Of a stretch of 64,000 bases of DNA, positions 1 to 64,000 are shown piece by piece; position 1 is the stretch's first letter, and each line of letters begins with the position of its first letter. The DNA is taken from NCBI RefSeq assembly GCF_000003815.2, contig NC_049980.1, positions 26,106,951 to 26,170,950 on the forward strand, given 5' to 3'. Origin of the DNA: Branchiostoma floridae (Eukaryota > Chordata > Leptocardii > Amphioxiformes > Branchiostomatidae). Below the pieces are notes generated by a model. It saw only the letters and a list, made by a program, of their open reading frames with translations, was not told the DNA's origin and made no database searches. Made by a program: the position numbers and the translations under genes.

Positions 1-1254
1 CGCGCGACTTCGGCGCTATCCCCATAACTTAATCACATATGAAGGATGATCCAATGAGTGCGCAGTGTGGATAGGAAACAGTTGCACCAGAACTTCAGAG
101 CAGTTTGAGTTCATCAAGGTCCACGTTTAGCTGCCTTAATCATGTTTTTCTCCTCTAGGAGTGGATCCTGGCCGGTGTGTAGTAACATTAATACAGTTAG
201 GCACATTGTGTCTGTATGAGAATAGTTGTGCAGAGAGTTAGGCAATGCTGCAGGAGAAAGTTCTTCAGCACCATGGAAGGTGTCAAAGCCTAAGATGTAA
301 AAGAGTTAGGTGTTTTCCTGTACTGCTATAATTTAGTTTCAATCATGCTATACTGTAGTTCTGGAGGAATTAGGTATGTATAGATCTGTCTGCAAGACCT
401 ATTAGCTAATGATTGTGCCCTTTTTACTAACAGACCCAAATTTGTTTATTTACTAGAACTTAAAATCATGAAGTTAGTCCCAAATACGAAATGCTAACGT
501 TAAATGTGTTAAGCCTGCAGAATGTGTATAGAAGTCTTCATAAACAAAAGAAGACGATATCTGTAGACCAGTAAACTGACTTGGACTGGCCCCTTTCCAA
601 CATTTATGGTTTTTGATGGATGCAGCAGATGTCAAAATGTGCTTGATGAAAATCCAATACTCTATTATAACAGACAAACCGTGTTTAATCCTGGGATGTG
701 GACCCAATCAAACACACATCCCTGTGGGGGAATAAAAGCCACAGTTTGCAAAAATCAGTCTGAAGTTTCAGCCCAATAAATTCGCACTGGAACCATCTGT
801 CAGAAGGGTGGCGACTTTGATTGATTGATTGATTGTTGGATTGATTTTTTTTTGCAAATGTTGCTGAAAGAGAAGTAACCGTTGCAATGACAGCAAAGTA
901 ACATTGATAATTGGTTTTCTGAATTAGGCCATGTTGATTTGATTGAATGGATGACATCAGCGCCCACATCAACTTTTGTCCGTTTCCGAAGAAAAAAAAA
1001 ATTTCAACCATACTGTAAATCCTAAAAGGAAAATTACTAAATATATGCTGTAGATTGAGTAAAATACCGTAAATATCTACTGATGTCATAAAGAAGAAGA
1101 GGTTAAAGAATGCCATCATTGAACCTTCTTGACCACTTATATTTCATGGACCTCGACAGCCCCAGGTGCAGCTGCAAAAGGGTTCATGTGTTCTTTCTAA
1201 TAAATGATTCCCAATCGGACGTAGCTTATTCCAAATGACCGATGCCGTAGAATA
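1..1254. other. Non-coding stretch, no supported gene
   Basis: No gene can be supported here. A (GATT)n-like run lies near 817-850. The minus strand is open over 685-1119, but its translation is dominated by Phe, Asn and Ser runs produced by A/T-rich simple sequence, so I do not treat it as coding. A pyrimidine-rich acceptor followed by a short open stretch and TAG occurs at 159-182, but it is too short to support. Confidence 0.7.
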
Positions 1255-1785
1255 ACCATCTTCTTAAAGACACACATCCTTCACAAATAATGTGTCTTGA
1301 GTACATCCTGAATATGACCTGAGGCAGGTAGACGTCTTATTGTTGTCAGTGATGTTGAATGGTTGCCTGATGATCTTAAAGACCCACATTCTTTACAAAT
1401 GATAGATCTTAAACACATCTGGACCATGTCTCAAGACAGGTAATTCTCTAATTTACTTCTTGTTGTCTGTTAGATGTTGGATGGTTGCTATCGTAAAGAC
1501 ATCCTTCACAAGTAATAAATCTTAAGGACATCCGGACCGTGTCTCAAGACAGTAGATGTCTTATTGTTGTCTGTAAGATGTTGGATGGTTCCGATCATAA
1601 AGACATCCTTTACAACTGATAAACCTTGAAACATCCAGACCATGTCCTAAGACAGGTAATTGTCTGTAAGATGTTGATGGTTGCCATCTTGAAGACCCAC
1701 ATCTTTCAAATGATAAGATCCTAAGCACTTCCTGACCACAGGTAGTTGTCCCATTGTTGTCTGTAAGATGTGAAATGGTTGCCCT
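1255..1785. repeat. Diverged tandem repeat, about 5 copies of ~90-118 bp
   Basis: Five successive units share the same order of words: a GACATCCTTCACAAAT-like block, then TAAATCTTAAG, then a CATCC..ACC(AT)TGTC block, then AGACAGGTA, then TTGTTGTCTGTAAGATGTTGGATGGTTGCC. Units begin near 1265, 1380, 1497, 1600 and 1693. Copies differ by substitutions and small deletions, and the last is the shortest. Open frames that cross it (for example minus 1561-1881) are shadows of the repeat. Confidence 0.85.
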
Positions 1786-4400
1786 GTCCCCAGCTGGCGC
1801 CACCAGGACTACCCGTGTCGGGAGGCAGCATGATGAGTGACAACTGTTAGCGGGAGGGGAGTGGGTGATGAGTGGGGACACTTAAGATAACGGCTACCTG
1901 CAGACACCTTCCATCCCTCACCTGTCTGCAGCGCAGATGGAGACATCTGTCTTTGGAGGAGGGCAGCCTTCTGTCTTGTTCTTGTAGGGTGAAAATGGGA
2001 ATTTCTTGGGCTATTCCTGTTCAACTTTATATAGGTTCCACTGATGTGCAGCCATGGATACAGTATCACCTGATCAGTAAGTTCTGATGATCCTAAGCAG
2101 TTTCTTTTCTCTTGTTCTATTAAGGTTGAAATAGTTCCTCACCAGGCTGCTTGATCTTGATCTACCAGTCTTGCTGGCAGGGATCCAGTGCCAGACAAAG
2201 TTCCAATGGCTTACCTTCAGTTTGAGCAGTCTACAATCCAGACTGGAATACTGGTAGAGTGTTGTTCTTTTCTGGGCTGCTTATTGTTTTACCCCCTTGT
2301 ATAAGTTTGGGAGACAATGCCAGAATAAGCAATGAATAACAATAGTCTTTTTACGCTGTACATTCATTGATATACAGACTAAGTAACTAGCTAGCCTGTA
2401 AATTTGACTCATCTATTCCTGAGCATATCCAAGGACGTTCTATCCGTCCTTGGCATATCTAAACTGTTTTCATCAAATCTGTGATGTGCTTGCGTAATGT
2501 TGCTGTATCCATTATTCCTTGTGACATTTGACGTTTTCCTTCCAACCCTGCTGTGAACAAGCAGACTGTGCTGGCATGGCCTGATGTAAGTTTTATTGTG
2601 CAATCATGTGCAGAAGTGATCTAGCAGGACCTGAATACCTCTCGGTGTGAGATGACAACTGAAGAGAGATAAAGGGAGCAAATTGGACGTCCACTTTTCC
2701 TCTCATTACTCTGACCTGTCTCTCACCGCCGGGCCAGTCAGGGGATGTCAATGTGCTGTTCCTGTCTGACAGGTAAGGCAGAATGAGGCACAGAGATGTT
2801 GGTGGTGAAGATTACATTGTTGATAAGTTAAGGTTGTACTGTCTGCATGCAGCTTCCAAAGAGAAGGTCTGACAAGTTAGATGTAATATCACCAGCAACT
2901 GCCAAAGTGACAGCAAAACCACTTTTCAAAGTATTGTATGTAACATTTATTCCTGAGTGATTCTACAATGATTTTCATTTTACCCACATGTACTGTTTTA
3001 GAGCATGCAGTGCACTCTGATGACTGGGAAACAGGGCTGCTCGTGTAGGGGCAATATGCAGGATCAAAATCAACTTTGTTATGAATAATAACGAATGATG
3101 AAACTTTGATGAATCCTTGCCCAGGGGCGTCACAACATCCATCAACCAATGGAACTAACTTTTTTGATAAATGTTGCACATTCGTTTTAATTCAGTGGCA
3201 ACACTGTGATCTCCAATAAAGTTATCTTAAGTAAGTCTTGAGTATTTTGTTACTTTTTTGCATTTATAACAAGATCCGCTTAAAATCTAAAAAAAAAGAC
3301 TGTTACATCGTGTGTACTGATTAGCAAATGGATGGTTGGATGGATGGATTGAATATTAAATGAATGACAGATGGGCAGATGGATGGACAAATGAATTTAC
3401 AAAAATGTACATTATGGATGGATTGTCCATGGCTACATTCTCAGTCTTTTCAGTTTGTCATGCATTGATAACCAGCAAATTTGAAGCAGCTATGAAAACA
3501 AGGAACTGGCTAACATCCGCCCACTCAAGGCACTTTTCTCCCCTTCAATGACTATCAAGCAGGGCCATTAAGACATTTTTATTGCCTCCTAACTGTCGAA
3601 CAATCCTCGCATCTCAAAGACTCTCTTCTGCACTCCCAAGGCCCAAACAAACGTCTTGAGTTCCATTAATAATACAGGCTGATATTGATGGCGTTTTCAC
3701 GGCAATAAAAACTTTGTCTGCCTGACATCTTAACCCAGCCGGCAGTTTAGCTGCTGGAACGTTTTCTATGGATGCAGAAAATGGATGCACATCTGGGATA
3801 GTGGATGTCGTATAGAGAGGCAGGCTTGAATGGATGCTTTAAACAAGAAAGTATAGTGGCACAGGGGATGCAGTTATCGTAGGCAGGACATTTATTACCT
3901 TCCATTGCAGGCTTTCACGCTATGATGTTTCTGTGATTGTCCACTGTTTTCTGACCTCTGATAGCAGCTATTAAGGCTGAGGATTCATTCTAGGAACGAT
4001 AATCTAATGTAATGGTCTCGTTTGGCATCCATCGGCCAGCAGTACCCATAACAACGAGACATGCATATGGTAATGATGGCGGCCTTTCCGCAGTAGAAAA
4101 ATGCCTTCTTTGTCTGGCAATGGCCATTAGAAATGGTGACTTGACGGTCAAGGATGTCATTTGATCGTGTCATATGACTGAGGATACAAACAAGCTTATA
4201 GGCCTGTATGAGAATGGTCAATGTCAACGTTTCATTTTGTTTTTCTCAGCAACTCTATAACACCAATTTCTGTGGTATTTGGGATAAAAATCTTCATATC
4301 TCAGAAGCAAATCATTATTAGGTGATGATCTCCTTCTTAACTTTTGTGTTGCACAAAATAAACAAAGAAGATATCCTTCCTTCACTGCTTTCTATTGGAC
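1786..4400. other. Non-coding stretch
   Basis: No supported gene. A possible 35 nt mini-exon at 2738-2772 is flanked by a pyrimidine-rich CAG acceptor and a GTAAGG donor, but the same DNA could equally be an acceptor, so it is not called. A TGGATGGA-like degenerate simple repeat lies near 3328-3425. An A-rich run occurs near 3290-3297. Confidence 0.6.
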
Positions 4401-4412
4401 AGCCTCCAGTAG

Positions 4413-4440
4413 GGAAAGTGACATTATCATGTCACTTTCC
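4413..4440. repeat. Perfect short hairpin (12 bp arms, 4 nt loop)
   Basis: Arms GGAAAGTGACAT (4413-4424) and ATGTCACTTTCC (4429-4440) are exact reverse complements around a TATC loop. The next ~170 bp repeat the words CACTTT, AAGTG and CACAAAATAAAA and lead to a second perfect hairpin at 4594-4622. The segment may be the degenerate core of a small foldback element. Function unknown. Confidence 0.8.
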
Positions 4441-4593
4441 ACTATATCTACACAAAGTGATAACTGCAGCTCTACACTGTCACTTTTAGCACTTTCTATC
4501 ACTACAAAATAAAACAGCTGGACGCTTTCACTCACCACTCCATCTCCACAAAATAAAAAGTGTTAAACTTTATACTCCAACACTTCACTCTGA

Positions 4594-4622
4594 CCATAAA
4601 ATGAAACTGTTTCATTTTATGG
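4594..4622. repeat. Perfect short hairpin (13 bp arms, 3 nt loop)
   Basis: Arms CCATAAAATGAAA (4594-4606) and TTTCATTTTATGG (4610-4622) pair exactly around a CTG loop. It lies about 155 bp after the first hairpin. Two perfect hairpins with tiny loops this close together are unlikely by chance in diverged non-coding DNA. Confidence 0.8.
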
Positions 4623-5053
4623 AAAGAGTTTCAGTATGACAAATTCAACCGACAGCCTAGTATTCTTTGAGAGTAACTCACATCCATGAAACAAAAGGCA
4701 CAATCTTCAGTTCTACGCTGCAGAAAAGTGCAACTGATAATGATATAACCATTTAGCACAAGCTACATGTTTGGTATTGCTTTGGGTTTTCATTAATATT
4801 GTTATAATTGTTGTTTAATTATCATGCTTTCAATAGAGACACGCGTTCATGCCTAAAAGTCATTTGTCTATTGCTGTATAATTGCGTGTGTGTGTTATAA
4901 TGCGTGTTGTATTCATCTGTATATTGTCACATTACTGTGACACCGTGACTTGCATCTTCTTCACCCCATGTTTCAACTTTTGATAAAAGCGAAAACGTCA
5001 ACCCCGTCAGTCAGCTATGATACATCACTTATCCCAGCAGCACCAGTCATGTA

Positions 5054-5142
5054 GAAAGTGCTGTTGAACCATAGATAGTGATGTGGAAAGTGTTGTTGAA
5101 GCATAGATAGTGATGTGGAAAGTGTTGTTGAACCATAAATTG
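5054..5142. repeat. Tandem repeat, 32 bp unit, ~2.8 copies
   Basis: GAAAGTG(C/T)TGTTGAA starts at 5054, 5086 and 5118, an exact 32 bp period. Each unit continues with CCATAGATAGTGATGTG. Copies are nearly identical, so the array is younger than the degenerate repeats that follow. Confidence 0.9.
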
Positions 5143-5700
5143 CCACATGCCCTGACATAAATGGCACCCAGTGCATTGGTGGAATCATAATGTGAGTCTT
5201 AGGCAGGGGTTGTCAGCATTGATGCAGCACAGCAGTCAACTCTTATCCATAGATGTAGATTTTGCCCATATACATTTATCCTGACGCAAATGGCTCTCAT
5301 CGTTATGATGGTGTTAGCAAGTGTACTTCAAGGTGTAAAGATCATTTCAGTGTTGATGTTGTCATCTTATATCCATAGAGATAAACTTTTCCCCAATCTC
5401 CGTCTGCCTTCAAGTTGACATAAATGTTTTTTATGATTGCTTTGATGGAATTGTGATGGGTGTCGACACTGGGTAGATAAAACACACTCAGATATATCCA
5501 TAGATTGTACAAATCCTCATCATTCCTTATTATCATCATTAGGGGGAAAGAAAAGTTCTCTTTAAAAACAGAGACAAAATTGCCATCCGTCCTGACAAGT
5601 TAAATGGTTATGATTCCCATTGCTGTGATGTATTTGTGATGCGTTATGGCAGGTGTAAAGTTGGTGTCAGTGTTGATGTAAGTCATCGCCCTGAGCTGTT
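5143..5700. repeat. Old, strongly diverged tandem modules
   Basis: Repeated word order (CTGACATAAATGG, then a GATGGAATT/GTGATG block, then GGTGTAAAG, then GTGTTGATGT..GTCATC) recurs about four times with drifted spacing. The clearest pair is GGTGTAAAG followed by CAGTGTTGATGT near 5331-5365 and 5651-5685. No gene is supported. The open frames on the minus strand follow the repeat. Confidence 0.55.
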
Positions 5701-7958
5701 GAGGCCGTGCCTGGATCCTGATGAAGGTTGTGATCTATAGGAGTATAAAGCACTGATGTACGCTTCAATCTGTCATAAAGGTTCCACTCACACTTAATAG
5801 TCTGATACACGGAGGGCTGAACTAATGACATTGCTTGCTTCTTAGAAGTCCTTCGCTTCCCCAACCATTCAGAACTTTTGTAATTTTTCCCAAACCGGTG
5901 TTCAGTAGTTAAGAAGTTAACTAAACAAAGTCCTTGTTGAATGGTTGGAGATATGTGTGGGCGTGCAATATTAGGCGATATGTGTGGGAGTTTGAGATGT
6001 GCTTTGTCATTCTTAAGGGAACCCCTTATCACTGGGAATAGCAAAAATCTCTGTGATTATCAATGAATAGCACTAAAGCTTCAAATCCTTCAGAACCGCA
6101 GGTAGCGGTATGCAAAGTTTTGACAGCATTTTCAGTAGTTTTTTTTCAGTAGTTTTTTTTTTTCATGACAGCTTAGATTTGTAATTGGAGGCCTCCACTG
6201 CATTGAGGGGACAGAGACAAATTGTCATTTTATGCCTTTTTGTATGTTTGAGCTTGAGGGAGGGCAGCAGCAGAGGACTGATGACATAGCTGCAAGATTT
6301 ACAGTCTGAGGATAGGGAAGGACAGGGATTAGGGAAAATGAAACATGTTGATTACAAAACTCTGCAGTACTTAGGGGTGTAAAAATGACTTTCAGAGACA
6401 ATCAGAACTGAGTAAGGAATCGTTTTCAGTCCCGATGGACAATCATAGATCTACAGAACAATCAGAACCAGGGTCTCTAATTTATAGTCAAACATGTAAA
6501 TCATGTAACATAGGTCAGGTTATGATGCTGCGATACCAAACTGCATATAGTCAAAAGGGTTAAACGTTTTTTTGATCATTTGCCATAGCAACAGAGGTTC
6601 AATGAAGTAAAATTCATTCATGTAACACCTATGTACACACTCCTCACAATAATCGTTCCAGCTTTATTTCTAAAATATAACAGCATTTTAGTGCCACATA
6701 ACTAAGAAACCAGAGTATGAAACATCACAGGTTTAGTTTTGCTCCAATACAATTTGTTAAACTGAAAAATCACTGACATACACTGAGGACTGCTAAGCAC
6801 GGAATTTATGCTGTATTGAAGGAAGATTTATATTCATAACTATTGAGGGAAATCATATGTTAGGCATTATTCTGCTTTTAATGGGAGTCATTCTTTGTGT
6901 GTGTGATCCCTGCTGACTGTGTTTTATGGTATGAGAGCGAAGGTTTCCTATTAGTGATATGGGTGCGGCTTTGATAGCATATAAAACTTTATATTATTAC
7001 CTTTCTGTCACTACATCCCTTATGAGGGCTGGGTAACTTAGTCCACAGGACATTAATGATATACAGATCTGGACATCCAAGTGCACAATGATTGTTGCTT
7101 GATGTAAAATCAAAACTAGAAATTTTGTTTTCCCTCCAGGTGCCTTGAGACAGTACTTGTAGAAGTGACACTAGTTTGGTACATTATGCAGTTGTAAAAG
7201 TGACACTAATGACTAGTGTATTCAAGTTTACTTGTAAAAGTAAAAGTAAAAGTAAAATTAAAAAAAAAAAAAACTCACGCACGACACAATCTGCGAACCT
7301 GATGAAACTACTAAATGGATTGATGTCAGGAGTGTTTGGTAAAGTGATGTTGCCTCCCAACTGATATCATAACTGCTGCATCAATCAAGACATGGTATCA
7401 TTCGCTGTCACATTGAAGTGGATTTATTTCTAGAAGCAGCGAAGGAGATCAAGTGATGGGAATTCATTTCCATGCATTGTAATTTCCACAGACTGAAGCT
7501 TGTGTAATAAAAGACTAGTTCCCCCTTAATGACATCAGTACTGTACAGCTTGTAAAATGTAGTAACAGTAATGCTCAATCATTGCAGAGGCTGCATCCCA
7601 AGTGTTCCACCCATGGAGACGTAATGTAATCTTCTGTCACTCCCGGTCCCACCTGAGGTGTGGCGAGGTTCTCGTTATTTTGTTGACGTTCCATCAGGCG
7701 GCAAATAGCCCCTCTGGGAGGGCTGATATGATCACATGATTTCTACATGATCTGAAGAATACCACTTGTCAAATCTTAATCTTACACAATTTAGAGCTTG
7801 GGTATACAAACTGTGAGGGGTTCTTTGTTGCTAGCATATTTCTTGGTTCTTTGATTTTGAAAAAAATTATGCTTGAATGGAAAGCAACATTCAAACAGAA
7901 TATAAGAGGTCTGTCTTCTCAGGCACATTTACAGGAAGTCTAAAGTAGGGTTTTCCAT
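5701..7958. other. Non-coding stretch with simple-sequence tracts
   Basis: Nothing gene-like is supported. It contains two copies of TTTTTTCAGTAG around 6130-6160, an AAAGT-type tract (GTAAAA)n followed by an A run at about 7230-7273, and ordinary AT-rich DNA. The minus frame at 5667-6044 (125 codons) has no recognisable motif and no splice context. Confidence 0.6.
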
Positions 7959-8177
7959 ATGTTGCTTAACAGATACAAGAAAATTAGTACCGAACTGGAA
8001 GACCAGCATTTAAACAGTCTTAGGGAAGTCGACCATAGTGTACACAATTTCATAGAGTGGATAGAGTCTGATTCAAGTTTTCTTCTTGATATTGCTCTGG
8101 TTTCATTCGGACCTCTTGCTGAATTTTTTCTAAAAGTGTTTGAGATCAAAAAACAAGATTGGTGCACAAAGAGATAG
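7959..8177 (+). CDS. Coding-like 72-codon open fragment, unidentified
   Basis: The frame starts at ATG 7959 and ends at TAG 8177. An in-frame TAA lies just upstream (7941-7943), so it cannot extend far 5'. An acceptor-like GCTTAACAG at about 7963-7971 would allow it to be an internal or last exon. The translation mixes charged and hydrophobic residues as a folded protein would: an N-terminal Lys/Glu/His-rich half (RYKKISTELEDQHLNSL), a segment with FIEWIESDSS, then LLDIALVSFGPLAEFFLKVF, which would form an amphipathic or hydrophobic helix. I do not recognise the family. It could be a degraded exon, a transposon ORF remnant or chance. The opposite strand is also open for 140 codons but looks less protein-like. 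Confidence 0.3.
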   Translation: MLLNRYKKISTELEDQHLNSLREVDHSVHNFIEWIESDSSFLLDIALVSFGPLAEFFLKVFEIKKQDWCTKR

Positions 8178-8680
8178 GGAGGGGGGGTATGGATAGAAGA
8201 AAAGTATGCAGAAAGGAAATGTGGGATACATAAATGACTCTTCAGAAGTCTGACCCCCATGTGTTGAACTGGCACAGTCTGAAGTGGTGCATATTGCTGT
8301 GATTGATGCTGTAATCTGCAGGCGGAACGGTTTATTGTGCCTGTCAGGAGGGCCTCATCCATCCTGTTTATTATAGCCTGAAGTTACAGCGTTTATGGAG
8401 TGAGAGTAATCGTGCATTACCAAATTATCCCTGACCTCTTCGGTAACCTGCCGCGGAGTTTGTCACCTCTAGCCTCGTTATGAAGCACAGCGCTGGAGAT
8501 GATAAAAAAACTGGGTCATGGGAGTGCAATGGCTGCTGGAATTGCAGCAGAATTCCGCTGCAAAATCTGGGTCATAACTGTTATGAACTGTTATTAGATT
8601 TAGAGGAGGTCATAACTCAATGTGGTATATAAGGTTTGGGTGATTGATGTGATCTGAATGTAATGCAATGTATGGTCACT
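8178..8680. other. Non-coding stretch
   Basis: A G run occurs at about 8178-8188. A moderately GC-rich block at 8430-8500 (CCTCTTCGGTAACCTGCCGCGG) stands out from the AT-rich flanks and could be a conserved element, but nothing in it proves function. Confidence 0.5.
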
Positions 8681-8689
8681 CACTGGTAC

Positions 8690-9510
8690 TGCTTTTCCCT
8701 GCCCTTGGTGCTGAATGCATTCTACACTAACAACAATGTCCCTGTTGCATGATGCTTTCCACACTAACAAAACTGTCTCTGGTGCGTAAGACTTTCCACA
8801 CTAGCAACACTGTCTGGGGTTAACACTTTCTGCACCAGAAGCATTTCCCTGTCCTTAGTGCTGAACGCATTCCACACTAACAACACTGTCCTTAAAAACA
8901 TTGCCTCTGGTGTTTAACACTTTCTGTACTAGCAGCACTGACCCTCTCCTTGGTGCTGAATGCTTCCAACACTAACAACAGTGTCTGATGCTAAACGCTT
9001 TCCATATCACATTTTCCCTGCCTTTGGTGCTGAACACATTCCACACTAACAACACTGTCACTGTTGCCAAATACTTTCCACACTAACAACACTGTGTCTG
9101 GTGCATAACACTTTCCTCACTAAAAACACTGTCTGGTGCTAAACACATTCCACACAACATTGTCCCTGTTCTTGGTGCTGAAGGCATTCCATACTAACAA
9201 CACTTTCCCTGTTGCTGGATGCTTTCCACACCAACAAAACCGTCTCTGGGGCTTAACACTTTACAGACATATAACACTGTCTGGTGCTTAGCACTTTCCA
9301 CACAACATTGTCCCTGTCCTTGGTTCTGATTGCATTCCACACTAACAACACTGTCCCTGTTGCTGGATGCTTTGCACACTGACAACACTGTCTCAGGTGC
9401 TTAACACTCTCCACACTAACAACACTGTCTCTGGTGCTTAACACTCTCCACACTACATTGTCCCTGTCCTTGGTGCTGAACAGTGCTGTCCCTTTCCTTG
9501 GTGCTGAACA
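8690..9510. repeat. Minisatellite, ~35-50 bp variable unit
   Basis: About 18-20 degenerate units of the form CTTTCCACACTAACAACACTGTC followed by CCTG(T/G)..TTGGTGCTGAA or TCTGGTGCTTAACA. Units alternate between a CCCTGTCCTTGGTGCTGAA type and a TCTCTGGTGCTTAA type, so a higher-order dimer or trimer structure is likely. The cysteine/valine-rich minus-strand frames here (9194-9453) are translations of the repeat, not genes. Confidence 0.92.
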
Positions 9511-9708
9511 TGTTCTGCAATTTGTTTGTTGAACTTGTTGTTCCCCCTTTTATTTATTTTTTGTCTAAGCTTTTCTCTATCTGCAAACAGTGTTTTGTCA
9601 GATATCTTATAGTGAATAGTGAATGCTTGGAGAGGAGCAGTCTTTTCCAGAGGATTGGCAGGTAAACCAAGCCAAACAGAACATACTCTGTCCCAACATG
9701 CAGAAAAA

Positions 9709-10200
9709 AGCCCCATCAGATGAGCCTGTAGAAGGGATATGTGCAAGAACAGCAGTCACATAAGATGAGCCTGTGTGTGTACAAGAATGGCAGTCCCATC
9801 AGATGAGCAAGTATAAAGTATTTGTACAAGAACAGCAGTCCCATCAGATGAGCCTGTATGTGTACAAGAACAGCAGTCCCATCAGATGAGCCTGTATGTG
9901 TACAAGAACAGCAGTCCCATCAGATGAGCCTGTATGTATACAAGAACAGCAGTCCCTTCAGATGAGCCTGTATGTACACAAGAACAGCATCCCATCAGAT
10001 GAGTCTGTATGTGAACAAGAACAGCAGTCCCATCAGATGAGCCTGTATGTGTACAAGAACAGCAGTCCCATCAGATGAGCCTGTATGTGTACAGGAACAG
10101 CAGTCCCATCAGAGCAGTCCCATCAGATGAGCATGTATAAAGGATATGTACAGGAACAGCAGTACCATCAGATGAACATGTATGAGGGATGTGTTCAGGT
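9709..10200. repeat. Minisatellite, 38 bp unit, ~11 copies
   Basis: CAGTCCCATC starts at 9836, 9874, 9912, 9950, 9988 (one base deleted), 10025, 10063 and 10101. This gives a strict 38 bp period for the core, flanked by more diverged or longer (~45 bp) units on both sides. Each unit reads CAGTCCCATCAGATGAG then CCTGTATGTGTACAAGAACAG. The core copies are almost identical, which suggests recent expansion. Because 38 is not a multiple of 3, the short open frames here are artefacts. There are no unique spacers, so this is not a CRISPR array. Confidence 0.97.
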
Positions 10201-10329
10201 CAGACCAGTTGACACCTGGTGTTTAGGCAGGCCAGCTTCATACATAAATCTGGCACATATTTTGCCAGTGAAGCAGTAATTTCCTCCCCATATCAGCCAG
10301 GGTCAGTGGAGAGTGTGCACAAAAATGGC

Positions 10330-10590
10330 TGTGAGTGTTTGGAATGTTGATGAGACTGTGCTGTGATTGGTTGGCTGTGAGTGTTCAGAATGTTAATTAG
10401 GTTGTGTTGTGATTTGTTTGGATGTTGGCATTCTAAATATTGGTTCTGTGACGTGATTGGTTGGCTGTGCTTTGAGTGTTAATTGTGCTGTGTTGTGATT
10501 GGCTGGCTATGTTTTGAGTGTTAATGGTGCTGTGCTGTGATTAGCTGGCTGTATTGGATATGGTAATGAGGTTGGGATGTTTATTGTGGG
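10330..10590. repeat. Diverged tandem repeat containing GTGATTGG words, ~5 copies
   Basis: Five units contain the block TGTG(C/T)TGTGATTGG(T/C)TGGCTGTG followed by a TGAGTGTTAAT-like block. They lie roughly at 10330-10380, 10381-10430, 10431-10480, 10481-10530 and 10531-10575. The unit carries ATTGG, the inverse of a CCAAT box, but repetition rather than selection is the simplest explanation. Confidence 0.8.
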
Positions 10591-10599
10591 ATGTGTATT

Positions 10600-12510
10600 G
10601 CAATGAATGCTGGGAAGAATGCCAGATCCTATGCATGTGCATGTGTCAGGTTACATATTAATTATGTGCAGGCGTCATGATGATGTTGATGGCAATGATG
10701 ATGATGGTATCAGGTTACGGAGCATACTGATAAGTTTATTGGTACTTATCCTGACCATGTAGCATTTATTTGGCAATGGATTCTTTTCCAAATGGAAAAC
10801 TAACAATCAGTGATTTAAGGACTGACCAGAATGGACATGATTAATAATCAGAATAATAGGTTTTATACATAGAACAGGACTCTACTTCCCCTGATGTATC
10901 TCATAACCTATCTTTATCAGTGTGTTAATTTCCTTGTGGGTACTGCCTGTATTTGAAAATAGTACTATGTAATGTGTGCCATGGAATATAAAACGTTTAA
11001 TGCACACCTCTGTTTAAGAATTATGGCCACCACAGATCAATACCTGCAGTGGAGTGTTTGCTTTTATCTCTCCCGTTTCCCTGCATGGCGATCTATATTT
11101 CTGGTAGATTAGTGGTCAGGCTGAAATCATGCCGGCACATCTGGCCTCTTAATAGGCTGGCTAACAGGAGGGTCTGCATGAGGGATCCTGAGGCAATGTT
11201 AGATGGTAAACTTAGGGGAGTGGGCAATGGTTAACGTAGATACAGGAGGGCTGGCAGTGGTTAATGAAATTTAAGTTGACTGACGTTATTGCGAAAGGTT
11301 TTGGGAAAGATTTCATTGGATTGCTCCATTATACATGTATCTATGGGCTGTCTGGCAAAACTAAGTCATAGACACCGATACAACCACATACACATTGTAA
11401 CTTTTGGGCAATCTGGTGTTCAAATTTGCAATACGAATAGATTATCAATAATGCTGAATGATGGATTCAGGGATAAAAACAATATGGATACATAGAAATA
11501 AAGTGACCAATTACACTTCAAGAAAAAATTACCGAAAAGTCTTAATGTTGAATTACAAAGGACAGCTACTTTGTAAATCTTAAGAAAAAGGGCATACAGA
11601 CCCTCAACCAGCTTCACAGCCCAGCATGTAGACAGGCCAATTGGTTAGGCAGGGTAGCGAGAAGTGACTCTCTAATCCAAACTCTGCCCTCTCACACCAG
11701 CTGCCTTGACCTGAGGAAACTTGCTACTCCATCTTGACACCACATAGAAAATCTAGAACAAGTTTGTTCACAATATGCCAAATTTCCCTAGATTTACACT
11801 CAACAGTTTAGAAAGTTCAGAAACTTGAATTTGATCAATCATATCCCCATTATCACTTTATCGATTGTATAGAATTGGAAAGTATATTTATTGATAATGT
11901 GAGAATGAAAAGATGATTGACCAACTTTAAGTTGCCAAAATTTGCATTGAATGTATTTTGCCACAGAGGTCTAGATGAAATAGAGGCATTGAAAAAATAA
12001 ATAAGCCACATACAAAAATGATAATACATAACGATGATAATGATATGAAGAATAAATGCAAGAATAACTACTAACAGAATATCAACCAAATATCTAACAT
12101 GATATGTAATGTACTATGTGTGTCCAAAGTAATATCAAATTCTAAGTTACAATTATCTCATTAAAGTCGCCAACTTTATGGGAAATTTATCATGTTGCTA
12201 AGGCCACATGAGAAATGAAGACTTAATCCATGAAAATTGCTTTCTTGACATGGAAGACCTTGGAGATTACCTGTAATGTTTCAACGTGGCTGAGCTGCAA
12301 TTGTTACATCTATATCACTTTTTCACTGCCAATTGCGATTGTGAAACGTTCTCAACTGTACCCTTCGTGTGCCTTTCTTTATTGTCTTATCAAGGAAATT
12401 GATTGATTTTAGATTGCAATGTTGGTGTTTAACCTCTTCTGTGCTGCCTAACAATGTAACAGACACAGATACATGTCAGGTGCCAAAAGGCAACTTTAGC
12501 AGAGGAAGGT
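10600..12510. other. Non-coding AT-rich stretch
   Basis: No gene is supported. ATGATGATG-type trinucleotide runs lie near 10676-10710. The rest is AT-rich DNA with short random frames. A minus-strand hydrophobic frame at 11853-12089 arises from TAATAAT-rich sequence. Confidence 0.6.
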
Positions 12511-12512
12511 TT

Positions 12513-12682
12513 AATCTCCATGCAGATTCTACGGTAGAATAGGATAGTATCAAAATCTGGCAGAGTAGTGTAGCCGGCTTAGGAGTGCGTTTTGCTACAA
12601 GGCAAATGGACACCTTTGGCTGACTACACTCCTTGGTCAGTTGGGTACTATCTTTTGCCATTGTAGGATCTGCTTGGAGATT
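12513..12682. mobile_element. MITE with ~40 bp terminal inverted repeats
   Basis: The left end AATCTCCATGCAGATTCTAC (12513-12532) and the right end, read on the minus strand from 12682, AATCTCCAAGCAGATCCTAC, are inverted copies. Similarity continues into AT(A)GATAGTA for about 40 bp. The 170 bp element has no coding capacity. The internal word CACTCCTTGGTCAG also occurs inside the 47264-47384 element, and the internal GTGTAGC(C/T)GGC block recurs at 29301-29370, so this is one family with at least four members in the window. Probably mobilised by a DNA transposase elsewhere in the genome. Confidence 0.82.
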
Positions 12683-13742
12683 AGGGAAGGTTAAGGTAAT
12701 CTGTAAATCTGTAAACTTCTGCACGGGCTTATAAATTGTTACCAATTATCCATTGAATAAATGAGTGGTGGATGAATGAATGAATGATTGATCAATGAAG
12801 ATCAATGAAAGAGTGAATTGATTGATCAATGATGATTCTAAGACACCATGATCAAAAGAATACCAAGATTACGTGAAGGAAATGTTTACATGACCACCAT
12901 ACCAAATGAGTCAGAGGTAATAGACATAATAAAAGATGAATAAATGACTAATTTAAGTAATCTTACAATGCTGAGAAGAACAGAACGTCAGCTGACTGTA
13001 GCTGCAGGTGTGATACAGTTTTACTGGATGCTGATAAACTAGAGTTCTATGAATAAGTGAGCAGCAGCTCAGCCTCCTAACTCCTGCAAGCAGACTGTGG
13101 TAGCCCCAGCTGGCTATCTCTGTGGAGCCAAATTGTTGTAGTCTCATTTGGTTATCTTACTTGAAAAGTCTTAGAGTGTTTTGTTTGTTCAACTGCTTTT
13201 AGGTGCAGCACAGCAGTTTGGTACAGTAGGCAAAAACTGCATTAGACAACGTCAAACTTTACAGTCTGAAATGGTGATTGGTTTTTACATGTACTCTAGG
13301 TGTCTCTCTCCTCAAACACAGGACCTATAGTTATGTCATCTTTATATTCCATCCGAGAGACATCCGTAGCTAGGTACACTTTTGCCCGAGTTCAGTGGAG
13401 AAATGTGTTAATTGCTTTTCCCAAGGGTTCAACATTGGGGCCCCCTTGGGATTTAAAATTGCATGTAGACCCTTTGGATTCTGATACATTAACCACAAGT
13501 CTCGATACCTAGTCTCGTCTGCAGCTTGTCCCTTCCACAGAACATATTCAAAATGTGTCAGCCCGTTTTCTTCTCTGTGGAGCAGATTGTGCTAGCCTTG
13601 TCTGCATGGTCCACTCTATAGAGCAAATTGTGTTAGCCCCATTCTGTCTGTGGAGTTCATCACAGCAGACTATCATGGTGTTTATGAAGGGGAAGGTATT
13701 AAACCTGTTTATAGGCTAATCTGTCATGGAGACCAGCGGCCA
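12683..13742. other. Non-coding stretch with simple and short repeats
   Basis: A (GAAT)n/(GATC)n-type simple repeat lies near 12763-12830. Short near-repeats of TGTGGAGCA(G/A)ATTGTG(C/T)TAGCC lie around 13115-13140, 13575-13600 and 13615-13660. The + frame 13300-13512 has an acceptor-like AAACACAG but no donor, and is not called. Confidence 0.55.
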
Positions 13743-13866
13743 CTTCCTCATAATTCCTGCATGCCCGACGGCCGCTCGTTGATCAGCCGGCGCAGGTAAT
13801 GGGTATTGACGATTATAAATCAATAACCCTGATGGTGTTTGGTTTGCTGGCAGGGTTATGAGGAAG
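13743..13866. promoter_or_regulatory. Inverted-repeat-bounded, enhancer-like element
   Basis: CTTCCTCATAA (13743-13753) and its exact reverse complement TTATGAGGAAG (13856-13866) bracket 102 bp. That interval is richer in GC and CpG (GACGGCCGCTCGTTGATCAGCCGG) and then has homeodomain-like cores (GGTAATGG, GATTATAAATCAATAA), including a second imperfect inverted pair GGGTATTGA / TCAATAACCC. There is no open frame of note. It could be a conserved regulatory element or the footprint of a very small foldback element. Confidence 0.4.
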
Positions 13867-15197
13867 GTGATTTATTAACCATGAACTTCAAATCTGGTGC
13901 TTCACTCTCTAAGTGATGGAGCTACGACGTTGTAGGTGATAATGTTGGCAGCTGGAAGCTGAAAGCAATCTCTGACCAGTTTATGTCACGGAATTATCTT
14001 CCACTGGTCATGACAAAGATTAGATAGAGTCAATGTTCAGTTTTTACAGATTCATTGCACCAGGGAAATTCCACTTAAAGAACTCTCTCCAACTATTAAG
14101 TACAATGAACAGTCAGTCACTGTGGACCACAGCCTAACATTCTGTTCTAAGGACCTCAGGGTTGCTAACCACTGGACTATGGACACTGAATATCATCTGT
14201 GATCGTTTTTTTCTTGCTCTGACACCTTTCAATTATCATAGCTAAGCTTTTTGAAGGAAAAGTTCATTTTGAACAAAGCATGTACATGTATGATGGCCAT
14301 TCGCTGCTTCGTGATTACCGACCATTTTTCTTTCTAGCATTTGGATGTGATCATGGTCCTGGCACAGCAGGTTGCAATACTTTCTCCTGATGCCAGGTGG
14401 CACTGTAGGATACTTTCTTTGTGCAATTTCATACTCTTTTTCAGCAGGTCATAGACTGCACAAACCATCTGTCATAAGTATGCTTCCTTCTTGGAAGACA
14501 CAATTGTAGCTATTCTTCCTATGGTTCTTGTTAACATACATAACTTCACATATAACCAAGATATACAGAAACAAACATTAATCACTAAACTGAAGCAATA
14601 TTTCCTCTGAGACAGGTGCTTTTATGTAAATTAGAGGGGATCCTGACTTGGGTAGGATGAGTTTTCATCTTTGTCAAGGCACTGCAAGATTTTGATATGT
14701 TCTACCACCATTTGTTGGTTGATTGATTGATTGATTGATTGGTCCTTGAGTTGGTTAAATGAAATGATAACACAAAAAGTTATGAAAGACTAATTGATTA
14801 TTTCTTTAATAATTTCATGCAGGTCCAGTCTGATGTTTTCTGAACCATTGAATTTTAATTTCAAGTCTCTAAGACTTTAAATTGCCTCCCTCCATTACTA
14901 GTCTAGGCACCAAAACCTTCTTTAGTTCCTTTGGGCCCACATCTCAGAGATTTCCCCCAGCCCTACACGTACCTGTATGTGTGGGTTTATAGTGAGAAAA
15001 TAACGCCTTTCCGCTCCCTGCACCCAATTATCGCTATAGTGGCCCCTCTTATTGAACGGACGACGACTGTTTGAAGTTCATTTCCTCTCTGCGCTCTGCT
15101 GGCCTTGCTATCACAGACGGTCCTTAATTTTACCTGCCTGCTCCTCTAACTACACACACTCCCGGTTTCTCATCTGTCTGATGAACGCAGTTTCTGG
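13867..15197. other. Non-coding stretch
   Basis: No supported gene. A (GATT)n microsatellite lies at about 14717-14742. The GC-richer 15000-15070 block (AACGCCTTTCCGCTCCCTGC) contrasts with its surroundings. Confidence 0.55.
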
Positions 15198-15392
15198 CAG
15201 CCTAGATACCAGACTGTTTCTAGAGCCGACACAGGTGCCATGTTACCTGTGGTGTGAGTGGGCACCCATTGCTAGCATGCTTCAGAACCTTTCCTACTAT
15301 TTGTCATATGTAAAATTTTCTTGGGGTACATTGCCTAAAAGAAGATTGGACTGGCCTGCTTACACCCTGGAAAAAGTCTGACATCCAGGCTA
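15198..15392. mobile_element. MITE, AGCCTGGATRCCAGACTG family
   Basis: The left end AGCCTAGATACCAGACTG (15199-15216) and the right end GTCTGACATCCAGGCTA (about 15376-15392) are inverted copies of one terminal sequence. The first ~37 bp are clearly homologous to 63551-63587 (CCAGACTGTTTC then GCC.ACACAGG). The element is ~195 bp with no transposase. A further right-type end (CAGTCTGGCACCCAGGCTA) follows at about 15463-15482. The same doubled right end is seen in the copy at 60964-61199. The + frame crossing it (15052-15381) is therefore not a gene. Confidence 0.8.
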
Positions 15393-18300
15393 AGTTAGAG
15401 GCTGTGGTAAAAATTCCTTTGGGGCATGGTGGCCCTAGAGCGCAAAAACCTGACCAGGCAGCAGTCTGGCACCCAGGCTAAGATTCTGGTAAGTTGCTGG
15501 TAGATGGTGAAACTGCAGGGGTGGGAATCCAGAGTGATGTGTGGATGAGAGAGGAGATCCATGGTGGATTCTGGATGATTATCTGCTGTTTAGGCACAGG
15601 AACAGACAGACTGTGTAACTCTGCACACCAGATCTTCTACAGTGGTGATCCAGGGAGGGTCTGGATGGGAAAATGTGGATAACATCTCTGAATAGCAATC
15701 TGACCTGATCTCCTGAGGGCATAAAAGGGGTTTTATAATGTGCATTCTGAAGGAAAATGTTCTTGAGTGATGAGGTATCATTAACAAGGTTTTGAAGAAA
15801 CATTGCAATGGGTAAAGCCTTATCCTCAACAGTCTTCCCATTGGTGATTTTAAATACAAAACCTGTGATTTTTGTCCTATTTTCCAATTCACAAAAATAT
15901 TTGGACTTCAACAAAGATGCTGTCCTGTTTCAAGCTCAGACGGTTACTCTGGGAGGTGGTCAGATTTGATTTTTTTTCCACAGCATAAAATCTTTGAAGC
16001 TTTTTTAGAATACAGATTGAGTAACCTTTTGCCAATTTTCAGTGGAAAACAGTCAATGGAACTTTCTTTCCAATGATTTTTTTTTATTCCAACCCTTTTA
16101 TAACACTGATGGACGAGCATATAATGAAAAGCAGTCAATCAGGCGACCCCAATACAACCCGCGAATTTGCCTCTAAATGAAGAAATCAGTCCAATCCGTT
16201 ACCTGCAACATCAGCTCCTTTATTTCCTGCCTCCTAATACAGTATAGAAGAGTTGGTGATATATTGGAGCAGCAGGCTCTTGTATCGTGGATAAGTACCT
16301 TTATTCTGCAGGGAAATAAGATGGAGAAGTGCTTCGTTACTAATGCCTGGCTTTGTGAGAAGCTCTCGCATCTATCACCCTGATGTTACGGCATCAGACA
16401 ATTTCACAACACGTTCCCCTCAAATCAACCTACAGGGTGCCTTTTCACCAGAACAATGGAAAACGGATAGTAATGATTATTCTCTTCAGAAGTTCCAAGG
16501 TCAGGTGTGTTTGTGAGACAGCTGGTGTGGGGAGACGTGTGACTTGAAGTGTTTGGATAGTTAAGGAGACAATACCCGATACAGTCCCTCAGCCCGCACA
16601 ATTAAAGAAAATCAATGGGATGAAACTCTAGCCCTTTATACACCACTTCAGCTTTGCAGACGTTATTGCACCGGGGTGGCTACACAGGAAGTCATTTTTC
16701 ACAGAAGGATGGAGAGAGAGGCAACAACTTTGGCTCTAAGATCCGATTGAAGATTAAGTTTTCTCATCTTGAAGCTAGATTGCTGCAAGCTGCTGATTAT
16801 AACAGCCAATTTTGTCAGAAAAGATTCTAAAGGCACTGTTACAACTCTGGATCGGGGATCAGTGTGTGAAAATTAATTGGCTTCTTTGTAATTCAGATCA
16901 CTTAGCTGCTGGTTATAACTGTCAATTGTTTTTAGAAAGGTTTGACAAACCTGAATGCTCATGACATAGCAGTCAATATTTCTCATTGTACTGGGATCAT
17001 CTGCTATGAAAAATGATCAGGGATTATCTGAATGTAGAGCATTGATAGATTGTAGTTGACTGTGTAAATTATTATGTGCAATTTATACAGTTTGAAAAAC
17101 GGGTTGGTTGTTTAATCAGACTTTATTTCCTTAACCCCAGCTCATAGAAACAGGTGTTTGGCTACCGATTCTCTATAGTTATGGGGTCAGGCAGTAGGGA
17201 GAAGGTTAATTGTTTTACTGTTAATTGCCTCTTTCCCTCATTGGATTTCAAAGGACACATTCGACTTTTATTGCAGAGGTTTGATTCTCCTTTATAGGGT
17301 CGATGGCTGGAGAAACTGGCTGATGGACAGCATTCAATTGTTCGGATTTTCAACTTCTCTTAGGACCCTGTTAGCCAAAAGGCATTGAACTGACATCTTG
17401 ATGGTACCTTACTTTATTTTCCCCATTGATTTAAGGATTGAAAACCTGGTTTATTATGGCCAGCTGCCTACTGTAAGGATTGTGTGGTCACCTGAGACCA
17501 GTTTGGTTCTTAGTCTTATACCAGTTTCCCTTTCACACTGCGTTTAGTACTTGCAGTGCTCCAACATTGTGAGGAAGATGATGATCAGTTAAGGGGATAA
17601 AAGAACTATGCACTTGCAGATGTGTCGCTCGTACTTAGCTCTCCGGTAAACTTACTTTGGAGCTCTGAGATAATTGTTTTGTCAGGTGAGTCAGCTCAAC
17701 AGAGGGATAGCCTCATTCAGTCCTGCACAATTTTACTCTGCGCTTTGTCCGACATCATTATCCGCACCTCTGAGAGTTATCCTCCTTAAACACTGCCATT
17801 TCTCTCTCAGATGTGCACTGAAATACAGTCCTGGGATAATGATCTATTTGGACATCGAGTTACCGACCTGTCCCACCACTCATGTGGAAAGGTGATTTCC
17901 CAAATATCGGCGTATCGAGTCATTTTATTTGATTTTCGATGGTGTCAGGATCGACCCGTATGATAAATTCTGGCCGGATCAGGGTAGGTGATAAAACTGT
18001 CCAGTTGGGATGGTTAGGAATTGATCAGCTCCACTTTTCCTGTCGGGTTGCTCGTCCCGAGAGCGCTGTACCGTTTGTGGCTTCTGCTGGTCATGCAAGA
18101 TAAAGGCAGAATTAGTTTCATCGAGATGTCTCAGAAATATGACTTCTCTACGTACGAACAAGCCTGGAAGAATGGGTGCGAGGGAAATAAGTGCTGCCAG
18201 CTAACGGCTGTGGTTGAACGGTTCAAAGCAGACACGGAAAATTCATGAGCCGATCCAGAAAGTTAATGGAATTTGGAATGACGAGTGGTGCAGAGTGGGG

Positions 18301-18429
18301 AGATTTGTGGTTCCTGTTTCCAAGTAATGATATTGTTACCAAACTGTTTCATGTCGGCTAGATTGGCTCTCGTTTCTGAATGATACTGTTGCCAAACAAT
18401 GTTATGTAAGCCATGATTGGGTCCCATTT
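15393..18429. other. Non-coding stretch
   Basis: Contains the second MITE right end near 15463-15482. Otherwise no gene is supported. The overlapping minus frames at 15579-15914 have no motif or splice context. GC-richer islands at about 16140-16230 and 17670-17830 contain few simple repeats and could be conserved elements. Nothing visible assigns a role. Confidence 0.5.
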
Positions 18430-18640
18430 CTACCTGATACCGTTTCTGGCCAGGTAGATGTGGGCCGGGATGCAAGCCTGTCCAGTATTTCTTGCCTGGT
18501 TTATGTGGGCCTGTTGGATACTTCTAGGCTGGTTTATGTAGGCTGGTACATGGGCCAACTTCTTGTCTTTACTTGGGCCAATTTGGTGTTCACTGGCTAG
18601 TTTATATGAGCCGATTAAGTCTTCCTCGGCTGGTTAATGA
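18430..18640. repeat. Diverged tandem repeat, ~50 bp unit, 4-5 copies
   Basis: The word (G/T)GCCTGGTTTATGTGGGCC and its variants (GGCTGGTTTATGTAGGCTGG, GGCTAGTTTATATGAGCCG, GGCTGGTTAATG) recur every ~45-55 bp, separated by CTTCTTG/TCTTCC-type linkers. No coding potential. Confidence 0.7.
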
Positions 18641-21589
18641 TAAAATCTCCTTGATCTGATAAAAGCTCTTTGCTTATTGTGGACCAGTAGATCAGCCAGA
18701 TTGTTGCTTGTTTGCTTGTATGTGGACCAGAGTGCTGTTTTTAGGCCTTTTGGGCCAGTATCTGGGCCAGTGTGGTGTCTAGGCTAATTGACATGGGAGG
18801 ATGGGGCATACCACCTGACATAAGAGGGTCAGCGTTCCATACGATAGGGCTGGGGGAAGAACAGCTGACGGGGAGTAATGGGGCTGCAGTTTCTGATGGT
18901 TTTTCCGATAATGGGAGCCCATTTGGACCGGCAGAATCCGATAGGTGCAAATATTGCTCACCTGAGGCGGCCGGAGTCGATGGCTGGAATGTTCCAGTAA
19001 GTGTAGAGAGTTTGGGCTGTACTGTTATGGGCAGAAACACCTGCACCAGTTCAGGAAAATAGTGTGACATGCCTGTCCATGGTGCTGAAATTGGCTGTTG
19101 TTGACTACCTGGGACATCCCTTGTTGAAAAATGTCTGTGATTGTCCCCTGTACAATCTGGGGTGAAAACTGTCTGAATTTTGAGACTCTCCCCCACCCCA
19201 ACAGCCATTTGTGACAGTGATTAAGAGGTGAAATAATGTAATTAGTGCTCATGTGTTAATTAAGAGTGAGGAATGATGTCAGGATGTTAATTAATTGTTG
19301 GGTAATGAAGAGTTATGAACAAGGGAAAAATTTGTTAGGCAGGAGGTCTTATCACAGGCAGAATTCAGAGTAAAACCAGCAGGGGTTTGTTGGGGGGGCA
19401 TGTTTAATTCACCATTGACTCGCCACTTGTATAGATTGGTCGTGGTGCAGCTCGTGTCATTAATTGGCTGTGCTCTCAACAATTCAAGTTCCTTTTTTTT
19501 TCCCTTTTCTCTTGCATCATAGTTGATCTGATGGCAACTGCTCTTTATGGGTTAATGGGTTTTTCTCACCTCAAAGTATAACTGTTAAGTCTCACGAAAA
19601 CAAACATACAGACTTTCATTTTAATAAGATAAAATAAAACAAAAGGTAATGACAGAACAGAGTAAAGATACTGCATGTGTGGTTGTACTGAGCTGACCTG
19701 AAGGGATGCACAGTTGACAGTTATCCTGTCTGAATTATTGAATAGGAGACAGGACAACTCTGAGAGAAACAGCAGGGAGCAAACGTCTGGCAGACACTGT
19801 CTGCTGAACCTAGGCCTACAGTAATTTATGTTCTTGTGTCTTGGATATTTAATCACAGTTAAAATTAATCGAGAAGGCAAGATTAAGTTTAATTTGACAG
19901 GAGAACTTGACTATGTTCAATCCCCCAAACTTTCTGTACCAAGGACTAGACATTCACTTTTCATGTTGATATTTTAATTGAGCACTATTTATTATACCAA
20001 AAGAACAACAAACTTGATTGGTCTAGCCTAACCAGACCCCCCTCCCTTGAGACTGTGGCAGACAGACAGACTGACTCCGGCAGGTATCTCCTGTGGGAGA
20101 GTACAATCCACCAGGTGTGGTGAGCAGGTGTGATGAATGGACACCATCACCTGTCAACAGGACAAAGACTTCTAGCACAGGTAGTAATAATGCAAGGGCT
20201 GTGAACATTTTATTCAGTGACGTACCAACCTGATGAAACTATTCTGGATGCAGGACAAAGAGTTAATTGTATCACAAAGAAACATTGTCTGGGACTTACT
20301 TAGAATCTGTCCCCCACTGAGACTTGGCCAGACAGACAAGAAAAGTCTTTAATTCATAGACAAACAATCTTTCCTGTCCTGGAGGATCCTGTTCTATCTG
20401 AAATCTCCTGCAGACAGCTCAAAATGTGCCACAGGCTTTTAGCTTGCGAGCCTCAAGGCATCCTGGGACACCCTTCACTGAAACAAAAGAGAAATTAGAT
20501 GCCCTACTTGTGTAGCAGGATGCCCAAAGCTATCCAGAGAGCCCATTAGGGAACTCTGGTTCCATAGGTAGAAAAGAAAACCAATTTGAATGGTTGACCA
20601 ATAGATTTGTACCAAGCAGTTTCAGTTGTACTCAGTGTTGTTGCAAGTTATAGAATAATGTTTTTTTATTATTGCCCCAAATCCAGCAATCTTAAGTGGT
20701 GGAAATGCCCCCTTCCCCCCAAAAATTTGAACACGTCTATAAATGAAATGTAACCCCTGGCCTATTTGGGAACTCAGGATCTATTTGACATACTGATAAA
20801 TATTCTTGCCTATGTACAAGATTGGGTATTGAATTCATATAAAAGCAACATTGTCATAATTGAATGGAATGTCTCCTACTCCAGACTCCCCTGGCAGCCA
20901 GGCAGACAACAGAAGTGTCTAAGACATTGTCTGGTGTCTATGACACTGTCTCAGACACTCAGGATCTTCTCCTTGCCAGGAGACACTGTTGTGCAAACCC
21001 CATTGTGTCGGGTACATCCAGGGGGGGAACTGTCAGCCTGGGACCAGGAAAGCCCCATCTCTGAGATCAGCCCATGCAAATGCTGTTACAGGAATCCCAT
21101 TTTGTGTTCACTAAGATATAATGAAAAAACTTTTGACAGAGGTTAGACTTCCAGGTAGAACATTACAGAATACAAAATAAATCAAGCAACTGCATAAATT
21201 CTCTAAAACGTCAGATGTTTCAATTAGCATTCCTGGGGGTTACTTATGAAAGATGGTCGATGCTATTTTGAGCATAATACAGATAATCTATCCAATTGCT
21301 TGATTTATTGTCTATTACATAATGAACAACTGGTGCAAGTAACCTCAACTTAACCTCAAAGTAACAATGCTTTCCAAACATATCAATATCGTATCAATAG
21401 TCCAAACGTGCATGTAATATTGTAAGGCTTAAAGAGTCAATGCCCTTGAGTTGTGTTTTGCACAATGTCATAAATGAGAGCTCCGACCCAAACAACCATG
21501 TCAAAAACTGCTGATTAATGTGTAATTGTTTCTTTACATAATGTGCAAAATAAAATCAATCATTCCATGAATTGATTTATCATTCCTGT
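18641..21589. other. Non-coding stretch with a GC-rich segment and duplicated words
   Basis: 18800-19010 is GC-rich and open on both strands (minus 155 codons, plus 96 codons). It ends in a good donor-like TTCCA/GTAAGTG near 19000, but neither reading is distinctive. 19225-19310 is packed with TAAT/TTAATTAA words. GAGACT(G/T)..CAGACAGAC words repeat near 20050-20075 and 20320-20340. Short ACTGTCT repeats occur at 20920-21000. No gene is supported. Confidence 0.5.
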
Positions 21590-21755
21590 TCATGCTTCGG
21601 AGTCCTGCCATCTGGTGTGGTAATTTTTTTGTGGAAGGGTGAATGTTCATTACCGACTCGTTAATTACCTCATTAAAATTAATCAGCTGTTCGGATGGCA
21701 ACAGCAGAGGCAGCTGCTGCCAAATGTGGTGAAGTACATGCCAGCTGGGAAGCAA
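21590..21755. promoter_or_regulatory. Enhancer-like cluster of homeodomain and E-box words
   Basis: Within 165 bp there are TTAATTA (21661-21667), CATTAAAATTAAT (21671-21683) and three CAGCTG E-boxes (21684-21689, 21711-21716, 21742-21747), with GGTAATT and CATTACC nearby. There are no stop-free frames of interest and no simple repeats. Such a mixture of TAAT cores and bHLH sites is typical of developmental enhancers, but conservation cannot be seen from one sequence. Confidence 0.35.
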
Positions 21756-22669
21756 TAAAACAAAAAAAGTAAATATTTCATAAATCTCAGCAAAATTTCA
21801 AAGGGAAACAGATGTTAGCAGATCCAGATATCATAATTTTCCTTCCGATAGTTTACCTGTGCACATTTTTATTCTACAATCCTTCTGTAGTCTTATGTAG
21901 TTGCACCTTTTTTGTTACCAGGAAAAGTAAGTCACTGTATAAATGAAGTTTGCCTGGAAGTGCTTGCTGAATTTTGGTGATCGCTAGACCTATCTTCAGG
22001 ATGACTGACCCACTACTGCTGAACTGACACACAACAAGCTTTATTGACACAACAGAAAGTACAGTGACTTTTGTATGGTCAATTATAAACTACAAAAAAG
22101 AAAGAATACAGAATAGATCTTAAAATTCTACTAATTAAACAATATAGGATAATAAAATTCTACACATGTGATGCTAGTGGTGGGTCGAAGGTTCCAGGAT
22201 GTCTGCATCTTCCACAGGCTAAGCTGACATGTGACCTAGCTGTTGATCATGTGACCCAGTGGTGGATCAAAGGTCCATGGAAGCCTGTACCCTCCCCAAT
22301 TAAGCAAGCCAAGAGAGGAACCCAAAAGAGATGTTACGGCTCTGCTTAAAGTCTGGTGAGTTCACGTTTTCCTTGTCATAGGTGGCTTTAAAGCAGGTCA
22401 TCATAGAGCCTCTGTCTGACTTGGTTGAGTTGTACAGTTATATTACTGAAAATGTAAAGTTGACTTAAAAATGACATTACCGTAATTTTTTTTTTTTTCG
22501 GGGACTGCATTTGCAACAATTCTGTAGTACAGTTACAGTGTAGTACCACTCATACTCCTGGTGCCATGAATTCATGTTAGAGAGATTACCAGGAAACCAC
22601 AAAAACAAAACCATGGTGAACATTTCAAGATTTACAGTATTCCTTAACACACATGTGCTTCATGTTTAC
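21756..22669. other. Non-coding stretch with dispersed-repeat fragments
   Basis: The segment 22030-22135 (GTGACTTTTGTATGGTCAATTATAAAC...ACAGAATAGATCTTAAAATTC) matches 24778-24840 in word order, so both are copies of a dispersed repeat. GTGGTGGGTCGAAGGT (22177) and GTGGTGGATCAAAGGT (22259) form a local duplication of ~80 bp. A T run lies at about 22486-22498. No gene is supported. Confidence 0.55.
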
Positions 22670-22875
22670 TAACCTGGTTTTGATGTTCTGACTTTGTTTG
22701 TTCTCATAAGAAGTTTATTTTCTGATGCATCAGCACCCTTAGAATTTGACTACTAGGCCCCCTTATATCTTTGTAAACCTGGTTTAGACATTCTGACTTT
22801 GTTGAGGCTAAGAAGAAGTTTATTTTCCCGATGAGTCCTCTTCCTTAGATGTAGAACTATTAGTTCCTCATCAGG
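22670..22875. repeat. Tandem duplication, two ~100 bp copies
   Basis: AACCTGGTTTTGATGTTCTGACTTTGTT (22672 on) and AACCTGGTTTAGACATTCTGACTTTGTT (22777 on) open two copies. Each continues with AAGAAGTTTATTTTC and a GATG(C/A)(A/G)TC...CTTAGA block. The two are about 80% similar over ~95 bp. Confidence 0.8.
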
Positions 22876-24126
22876 CCTGAATCCAGGGTGAACAAATAAA
22901 GCAGCTTCTCCAACAGGTCAGGCTGGAGTAAGACAGTTGCAATACCAATAAACAAACCACAGGAAGGAACACAAGATGTAGACACAGTTCACAATAAATA
23001 GTGGTTGTAGACCTTAACTTAAGGATGTAGAAGGGACCATTATAAAGCCATTATGTCTCACACCCAGTGGCTTTGGAATCTTAATTTGAGTACTTTTATT
23101 CTGTTCTAGAGGTTTTGAGGGTGTGAAGGATATTTGAAAGTTCAGTAATTGCAGTCCAACTGCAGTGATTTTGCCAAGTGCCATCACAAAGGGTGTTTTA
23201 GATTGAAACCTGTTTCAGGTAACTAGCATGTATTGCTATAATTGTCTGCTGTGTAAAGTACTGAGAAATCGCTGTGCTGCATATTGAGTCCTTTTATTTT
23301 GTCTGTGATGAGTGACTCTGAGAATCAAATCCAGCATTTCTTGCAGACATTCCCCCAACTGGTTGATGCTTCCTCCTGCAGGTGTGAGGCAGTATCCCCT
23401 GGCTGCTCTTAAAGCCCATGAAAAATGCTTTTCTTAAGTTCTCCTTTCCTGCTCCTAATGTCCGAAGGGAGCGTCATCTGCTGGAGTTTTATCACCTGCC
23501 TGCTGCCTCTACAGCAGAACACTGGTCTCAGGCATGCTGATGAAGTATTAGGCCACACCAAGTTATTTCCTTGGTTTTAGGACATTTTAGTGTTAAGATT
23601 CAGCAAGGTGATAATGAAAATGGCCATAGTGGAAAACTTGCAAAGTGCATCCCTGAAACTGTAATTGTAGCAAAGGAGTAGAAACGTAGTCTCCTGGCTC
23701 CCAGGTTTCGAACCTGGGCTAAAGCTGGGCCATCAGGTCAGAAAAACCCAATGCAACAGTTACGCCAAAAGGGACAGTCCCATTTGGCATGGTCAGTTTG
23801 GCGGCGATTGAACCCCATGGTTACATTTACTACACATTCCCCTCAGACTCTATTTTCCTGATCATCATAATATTCCAGTATGAAATTAGTTGTCAAGTTT
23901 GAGAACGGAAACATTGAGTTAGAGTGGCCTGATCCAACATTGCCATCACATTGATCTGCTAGACAAAACTTCTGCCAAATGATGGGCTAAACTGTTTCTG
24001 TATGATCAGTCACGAAGATTGGGTTCTGGACTGAGTGACTTCAGTTTGTGCTTTATATGTTTTCCTTTGGCTTGAAGACAAATGCTCCTCTCACAGGATG
24101 GGCTGTATCGATTGTGGCAAGGATCA
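22876..24126. other. Non-coding stretch
   Basis: No supported gene. On the minus strand a B-box-like GGTTCGAAACC sits at about 23705-23716 within a palindromic CCCAGGTTTCGAACCTGGG, but no tRNA cloverleaf or A box at proper spacing can be drawn. It may be a tRNA-derived SINE remnant or chance. Confidence 0.5.
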
Positions 24127-24295
24127 TCCTATTGTAGCAGTAAAATAGCCCTATTGTAGCAGTAAAATAGCAACTATTCTTGCAGTAAAATATCCACTAT
24201 TGTAGCAATAAAATAGCCTGTCTATTGTTGCAGTAAAATAGCCACTATTGTTGCAGTAAAATAACCACTATTTTATCTGCTAAATGGTGATGAAA
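24127..24295. repeat. Tandem repeat, ~22 bp unit, ~7 copies
   Basis: CTATTGT(A/T)GCAGTAAAATAGC recurs from 24130 to about 24275 with periods of about 21-27 bp (24130, 24151, 24172, 24196, 24222, 24246). It ends in a diverged unit GTGATGAAATAGCCACTCTTGTA. Simple AT-rich minisatellite. Confidence 0.88.
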
Positions 24296-25829
24296 TAGCC
24301 ACTCTTGTAATTGTAGTGACCTGATGCCCACAGCTTGACTCCAATGGATGGTTGGCATCTCGGCAGTTGACAGGCTAATCTGCTTGTGAAACTCAAAGTT
24401 GGAGGGAGGAACAGTCGTGATAGAAGTCTCCAGGAGTCTTCATGTTTGTGGGGCTTTCTTTTCTAGCAGATGGCCACCTGATGAACATCCCATAAAAATG
24501 ATAGCATGGTTTTAAAGAGGGATTTCAGACAAAATAGGATGGCTGAGATGGCCAAATGTTCCCAGATAAGTGGTGTACATTACCAAGTATGTCTTTATCA
24601 GGCAATAATGATACATGCTGGTTCTTACCATAATGCATGAGTACATTTGTACATAGTCTGTTATACATGTATATCCGTGGCAGCTAATAATTCAGTTAGT
24701 CATGCCAGGCAACCATAGAGGCCATTCAATTATACATGTATCTGTACCAGACCACCATATGATGCAAAAAAAGGATGGTGACTTTTATTCAGTCAACTAC
24801 AAAATTCAAAATAGAAATACAAAACAGATCTTAAAATTCATTAAATTAATGTATCTTCACATTTTTGCATTGTGAGCATTCTCACATGTAAGGTACCTAA
24901 GTGAATCATAATGCTTAGTGTGCATGTGTAACAATGTATAGTGTTCATGATAATCTTTGTGCTCGTCCCTATTGTACAACACTAAATTGCAATTGTTTTG
25001 TCCCACAATTTTATGCATTGTAACAACCAAGAAATTGAATTGATGTTGCCCTACTCTTCATCCATACTGTGTGCTTTTCTCCTTGAACTCAGCAGTCTTA
25101 CTATAAAGTAACAAGAACAGATATACTCAAATCTGTGAGACAGACCCTGCCCCCTGTCCACCTGTCTGTGCTTTGCATCTTCATTTTCTTATCAGGAAGT
25201 CCCCATGCACCCCCCCCCCCCCCCCCCATTTAACTGTGAAGTGCCACTTGTTCCATGTTTCAGCTGTCTTCCCTCTACAAGTGTCACCCAGCTAATCTGT
25301 TGGTATAGTTAATCCTGTTGTTTACAGAGGCAAACACTAGAAACAGTGGCTGCTGGTCAATCTTGTGCCTCTTTTTAAATCTCCAGATCCTACGTAGCAT
25401 AAGATTAGTATTAATAGCAGCCAGATGAGTGAAGTGGGCCTTAGGCGTGTGTTTGGCTTCGGATCCTAGGCTGGCTTCACCAATAGCAACTTTTGATACT
25501 TTTTATTCTACCGTAAGATCTGCTTGGAGATTACCTCTATATTGCCTCTGATTCGCATACTTCACTATGTATAAAAAGGTTTTTATCATATCTGAACTTA
25601 TCATATCTTATTTGGGAGCTTTTACTGTAAATTGCTGTAATTTTTTTATTGCAAAGTTTAAAGCAATGTTTAGGCAATGAACCTTACCATGTCAATATCT
25701 GAATCTGCATCTGACATCATGATTTCACTTGTGCCAAACTTGTCTTTTTTCTGGCGTACTACAAAATGTAGCAAATCAAATATTACTTTCAATCGTTACT
25801 TGAGGATGAGCATTGTCACAGATCACTCA
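24296..25829. other. Non-coding stretch
   Basis: It holds a second copy of the dispersed repeat noted at 22.0 kb (24778-24840), an 18-base C run at 25210-25227, and one end of the CTCCAAGCAGATC MITE family at about 25489-25535 (TTTTATTCTACCGTAAGATC then TGCTTGGAGATT). No gene is supported. Confidence 0.6.
25210..25227. repeat. Poly-C tract, 18 bases
   Basis: An uninterrupted run of 18 C on the + strand. Mononucleotide G/C runs this long are rare, and it is prone to length error in sequencing. A similar G run is at 61996-62011. Confidence 0.95.
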
Positions 25830-26340
25830 AGCACACATCTGTATCCTAGAGCTTCTTTCTCATTAATTAGATTTTCAAGTAAGGGAACAGATCTAACAGG
25901 TGTTCTCCTTCCAGACAGACTGGGGTCTCAAGGACCTGTTGACATGTCTTGGGCAGGGTCATCTGTCCTACATGTCATGAAAATATAGAAGATGAATTCC
26001 ACTTTGTTATGAAATGTCCTACCTACAGTAAAGAGAGAGAAACATTGTTTAAGAATATTAGAACCAAAACACACATCTCTCTTACTGGTGCAGAAAATGA
26101 TATTTTCAATATATTGCTCTCATGTTCAACTCATATATCCGTCTACGTAGGCCAGTTTCTTCATAATGTATTCCAAATGCGAGACCAGATTACCTATACA
26201 TAACTGTACTGTTATCGATAATGTTTCGTTATTGTTTTGTATGTAGCCTCTTAGTACTATTGTCTGTATAGCTATTAGTTGTTACTGGTTGCCATACATT
26301 GTACCCTGTGCGATTGTTGAGCAATAAACTCATTCATTCT
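25830..26340 (+). mobile_element. 5'-truncated CR1-like LINE: reverse transcriptase C-terminus plus 3' UTR
   Basis: The frame at 25949-26203 has no ATG at its start and reads GRVICPTCHENIEDEFHFV followed by MKCPTYSKERETLF. That is the Cys-x2-Cys...Glu-Asp...His-Phe...Cys-Pro-x-Tyr...Arg-x-x-Leu zinc-knuckle-like block found after the reverse transcriptase domain in CR1/L2-type LINE proteins. Upstream, the matching coding continues in another frame (SLIRFSSKGTDL near 25858-25893), so a frameshift and a stop (25940-25942) separate them. The stop at about 26201 is followed by ~135 bp of 3' UTR that ends in GCAATAAACTCATTCATTC at about 26321-26339, the short repeated tail typical of CR1 insertions. 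The element is dead: 5' truncated and frameshifted. Only its last ~0.5 kb is here. Confidence 0.78.
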
Positions 26341-26785
26341 CAAACACTGGGGTCTTAGATGCTGGAAATGTAAGACCACATAAATTTTAGAAATCTTACC
26401 TTTGTATCATTGTCATGTTTTCTGGCCATTAAGACTGAACTCTCATGATTCAGCAGTTTTACAGAGTGATCTCTGGAATACAGTTTCCAGAAAACATTAT
26501 GAAAGTTTTCATAGAAAGTTCATGTAGATTTGGAGTAAAACCAATTTAGCCCCAAGGCTCTGTTTATGTATCGTGTCAAGACAAAGATCATGATCTGGCA
26601 GATCTACAGAATTGCTGATTCTACAAGATGGCAATTTCTTCCTTACCATTCATACAAATACGTACTGTACTGCTTGGAAAGGAAAAGACATGGGAAGGTT
26701 TGTCCTGTTATTCTGTTCCTTGCCTCTTTCAGCTGTTGGGCCTTCTCTGCTTGAGCCTCCCCTGAGCCTTGCTGTGGTTTATGGT
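26341..26785. other. Non-coding stretch
   Basis: No gene or repeat of note. Ordinary AT-rich DNA downstream of the LINE tail. Confidence 0.5.
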
Positions 26786-26860
26786 TAATGGCCTCCTGGT
26801 GTGTGCTGATCCTAATCACACTAATTAACCAGCAGGGTTAATCAGCCATGGAAGAGGCTA
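26786..26860. promoter_or_regulatory. Enhancer-like TAAT cluster with inverted symmetry
   Basis: GCTGATCCTAATC (26805-26817), CTAATTAACC (26821-26830) and GGTTAATCAGC (26836-26846) form a compact, partly palindromic group of homeodomain-type cores. GCTGAT at one end is inverted as ATCAGC at the other. No coding potential. Called as a candidate regulatory element by composition only. Confidence 0.3.
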
Positions 26861-29300
26861 GACAGGGAAGCAACTGTGTGCACTGATCTCAGGGGTCACA
26901 TTGGGTCACTCAGGGTCAAGGGCTGGGTCAGAGGTCGGGAAGAAGGAAGGCAAGACTTGAACACCAGCCAGGAATGCTCTGTAGGAGATGTGCAGAAATG
27001 GTGAGTACAGTTGTGTATATAGTCCATGTACATGTAGGCCAGGGTTAAAGATACAGAATGTTACCAGGAGAACTTGAAATCACCCCTGACTCAGTTCTAG
27101 TCTCTGATATGGAGTCATGTTCCTTCCCACATAGATGGCAGCAATACCTGGTATAGGACCCAATAGTGCAGGAGGATGAAAGAGTACAGCAAGAGTTAAT
27201 ACAACATGTTGAGGCCAATTTCAATGGAATTGCTTTTAAATTATTATTTTTTTGTATTGTCACTAGCACTTATTCTATAATTTGATGGTAGCCTACTAAT
27301 AGGTGCTGATCATGAGCCATTTAGATAAGTTGTGAAGATGTGACTATTAAACAGGAGATTAAATATCTTGTACCTTGAGTGTACCAATGATTGTAGTTTG
27401 TGTGTTTATTACCAAATGTCTCCCTTGTTGGTCTCTACACAGTTGTATTTCTTGACCAGCATGAGGAGATTCACACAGGAAGATGGTATTGATATACTAT
27501 GAGGGGTCTTGCCTTGACTGTCTGTAGCTTATATGCATTCATTTATATATTTATTGATACTTAACGTAATGACTTTATTTTATTCATCTATTTATGAATA
27601 TTTAGGGTAGTCTCTTTGGGCAGATCCCTTCCTTTTTGGTATATCATTTAACGACTTCTTTCATAATGAAGGAAGTTACAAATGAAATACAGGTAACCAT
27701 TGTAACAAGGCCTAGGGGACATCATCCATGCAGTGTCCTTGACACAAGGCTCTGTACATGTAGAAGCTGTGAAGAGTCCATTAATAAAGACAGCCTGTTT
27801 CCTTCCCACTTCTCCCTCATCTGTATGAACCTCAGGTTCAGCTGACTCCTGCTGGTGAGAATCAGTTACAGTTCCCTGTGGAGCTCAGCTGATCACTCTC
27901 TGCAGATTGCCGCAGCATTTCTCCCTAAATTGGGCTGAGCCGGGATGGCCCCACCGAGGACAATTAGCTCGTTTTCCAAACTTACTGATGACCCCTGAGT
28001 CTTGATTATTAAGTCTTCCCATACAGGGAATGCCATCACAGTCTCCTGACGCACCACTTGACTCTGCCACTCTCCAGGGTTTCTTTGAAACAATTAAGTT
28101 GTTGAAGATGCAAACATGGATAAAAATAACTTAATTGCCAAAATGGAGGATAGAAGTTGAGAGGCACAGATAGCAAGAAGTTGAGAGGCACAGTTATCTA
28201 GAGGTTATGATCAATAAGTAAGCTAAATGGAGTGAATAAGTGAGTGAGTGAGTGAATGAGTGAGTAAGGATTAGAGTAGTTTTGATATAGATTGATATAC
28301 ACTTTGTTAATTGCATAATAGGAAGTGAACTGCTAAGGTGTCATTTCAGGACAAACTCAAGGACTCTGACCCAAGACAGAAGCTGTTATATGTGAGACAC
28401 AAATTGCCGTGACTGTTAGAGGCCACCTGGAGATACAGATAACCTGAGGTCATTTAGGGATACATGTATATCACCAAATTAGAACTTTTTCTAGCTAGTG
28501 AAGACACCAGTATTGGACAACTTCAAGTTGAAGAGAAGAAGCAAACAATTCTGATTGAGGTTAACCAAAGTTTGTTCCATAGATACAATGTAGGAATACA
28601 ATGTACGTTTTAGTGATGAGTTAGTGCCAGGGTAGTCTGTGTAACACAAACTCTGCTGTTCGGTTCTATAACTGGCCCCTCCCCGCGGAGGCTGGTGTAT
28701 GTTGGGCAGGCTGCTATAAGCGAGATTGAATCAGGCTAGTGCCAGGGCACCTAGAGGACAAGGCTCACTCATGGAGATGATGGACTGTGAAAGGTGGGAC
28801 AAGCTGACTGCATTTATGATAGTCTGTGTTGCACAATTTCTCTCTGTCAGGGGCTGACTTTGCCCCTGAAAAGGGCTGCTAGAAGAATGGTTTATTAAGG
28901 CTTGTAACTGGCTACATTTTCCCAGACTGTTGCAGATAAGATTTGATGTCTGTTTGAACAAGAACTGAAACCTCATCACTGCCTCTGTCCCAATAATGGT
29001 GCTGGTATCATTCGGGGAGCGGCCCAGCCAGACATTACAATCAGCTGTGGCGATGCTGGTGCACGTTTGCCCCATGGCATTGTAATTGTTACATCAGTAG
29101 CAATACCAACACGCTTTTGCCACATGGCAGTGTGATTGTTGCAATATTGAAGTAAGTGGGTCCATCAAAGATGCGTGTTTCTCCATTGGGTTAGTACATC
29201 AAGCAGAAACATTACAATGTAAGGGACGATGTTGGAAGAGGAAAGATCATAGAGGATAAAGGCATGTTCATTAGAATAGCTGGAGAACAGGACTGGACCT
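26861..29300. other. Non-coding stretch with one ambiguous minus-strand open segment
   Basis: At 27885-28093 two minus-strand frames are open and coding-like. One includes PVWEDLIIKTQGSSVSLENE; the other includes GASGDCDGIPCMGRLNNQD. A strong donor-like TCA/GTAAGTTT (minus, near 27985) lies inside. With two competing frames and no clear acceptor I do not call a gene. A (GAGT)n tract is at about 28232-28264. GC-richer DNA lies at 28670-28730. Confidence 0.45.
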
Positions 29301-29370
29301 AAACTCCAAGCAGATCCTACAGTGGCATAAGCTGGCAAAGGAGTGTAGCTGGCCAAGGAGTGTTCTTTGG
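29301..29370. mobile_element. Partial copy of the CTCCAAGCAGATC MITE family
   Basis: ACTCCAAGCAGATCCTAC (about 29307-29324) followed by GGC..AAGGAGTGTAGCTGGCCAAGGAGTG matches the end and interior of the 12513-12682 element. The opposite end is not evident, so it is truncated. The + frames running through 29360-29691 begin in this element and are not called. Confidence 0.65.
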
Positions 29371-29862
29371 CCAACAATCGTGGGAAAGGTGTTTAATAGA
29401 AATCCTGATGCAGGGAATGCATGCTTCCTCCTGTTGGGGCAACAGCCTCAGTTTCGATCAAAGTGGGATGTTGCCTACCTGCCTGCAGGATTGGGTTGCT
29501 ATGGCAACATCCTGGGTTGTTATGGCAACAGCTTGGTCACGAAGGAAGGGACTGGCAGTGGAGATGGCCACCCTCGTAAAGACAACATGCGTGTCTCCAA
29601 ATCAGGATATCATGTTGATCATTTGAATATACAAAAAATAGAACTGTTACAAAAATTATCAGTTGTCCAACAATACTCAAGGTGGGGCTGAGACGACTTA
29701 ACTAGGGAACTCTAGCAGATGAAGGTTTGAAATCTTTGAAAGTCGTAAAAAGGATTTGGAATCAAAAGAATACAGTGGAAAATGAAGGTGTTCATGGGGC
29801 AATATGCATCAGGGCCCATCAACCCTCACTGAACTGGATTTTTGATTCTTTTTCTTTTGCAG

Positions 29863-29913
29863 CAAATCAGACATCTGACGAACGTTGATGAGATTGATCA
29901 AAATTTATTTATG
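29863..29913 (+). CDS. Candidate microexon, 51 nt, phase 0/0
   Basis: A textbook acceptor (GATTCTTTTTCTTTTGCAG, ending 29862) and a strong donor (ATG/GTGAGTGC at 29914) bound exactly 17 codons. Of the three frames only phase 0 is open, giving QIRHLTNVDEIDQNLFM. I do not identify the protein. The N-V-D-E-x-x-Q pattern resembles the segment after the first beta strand of Cys-loop (nicotinic-type) receptor ectodomains, which is also encoded on a very small exon, but 17 residues cannot prove this. Reading through to a second good donor (GGCCAG/GTGAGCC at 30051) gives an alternative 188 nt exon of phase 0/2, which would be phase compatible with the 36752 exon. Confidence 0.5.
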
Positions 29914-32321
29914 GTGAGTGCTTTTTCTTTGTGTTTAAATAAAGCTCATTTACAACTGTGGATTCTACCAACACCAATGAGTCTTCATTCTAATACTTTA
30001 AGGTACAAAATGTATGTTAGTAACCACCAAAAGGTGCTCACAAAGGCCAGGTGAGCCTTCTGATCACTAGTACACATTTCAGTGTAGTTTTATCAGAGTG
30101 AATGTGCACACACAGTGTTTACTTTGGCAAAGCAGGTTACATCAGAGTGAAAATCTACAGTACAGGTAGTGTTTACATCATTCAGCAGGACAATGGTATC
30201 ACTGGTGCTGAACCCTGAGGCCTTAACTCCTGTTTATTTTGCCACCACGCCTTGATGCCAACCTTAATGCTGTCCTCAGGTCGCTGTACACAGCGGCACG
30301 CTGCCCTCCCCTTTGATTCCTTTCGTGTGAACTCTTCCGTCCTCACCTCTGCCCAGAGGCTTTATTTTGTGCAAGGTGTCCCAGTTATGCTTGCCATGAA
30401 GTGTTTACATAATGCACAAGGGGAAAACAGTTAGGTGGAGAAAAGGGGGACATGAAGATGTTGGCAGTGTTTATACATCCAGCAGACCTGAACATCTGAA
30501 AACCTGTCATAGGGACAACCTGTCTTGGCAACAACAACCTGTCTTCTGGACAACCTGTTGCATACCTGGAGTTCAAATGTCGCCCAATCTGTAAGAAATT
30601 TAATTTAAAAAAAAGGAGTTATTCTTATTGTGACCATTCTGAGAAAATAACTGTCAAAAGTCCTCAGGCTCTTCAGCCAGTAATGAACCTTTTACTTGAC
30701 TGATCCGACTGCTGCCTACCCCTGTGACAGGGATCCCAGCAGCAGCATAATCAAAAATGGATATGACGATGACAACGATTGAAAGTGAACCTTTTTCTTT
30801 AGACAAGTGGACTCATTAAAAGGATTAATCTAACAATGACACAAAAAGTCAAAATTTGCTAGTCCTTACATTTCTAGAAACAACACCCGGATGATGCCAG
30901 TGTGGAGAACTGCATTCTGTATGTTTCTGAATCAGACTGTGTCATGGGCTCAGGTTTAGAATCCTCCAGACAAAGATTTTTCTAGAATAAAGCAGGGATG
31001 TTATGGGTGAGGGATAGACATAGTGTGGGCATGACATCTGTATGGCGACAAAGTGGGGATCAGAGGCGTGCAAGTCATGCCAACCGAGCGACTGAAGGCA
31101 TAAAAATGGTGCGTGAAGGCGCGACGGGGGGAACAATGCGCGGCGTGTCGCCTGTAACGGTCTGCACAAACATGGGACATGGTAGAGCTGCTTAAGTACA
31201 TAAATAAGTAACGATTCTTTCACTGCTTGATCTTAGGCAAAGGTGTAACATGGTTAGCTGGTGTACTGTGTGTACCAGTGTCAAATGGGGTGTGGTGATT
31301 GTAGGCATGGTTGTCTGGCAACAAGGAACCTGGCTGCTTTTTTCATGTTAAAAAATCTAAATGGAATATATTGTCTTTTTGTTGACAAGTATTTCTGTAC
31401 TTTTTGCTGATACTGTGTCAAGCCATTTGTGAAAATAAACCTTGAATATTTCTAAGAAGTCATTTCAAGACTAATGTCATGCATGTTTCTTTGTCTGCTA
31501 CCTCATATACGAGTAGAGTGTGACAATTATCTGCAAGAATGCAACAGTATTGCTTTTGGCATCATAGCACACTGGTATGTGTCCCAATTGGTAAATCTTT
31601 GCAAATCTGCAATTCAAACCTTCAAGAACCATAAAAAAAACAAGGAACTTTATACTTCAAACTTTTGATGATATAATGAGACATTGGAAGACTTGTCTGG
31701 CTGGCTCTGGTCCTTTTCCAAAGGTTGATGGATGAAGGGAAGGAAGGAAGCTCTAGCCAGATGACAAGATAGCAGGAGTGATGGATGAAGAGGGTTTCAG
31801 CAGGAAGATCTTACCTAAGGAGACTCCGCAGAAGAATACTTCCGCAGAACAAGATTAAAGGCAATTTAGAGACGGGAAAGGAGGACAGTTGATGTTGTAT
31901 CTATAGTCCATGCAGAAACCGAAGAAACCATTGATCGCCTGATAAAACTATTAATGCCACGGGCTTAAGATTCTTCTGGAGACGATAAAGAATCAGATCT
32001 GAAGTAAAGTCACGACTGATCCTCCCTGTAAGGCTGGAGAGGAAGAGACTAGGTTGTAGATTTGGCATCTGCCTGTGAAAGTGCTTTCCTTCCATTGAAA
32101 GTGCTTTTCCCCTTACTTAAAGTGCTTTCTATCCTAGTCAGAGTCAGCTACAAAGACATAGCCTGTGGCTTGAGATAGCAAAGATAGTCAGACAGTGATA
32201 TATGTACCTGTCAGGGCTGTGTACCAAAACTAACCGATACAGGTACAGAGGCTTGTTTAGGTGTACTTGTACAGAAAGTGTGCCTTTATGAGCAGGCTGT
32301 GATATACCTACAGATAAACTA
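29914..32321. other. Non-coding stretch (probable intron)
   Basis: No further exon is supported. A very good acceptor (CCTCACCTCTGCCCAG, ending about 30356) has no convincing donor. 31000-31190 is CpG-rich relative to its flanks (GGCGCGACGGGGGG, GCGCGGCGTGTCGCC), possibly an old element or regulatory island. GAAAGTGCTTT(C/T)C recurs three times at ~27 bp spacing near 32075-32135. Confidence 0.5.
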
Positions 32322-33406
32322 TAACGGGGGCCGCCCTAAGACGGTTCCCGTCGTAAGACGGAACGGATTTTTTGCTGATCTTATTATCCATAAGTACACC
32401 GTGTTTGTTGCTACTGACTATGCTGATTACAAAGGTAAATAAACCAAGTCCATGCACACAGCTTTAATTTACATTCCAAGTATACTTTAACATATTTACT
32501 TCATGTTTAAAAAAAAAAACAGAATTCTAACAGTAATGTTGACAGTGCTGAATCACTGCGGTCACCGGCCTCTGCGTATTGGCGGCTCGTGTCGCTAACT
32601 ATACGAACTCTTCCAAGCAGTCACACAACTGCCATGATACACATAAATAAAGCTCCATAAAAACACTATGAATATGGGTCTTCAAATGTCTGTTGAGTAG
32701 AAAAGCAACCAAAAGGAAGCGACATAAACATCGCCACCATTGTACTCCCAAGGGAGTGTGGCCGTGAAGGTGACAGACTAGAGAACGCTCCAAAGATTTA
32801 TTTGACTGTAACAAATGATTCGTGCTGTCTATGAAAATAAGACTTGATAGAGAGATGTAGATGATATTTTCATATAATCAGACAGAGTTTTGTTGATGTT
32901 TGCGGTGTCTTTTTTTCGTAATGGTTTTTTTAGTCGGGCATTCACAATCAGTGCATTCAGCCCATTGCCCGTAAAAACATCAGCTGGATTGTTCTAGGTA
33001 CAGCCTTCCTCGTGTGAGACAAGAAGTACATACAGTCACGATTTTACTGTCAAAAGAAAGCTAAAATATCATATTATTAATTTTTTTTCTGTGTACTTAA
33101 ATTTACCACTTACTTCTGAAGAGAGCAAAATGTAAAAAAAAGCGTACCGAGTTAGGCACACTGTCCAGCGTAGCACAAAATTGGAAGGTTACATACACGA
33201 AATTGTCTCACAGTGTTTGCCGCTTGTAACGTGCAGCGCGAAAGGTTCATAAACCACATGAATGCATTTCTTATTCAAGTATGTTGTTCAAATCTATGTG
33301 TAAAAAATTCAGTCATCAAAATTTGACCACTCTCAGGCAACTAGCGATGGAGCACCATGAGTTTGAGCGCAAGAAAAAGCGTACCGTGTTGGGGCACCTC
33401 CCGTTA
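32322..33406. mobile_element. ~1.1 kb TIR DNA element, no intact transposase
   Basis: The left end TAACGGGGGCCGCCCTAAG (32322-32340) and the right end, read on the minus strand from 33406 (TAACGGGAGGTGCCCCAACA), are inverted relatives. Both continue into CGGT(T/A)C.C. A related internal end (AAAAGCGTACCGAGTTAGGC, about 33143-33162) resembles the right terminus AAAAGCGTACCGTGTTGGGG, so either the subterminal region is repeated or two elements are nested. The only frame of any size is minus 32599-32814 (71 codons), with no transposase motif visible. No clear target-site duplication. Non-autonomous or decayed. Confidence 0.6.
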
Positions 33407-33910
33407 CCTGTAACAGTAGGGTGTGATACTTAGTAGGTACCCATACCTACATGTAAACTCTATCAGGCAGAGCAGGACATATGATGAGGTCTAGGTAAGG
33501 TGAATGAAACCTGAAATTTGAATCTGACACAGAACATGGTATTGAAAGAAAGATTGAAGTAGAACTTTCTGTGTTAGTGTAGCTATATAGAACGCTATTT
33601 TACTCCAGTTGAAGATTGAGTATGGTGGATCCAAACACAAAGGCAGAAAAGACTAATCGTGAAAAGACAAAATGGCATTCAAATGCAACCATAACTCTTT
33701 GATGGTTTGTCTAGACATACTAATGGCAAATCCCAGTAGCAGTCTTCGTACAAAAATGTACAAATCCTTTTGAGAGATCTTGGTTAGCCTGAGACTGCTT
33801 GTAATGATCGCAGACAGATGGGATGGAAGTGTCTGTCTGTAAAACTGTGTCGCTATTCCTGCAGATGGATCGCACCAGAAATGATTGTAGACCAGGAGTT
33901 TGTTGAGGTG
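33407..33910. other. Non-coding stretch
   Basis: No gene or repeat recognised between the two TIR elements. The minus frame at 33653-33971 extends into the foldback arm and has no motif. Confidence 0.5.
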
Positions 33911-34505
33911 GGGTGTGCCTAAACACCACAAACCACCACAAACAACTCAGAAACACCACAAACGACCACAAACAACTCTAATATGCAGTGTATATGGGTC
34001 AAAAACCTTGTGTGGCGCTCTGGAGACATTGTTTATGCATTTATGAATTCACCAGTTATTTCAAGTTAGTCCGCCGGTTTCAAGATCGAAGCGATGTCAA
34101 TGAATGCGTGCTTGCATTTGAGGCTGAAAAACTCTTAGTATACAAGTTTTATAAGTTGACAATGATAGAGTAGTACTATGCTATAATCTATGAACCAACA
34201 ACTTCCATAGTTTTATCGCCATGTCGTCTATGAAACCGAGGAAGGTATAGAGAACTTCCCCATGCAGACCCCTAGCACGGGCGATCCAACATGGCGGCCA
34301 AGAATTGCTTCGATCTTGAAACCGGCGGACTAACTTAAAATAACTGGTGAATACATAGGACTTTCTGCGTTTTTTAAATTCATAAATGTGTAAACAATGT
34401 CTCCAGAGCGCCACACAAGGTTTTTGGCCCATATACACTGCATATTAGAGTCGTTTGTGGTGTTTCTGAGTCGTTTGTGGTCGTTTGTGGTGTTTAGGCA
34501 GACCG
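33911..34505. mobile_element. Foldback / Mutator-like MITE with ~190 bp TIRs and 9 bp target duplication
   Basis: The left arm (about 33912-34098) is repeated in inverted orientation at about 34311-34504 at high identity by eye. Both arms contain GGT(G/C)TGCCTAAACACCACA, then several ACCACAAAC repeats, then GCAGTGTATATGGG, CTTGTGTGGCGCTCTGGAGA, and TTAGTCCGCCGGTTTCAAG. The right arm carries a ~28 bp insertion relative to the left. The element is flanked by identical 9 bp direct repeats GTTGAGGTG (33902-33910 and 34506-34514). Long TIRs with a 9 bp target duplication fit Mutator-like elements, although other superfamilies make 8-10 bp duplications. Near-identical arms explain why both strands encode the same short frame (MYMGQKPCVALWRHC). 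This is not a gene. Confidence 0.85.
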
Positions 34506-34635
34506 GTTGAGGTGTAGACAAAACATAAGTCCCGATGCACACAAGGAAACACAAAACTGGTAACAAGACAATGTTGACCTTTCCCAGGGCCAGTGGTGGT
34601 ACCACTCCTCCTCCTACACATCACCAATCTGTCAG

Positions 34636-34715
34636 AATGTGATGGATGGATGGAGGGAGGGATGGATGGATGGATGGAGGAATGGATAGACAGATGGATG
34701 TATGGATGAATGGAT
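34636..34715. repeat. (TGGA)n/(GGAT)n microsatellite
   Basis: GATGGATGGATGGAGGGAGG-type tetranucleotide repeats with interruptions run for ~80 bp. Confidence 0.95.
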
Positions 34716-35840
34716 ATGGGTTATCATGAATTGCAGAAAAACAAGACTCCAAAAACAGCAACAACCAGACACTTATGTGTGGAATTATTGGAGTTGGATT
34801 CCCCTTGAGAATGTTATGTCAACGCTTATGCTTCACACTTATGCATCAACTATGCTGTTTGTGCGATAAAAAAGTGGTCTAGCTATAAATGATGTAGAAA
34901 AGCCAGCAGCCCCCAGGAATGACTCCCATCAATTATAACCTCCATCATACCAGCCGGCCTCAGGCTGACAGAGTTGTGCAGTAACTCCACTCAAACAAGC
35001 AGGAATGTCAAGCTCAAAGCAGGACTAAGTGCTACCTCCTTGACACCATACTTTTCTTCATCCTTCAAACGAGATCTTAAGAAAATGACAAGAAGGAATG
35101 TCACGCAAGCATCAACGCTAAGTGGTTCTTCCTGAGACATTTCTTTACTGCAACCCAAGAAAGGATTTAGGAAAATCCCACCTGTAGTTGGATAACTAAA
35201 AAGAAGCGTCATGTTGCAGACAGTCCTATGTACTTTTCGTTAGCTTGAGATGAGATTTTAAGAAGCAGTAACGTGTACAATGTCTAAGAGATAGCTCTTC
35301 AAGATGAAGGAAAGATGTCCTAATATCCTTTGGCATTATACATTTCTAGAAAAGTTAGTAGTGACTGATGACAATCCCCCTGGGCCTGCAGTTTGTTTAG
35401 GGAGATCAAAAAGCTGGGTTGGACCTAGGCCAATCTAGATCTGCCTAACATATACATCAAATACTTTCTTCTGGCTGGGAAAGTTTCTACTGGATCTTAG
35501 TCTGTGTGAGGTGAATACTTGGTGTAAGGAAAAGTATATACATGTACTACCTGTTGTAAAAGACATTCATTTGTCACATGATCTATTTATGAATCTTTCA
35601 GCTAGTCCCTCCAATTATTCCCACTGATTTTCAATTGCAATGGGGCCCTTAGAATACGAGTGTCAATGTATTGTAGAAATAGATCTTATCTATAAATCAG
35701 TCTTGAGAGAGATCAGAGGTCAAGGTGGGTGTTGTCCTTCCACCTCACCCAGTGCCAGATACAATTGTTGCAGATATCAAATTGGATTAGATGGATCACT
35801 TGTCAACAGCAGCATTTCAAGGCTAGTAGCCAGCTGTCCT
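34716..35840. other. Non-coding stretch
   Basis: No supported exon. GC-richer DNA around 34900-34960 (CAGCAGCCCCCAGGAATGAC ... CCAGCCGGCCTCAGGCTGAC) could be conserved. Otherwise AT-rich intron-like sequence. Confidence 0.5.
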
Positions 35841-35955
35841 GTCCCTAATCCTAATCCTATCCCTAATCTTGTGTTCCCAATCCCGTTCCTAATCCCCTGT
35901 TTGTAAAGCCTGGCAGGCTGATCAGCCAGACTGATTAATCCTCTCTAATCCGTAG
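35841..35955. promoter_or_regulatory. Cluster of TAATCC sites (Otx/Pitx/Gsc-type homeodomain words)
   Basis: TAATCC occurs at 35846-35851, 35852-35857, 35890-35895, 35936-35941 and 35946-35951, with TAATCT at 35864-35869 and an inverted GGATTA near 35784-35789. TAATCC is the preferred site of K50 homeodomain proteins. Five exact sites in ~105 bp are far above random expectation, though part of the run (CCTAATCCTAATCC) could be simple-sequence slippage. Confidence 0.45.
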
Positions 35956-35959
35956 TGCC

Positions 35960-36540
35960 TAATGTCTGATGTCTGGTCTGTCATTGTGTCTCACCTGAAA
36001 GAGAAAACTTCTTAACTCAGCCATTGTCTCACTTGCGGAGGCAAAATAAACCATTATCTATAAACCTGAGAGGGACAAACCTGGGTCCCCACCTAGATCC
36101 TTTGGTAAATGTAAAAGTAGCACAAATTGGCCAGATGAAGTATATACATGTTATGTGCCAAATGAGTTGCCTCAGCCTTTTGGGGCAGAAGTTTTTCTCC
36201 TCTGACCATGCCAGCTAATTATTAAGAAAACTTTGCTCAATTTTTTTCAGATTTACACAATTTTTCATGTCCCAACTGAGCACGGTAAGAGCAGACATCC
36301 TCAGACTGATCAATGCTGTCTGATCCATGACTTATAGGGGGATGTTTGATGGATGGTCTGTCGTCTTGTCTCACCTGAAGGGGAAATCCAGCCATTATCT
36401 CATCACCTGAGGAGGCAAAATCAACCGTTGTTGTTACACGGGAGACAAACTCCAGTTCTTTTCAGGCTCCTTTGACTAATACCACTTAGTTGAGAGCTAC
36501 AAAAATAGTACAATTTGGATAGCATCCAGAATTTTCCTAG
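35960..36540. repeat. Two diverged ~190 bp copies, ~385 bp apart
   Basis: GATGTCTGGTCTGTCATTGT then CTCACCTGAA, then GCCATTGTCTCA, then GGAGGCAAAAT, then GGGACAAAC (35968-36085) recurs as GATGGATGGTCTGTCGTCTT, GTCTCACCTGAA, GCCATTATCTCA, GGAGGCAAAAT, GGAGACAAAC (36347-36460). The second copy runs into the 154 bp tandem duplication that carries the duplicated exon edge. Confidence 0.75.
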
Positions 36541-36775
36541 TCATTAGGATCAATATTTCTAATCCTTTAGATATTATTCATTTCTACTATTTTTCAGCTC
36601 CCATAGGAGACTGGTGGAGACTTTGACTTAGCACTTAGTTGAGCGGAGAGCTACAATAATTGTACAAATTGGATAGCATCCAGAATTTGCCTAGCCAGTA
36701 GGATCAATATTTCTAATCCTTTAAACATTATTCATTTCTACTATTTTTCAGCTCCCATAGGAGACTGGTGGAGAC
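36471..36775. repeat. 154 bp tandem duplication spanning an exon boundary
   Basis: Two copies of GAGCTACAA(A/T)AAT(A/T)GTACAA, TTGGATAGCATCCAGAATTT, CAATATTTCTAATCCTTTA and ATTCATTTCTACTATTTTTC are followed by AGCTCCCATAGGAGACTGG. The duplicated acceptors are at 36597 and 36751, 154 bp apart. The upstream copy keeps the acceptor and the first ~24 nt of the exon (36598-36621), then breaks into TTTGACTTAG. The downstream copy continues into a full exon with donor. Confidence 0.9.
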
Positions 36776-36832
36776 AAGACAGCGCAGCCGCTCCCTCGTT
36801 AGCAGTGATGATGTCAGACTCATAACGAGCAG
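36752..36832 (+). CDS. Candidate exon, 81 nt, phase 2/2, with duplicated 5' edge
   Basis: The acceptor TTCATTTCTACTATTTTTCAG ends at 36751 and a donor GCAG/GTGAGAGG begins at 36833. Only one frame is open (C, then 26 codons, then AG), giving SHRRLVETRQRSRSLVSSDD followed by VRLITS. It is basic and serine-rich, like a phosphorylatable linker, with R-S-R-S-L resembling kinase or 14-3-3 sites. Codons are GC-rich at third positions against an AT-rich intron. The phase-symmetric length (81) means inclusion or skipping keeps the reading frame, as for cassette exons. The truncated upstream copy of acceptor and first 24 nt could compete for splicing. Protein family unknown. Confidence 0.5.
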
Positions 36833-37633
36833 GTGAGAGGGACGTGGGGGGACAATATCAAATCAATACTTCCTTTATATGACAATGACTTCAATGTTGA
36901 TATGTAAAGATACGTAATTGTTACACTGTGTATATATAAATACTAGCTAAAATTGCTTTGTGCTATGATACAATTTTGATGCATTGGCGTTTAGGCTGCC
37001 ACTGTCTGGCACTTTGTATTCTTGATCAAATAAACCATTGATATACTAGTACATAACATAACGAGGCCGCAGGATGAATAAAGTAGAAACCCAGCTCTGC
37101 ACGTACCACCCGCACACCTGTATAACAGATGACAGCTACTGCAGCACGTTCCCTACAGGAAGACAGGAAGATTGATCTCCTCCCAGATAAGCAGGATCTG
37201 CAACGATGCTCATGTTCTCAGCACCAGTTTCTGCACAATGCTACAGCAAACCATCTTTAAAAGTATTTCATTTCACTTTTATTATTTAGAACCTCTTAAG
37301 TTTGTATTCTGTGTACTTGTGTACCTGAAATCAGACCAATTTGGTTGAGGGGACCCAATGTATCATGCTTATGAATGATTGATAGATAAAAGTGACAGCA
37401 CTTTGAACAACTTTCTGTAATAAATGTGAATTCATCTTTTGTTATCAAATCAAAAAATATCAATGCTAGACATGTTAAAGTTAATTTGCTTAATGCTCTC
37501 TTGCATCAAATTTTGTGTTTTTGGAGTGGTAGATTACACCAGAATCAGGCATTGGATGTCTTTTTTTTTCCAAGCTGCTTTTCACATTCGAAGATTTGAC
37601 ACCAAACTGGATCAGAAGTTTATTTTACAGTAG
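36833..37633. other. Intron-like stretch with one alternative exon signal
   Basis: A good acceptor (GCAGCACGTTCCCTACAG, ending about 37171) opens a coding-like + frame reading EDRKIDLLPDKQDLQRCS and stopping at TAA near 37258, with AATAAA at about 37415-37420. It could be an alternative 3'-terminal exon, but the neighbouring frame is equally open (it includes RLISSQISRICNDAHVL), so neither is called. Confidence 0.4.
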
Positions 37634-37810
37634 GTCTGTGATGAAAATGATGAAAAGAAGCAGAACTACGATAGCCCCACCAGCTGGGACGTCGTGGCAG
37701 ACAGGTCATTCGCATTGTGCGTTTCATGGGAGTCATTTGCATCAGACACCCCACGGGAGTTGTCTAGACGCTGGAAGACCTGCGCAATCGATGATGTCAT
37801 CTCCTGTGAC
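37634..37810 (+). CDS. Candidate exon, 177 nt, phase 0/0 (strand ambiguous)
   Basis: Read on the + strand from the acceptor TTTTACAGTAG (ending 37633) to a strong donor GTGAC/GTAAGAATA (37811), exactly 59 codons are open. The translation has a charged start (VCDENDEKKQNYDSPTSWDV) and continues VVADRSFALCVSWESFASD, TPRELSRRWKTCAIDDVIS and CD. Third positions are GC-rich relative to the flanks. It is phase compatible with 29863-29913 before it and 42283 after it, but not with 36752. The same DNA has a competitive minus-strand reading (see 37666-37873), and only one can be real. Family unknown. Confidence 0.35.
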
Positions 37811-37873
37811 GTAAGAATAATGGTGAGATAGTCCAGGATGTATGCTGTGATGCTGAGTCTCCTCTCCCATCCT
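37666..37873 (-). CDS. Alternative reading: minus-strand terminal exon
   Basis: On the minus strand an excellent acceptor (AAATTTTTCTGTCCAG, ending at 37874) is followed by 69 open codons to TAG (37668-37666). AATAAA lies 42 nt further downstream (37624-37619 on the minus strand), as expected of a last exon. The translation begins GWERRLSITAYILDYLTIIL, continues SQEMTSSIAQVFQRLDN and becomes polar (SDANDSHETHNANDLSATTS) before ending QLVGLS. The hydrophobic N-terminal segment could be a helix, and the polar tail would be cytosolic or disordered. I cannot choose firmly between this and the + strand exon. Confidence 0.3.
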
Positions 37874-38826
37874 CTGGACAGAAAAATTTGATTAGGATAC
37901 AATTCCTGTAACAATTACTCCCAGCTTTTGTGTCTAGATTTTTCACATCACCCACCATGTACTACAACTACATTAGGCTGTCTCCAGGACCATGCTGGGA
38001 TGGAAGTGAAACTTGTTTGTGGGGACAGGAACTTGCTTGTGGGGACAGACAAAATTTCACCCCATCCATCAAAATTACATGAGAATACATTTTTGCATGA
38101 CATTTCTATCCATTTTGGGGCCTCCAAAATGCTTTCTTATAGAGGGAAATATAAAATTTGACTCAATATAGTGTATCTTTAGTTTTGCAAGCAATATACA
38201 TGTATAAAGGGACATTGAAAGGTGAAACAAGTGATTGCATTTGTCTAGCCTCAATGCACCTTGTACATCCAGAAGTCAATATGTCCTAATTTGGGATATT
38301 TCTAATCTTCTCATGAATTGTCCAAATTTGCAAATCTTTATTGGAAAACTAATTCATGATTTGCACCATTGTGTTTTTTCCACAGAATCAGTAATGGAGA
38401 TAAAGTAGGTCTCAAAGTCAATGGATATGATTCAAATCAATTCTTATACAAAAACATGTTCATCAGGGTCTGGATTTCTGCGGAAATCTTGTTAAAGACA
38501 TTACATCACCCTGAAAGGAAAGGGAATTTCCTATCTGGGATACGGCAGATTTCGTTATGATCGCAAATGGCCAAAACTAATTAAATTAGAGATGTCTCCT
38601 CATGACTCATCTCGTTACCAGTAATGACATCGGTATTTTGGAGAGACCTTAACGACCCAAATGTGATTAACAAGGAGAAGTCAGGTTAAATCAGACGGCT
38701 GGAATGTTGGCCAAGGCTGGCTATGATGTTCAAACTGACAAACTTGAAACATCCTCCATTTGACAAGGTGAAAGGATTCTTTTCATTGTGGTGTTGTTTT
38801 CCACATTTGAGTAAAGGTCATTGTGT

Positions 38827-38857
<31 letters not shown>

Positions 38858-39615
38858 GTGTGTGTGTAAGTGTGTGTCCATATGAAAAAAATATGCATCT
38901 GTCAGTGTACATTTTGTATCTATTTGCGTATATGTGTCCATTGGTCTGTGTGTTGGAGAGTTTCTTTTGCATATGTGTGAATTTTTATTATTGTTTCAAT
39001 ATGTATATTGATTACTGCTTAAAACAAATGCATTTCATGCCATGTAAGCAATGACAGAGTTAAGGAAATGTTGATTTTGTTCATAAATACCTGCCATGTG
39101 TTGGAAATAAAATCTGAATCTGCTCATGTGCATGAGTGTTCATATGGTATGTGTGCATGTATCTCTGTGTGTATAGACAGTGAGACATATGGTGCATGAG
39201 GTGAACGGAAATCCAGGCCTGACCTTCCATGTGTGAACTCTGCATCCCACTATCTTCAACCTCCAACTGTCCTCCATGCCTGCCTTAGCATACAATTTAT
39301 TTCACCTATGGAAACCCTTGAGTTTTGAGACAGTCCCTATGTTTCCCACAGGGAACTGTCACACTCACCTCAGGGAGTGCAAAGTCATTAAGGCTATGAT
39401 TAACACACCAGATTAATTAAGATATCAGACTTCATGTCAGCAGAATGTGATGCTGTAACAAAGACAAGGTTTGCATGTTATTTTTTATTATCTATTTATT
39501 ACTGTCATCATGTGACACACTTGGATGACAAAGTGGATTTTACAGATCACATCCTTTAGATAACTGAAACAAAAATAGAATGTCACAAAAATGAAAAAAA
39601 AGGTTTGATTTTTAA
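37874..39615. other. Intron-like stretch with a possible exon signal and AT-rich regulatory-like DNA
   Basis: A strong acceptor (TTGTGTTTTTTCCACAG, ending 38385) opens a 58-codon + frame to TGA at 38560 (it includes GDKVGLKVNGYDSNQFLY). No good donor is visible, so it could only be a last exon or chance. 38580-38700 has TAATTAAATTA and GATTAA words typical of homeodomain sites. 39376-39420 has similar words. Confidence 0.45.
38823..38853. repeat. (TG)n microsatellite
   Basis: Uninterrupted TG dinucleotides for ~29 bp, followed by interrupted TGTG runs to about 38877. Confidence 0.97.
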
Positions 39616-39995
39616 GAATGGCTGAGGCATCTGTATTCTGAACACACCTGTACATAAACAGGACAGCCAGTTTGCTATGAGGCACCTGCATTCTGTAGGT
39701 ACCTGTGCAACAACAGCACAGCAAGTTTGTTTTAAGGCATCTGCTGCATTCTGTATACACCTGTACAGACACAGCTTGTTTGCAGTGACTCCCCAGTATT
39801 CTGTAGGCAGCTGTATAGGAACAGGACAGTAAGCTTGCTGTGACTGAGGTACCTGCTGCATTGATTCTGTAGGCACCTGTCACAGAAACAGGACAGTAAG
39901 CTTGCTGTGAGGCACCTGCTGCCTTCTGTATGCACATGTCACAGAAACAGGATACTAAGATTGCTGTGAGGCACCTGTATTCTGTAGACATCTTT
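39616..39995. repeat. Minisatellite, ~55-65 bp unit, ~6 copies
   Basis: Units of the form (A)GGCACCTGCTGCATTCTGTA, then GGCACCTGT, then (C)ACAGAAACAGGACAGTAAG, then CTTGCTGTGA are repeated from the first ATTCTGAACACACCTGTACA to the last GAGGCACCTGTATTCTGTAG. The 167-codon minus frame (39488-39991), rich in Cys, Thr and Ala, is a translation of the array and is repetitive (TEYR/TEC motifs), so it is not called a gene. Confidence 0.9.
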
Positions 39996-40127
39996 TTACA
40001 GAGAGTTCAACCAACCTGTCAGCATCAGAGCCCAGCGCAGAACGATAAGTAATGGGAGTTGTCATAAAATGATTATTTCTTCATTTTTCTCGGGAGGAAA
40101 GCTACATCACTGCCTATGCTGTTGCAG

Positions 40128-40266
40128 GCATGACAAATGGAAAACCTCTCCCCCCAGGGCAGCTGCCTGTAGTGGCAGAACAGGGAATTCTGTCTTGCAT
40201 AATAATGTAGAATGGGGCAGGAAAATGTGCTACGATCTTTTTTCAAGAAGAATCCCAAGATATCGG
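40128..40266 (+). CDS. Candidate exon, 139 nt (or 109 nt), phase 2/0
   Basis: Two acceptors are possible: GCCTATGCTGTTGCAG (ending 40127) and ACCTCTCCCCCCAG (ending 40157). The donor is ATCGG/GTAAGAAC at 40267. Both starts give the same frame and phase 2/0. The open part includes RAAACSGRTGNSVLHNNVE and WGRKMCYDLFSRRIPRYR. Codon bias is weak, so coding status is uncertain, but the phases fit exactly between the 36752 exon (ends phase 2) and the 42283 exon (starts phase 0). The frame +1 to this also reads protein-like for 26 codons before a stop. Confidence 0.35.
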
Positions 40267-41407
40267 GTAAGAACTAGAAATTGTGACTTGATGACAAAAC
40301 GGTTGTCAGTCTAAAAAATCTGGGTGTTGTTTGCTGAGTTTATCTGTTGTTGACATTTATAATTCCCCATTAAAGATCATATGTGGAAAAAAAGTTACTC
40401 CCCTATGTTCCTACAGCTCCTAACCCTAACATACAAGGAGCGTTGAAACATAGCAGCATTCTAACATATCGATACCGTGAGGGGCGTTCGGGTGACGGAA
40501 TATAGGCCTGTCGGGCGTATTGGAACATAGTGGCGTCTGAACACAGGGCCGTTCGAAGATTGGAGGGTCCGAAGACAAGGGCGTTTTAGAAAATAGGTAT
40601 GTCCCCGTAAAAGAAATATTTCATACCTTCCCTTTATGTCCCCCTCCCCCCTTTCCTCCACTGGATTGAAGCTTGAGACGTTTTCCCAAAGTTTTCGCAA
40701 CTTCTGTATGCACCTGTTAAGTTCACCGCACTATGATCTCGGCTGGCCCAATATCCATCAGTATCCAACAATGGCTGCCTTGCTGATGGATACCAGGCAG
40801 GCAGGCACGTTCCCAGCATAGCCATGGTGGATCTAAGTCCTGGTGTAATGGGTCCATTTCTTACCAAATGGAGACTGGACGGTTCTCTGGCTGTGGATTA
40901 TCGGTACATCAACCATCAAAGTCAGTGTGATCGGTGGATGGATTTGCCAGGGTTTGTACGGAGTGGTCAGTGTCTTCATCACATGCAGTGGCAGGAGGCT
41001 GCTGCAATGCTTCATCCTTTACTCCTGACATCCGGTTTATACATCTTCCTGCTGTACTCGGGTTCGTAGACTTTTGATGACGAGAATATTGATGATGAAA
41101 GCATAAGCCATATGTATTGTAATAGTACCTTGAATGTGAATTTTGATGCAAGGGTTCGGTCTCTTTTCCCTTCTTTACGGTGTTGGAAAGGCAGGAAGAG
41201 ACGAGTATGTTCAAGGTAGGTTGATCAGAACAAGTATTCTGCTCATGGCCCTGTGATGGGTTCCTGGTGTTGAATATTTTTATAGTTCCTTTATGAATGT
41301 CTCTTAGCTTGCAGACTAAATGCTTGGGTATGTTTGTAGGACTTTGCGGCACCAGCCCTGTACTGATACTATCATAGATACCGGAAACCAACTATCAAAG
41401 CCGAATG
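40267..41407. other. Intron-like stretch with GTTC/ACATA repeat words
   Basis: 40390-40600 repeats degenerate words (GGCGTTCGG, GAACATAG, TGTTCCTACAG), suggesting an old tandem or foldback repeat. The 160-codon minus frame at 40909-41391 has no recognisable motif and no splice context. Long random frames of this size are expected a few times per window. Confidence 0.45.
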
Positions 41408-41690
41408 ACATGTAACGATCTGCTGAGTATGGCAACTCGGTTGTCAGACTGTGAACTGTGAATTTGCCGACAGTGATAACTCAGTTGTCAGTCTATGACT
41501 TATAAATCTGCTAACTATGACAGAGTGTGACATGTAAATCTGCTGATTGTGACGACTCAGTTGTCCGGCTATGACATGCAAATTTACTGACTGTGATAAC
41601 TTAGTTGTCAGAGTGTGGCATATAAATCTGCTGAGTATGACAACTCAGTTGTCAGACTATGACACGTAAATCTGCTGACTGTGTCAGGAA
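41408..41690. repeat. Tandem repeat, ~50 bp unit, ~6 copies
   Basis: Units of TATGACA(C/T)(G/A)TAAATCTGCTGA, then (G/C)T(G/A)TGACAACTCAGTTGTCAG, recur with small deletions. The unit includes the 12 bp near-palindrome TGACAACT..AGTTGTCA, so each copy can form a hairpin. Confidence 0.9.
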
Positions 41691-42282
41691 AGATCTCCCT
41701 GTAGGCGGGCTCTAACACACCAAAGGTTCAGAACTTCAAACTGTGAAACTCATGGGGAGGTTTAAGGCTGCCTTCAGGCTGTTTATAAGACTGGAAAAGG
41801 CCATCTGAATGGCAGACCTCACGTTCTTACTCATACTGCTTTGTGCCCCTTACAGTCCCAAAGACCAAGATACCGAGGATGTATTCGTATGACAATGCCC
41901 GGCATTGCTTATACATATAATGGAATCGTGGAAACAGATACACATATAAGCAGACAAGCCAAAAACAACAGTCGTTACTTCTCATGATTTGGGGTAAAGT
42001 AGAAAAGTTCTGTTGAGTTCAAGGTTGCCTGACGGCTGTTTCCAGCTCTGAAGGTTTCAGCTATGGAACTCCTGGGAAGTTCACGGTTGCCCACGGGCGA
42101 TGCTCACCAGGACACCAACCTGCAAGCCTGATAAGCCTGCGCATTTCTCGCCTCTGAAGCTGGCTTTGGGAGCTCACTTCAATCATGTTCTGGTAACTTC
42201 AGGGCTGGAGGAATGTTACATTTACCGCCGCGGGAAACCTGCCTGTCATTCGGTGATAAGATGGTCCTTATTATTTCATTAG
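41691..42282. other. Intron-like stretch
   Basis: Nothing gene-like is supported. TT(C)A(A/C)GGTTGCC(T/C)(G/A)(A/C)(C/G)GG words repeat near 42020-42095 (CAAGGTTGCCTGACGGCTGT and CACGGTTGCCCACGGGCGAT). Confidence 0.5.
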
Positions 42283-42351
42283 GAACTCATCGCGGAGAGC
42301 CGCCTGCAGGCCTTCCTGCAGGTCCAGGAGCCGCTCCGGGATTTCACCAGG
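42283..42351 (+). CDS. Candidate exon with strong codon bias, phase 0 start
   Basis: After the acceptor TCCTTATTATTTCATTAG (ending 42282), the frame reads ELIAESRLQAFLQVQEPLRD then FTRVQDLMG. Nearly all third positions are G or C, in an otherwise AT-rich neighbourhood. This is the strongest coding bias in the window. The 3' end is uncertain: in-phase donors are CTGCAG/GTCCAG (exon ends 42321), ACCAGG/GTCCAA (42351, chosen) and ATGGGG/GTTTCC (42369). All leave phase 0, matching the next exon. The leucine/glutamine pattern suggests an amphipathic helix. No family recognised. The other two + frames are also open here because of the GC content, so the frame is inferred from codon bias and phase. 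Confidence 0.5.
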
Positions 42352-42415
42352 GTCCAAGATCTGATGGGGGTTTCCTGCTCAGGATGTAAAAATTCTCTGA
42401 TCCTTCTCCATGCAG

Positions 42416-42544
42416 GATGAGAAGATTGTGTACGTCTTAACATTGAAAAGGTCAATATTTTATACAAATTACACCCATAACTTTTGCTTTAGGTTTGCAG
42501 TAGATAGTGATGTTGAGCTTATGAGCTCCGAGACCAATCTGTGA
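42416..42544 (+). CDS. Candidate terminal exon ending in a PDZ-type tail
   Basis: A strong acceptor (CTGATCCTTCTCCATGCAG, ending 42415) opens 42 codons plus TGA (42542-42544), starting DEKIVYVLTLKR and ending FAVDSDVELMSSETNL. The last residues E-T-N-L match the class I PDZ-ligand pattern (S/T-x-hydrophobic at the C-terminus), which would suit a membrane or scaffold-associated protein. A 42 bp in-frame stretch (42451-42492, GTCAAT...TTTGCTTTAG) could be a retained or facultative mini-intron, since removing it keeps the frame. The intron before this exon would be only 46-94 bp. No AATAAA lies immediately downstream. Confidence 0.42.
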   Translation, partial: DEKIVYVLTLKRSIFYTNYTHNFCFRFAVDSDVELMSSETNL

Positions 42545-44280
42545 CGACATTGAATTGCTAAATTCTTCTTAATCCAAAGACTTTTCCAACATTATGAATT
42601 GCAACAATTGGAACAAAAATAATCATCAAAGTTGTGACTGAAGAGTTAGGATGTTCTGAAACAGCAACTTTCTTTGTCCTTTACATGAATGTGGTCATAC
42701 CATCTGGCTTCAATCCTTAGTCAAAACTTTATAGTATCACGAAAGAGTGAGTCAAGAGAATACATTTATTACATGCAGTGCTATTGAAGTTATCATGCAG
42801 TGTTATTTTTTCGGACTTTATCAGCTGCAGTAAAGTATACATCAGCTTGAAGGTGACAGCTTCTGAAGGTGAGAATTGTTTCATGTGACACACCTGCCCC
42901 GTCGATATTACATCCTATGTGAGATTAGCTGAGAATGGTACTCAGGAGCAAGGTCCGCACATATCTCTATTTTTTCGTTATTTAATGTGCAAGGCACCAA
43001 GGAATAGTTTCTGTGTTGTAGAGTTAACATCTGTTTGCTTTTTGGTTTGCTGTATGGTAAAGCTGTACAGCGAAACTCTCCTTCCCAGTCATCATTATGT
43101 GAGTTCACTTGCCAGCACAAGTTTGGTTTTCCAGGCTAACCAGGGACAGAACATGAACAGACGATGGAGAACACGTAAAATCCATTTTATGATGTATTTA
43201 TTGGTAGTGTGAGATGAAAGGCTGTCATACGTGATGAATGGGGGCCTACAAGCGTTAATAATGCAGCTGGCAGGGCGCTGCGATGAGACACGTTAGCACT
43301 TCCTTGTTTGTGTTGAGACGTTTGTTACCACAGCCTTGTCTAGTGAGGTGCCGTTAACGTGCCTTCTGGGGACGGGTAGGGATAATAAAACAGGCTAACG
43401 TTGTAATGTATACTGGGTATTTCTAGTGCACAATTTCTTATGTTGTTGCACGTCTAAACCGTAGTATTCCTCGTGGAATAAGAAGGGCAGTGAGATATGT
43501 TGAACAAAAACTGTTAAATTTGTTAGCACCTTTTGCGATCATCATGAAGCAGATGTATCGATTCTGTTGTAACCTGGTAATGAAACTGTAACAAACCTGG
43601 TGCCGGTTGGCCGTTCAGTTATACTGATACTAGATCACAGTGAGTGGTTTGTCTTCGCTTCTGAGACTGGATACCATTGTAAGAAATTATCTTCGGTTGC
43701 TCATCATCTAATTGTGACTAACGGTGAAAACTGCTGTTCTCAGTGGCAAATTTCTCATCCCTGCGGTACGTTTACATTGTATGCGCGATATATGCTACTG
43801 ACAGTGAGTCAGTTACACCAAGGGCATTGTATAGTACATGTATACCTTAGTCGTTATATAAACATTCAGGGATGCTCACTATGTTACAAACCTTCTAGAT
43901 ATGAGCCAACCTATCCTCTCGCCAACTCAACATCAGTTGCCCAAAGTCGCAGAGACACGGAACATGATAACACAGCGGGCGTCCCCAGCCCACTATTACG
44001 ATTTTAATGGGACTAACTGATCCCAAACTTGGACTTGAACTATTAATGTCACTTTCAATGCTATCTGGCGCTAGTCATTCCCCGAGTACTGATGACATAC
44101 CAGTTATTTTATCGGCGAACGTCCATCATACAGAATACATTTCCATTTATATGAAAGTTAGCCATGATATCTTCCATTGACGATATCGGGTTTTATATCT
44201 GTAGCTTAACACACGTTCGTAAAAACCGTCTCAATTCCGCTCATTTTACCGCAAGATCGATTCCTGCTTAATAAACCATT
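42545..44280. other. Non-coding stretch
   Basis: The + frame 43600-44007 (135 codons) is open but has no motif, no helix or domain pattern, and no splice context, so it is not called. DNA from about 43.2 kb on looks more CpG-rich. No repeats of note. Confidence 0.5.
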
Positions 44281-44500
44281 CATGGCTTCGTGCGGCTGGA
44301 TGGTCCGTTCTGAAAGCCCGAAAACGCACGCTTTGACGGACTGGCGCCTTATCTGCGTGCTGAAGCCGTCAGCTGAAGATGTTCCCTACCTGCTGAACAT
44401 CGATCACTTTTTTTCCTTACCCGAATCCGTTTATCTCCACCCAGATGTGTATCGGTGGAGAGGCTTTACGGGCCACGGCGTGGGGGCATGTGAGATGTGA
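44281..44500 (+). CDS. Weak coding-like open fragment, 72 codons
   Basis: ATG 44282 to TGA 44500 in GC-richer DNA. The C-terminal half (CVLKPSAEDVPYLLNIDHFF, SLPESVYLHPDVYRWRGFTG) has the mix of residues expected of a globular protein, but no donor, acceptor or family can be shown. It may be an exon, an exon relic or a conserved non-coding block. Confidence 0.18.
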
Positions 44501-46774
44501 GATGGGCAGATAGCCGTATCAGCCCGACCATCTTCACGCTACTCCCCCGGGCCGTTACCCGGGCGTTACCCCCGGTAATCTTCAAACAGATGTTTGGAAG
44601 TGGGATTTCTACCTGGGCTTCAGCATGCACCCATCCCTGTCAACATCTGCTTAGAGATTGGATCCCACCCACTAATAACTGCGCACGTGATCCCCGCTAG
44701 TCCCCACCAGATTCCTTTACTTGCGCTGAAAATGGCCAAATGGGGGTTAATAACCTGCCAGATGGTGCAAATGTGTAACTCTATGATCCTCTATGGCCAG
44801 CTCAATGATCCTCTATGGCCAGCCGGTGCACAAATCATGGCGGTTTTACTCGTCAGATGAACATCATTGGATGCACTCTGAAGGTGTCAGGGGATGTGCG
44901 GGGATGTAGCATGGATATCCATCGTATATTTTTGTGAGATCGGGCTGGGGTCTAGTATCCAGGCTAGCGGGGATGCGGACATCTGGTTTGTAAGTGTGGT
45001 TTTGTCTGATCGCATCTCCATGAAATTGACCAGTGGAGAGGGCCTTGGCAAACACGACGTGTACAGGGGAAGGGAGAAGCGTTACACCTGCAATCAATTC
45101 TCCAGTTAGGTCGACTCGCCGTCACGGTGCATTCGATTGGGCGGCACGCGTATGATTGCTTATCTAAAAGGCTAGGCACAGCACGGTGCTTTTGGCTAAG
45201 TAAACAGTTAGCGGATCCAAACCGCAAGATGACTGATCAATGACAAGATAGGGTTCTCAGCTGGCGGGAGGAACGGAGGAGTCCCGTATCATCCATATTT
45301 CCGTTAGCGATCGGGCTTCACAACGTGACGCGGTCCCAGGACTTTAAAGTTTTCAAAAATCATCACGGTTTAAGCCGAAGAAGATGTGAAGCTACCCTAA
45401 CTCATGTGGGGCTCTCCGGGCGATCGGTTACTCTACGGTTACTCCCCGGCGGATTAGTCAGATTAACGGTCAAGCTTTCCCTCCTGCCAACGCAGAGGAG
45501 AGAGCCCCATGTGGTTTATAGATCTTTCTACTCTCCTAGCAGATCTTTAGGTTTTCTTTCTACGGCTTATTCTACGATTCCTCCTGATTGTAATTCTTAT
45601 GATTTATGAAGAGGGATCAGGGGAAAGTCGCGGTCACATTAGCCTGGGTGTTATAACTGCCATCTCAGTTTTCCACGACTCCCAGAGCAGAGTATGGAGC
45701 CGCGGAAAACTCATTAGGATGGCACCAGGCTATAAAAAAAAGGCCTTTGAGACTTTGTAGAAAAGGCCGTAACAAAGCAACAAAATACTAGTGACAAGCG
45801 AAACCTTTCTGTCGACTTGTGGACCTGAGGCCTGGAGAACTTATCAGAAGCACAGAGCGTGTTCTGGGGGAGTCGTTTCGCCTCCCGTGACAATTGGAGT
45901 GAAAGGTCGCGATCTCCCAGGACCTGTTGATCTAACAATCAGCTTCTGTATGGTAGACCATATTTTAGCGTTAGCAGCAACAAAGTCAGTTCAGCTCACT
46001 TCAAAATGCTATAAGTTACGACATCTACACCAACGTCTAGATTCGGCATAAACCGGGGTTGTCATATTTTACGCCATACATGTATGAGTAAGTTGGATAA
46101 TTAATCGGCTAGATACGACACAAGTGGGTGTACACTAGTTGTTAGTTCCACAGTGCGCGTGTATGCACACCTGTATTGTACAGTGTGTACACGTTGTACC
46201 AGTGTTACCAGTGAAGTGTGTGAACTCCGGTGCTGCACAAACTTTTGATGTGTCCAAAATGACTCCACAAGTGGGAATCCAAGTGAATATTATTCGCGCG
46301 AGTTAACAAACAAATTAAGCTGTGAAATATGATATACCGTGCAGTCACAAGTTTGTATGGGCTCTAGATCTGTTGTCCTTCGTTTCCGAACATACCGAAC
46401 AATTAGCGAGTTTCAGAAGAAAGACAAGTTCCGTCCAAAGTTTCGACTGGAAATGATTCATTTACGCGAGTAAATCCGAAGCGACTACTGCGAATTCGCT
46501 TCCCTTTGTGTGCTGATCATCAGTTTAACTTTCTGCAATCTAATTTACCCCCTCGGACGAACCCATCATGGCATCACTGACTCATACTCATAGCCGGGCT
46601 TTGCGTCGGAAGGTTTATTTTTAAGTCCTAGATCCTACGGTCCGCCAGGCCTTCCTGAAATAGTAGAATTGGGAAAAATAGGATGAATAATCACCCAATG
46701 GATTCCGTCCTTGGGAAGTGTAAAGCCGAGCTTCTCTAGGCAAGTTGTTCTTCCTACAGCAAGTACCTAGCTAG
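44501..46774. other. Non-coding, CpG-containing stretch with MITE ends
   Basis: Contains a MITE-like end AACATCTGCTTAGAGATTGG (44642-44661) and an end reading GAGATCGGGCTGGGGTCTAG then TATCCAGGCTAG (44937-44968). The latter matches 63622-63658 (GAGATCGGGCTGGGGATCTT ... ACAGGCTAG), so a dispersed family is present. ATGATCCTCTATGGCCAGC is tandemly duplicated near 44782-44822. No gene is supported. Confidence 0.5.
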
Positions 46775-47044
46775 AACCACTACCGCGCGTCAGGAGTTTG
46801 CCCTAGAACCGCTGGAGTGGCCGTCCCTAATGAGATCTGCACAGACGAGTGGGTCGTCACTCGGCTGAGGAAACTAATCGGGCGAGAAAGCGCTTTGATC
46901 TTGTTTAACACCGCGGATGGAAATAACAATAAATTCTGCAGCTCGGTGTATGGGAGGGTTTGTCCTGAGAGGTGGGGAACTTCTGCTTTCCGCATCTACA
47001 GGTCGGGTTCGGATTATTTGTGGTGGGATTACAGCAGCGGCTAA
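46775..47044 (+). CDS. Coding-like open fragment, unidentified
   Basis: Open from just after TAG 46772-46774 to TAA 47042-47044. Translated from GTG 46817 it reads TDEWVVTRLRKLIGRESALI, LFNTADGNNNKFCSSVYGRV, CPERWGTSAFRIYRSGSDYL and WWDYSSG. It has aromatic clusters (YLWWDY), a Cys pair and balanced charge, more like a small secreted or globular domain than random translation. No start codon context, splice sites or family recognised. The minus strand is also open (46780-46995). Possibly an exon, a transposon-derived fragment or chance. Confidence 0.25.
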   Translation, partial: NHYRASGVCPRTAGVAVPNEICTDEWVVTRLRKLIGRESALILFNTADGNNNKFCSSVYGRVCPERWGTSAFRIYRSGSDYLWWDYSSG

Positions 47045-47263
47045 GTGGTGTGCCAGACGGACACAGTAGTACTAGTGGGACCTAATAGTAATAGTCACCT
47101 CCCTACCCTACTGCCCTGGTCGCAAGTCACTTTGTTAGTCTTCTCCGATCCACTTGCCCTCCTGGTACTGGACTTCATCTTCCAGAAGTTATTTATTTTC
47201 TATTAATCTTATAGAAGTTGATACCAGTCTATGGTATCACGGTGAACCTGATGTGTTTCAGTG

Positions 47264-47384
47264 ATCTCCAGGCAGACTTACCGTTGTCATAAGGAGTTTA
47301 CGTGGCCAATGAGTGCCCCGGTGGCTCAGAACACTCCTTGGTCAGCTTACTCATTATGTCACCGGTAGATCTGCCTGGAGAGTT
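47264..47384. mobile_element. MITE of the CTCC(A)RGCAGATC family, ~121 bp
   Basis: The left end ATCTCCAGGCAGACTTACCG (47264-47283) and the right end, read on the minus strand from 47384 (AACTCTCCAGGCAGATCTAC then CGGTGACATAATGAG), are inverted copies over ~35 bp. The interior CACTCCTTGGTCAGCTTAC matches CACTCCTTGGTCAGTTGGGTAC in the 12513-12682 element. Confidence 0.8.
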
Positions 47385-48119
47385 GTGTTTCACCCGGTTG
47401 ATGTTCACACTATGATGTAGTAGATTTTATTTATCATGCTGTAATAGCTCGACGGCCCAGTTCAGAGGTGACCATCTGCCGAACACCTGTTCCAACATTG
47501 ACGGATTACTCTGCCTGATAGTCAGATTACTCCGCCGGTACTTCTGCGGTTTATAGATGTCAACAGTTGTCAGCTGGGCCCGCCAGCAGAACTGTCCAGG
47601 CAGAACACAGCATTTCAAAACTTCCGTGCTGGAGTCGTAGGACCTCGTAGATGTTCTTCATGTTTAAGGCTCATGAATGAAATAATGTTTTTGGATCGGC
47701 ATTGGCGGTTGGTTCTGTCTTATGCGACAATCTAGTTTATCCCCGGTGCTTCACAACCTCCTGTGCTTCAAAGTGTGAAAAGACAACAACAACAATGTCA
47801 GCAATCACAAATGTTTGTTCGTTGGTTGGTATAGATATGAAGAACATACAGAAATGAATGCGCGAATAACTTTCTTGTCCAACGTTTGCCCGAGAAGTAC
47901 TGTATGCCATGGAAACGCACCTCATTGTGTGTAGAGGTTGTCGCAGTAGTTCTGATGTACAGTATGAGTATAAACAGAAGAATCTATTCCAGCTGTCCAC
48001 AGTTTTTCATTACTAATATATCACTGTCACAACAACAGCAGTTAAATAGTTCAGATGTGTTTACTGTGAGCGAACCCTTGTTCGGGACAGGTGGTAGACC
48101 GTGCCCCTGCTTGGCGTTA
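47385..48119. other. Non-coding stretch
   Basis: No supported gene or repeat. Short frames on both strands are unremarkable. Confidence 0.5.
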
Positions 48120-48216
48120 CACGAATAAGGTATGACGTGCCGTGTTACAACTTACAAGAATAAGGTATGACGTGCTGTGTTACAGGAATGGGGTATGACG
48201 CGTGGTGATACAGAAG
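48120..48216. repeat. Tandem repeat, ~30-37 bp unit, 3 copies
   Basis: GAATAAGGTATGACGTGCCG then TGTTACA..., GAATAAGGTATGACGTGCTG then TGTTACAG, and GAATGGGGTATGACGCGTGG then TGATACAG. Each copy contains a TGACG half-CRE word. Such repeats can look like regulatory clusters without being so. Confidence 0.85.
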
Positions 48217-48724
48217 TCGTTGTGATGGATAATGCAGCTCAAACGATGTAGCACTCGCTGAAGGCGGTAAACGGGAAAATGTAGAAACGTTGACCCTAGG
48301 GTTGGAACGCAACTCCTTCTGGTTGAAAGACGGGGTCTTCTCAAACAGAAAACGGCAGTGTCGAGAATTAGAAATATGATCATAGTAACGAAACTGGATG
48401 TGCCTGACATAGAGAATTATACCTTTGTTGCGTGGGGCGTATTTCCTCTAATGGCTTGCCTGACATGTCAATGCAAATAATCACATTCGGGGCTTACGAT
48501 GAGCTGACTGTGATTATAAATGGAGTATTCCTACATTTTTGTTCAAAGTTAATCAGTCGCAAAGTGTACAGAAGAAGATCGGTTCCTGATGATATCACTT
48601 CTGGTTGGATCCCTGCTCATCTGTAGCGTATACAGTTTCCGACAAATGTGGAAATGAGTTATGGTATTGGTTCTGTAGCGTGTATGAATTTGACAGTAGG
48701 CTCATGAGACAGATGTTTGTTTCA
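48217..48724. other. Non-coding stretch
   Basis: No gene or repeat recognised. Confidence 0.5.
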
Positions 48725-48965
48725 GACTAGGCTGGGTCCAGGTGCGGTCCAGGTCCAAAGGATCATCAGGTCCAGTTCCGGACCTGAACCTGAACCTAAT
48801 TATCTGTCAAATGAAAACTTGTGAACGGGCGATACTTAAACCAGTCCATTTCGCTACAAAGGATGCTGTCTGGTGGAAATCTAATCGGTCCAAAATTCGG
48901 TCCACTGACTTTTTTCATCTTCGTTTTTTTACCAATCCAACAAGAAAAAACGGCTTTACACGGTA
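48725..48965. repeat. GGTCC/GGACC-rich dispersed-repeat-like segment
   Basis: GGGTCCAGGTGCGGTCCAGG, CCAAAGGATCATCAGGTCCAG, CGGACCTGAACCTGAACCT, then AATCGGTCCAAAATTCGGTCC, and the palindromic GGTACCGGT. Multiple short inverted GGTCC words can fold on each other. This looks like a decayed mobile repeat. The longest open frame of the window (48742-49257, 171 codons) runs through it and is not considered a gene. Confidence 0.5.
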
Positions 48966-49204
48966 CCGGTATGCACCCCTATTTCAGACCTTATGTGTGA
49001 TAAGTACGGCGATCGGAAAGGGATGTTTTCGGCACAGGTGTGGATGTGGCCGCACAGGAAATTCCTACATACTGTTCCGCTCACGCCGTGATAAGGCGCG
49101 ACAGGTGCAGCGCGGGGAAATGGCGATGGCATCTGGAGCCTCCGGCTTCTTTTTTTTTCTGAAAATTTCCCATTTTTTGTTGTTGAACACAATCTCAAAG
49201 TGTC
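48966..49204. other. CpG-rich non-coding segment
   Basis: GCGATCGG, GGCCGCACAGG, CTCACGCCGTGATAAGGCGC and GCAGCGCGGGG lie within ~130 bp. It could belong to the same decayed mobile element as the preceding segment. No coding reading is convincing. Confidence 0.4.
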
Positions 49205-49258
49205 ATTGGAATGAACTGGCAGAGCAAAAACAAAACAGTTCTGCCAGTTCATTCTAAT
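49205..49258. repeat. Strong hairpin, 19 bp arms with one mismatch
   Basis: ATTGGAATGAACTGGCAGA (49205-49223) pairs with TCTGCCAGTTCATTCTAAT (49240-49258), with one G-U-type mismatch and a 16 nt A-rich loop. An RNA from either strand would fold stably. The loop and stem are short for a typical microRNA precursor. It is more likely the core of a small inverted-repeat element. Confidence 0.85.
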
Positions 49259-50460
49259 GATGCTGAAGAAGAGTGATGAGTTCACTCGAAATGTCCGGAA
49301 TTTATTCTGTAACGTATGAAGTTGTAGAGATTGAATTATCTTTGAATAGATGCTGTTCATCTGTTGTTTTACAGACCGTCTACAGCTAAGGGGACGTTTA
49401 ACCTGCATAAACGGAACTCTCTAAAATAAAAGCGTTTCTACTTCCCAGTGGGTCGTGAGTGGACCGCACATTCTGATGGGATATGACAGGTTTTGTAGAG
49501 ATTTTCCCGCCGTTAGAATATCGATGAACCTGCCTGGGGAACAGATGGCAGCCTGATCAGCCCGTAATCCTGCACTTATTACATTACGAAACAGCTGCTC
49601 GCCGCCCTCCTGCCCTACATACTAGTAAGCCTACTAGTAAACGACACGCGCGTCATAACACGCGTATCTCATGTCAGAGCAGAGGTTATGCAGAGGAGGT
49701 CCGTAACGTTTCCTGACTGATGGGATCGTGTTCTGTTGTCAGAGAAACCGTCCGGCTGTCAGAAATAATTACGATTTTTTTTCGCAGCTTGGAGATTACT
49801 CATACGGCGCACGTATAACACTCGACACTTTGGGTTTACACGCTTGTGATTTCCTTTGGGTTTCAAACGCTTTTGGGTTTCCCTGGCTATAGGGTTTGTG
49901 TGTGACACCAGTAGGTATCGCCAAGTAGTTGCAACGTTACCAGTGTGAAGAAAGCTTTGGCTTCGGAAGACTTCTTCTCCCTCCGCGTCATGAATAAATC
50001 AGCAGCTAATTCGGCTCCGCGTAATGACAATTTCATGCCTGCCACTTCTCGCGCCGTTCGTCATTTACGCCTTCTTTGATTCCGTCAACATAAAAGGCAG
50101 TAAAAGCCGTACGTTATATGGAGTTTATTCCCCGCTTAGAAACCGTTGAGCTGGTTTCAAACGCCCGTCCCGTGGAAGTCGTGTTCCGGGCCGCCGGGTT
50201 TCACGACACAAATCCGAGGGGGAAGGAACAGAGCCCGAGCCAATTATCAGAGTCTTCGCATTGCTGACAAAACTCGCCGTGAACGCGGCGTCACCCTGTC
50301 AATGACCTTTGGGCAAAGTTTTTTGATTACCAGAAGGACGCCAGAATGTCGAGCGTATTTTTCGGCACTTTGAACGATGTACGATTTTTTGCCTCGTGTA
50401 AATCGTGCCTTCGTCTGAAAATCTGCCCCGTTACATGAGACAGGGGTGAGATAAGCTAAA
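49259..50460. other. Non-coding stretch
   Basis: CpG-containing, no supported gene. GGGTTT.. words repeat at 49830-49890 (TTTGGGTTTACACGC, TTTGGGTTTCAAACGC, TTTGGGTTTCCCTGG), a small tandem repeat. The segment at 49260-49310 has a CTGAAGAAG...CTCGAAATGTCCGG pattern that I also see near 55670, likely a dispersed-repeat remnant. Confidence 0.5.
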
Positions 50461-50952
50461 GGCACAACCCGCCGTACGTGCTTTTTGTCCGTACATTTTT
50501 GGGAGCCACGTTGTTCTCAAAAAGTGGGGAGGAGTGGCAAGAGCAGGGAGGGAGTACGTCCCAACGCACGTCACTCGCACGGTTGCGCAAGTTGTAAGCC
50601 GGTAAGCCGGTTGCATACATCGTTCGCTGCGCAAGTGGTAAGTGAGTTGAACGTGCGATCTCTGTGCGATTGTCACGTTACTGTATGCAGGCCCTACTTA
50701 CACGTGCTGCGTACGTACGGTGTCCTTACTCGTTGTACGGGGTGCGCGCGTCGCAAATTGCGCGCGTCGCAAATTCGGAGCCCGATGGCATAGACAGTTC
50801 TACATGCACCTAGAGTTCTATGTCGTGTCAGCGTGCTCCGAAATCCGTTGGATTCCGTACGGTTTCGTACGGAGGCGGGTACTTACCACTTACGGATCCC
50901 AAAAGATTGCCCACGCAGTCACCACGCAGTTGCACGTATGGCGGCTTGTGCC
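50461..50952. mobile_element. CACAACCCGCCGTACG-family TIR element, copy 1
   Basis: The left end GGCACAACCCGCCGTACGTGC (50461-50481) is inverted at the right end (GCACGTATGGCGGCTTGTGCC, 50932-50952), 21 bp with two mismatches. The word CTAAA directly flanks both sides (50456-50460 and 50953-50957) and may be a target duplication or part of the longer TIR seen in copy 2. The distal half (CGTGTCAGCGTGCTCCGAAA, TCGTACGGAGGCGGGTACTT, ACCACTTACGGATCCCAAAA) is closely related to copy 2. It is rich in CGTACG palindromes. There is no transposase. Overlapping Ala/Arg/Cys-rich frames on both strands are artefacts. Confidence 0.85.
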
Positions 50953-51268
50953 CTAAAGCCTGGGGCACAACCCGCCGTACGTGCAATTTATCCGTACGTT
51001 TTTTGTGGAGGCCACGTCAGTCTGTACATGTCAGGTGCGTCGCCCGTACTGGCACGTACGGAGGGCGAATCCGCAGCCCGAACGCAGAGAAAGTTCTGCA
51101 TGCACTTAAATTTCTACGGCGTGTCTGCGTGCTCCCAAATCCGTGGGAATCGCCACGTGTTCGTACGGAGACGGTACTTACCACTTACGGATACCAAAAA
51201 ATTGCCCATGTTTTGGCACGTAGACAGCACGCACTTGCAAGTACGGCGGGTTGTGCCCCTAGCTTTAG
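50953..51268. mobile_element. CACAACCCGCCGTACG-family TIR element, copy 2 (head-to-tail with copy 1)
   Basis: GGGGCACAACCCGCCGTACG (50962-50981, extending to 50986) and its inverted partner (51235-51259) match at 24 of 25 positions. Allowing two differences, the TIR extends outward to CTAAAG (50953) and CTTTAG (51268), about 34 bp. It abuts copy 1 with no spacer and in the same orientation. Its interior (GCGTGTCTGCGTGCTCCCAA, TCGTACGGAGACGGTACTTA, CCACTTACGGATACCAAAAA) parallels copy 1, but it lacks ~175 bp of that copy's interior. Confidence 0.88.
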
Positions 51269-53876
51269 CTATACCTACGATCATTTGCCTATGCCTAAAA
51301 TCGCGTGTTGATTGAGAGAGGATTACTCATTTAAGCTCGCAGACTGATCCGGAGCGCTATTTCCCTGCTGTTTGACTCCGGGAATGGAGAATTAAGAAGT
51401 CTTGCCATGCCCTGTACATGTGTAAGAGTTTGGACAGAACTTCTCTCATCTCTCTTGCAGACACGTCCCAAGTAGCAGCTGTGAAGCAAAGTTATAGCCA
51501 TGCTAATATAGCAATAGCAATAGCAATAGCATGCTTCTTGTCCAGACATTTCTATCCCTTCCAGTTTGCTGCTTTCTGATTGCATGATTTTTATGCGGCA
51601 GCCTCCAAGGGTTGATGTGTGGTCCAATCTCCAGGCAGATGTTAGGGAATGCTAAACCGTCACATTTTCCTGGTTGTCCTTTCCTGTGTCGAAATGTCTT
51701 CCTTACCTTGACACAGAAAATGCTGGCTTGGAAACATAACGGTTAAGATTTCCTCCATCTGCTTGGAAGCTTAGCGTGACAAAGGAGGTTTTTACTATAA
51801 CTTTATTGGAGTCAGAAAACGTGACGATCATCCACCCCAACATCTGCTTGAACTTAGAGAGCAGCCCTGATAACATGCAGCCCTCCAACTGGAACACCAC
51901 TCACCAGCCGTCCCGCTGTGAGCTTGGACTCAAATATCAGCCTGTCTTTAAACTTGGAGTGTTTACAGCTATTTAAAGCCCGGTCCGATTGCGTGGGTGT
52001 ATGTCTGCAGCCCGGTCACGTGGCGATCACGTGGCACAGCGGGTGGGGAGGGGCAAGTCGGCCTCCCGACAGGTTTTACATCAAACAGGTGTCCTGTCAA
52101 CACTGTGTTTCGTGTTTCGGCTGAGCTGCAGATCTTTTCCTTGGTTGTTTTTGCGGATGTGGAGTTAGAGTTAACAAAATGTTGCTTTCCTGTTGTTTGT
52201 GTGTCTAGATTACAGCCATTTGCTGGCGTGTATGTTGGAGTAGCTGAGAAATGATGTCATACTTCCAAAATGGATGTACAAATGTAGTGTAGCACTAGCA
52301 GACTCTGAACGAATGAAAGAAGCTTAATTCATTTGTCTGACGCTTAACACGCCCAGCCCACGTGGATATATAAGACATGAAAAGAAAGTACAGATTATTT
52401 GATACATATGGCAAGAGGTCAGAAGTATATATTAATATAGTTGACTTTTATAAGATTAAGAAACAGTAGATAAATAGATATAATAGAATTCAGGCGTACA
52501 AAATCAACACTAATAGATACTTAAGCACACATATTCAAAGACAAAATCAGTAACAATACCCAATAGTTTTATGGATGTTCAGCATGTTTGTTTGTATTCT
52601 GGCCAGTTTGACGTTTGCGATTGTCACTTCTTTCAATCGTCCAGCACTTTAGCGATCGTTTGTGGAAACTGTCAGTCCCTGGAACAGACCAAGTTTATTT
52701 GGAATAGGGAAGCCTGAGCCAATATTATGGCTGGGTGTCCGTCCTGCGGGCTGAGGATCCGTACTAGCACTGCCAAGCGGGGAGGCAATACACATAACTT
52801 CCACTAGATCTATAGACCTCAATGCGATGGTACGGAATGTACAATTTACATGTACTGTGTCTGCGAGAAGGTTGTCATTTGCCCCTTAAAAATGTTACCC
52901 TGTGGTGACCAAACTCCCCCTGCGCATACTAGTATTCTCCCTAGCCATAGTTGTTATTCTCGTAGAGACATGCCGTGATGTGTGGCGGTCCGGGTGAGTA
53001 GGGGATGTGGTGTGTTGATGCAGGATCAAGTTTAGACAAGTGTGGGGAAAGGAGAACACCTGGAAGGAGGGGGAAGGGGGCGACAGGGGATCTGTTCTTT
53101 TCTATGCAGTTTTTTAAAAAGTTTAACCTAATCACGGCCCATTGTCCTCCCTTTAAACTACTAAAAGTGCCATTATCGCGCCAAGGAGACTGTTTGTGCA
53201 CGACGGTTTCTGCTGCACCGAGCTCCTGCATGATCGATTTTTGGATGCTCACTGCGATATGCTGCTTTCATTACGTGTATGTAGTGAGAGTCAGATGTTT
53301 TATCACAAGTAGGTCGTTGGTACAAAGCGACATCTTTGCAATCTTTCCCGCGAAAAGATCGATCGTTTGTCAACCTGTATAATCTCAAAGCCTTTGGCGA
53401 TGTGGATGCAGGCCAGACACCATAACACTGAACAGGCGACTCTGTTTCACAACATCCTCAACTCCGTAACTTTTGGCCCGACTATCAGCGTCACAACAGA
53501 CACACAAGTTCAACTCACGTCACTCTTCGCCGACTCTTAGAGTTACAACATCCACAAGTGTCGTAACTCGCGCGTAACTGTGATGCCCCCATTGCAAGTG
53601 TTACAACAGCCACAGCTCTCGTATCCCTACGGTTAGTGACTATGTCTCTCGGACTTGCTGAAAGAGTTGTGCCGCCAACTCCGCGAACATCTCTCGATTT
53701 TATGAAAGTTGGGCGACATTTGGTGACCTTCCCGGTGGATGATGGACGTCCTGATCCTCGTTCTGGCCGCAGATGGGAAATAAACCGACTTGTGGTGGAT
53801 AGTGATCTACTTTATCAGCTGTTTAACCATTCGGGTTATCGGGATGGATACAAAATCGATATGTTTTACATACTAC
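51269..53876. other. Non-coding stretch with minor repeats
   Basis: (AGCAAT)4 microsatellite at about 51508-51532. MITE-like ends CCAATCTCCAGGCAGATG (about 51626-51643) and ATCTGCTTGGAAGC (51758-51771). AT-rich AGATA-type DNA at 52390-52560. A purine-rich block is at 53040-53090. The + frames 53005-53382 and 53636-53965 are open but have no motif or splice context. Confidence 0.5.
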
Positions 53877-53966
53877 CCTCCGGGAGAGGTCGCCTGCTTG
53901 GCCGCCGGATCTACATACAGCCCTCCGGGGCAGACCGGCTGCGCGGCCGCGGGATTTACGGCTGAT
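53877..53966. repeat. GC-rich direct repeat, two 45 bp copies
   Basis: CCTCCGGGAGAGGTCGCCTG then CTTGGCCGCCGGATCTACAT (from 53877) and CCTCCGGGGCAGACCGGCTG then CGCGGCCGCGGGATTTACGG (from 53922). The 45 bp period is a multiple of 3, so open frames repeat a 15-residue block (PSGRGRLLGRRIYIQ / PSGADRLRGRGIYG). This explains the otherwise protein-like + frame. Confidence 0.85.
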
Positions 53967-54169
53967 AGGATCAGGTTGGCTGTCCGTTTCGCGCTGGTTC
54001 GTTTCCGCCGGCAGGTCCTGGAAGGAAATAGCCTTGCATTTACGAAGGGACGAATAAATGAATGTAAATGAACGAATATAAAAGACCAAATGAATGAATG
54101 GATGAATGACAATGAATTAATGGTTGAAAGAATAAATTAAGGAAAGAGAAAAAAGAAAGAAAAACTGAA

Positions 54170-54171
<2 letters not shown>

Positions 54172-54234
<63 letters not shown>
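54172..54234. repeat. (GAAA)n microsatellite, ~16 units
   Basis: An almost perfect tetranucleotide run, preceded by degenerate A/G-rich DNA and an (AATG)n-like stretch at 54050-54110. Confidence 0.97.
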
Positions 54235-54660
54235 GAACCTTCCTTACAGTGTCCGGTTTGTAATGGACACAGTCTTCTAATAAGCGAAACAGTGTGAGAC
54301 ACTCGGAGACTTTCTTAATTAAGTTCTTCTATTCCAAAGAACATCAACGCAGTTGTCTTCTGACAGTAACAGCCGGATTCGCAACGATGACGCAGATGCG
54401 GCGCTGATAAACCTGCGTAGTCACCTGAGCTGTTCTTTAAATATAGCCACCCGCAGTTCTTATTGAGCGGTTTGCTGAAGCTGTGACGTTATCATCTCCA
54501 GTGGCTCCAGGATGCTGATTGGTCTGCGCTTGCACCGTTCCAAATCTCTGTCTGTATGAAAATAGCTTTATAACAAGTCACAATCGTTCTACTTCAATGT
54601 CACTTCTTTGTCACACCCTACAAGTTCACTGTCAACACTAGAGATAATGGCATTTGACCG
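54235..54660. other. Non-coding stretch, promoter-like composition in part
   Basis: No gene. GATTGG, TGACG and CpG words occur between 54360 and 54540 upstream of the 54.7 kb site cluster. Confidence 0.4.
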
Positions 54661-54815
54661 TTGGTCCTTGACGTCATGGTATAACTACCGTATTTCGCCC
54701 ATATGGGCAAGAACGTCATGCAAATAAAGGTAATTCATTAAACGCCTCCTCTTTCCTCCAATAACCCACCAGATATCAGTAGAGTGGGTTCTGTAAGAGC
54801 AGGAAGAGCATGCGC
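54661..54815. promoter_or_regulatory. CRE / palindrome / octamer cluster
   Basis: A perfect cAMP-response element TGACGTCA (54669-54676), a 12 bp palindrome GCCCATATGGGC (54697-54708), a half CRE ACGTCA (54713-54718) and a perfect octamer ATGCAAAT (54718-54725) lie within 57 bp. GGTAATTCATTAAA and, ~80 bp on, the NRF1-like GCATGCGCACATCGCGCC follow. There is no overlapping coding frame. The density of complete consensus sites suggests a promoter or enhancer. No TSS can be shown. Confidence 0.45.
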
Positions 54816-54949
54816 ACATCGCGCCATTGTAACTTGCTACACGAACGTTTATCGGTCTTCTCTGATGTTCTCTATCTCAACTGTCCATCATCTGCGCACA
54901 GCAGCGTGCTCCTGGCGTCTATTCACACTATCTTGTACCGAAGCTCATA

Positions 54950-55270
54950 TTCCCTACGTCTTATAACAGACCGCATATTCTCCCTAATCAATCTGACAAC
55001 GGATCGCATGTTCACACTACTTTCCAACTGATAATAGATAGTACAATCATACTGATCAATGAATTAGTATAACAACGGATCACATGTTTACACTGCCTTC
55101 CAACTAATAACAGATGGCATATTCACTATGTGACAATGAAGCGCATATTCACACAAGTCAGTCTGATAACAGATCTTATACCCACACTACCCTCCACCTG
55201 ATCATGATTAACAACAGCACATTCATTCCAATCTGCACGGATCGCGTATTCACACTATCCTATGGCGTAC
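54950..55270. repeat. Degenerate tandem repeat (AACGGATCGCAT-TTCACACTA type)
   Basis: Words A(A/C)(C/A)GGATCGCATGTTCACACTA, CTTTCCAACTGATAATAGAT, AACGGATCACATGTTTACACTG, CCTTCCAACTAATAACAGAT and CACGGATCGCGTATTCACACTA recur at irregular 35-90 bp spacing. Old and diverged. Confidence 0.6.
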
Positions 55271-55859
55271 CAAACCTTACACCCTTCCATCTGATACAGC
55301 ACCCAGACCTTGGGCTTCGAAATTAGAACTGATAAATCTGCGAGATAATACCATTCCAGGTCACGTACCGGCCCGTTGCCCTGGTAACATCGATACTTGC
55401 CAAATTTATCTGACCAAGCTCAGTCCGAAATCGTGAAATCAAGACTGCATATAGAGATAAGACCCTGCAATTATTTCCGAGCCTGAACAAGCTACGTAAG
55501 TGAACTTTGGTTGAGTGGTTTATTGGTGTGGTGTTGTGAGTTGAGAATGTGGGCTGTAATGCGGTGCGGTCCGGCCTTGCATTTACAGCAGCTGTGGTTT
55601 TGGATGGACACTTACAGCCGCACATAGCCACTAGTACTGTTGCGCAGTCATCAAAACGCGCTTTACCTGATGAAGAGCTTTCGTGGAAACATTAGGCCGA
55701 AACTGTCCGGCTGTGTGAAGCGACCATTTGTCAACGTTAACGCCCATCACGCCATTGAACTGTCCTCCCACACACTGTTACTGGACATAGGTGATGATTG
55801 TCATCAGCTTCATCAGCATATCGTCATCATCACCCCACTTCTAACACTGATACCATCGT
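55271..55859. other. Non-coding stretch
   Basis: No supported gene. A CTGATGAAGAGC...GGCCGAAACTGTCCGG segment at 55668-55725 resembles the one near 49260-49310 and is probably a dispersed-repeat remnant. Confidence 0.45.
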
Positions 55860-56065
55860 CTCTGCCATCATCAGCATCTTCAGCAACACTCTGCTCATCA
55901 TGATGACGCCGTCATCTCTACCATCAACATCTTCGTTACTCTGTTTATCGCACTGAAGGCACACCATTAACAGCATCAACATCTTCATCATCACTCTGTT
56001 CATCGTACTGATCACGACTGATTTAACCATCAACACCGTCAGCATCTTCATTATTATATTTTACC
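55860..56065. repeat. CATCATC-rich tandem repeat, ~54 bp period
   Basis: CATCA(G/A)CATCTTC starts at 55867, 55922 and 55975, with CATCAACACCGTCAGCATC at 56029, giving periods of 55, 53 and 54. Trinucleotide-rich minisatellite. The His/Ser or Met/Leu-rich frames are artefacts. Confidence 0.85.
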
Positions 56066-56571
56066 CTACCAACCATGCTAATGCTGCCATTTCTACCACC
56101 ATCGTCGTCAGGACCGCGACCATGTCGTTCACAACAATCATTGCCTTATTCATCAGCACTCTTGTATCAAACCACTAGAGACCGTTTATGTACACATTAC
56201 CGGAACAACTCCATACGTAATCAATCCAAGTCTAATGCACTTCCAAAACTTTGGGAAGCTTTCTATCGGCGCTGTCCGCGGGCAGTGTCATTCAGCCCCT
56301 CATTACGTCAGGCGTGACCATGGCGACCTGGCGCAGGTCCCCGTGGGGGTAATGTTGGTAATAACCTGCGCTGGGCCGCGAGGTTCATACGTCATCCATG
56401 TGGTGCGCTCGATTCCCCTAGAGGCACCCCTCATGTCGGACTGGGCGATTCGTCATGAACAATTCAGGTACAGTCAGTGGCGTCAGACTGGTTTATGGCG
56501 TACAGGACGGAAGCTATGGAACAGTTCTATTTCTTACAGTTACTTTACTTTTCTTTACCAAACCGAATAAC
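56066..56571. other. Open but unsupported + segment
   Basis: The + frame 56235-56570 (111 codons) covers a GC-rich block at 56270-56460 (GGCGACCTGGCGCAGGTCCC, AATAACCTGCGCTGGGCCGC). It reads moderately protein-like (GDLAQVPVGVMLVITCAGPR) but lacks splice context or motif. It might equally be a conserved non-coding block. Confidence 0.3.
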
Positions 56572-56596
56572 TCTACTCTACTCTACTCTACTCTTA
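56572..56596. repeat. (CTCTA)n microsatellite
   Basis: Four to five perfect CTCTA pentamers. Confidence 0.93.
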
Positions 56597-58435
56597 GTTA
56601 CAGTGGCTGTCAGCTCAGGTAGCTGCAGCTTGACACGTTTTTGAGTTCATAGTTTGAAATTCTATGGATCGTCTTATCATACATCCAGAAAAAAATGATT
56701 TCTGAGGACTAGATTTCTTAGTATAACAGGTGTAGAAATGTGGTTTAGAGGATGTGTCCCCATGTGGTCACCCCACATCTTTAAAACGTTATGAATGGAT
56801 GGATGCTAGAGAGGCACCGGGGTAAGTGGGGCACCTTGGCTTGAGGCTTGAGTTACAACTTTTGTTACGGTCTTTATGTTATAATTAGTTAACCCTGTCC
56901 AGTGGGCTGTGCCTGTGCCAACTTTGACGTCGTATAACTCCCAAACGTCTTGTGCTAGGACAACCAAATTTGTTGACTTTTCCTAGAATATTGTTAGCAA
57001 CAATTTACAAAAAATACAATAAGTTTATAATTTTTCGTGAATGAATAATTGTGAATGAATAAGTGCCCAGGTGCCCAGGTCTTCCCTTGGTGCTGAACAT
57101 TCCAGCCGCATGTCCCGAGCGCTAGTCACGGGCACCAGGACAGGGTAACCTTCATGTAAGAATATGGCTCATTTTCGGTGCTTGACGTCTTTTTTTAGCA
57201 TTATGCTCTATTTTCTAGTATTGTATTTTTAACGGGAGTGGTTGAAAAAAATACAACACTAGAAGAGACTACTAAATATTACAAACAGACGTTTTAAAAC
57301 CCTGAAAATAAGCCGGATCCTTACATCTGCCTTGAGATCATGCCTACCCTGCGGACCTACAGCTCCGCAGTTGTTTCGTCCCGCGTCATAACGCTGATAT
57401 CTGGCCTCACTGTGTTACTCGTTTCTACTAAATCAATCATGAATGATGGGGAGATGGAACCGGGCCTTTACTCTAAAAGCAAACAACATGCGAAGCGATG
57501 ATTGCGAGATTGTTGATCAGCCGTTGTTAGAAGCCTGCGGGGATCATGTCAACTCGGATGTACTGCTGAAGAGTCGGTGCCAGGAACGATTATCGACGTC
57601 GCTTCCAGGAAAAACACTCGCAGACGCGCCAACCCTGGACTAATTGTGTCAAATAGCTACAGATTCAACCATTTATCTATCTCATTAGCCGGCACAATTA
57701 GCTACCTTATTATCATTTGCATCAAACGCTCCCAGCTAATTTCATTATTTACCTGGAGGTCTGATCTTGATAAGGTACGAGGAAATCTCGTCATTTCCCG
57801 TGTTTTCTCGAGGGGAGACCATGATTCAAGACGTGCCGCCAATGACAAGGCAATCTGATAGCAGAGTCTATCCAATATAAGCTCAGTAACCATAAATATT
57901 CAACTCGCTGATACTGATTCATTGCTTCAGATGTGAAAGCCTGGAGGCACGAAGACTCGCGAACAAAGTAACATCTTTCAAACTCATTGGTCTGCCGATG
58001 TAAGGGTTGATTAGAGTGTATACATTCAAAGGATACACGCCGAAGGTAATGGCATGAAAATCATCATTGATTTTTATTGTGCAAGCACGGGGCTTATCAG
58101 ACAACGTTACTGTTGGCAGGGCATATAACTCTTAACTTGAAGAATTGCAAGAAAAAAACGGGAAGAAAGAAACGTCCTTTATTGTATTTGGCGAAGTCTC
58201 CAAAGAGAGTCCTTTTCGTTGTAATGGTATATTATTGGTCACGTCATGAAACACATTTCGTTCTACTGTGAGACGTATTAAACAGAGAAGGAAGAAAATT
58301 ACACGTTATCTATTTGTAGTTTACACTAATTCCGCTGGTTCCTGTCCGACATCCTCCGAGGCCCATGTGAACGGACGGTGTCTGCAATATAACATGACAA
58401 ATCTGCTGCCAGAGCGCTGCGGAATAACCTTCAGC
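56597..58435. other. Non-coding stretch
   Basis: No gene or repeat is supported beyond a short GTGCCCAG duplication at 57063-57078. Frames are short and unremarkable. Confidence 0.5.
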
Positions 58436-59235
58436 TTATGATCTCATATAGCGGCACGTTTTGCTGGGGATGGCAGTGCGTTGCTGCTGATATATCATTG
58501 CGGTCCAAACCAGCGCCTTTGTCTGCAACGGGTCGAGACGGGAACAGGGCATTAGCATTCTGCACGTGCAACCGAAGGTGGGGCTCAATAAAGTGCGCGG
58601 GCCTCGCTCCGTGTCAGATCCGCCCACTCGGCGAGCCCGGCTCGGCACACTGCTGAGGTGTGGGCGACATGTTCATGAGCATCGCTTGGGCTGCAGATTT
58701 GCTCATTCTCTCTGTTGCGGAGACTCTACCGTCGTCTAACCTGCGCTGATGCCTTTTTCTACGGACATGGCGGATGTGTGAACTTGAACTTCAGGCGCAG
58801 GGTGGATACATCAAGTCAAGCTGTGCCTCATCGTTGAGATTGATACTTGGACTTACGCTTCAGCCACTGTGCTGACCAGTACTTGAGCCGGAGTGCATTA
58901 ACGGGGTCGGACGGCACTTGAGGTAGCTAAGAGCAGATACGGGCTAAGATGTTCTTCAACCAGAAGAGCCGCAATTCCAGGTTAACCCATTCGTTAGTCT
59001 GAGGTCCTACTGTGAGTTGATCGAGAGGAGTTGCAGTAACGTGAGCTAGAGGAACTGCACTTGCAGAATGACCCATTCTTAGAGCTGCGTATTAACGTGA
59101 CTTGGAGGTCCTGCTCGCGGTAATACAGAGGACCGGCGGTAACACAGAGGACCTGTGGTAACACAGAAACAGGACCTGCGGTAACCTAAAGGACACGTTT
59201 GAGCTGGTTGAGCTGAAATTACCTGGTGAGTAGCA
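58436..59235 (+). promoter_or_regulatory. CpG-rich, promoter / first-exon-like stretch
   Basis: CpG density is higher than in the flanks (GCGCGGGCCTCGCTCCGTG, CCGCCCACTCGGCGAGCCCG). A donor-like ACCTG/GTGAGTAG lies at 59223-59231, which could end a non-coding first exon. A short start reading MFFNQKSRNS (ATG 58949) lies inside, but its possible donor (CCAG/GTTAAC) is poor. TAACACAGAGGACC(T/G)G(T/C)GG words repeat about four times at 59127-59195. I see no TATA box. The stretch could be a CpG-rich promoter of a gene extending beyond the window, or simply repeat-rich DNA. Confidence 0.3.
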
Positions 59236-59477
59236 GGATGAGGTCTAACGAGGAAATGGTCCTCACGACATTATACGATGCACGTTCTGGGTTTGCGTTT
59301 GTTCTGGGAAGTGTACGTTTGCGCACTAGTGTGAGATACTCGACATCTGCGCACTACCGTAACTCAAGTCAACATGATTACACGCTCACATAACACTATT
59401 CAGCAAGATGTTACAGTCTATATGGCGGTCACATCTTGCTTGATAATGTTGTCAGTGAGTCCTTTGCGTGAGCTGAG

Positions 59478-59574
59478 TACTCTCCAAGCAGAGGTTGAAT
59501 CGATCGCGTAGATATAGTAGTAGTCGGAAAAATTACACGGGCGCTCTTCTTAGGAAACCTCTGCTTGGAGAGTA
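59478..59574. mobile_element. 97 bp MITE with perfect 19 bp TIRs
   Basis: TACTCTCCAAGCAGAGGTT (59478-59496) is exactly inverted at 59556-59574. Ends begin and finish with TA, consistent with a TA target duplication as in Tc1/mariner-type insertions. The terminal word CTCCAAGCAGA links it to the family at 12513 and 47264. Perfect TIRs suggest this is the youngest copy here. The + frame 59565-60008 starts in its right TIR and is not called. Confidence 0.9.
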
Positions 59575-59829
59575 AAGCTGAGAGCTATTTGACCATTGTG
59601 TCAATCGCAATAACTGCTATTTCAGATGGGCAGGTGTTGGACCGAGTCCAGAATGCCCCTCACCCCTTGTGTCGTCCCAGTTTAATGAAACAAGTTCCCG
59701 TAACAAGAAATCAGGTCCGAGGTTCCAACCCCGGGCCAGAAGTCTCCTCTTCATTAGGAAAGACAATGTTCTCCTGTCTCGAGGGAAATCTTCGCTGCGT
59801 TTCAATTTTACAAGCGTGGAGATGCTCCG
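59575..59829. other. Non-coding stretch, possible SINE remnant
   Basis: A GAGGTTCCAACCCCGGGCC block at about 59719-59738 resembles a degenerate B box, with GTTGGACCGAGTCC at 59636-59649 upstream, but no tRNA-like fold can be drawn. Confidence 0.3.
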
Positions 59830-60035
59830 CCCTCTGCCGATCCGCACACCTGCGTAGTGTCTTCTTAATGACTTCTATAACCACTTTGGTCTTATCAATT
59901 TTCCTGTACACCTGCGTAATGACCTGTACATGTCCCTGCATAAAATTTTCCTTTACACCTGCTAATGCCTTATCAATTCCCCTTAGCACCTGCGTCATGT
60001 CTTATTGATGTCACAGCACACCTGTGTCGTCTCGA
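59830..60035. repeat. Tandem repeat, (A)CACCTGCGTAATG type, ~5 copies
   Basis: CACACCTGCGTAGTGTCTT, ACACCTGCGTAATGACCT, ACACCTGCTAATGCCTT, GCACCTGCGTCATGTCTT and ACACCTGTGTCGTCTC, joined by ATCAATTTTCCT-like linkers, recur every ~45-65 bp. Confidence 0.75.
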
Positions 60036-60963
60036 CTGCATGTAAAGACGTCTCCAAGATACAGAGATGGCTCCTGACGCGCCTTTGCTACGCTGTAGCG
60101 ATAAGACCTTACAGTGGAGCGTGTGACGAACCATTGCCTGGCGGCCGAGGATTGCTCCGGCAGATCCCACGACTATTGACGATAAAGTACACGGTGGGAT
60201 GCACAGGCGGGAGGTAACACAAACGGGCAGTGATGATATCGCAATGATGTCGCGATCAGGTATATATAACACAATCGGACAGCATTATCTCTTAGCAGAT
60301 GTCACCTTTTTCGGGTGACCCACTTTTCTGACCAGTTTACCCGCGACTGCTCTGTCCCTCTTTTTCCATCTTGGGATAAAACCTGTCAATCAATCCTAGC
60401 ATCTTCTTGAAGATGAAGGTGGTGGGATGGGCAAAACCCCTCTCTATTTCTGTTGAATCCTCAAGCGCTATTCTCAGATTTATGTTTTTATTATGAAGTT
60501 CTCTGACGTTTGCTATGACGCAACTCGTTGTGTTTAGGTTGCAAGAGATATTTTTCTAGTCTGGGTACCATCCACCGCACTTCACACTGGCCCTATCTTT
60601 TCGCTTGCTAACAGTGAAAATGATAAGCACGCGAAAAGATTGAGTCAGCGGGTACTACGGACGGTGATACCCATACCGCACGAACTTCAGCAAGGGCGCG
60701 AACTTTGGCTTGAGAAAGCGCGGATAACCGATTGCTGAGGGCGGTTTGACCGCGCGGAAAGGCCGCAGCTTTCCGGTCAACAGTTGGTCTCATAGTCGGG
60801 CCGTCCATCATGGGATGCAGGCGGGATTCCAGCCGTCCTGATAGCGGGTTCGGAATCGAGCTCACGTGCGCGCGGCCGCGTGCACCGGCTTTGCGCCTAA
60901 TCCCCGATATCAGTGGACGTAATCTTGCCGCAGCGGCCGAGATCGCCAGAGCGGAGCGTGTCG
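60036..60963. other. GC- and CpG-rich stretch, no supported gene
   Basis: 60650-60960 is among the most CpG-rich DNA in the window (GAGCTCACGTGCGCGCGGCC). The minus frame 60608-61000 (130 codons, Ala/Arg/Ser-rich) is what such composition yields by chance, and it runs into the MITE. Could be a CpG-island-like element. Confidence 0.4.
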
Positions 60964-61199
60964 TAGCCTGGATGCCAGGCTGCTTCCAAAGCATACACAA
61001 CGGTCAGCTCCTCGGCTGCGGGGGCAACATTCCCCTGAGAAACTTTTATCACAGGCACCCCTGAGACTAACGCACTTGGGGCATGTTGGCTCTGGAGCCG
61101 AGGAACCTGTCGGTGTAGACCCCTGGAAACAGTCTCGCGTCCAGGCTATACTATAGGCTCACATGTGATGACCCTGGGAGCAGTCTGACATCCAGGCTA
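60964..61199. mobile_element. MITE, AGCCTGGATGCCAGACTG family, with doubled right end
   Basis: The left end TAGCCTGGATGCCAGGCTG (60964-60982) and the inverted right end CAGTCTCGCGTCCAGGCTA (61130-61148). A second right end CAGTCTGACATCCAGGCTA follows at 61181-61199. The copy at 15198-15482 has the same arrangement, so the doubling is a feature of the family or subfamily rather than coincidence. Confidence 0.8.
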
Positions 61200-62325
61200 G
61201 GCGTAACGAACGTCGCTGCTGACTCGCTCTGGCAGGGCTCTCATCCGGGCAAGCAGCGCATCCCATTACAATTCCCCAAGACAAATTGTTGGGCGGAAAG
61301 GATCCCAGTATATGAAGTGGTTTCCGCGACCCCGTAACACAATTAAAGCTAGAAGAGTCACTCTATGATCCGAGCTCATAAAAGTGCGGGGTCTCCGAAA
61401 ATGGCGCGTAACCAGGGCCGATGCCAGGGCCGCGCGCCGTCGCCCAGGTGACCTTTCGCGTTAATCATACGCACAATGGATTGGCAATTAAAGCAGAACT
61501 ATTGGCCGAATACGCAAAGTTTGCGCCACAGGACGCATCGAAATTTTCGGATCGATTCTCATAAAGCACGACTGGCAAGAGTTCACACAAACTTAATGAA
61601 ACTGAATGGTGGGAATGTGAAGAATTAAAGGGCGCGGGGATGATTTTAAAACATTCAATTGTGTGACAACACTATCGGTGGGCAGTTTATTGAGAAAAAA
61701 GGCCCAAATTTTGAAGTCCCTTAAAAAAAAAAAGAAAAAAAAAAGAAGAAATCATAAGTGATTCTGAATGATTCTGTCATATTTACAGTATCCCTTTCAA
61801 CTTAAGGCGGCGGCCATTCAGCGGCAAAGATCTCAGAAGTAGTTCAAACGAATGTCTTCTGCATACGTGTCAACTTCAATTGGCTGAAGATAATGAAATG
61901 TTTTTGGGCGATTTTCGTGTTTTGTTATCTTTCGTGTCTTACTTCAAATTCTATTTTGGTCTCTGAGCGGTCTCGGTCAGAGGATCAGTGGAGGAGGGGG
62001 GGGGGGGGGGGCTTAAGCTTACCGGTCCGATAGAAACTAGTTAATGCTGCACAAACAGCTGTACATGTGCGTACGCCTCAAGCTCTCGGTAGACCTCCAC
62101 GACTAATTGTAGCACCATTAGGTATCTGCTGCGCTCTGTGCCGTGAAGTGTGTATGAAAAATCGTCGGCCGTTGAAACTCCTGCTGAGTAGTCAATATTT
62201 CCCAAGGTCGCAGCCGCCGCCAGAGGCGAAACTAATTGTGTGGAAATATTTCTGGCCTACCAGTTTGACCTCCATACACTGTTATACATGACGAGCTCCT
62301 CTGACGGATGGATGATGATGATGTT
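61200..62325. other. Non-coding stretch
   Basis: No gene. CCGATGCCAGGGCCGCGCGCC and AATGGATTGGCAATTAAAGC at 61418-61490 are candidate conserved words. A/G tract at 61720-61750. A 16-base G run at 61996-62011. Confidence 0.5.
61996..62011. repeat. Poly-G tract, 16 bases
   Basis: Uninterrupted G run following GAGGAG. Length may be unreliable in sequencing. Confidence 0.95.
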
Positions 62326-62740
62326 CTGTCAGGTGGAGTGTTTTAGCGGGAATTTGTAATGGTCGTGTTTTTTCCCCATCCAGCCAGGAAGCCATTTTAT
62401 AGTGTTTATGTCTCTGCCAGATGGCCATTTTGGCTGCAATTTCTGATCGATGACCATTCTTAGTTTTCCAGTTAGGTGACTAATTTAAGCAAGAATTTGT
62501 GATGGCCGAGTTGTTTTTCTCCGACCGTCGACCAAATATTTTCTGTCAGACGATTACTTTTGAGCGGGCATCTGTGATGGCTGAATCTTCCTGACAGTGG
62601 GCGGTATGAGCGGGAAAGTTTCTGTCAGGCCACAACCATCCTGGGGGGAAGGTTTCCGTCAGGCGGTCAGTTTTGGCGGGAAGTTCTGATCGATGAGCGA
62701 GTTCTTCTGACAGGTGGTCAGTTTTAGCGGGAAGGTGCAA
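62326..62740. repeat. Degenerate tandem repeat carrying E2F-like GCGGGAA words
   Basis: Units of TTCTGTCAGG(T/C)GG, then (T/C)CAGTTTT(A/G)GCGGGAA, then TTTGTGATGGC(T/C)GAGTT recur about five times (GCGGGA-type words near 62347, 62562, 62611, 62672 and 62729). TTTTGGCGGGAAG (62669-62681) is a near-perfect E2F site, and AGTTTTAGCGGGAAGG is close. The array could bind E2F, or the motif may be a passive part of a minisatellite. Confidence 0.65.
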
Positions 62741-63549
62741 TGTCGGTTTGCGTGCGTGTTGAGCCGTCGGTTGTCGGACAGGAGCACACTTCGGCGCCAG
62801 TCTCACATCAAAAACACTCCGGGCCAGAACACCACAAGATGTGCAAATCCCGGCCTCCATGCACGACCTACTTTCTGCAGACCTGGGTAACTTTCGTCGT
62901 CGGACACCTGGTTTCCATAGTAACCTGTCCTTTATCCGCGGCATCAGGAGACCATCCTTTTTACCTTGCATATGGTTGTACCAATTAATTTCAAGGTGAG
63001 CTTATTGCGTCATACACATAAAGTTTGGGTCAGCAGCGAGGTCATCGTTAAAGACGACATTGGTGCAACATTGATGATGACATCAGAGGGTAATGCAACG
63101 CAACTTATATTATGCGAGGGTTGCTGTGAATATTGAAGACGATCAATATTTGTTCAAGGAATAGAAAAGAAAATTTTATTTATCCCATGCAGTCCAAGGG
63201 GAGGTCACTAATGCACTGACTAGCCAGTGCGAGTGGGTGTGCGAGTTACACGCATGGGTAGGTAGACTTGACATGGTAACTTTATGAACATGAACTTGCG
63301 ATATCATCTTGTACCGAGACCACTTAGGAGTTTGCAGACTATCCGGCACAAGTACAGCGTGAAATGAAAAAGACGTGACTTTCCGCAGCAATTCCCTTGA
63401 ATAGCAAAGCCGGGGAGTATCAAATGTTGCCTGGCATAGTGGCGCCAACATAATTACGAAAAACAGCTAACGGCCAAGTTCATGACTACGTTACGTAAGA
63501 TAGTTCACGTATGACGTTATTATCCACAGTACTTAGTTCCCGTGAATAG
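62741..63549. other. Non-coding stretch
   Basis: No supported gene. Frames on both strands at 62546-62988 overlap the repeat and have no motif. Confidence 0.5.
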
Positions 63550-63660
63550 TAACCTGGATGCCAGACTGTTTCCAGGGCCTACACAGGCCAACTGAGTTAG
63601 ACCCTGAATTGATAGAATATTGAGATCGGGCTGGGGATCTTTCCATAATACAGGCTAGTG
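63550..63660. mobile_element. MITE fragment, AGCCTGGATGCCAGACTG family
   Basis: AACCTGGATGCCAGACTGTT then TCCAGGGCCTACACAGG (63551-63587) matches the first 37 bp of the 15198 element. It is followed by GAGATCGGGCTGGGGATCTT...ACAGGCTAG (to 63658), which matches 44937-44968. So two end types occur in one ~110 bp unit, possibly the two ends of a subfamily. Confidence 0.65.
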
Positions 63661-64000
63661 AATATGTTGTAGGGCAGCAAATGTTGCATGGCGTATTGGC
63701 GTAGCCTGTTTGTATTTATAGCTAGCTTCCGAGTCTTTTCTGTCCTCTCGGTAGCTATACTACGGCTGGATACAAGGTTAGCAGTGGCACCCAAGACTGA
63801 CGTTACGTTACGTTAGACAGTTGACGACCAAGTTCATGTCCGCATCGTCACGGCTTGTGCGTACCACAACCGTGAACTATGGTGACATGCCTCTGGGACT
63901 TCGGTCTGACATGTTTGGTAACTTGAGCTTCTGACTTGGAAGCGCAGATCTTCGATCAACACTGACAGATTTCGATTCCTGCCCCGCGCTGCACGCGACG
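63661..64000. other. Non-coding stretch to window end
   Basis: TTACGTTACGTTA short repeat near 63804-63814. Nothing else recognised. Confidence 0.5.

Follow-up and report, generated by a model that had tools for sequence, protein, structure and literature searches.

A 154-bp tandem duplication across a predicted intron/exon boundary of Branchiostoma floridae, a probable lancelet 'mirage'

The locus described here lies on Branchiostoma floridae contig NC_049980.1, in a 64,000-nucleotide stretch of DNA that was analysed as a whole (the window), and comprises a predicted 81-nt exon, its donor, a tandem pair of sequences that each carry an acceptor and the 5′ edge of that exon, and a more decayed duplication on the upstream side. 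The features, with positions numbered from the start of the window, are as follows.

35927..36300, + strand: older, decayed copy of the neighbourhood, matching 36302-36469 and, less surely, 36621-36781 (BLAST, repeat families)
36470..36621, + strand: copy 1, with the intron end, a complete-looking 3′ splice site and the first 24 exon nt, without a donor (TRF, alignment, site scoring)
36559..36563, + strand: branch-point-like CTAAT of copy 1
36578..36597, + strand: pyrimidine tract and CAG acceptor of copy 1, the decoy candidate (score 8.1, rank 8 of 4037 AG sites)
36598..36621, + strand: copied 24 exon nt, followed by TTTGACTTAG, with TAG at 36629-36631 in the inferred frame
36621..36775, + strand: copy 2, which runs on into the remainder of the predicted exon (TRF, alignment)
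36713..36717, + strand: branch-point-like CTAAT of copy 2
36732..36751, + strand: pyrimidine tract and CAG acceptor of copy 2, the putative true acceptor (rank 8 of 4037 AG sites)
36752..36832, + strand: predicted exon, 81 nt, phase 2/2, GC fraction 0.23 above its flanks (splice-site/GC-contrast finder, shuffles)
36833..36838, + strand: donor CAG/GTGAGA (CAGGTGAGA; score 6.5, rank 5 of 4127 GT sites)

The exon was scored by a measure that combines acceptor, donor, open frame and GC contrast, applied to both strands of the 64-kb window, and 36752-36832 stands at the top of the 29 segments found (21.5, with the next independent candidate at 17.3). None of 100 versions of the window, each made by a block-wise dinucleotide shuffle of its full length, reaches 21.4, the maximum being 20.1, and the remaining exon candidates in the window score within the shuffle range. 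The segment is open in one of its three frames, giving SHRRLVETRQRSRSLVSSDDVRLITS plus split codons; the length of 81 nt agrees with the original prediction, as does, in this frame, the phase of 2 on entry and 2 on exit. Skipping the exon would keep the frame, as was also proposed, if the exon is coding. One open frame across 26 codons does little to demonstrate coding, and 36752-36832 is regarded as a putative coding exon.

Splice sites on the + strand were scored at AG and GT dinucleotides with simple weight matrices. The acceptors ending at 36597 and 36751 consist of the same 20-mer (TCATTTCTACTATTTTTCAG), so this sequence is no handicap for copy 1, and each has upstream of it a CTAAT that resembles yUnAy, the branch-point consensus. 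The exon nucleotides present in both copies are CTCCCATAGGAGACTGGTGGAGAC (24 nt). Eight GTs lie between 36597 and 36833, the best of them scoring -0.8 versus 6.5 for the donor at 36833. The absence of any donor-like GT at copy 1 led us to reject two further ideas for it, a mini-exon and recursive splicing. A further AG ends 9 nt into the exon, at 36759-36760 (CTCCCATAG), where a small in-frame shift of the acceptor is possible; the exon-like segment starting at 36761 scores 17.3.

The duplication itself is recovered by three approaches: TRF reports a period of 154 with 93% matches at 36492-36775, local alignment pairs copy 1 (36470-36621) with copy 2 (36621-36775) at a spacing of 154 bp, and BLAST gives 89.8% identity between them over 157 columns. 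All three agree with the earlier claim that the acceptor and the 5′ edge of the exon occur twice, 154 bp apart, and alignment and site scoring likewise uphold the claim that the rest of the exon and the donor belong to the downstream copy only; the repeat coordinates were correct to within one base, with the start at 36470 rather than 36471. The two copies differ by nine substitutions and two indel events, all of which fall within the first 108 columns, and the final 49 columns – spanning the pyrimidine tract, the CAG acceptor and the 24 exon nt – are without a difference. A single C at 36621 is the only base common to both copy alignments, and there is thus no long microhomology at the duplication junction.

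Beside the pair lies an older duplication, the left part of which is secure on the alignments: 35962-36055 matches 36342-36429 at 73% (BLAST, E 5.7e-11), and collinear ungapped pieces of the repeat families D8, D2 and D3 recur at spacings of 375, 380 and 374. The right part is less well supported; its collinear piece belongs to family D6, at a spacing of 388, which is present in three copies at 36113, 36501 and 36655. It is likely that this duplication included the exon edge and that its acceptor has since been lost. The older copy has CATG at 36266-36269 where the young copies show CAGC, and near the end of the extended alignment, at about 36300, ATTTTTCATGTCCCA stands opposite the ATTTTTCAGCTCCCA of the young copies. 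The score of its last 102 bases is reached by 4 of 1000 shuffles in comparison with copy 2 and by 9 of 1000 with copy 1, and that of a 246-base stretch by 47 of 1000 and 69 of 1000, respectively. The whole older unit scores 157 against a model of the pre-duplication sequence (shuffled-extension mean 128.2, sd 7.9, maximum 164, n=1000) and 151 against copy 1 (mean 128.0, sd 7.6, maximum 165), both values being surpassed by some of the shuffles. Random segments of the window match the older-copy score in 34, 8, 5 and 5 cases of 500 in four settings, counts in which some of the segments (those with scores up to 298 or 334) must overlap the target itself. The extension requires many gaps: where 36266 is paired with 36595, at the acceptor, the spacing is 329 bp instead of 374-388 bp. 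As it stands, the older duplication is consistent with a repeated turnover of units. Also within the older copy, at 36251-36284, a further, strong acceptor TTTTTTTCAG (8.1) and a donor-like GTAAGA (5.0) bound 34 nt that form a possible pseudo-exon.

With no donor in copy 1 itself, the only likely product of its acceptor would be an exon of 235 nt, from 36598 to the donor at 36833. Since 235 leaves a remainder of 1 on division by three, use of the acceptor at 36597 would shift the frame. Read in the inferred frame, the product would run into TAG at 36629-36631 once 10 codons had been translated; if that frame is right, no product of copy 1 can keep the reading frame. Nonsense-mediated decay (NMD) is as a rule triggered by a premature stop situated over about 50 nt upstream of an exon junction. 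The TAG sits 201 nt ahead of the exon end at 36832, and an mRNA using acceptor 36597 is expected to be an NMD substrate, provided that the inferred frame is correct and that there is a further exon downstream. The suggestion of 'poison' splicing made in the original prediction is in this mechanical sense possible.

Sequences of this kind have been reported before from lancelets, where tandem repeats across intron/exon boundaries are termed 'mirages', a name taken from earlier work on Adh3 (PMC3087553). In the globin gene BflGb6 the repeated units contain the 3′ end of the intron and the 5′ part of exon 2, are 150-160 bp long and 81-100% identical, and carry splice signals in many, though not all, of the copies (PMC3087553). 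The units of Adh3 are given as 10-72 bp in the same report (PMC3087553), and a second report adds mirages in troponin C (TnC) and in PGBD5, the latter with units of 60 or 108 bp (PMC3902484). Regular splicing appears to be undisturbed by them: this is suggested by Adh3 data and by RT-PCR of BflGb6 (PMC3087553), while Adh and TnC are stated to be without aberrant mRNAs and normal splicing of PGBD5 is its authors' inference (PMC3902484).

The resemblance to BflGb6 is close in the type of boundary, in unit length (150-160 bp versus 154 bp), in identity (81-100% versus about 90%) and in the presence of splice signals in the copies. The unit at 36621-36775, copied at 36470-36621, crosses an intron/exon boundary as far as the predicted exon holds, its 154 bp and 89.8% identity lie in the BflGb6 range, though other mirages differ in unit length, and the same 20-nt tract with its CAG occurs twice. 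The differences are that BflGb6 has six or three units depending on haplotype, whereas the present locus has two young units and an old degenerate stretch, and that BflGb6 transcripts were checked by RT-PCR, whereas splicing of the 154-bp locus is predicted from its sequence. Mirages of Adh3, TnC and PGBD5 likewise duplicate splice sites in short tandem units, although units of 10-72 bp (Adh3) and of 60 or 108 bp (PGBD5) are shorter than 154 bp. The globin, Adh and TnC mirages have been called perfect, unlike that of PGBD5 (PMC3902484), and the copies here are about 90% identical; for BflGb6, however, 81-100% is the range given in PMC3087553. Because it agrees with BflGb6 in the kind of boundary, in unit length and in identity, we file the locus as a probable mirage, a further example of a kind already known in lancelets.

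Tandem duplication of exons can give rise to mutually exclusive exons. Such duplications share with the present locus the tandem repetition of exon sequence, but here only 24 of the 81 exon nt are copied, without a second donor, and copy 1 stops after those 24 nt rather than offering an acceptor and a donor in each copy. Intron gain in Drosophila has been traced to tandem duplication of AG/GY proto-splice sites within coding sequence (PMC2891723), which is similar in that a short stretch close to a splice signal is duplicated in tandem; the Drosophila unit, however, supplies both a donor and an acceptor, whereas the 154-bp unit supplies an acceptor only and no new intron arises from it. Mirages have been proposed as a source of new introns (PMC3087553), and the earlier description of the locus as an exon-shuffling intermediate comes near to this published model of intron gain, although what the sequence shows is a duplication and no sign of a further step.

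The reading we prefer, with a probability of roughly three in four, is that the locus is a two-unit 'mirage' minisatellite in which the acceptor of copy 1 is a mostly silent decoy. A small tandem duplication, probably through replication slippage, template switching or unequal exchange, would have had ends that fell by chance in the intron and 24 nt into the exon. The resident copy 2 would have retained the full exon together with a branch point, a tract and an acceptor, while the upstream acceptor of copy 1 could pair only with the donor at 36833, giving the 235-nt product with its early stop and an mRNA that would be degraded. Exon definition would favour the acceptor nearer the donor, at 36751. 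We infer that copy 1 is tolerated and that the acceptor of copy 2 is the one used. The part of the original prediction that described a tandem copy of the acceptor and 24 exon nt, with the donor downstream only, thus stands, and the part that raised a possible effect on splicing is disfavoured by the published mirages.

The literature on competing acceptors bears on this choice in both directions. Reed and Maniatis found that the upstream of two competing 3′ sites is chosen (summarised in PMC9225289), a rule that points to copy 1 and against the silent decoy. Human transcripts show an overall preference for the upstream site, strong where introns are short but significantly weaker where splicing proceeds by exon definition, and in that mode, with long flanking introns, the 3′ sites closest across the exon are stated to be favoured (both PMC9225289). 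Other exon candidates in the window being no better than shuffles, the introns here are suggested to be long, and acceptor 36751 is expected to dominate splicing. Also in favour of the silent decoy, beta-globin substrates with a duplicated 3′ site placed beside 14, 55 or 205 exon nt used the distal site exclusively, if with very low efficiency (PMC5389562). Mirages are natural duplicates of an intact 3′ splice site and can test how the spliceosome chooses between identical acceptors, besides being of interest as a proposed origin of new introns. At this locus the acceptors agree over 20 nt at a distance of 154 nt and an in-frame stop distinguishes their products, so that it would be a clean substrate for such a test of acceptor choice. 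By itself it leaves existing knowledge unchanged.

A different reading, which we regard as unlikely, makes the acceptor of copy 1 a regulatory (poison) 3′ site, whose 235-nt exon would lower expression through NMD and whose function would lead selection to keep the two acceptors alike. The premature stop 201 nt before the exon end at 36832 agrees with this, as does the unchanged tail of 49 columns, set against 11 events in the first 108 (P 0.012 for events and 0.025 for substitutions, on the assumption that events fall uniformly along the 157 columns), and constraint on copy 1 is to that extent suggestive. The test of tail identity was, however, chosen post hoc, once the pattern had been seen; constraint on copy 2 alone gives P 0.107 for an unchanged tail, and for this reason selection on copy 1 is not accepted. 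Gene conversion would homogenise the tail too, and concerted evolution has been reported among the BflGb6 mirages (PMC3087553); published mirages are moreover reported as leaving splicing undisturbed (PMC3087553, PMC3902484).

The silent-decoy mirage must also be weighed against an assembly artefact, in which two divergent haplotypes of one boundary would have been placed in tandem or the copy number would be wrong. The BflGb6 mirage looked aberrantly assembled in the draft genome and occurs in haplotypes with six and three units (PMC3087553), and the repeat number of lancelet PGBD5 differs between two versions (PMC3902484). Since published mirage assemblies have been faulty or version-dependent, the number of units at this locus may be wrong. 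An artefact is nevertheless improbable: a separate older duplication adjoins it, re-sequencing of PGBD5 argued against assembly error there (PMC3902484), and TRF finds tandem arrays with units of 104-151 bp at four more sites of the window (1449-1665, 8951-9481, 9740-10113 and 41406-41642), which make a real duplication at 36470-36775 plausible without special assumption. The arrays at 8951-9481 and 9740-10113 are multiples of 37-38 bp units. Minisatellites are densely packed at 8699-10199, where nested repeats of 37, 74 and 148 bp are followed by units of 38 and 151 bp.

Quite doubtful, too, is the more elaborate proposal that the exon edge was duplicated at least twice, first by the old event of about 375-390 bp, in which the acceptor would since have decayed to CATG, and then by that of 154 bp, and that the young decoy has been kept for an NMD switch. 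If it were true, the twice-duplicated edge with its switch would amount to a time series of the birth, use and decay of a mirage.

Very improbable is the view that the 81-nt segment is not an exon at all and belongs to an ordinary intronic minisatellite with splice-like ends: it would accord with the Pfam search of the + strand, which gave no convincing family, with the PDB search, which gave no convincing relative of the 26 residues, with the absence of 36752-36832 from the output of a codon-weight exon finder, which listed 18759-18996 only, and with our own estimate that one 26-codon open frame is not unusual by chance, but none of the 100 shuffled windows holds an exon-like segment of equal score, and the acceptor and donor are each in the top ten of their own kind on the strand.

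The Pfam search of the three + strand frames over 1-64000, with stops as X, gave no convincing family; it was run in 13 stretches, which meet without overlap at 36000 and 41000 and overlap by a base or two at 5100, and listed matches with E up to 0.5, except for one run with a limit of 1, which had no match, and the – strand was covered over 36001-40802. The matches obtained on the + strand, to POP1_C (0.18), Anti-TRAP (0.18), DUF3915 (0.21), BUD22 (0.36) and DUF7783 (0.29), and on the – strand to Spectrin_5 (0.055), were all below the curated cut-offs and are regarded as chance matches. In the PDB the 26 residues (SHRRLVETRQRSRSLVSSDDVRLITS) found no convincing relative, and the two matches (E 0.78 and 0.79), to chains named core protein / matrix protein 2 / external core antigen, are likewise attributed to chance. 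The window contained no tRNA and no Rfam family at gathering score.

Elsewhere in the window, an ORF at 25943-26200 contains a Cys/His pattern (CPTCHENIEDEFHFVMKCPTYSKERETLF) reminiscent of the C-terminal part of reverse transcriptases from non-LTR retrotransposons; it has no Pfam match at E up to 0.5. Short arrays at 33921-33978 and 34448-34495, about 500 bp apart, are made of CACCACAAAC-like units and of units similar to their reverse complement. Several long, overlapping + strand ORFs at 50455-51312, in a G+C-rich segment, contain stretches that look similar by eye, perhaps a dispersed repeat.
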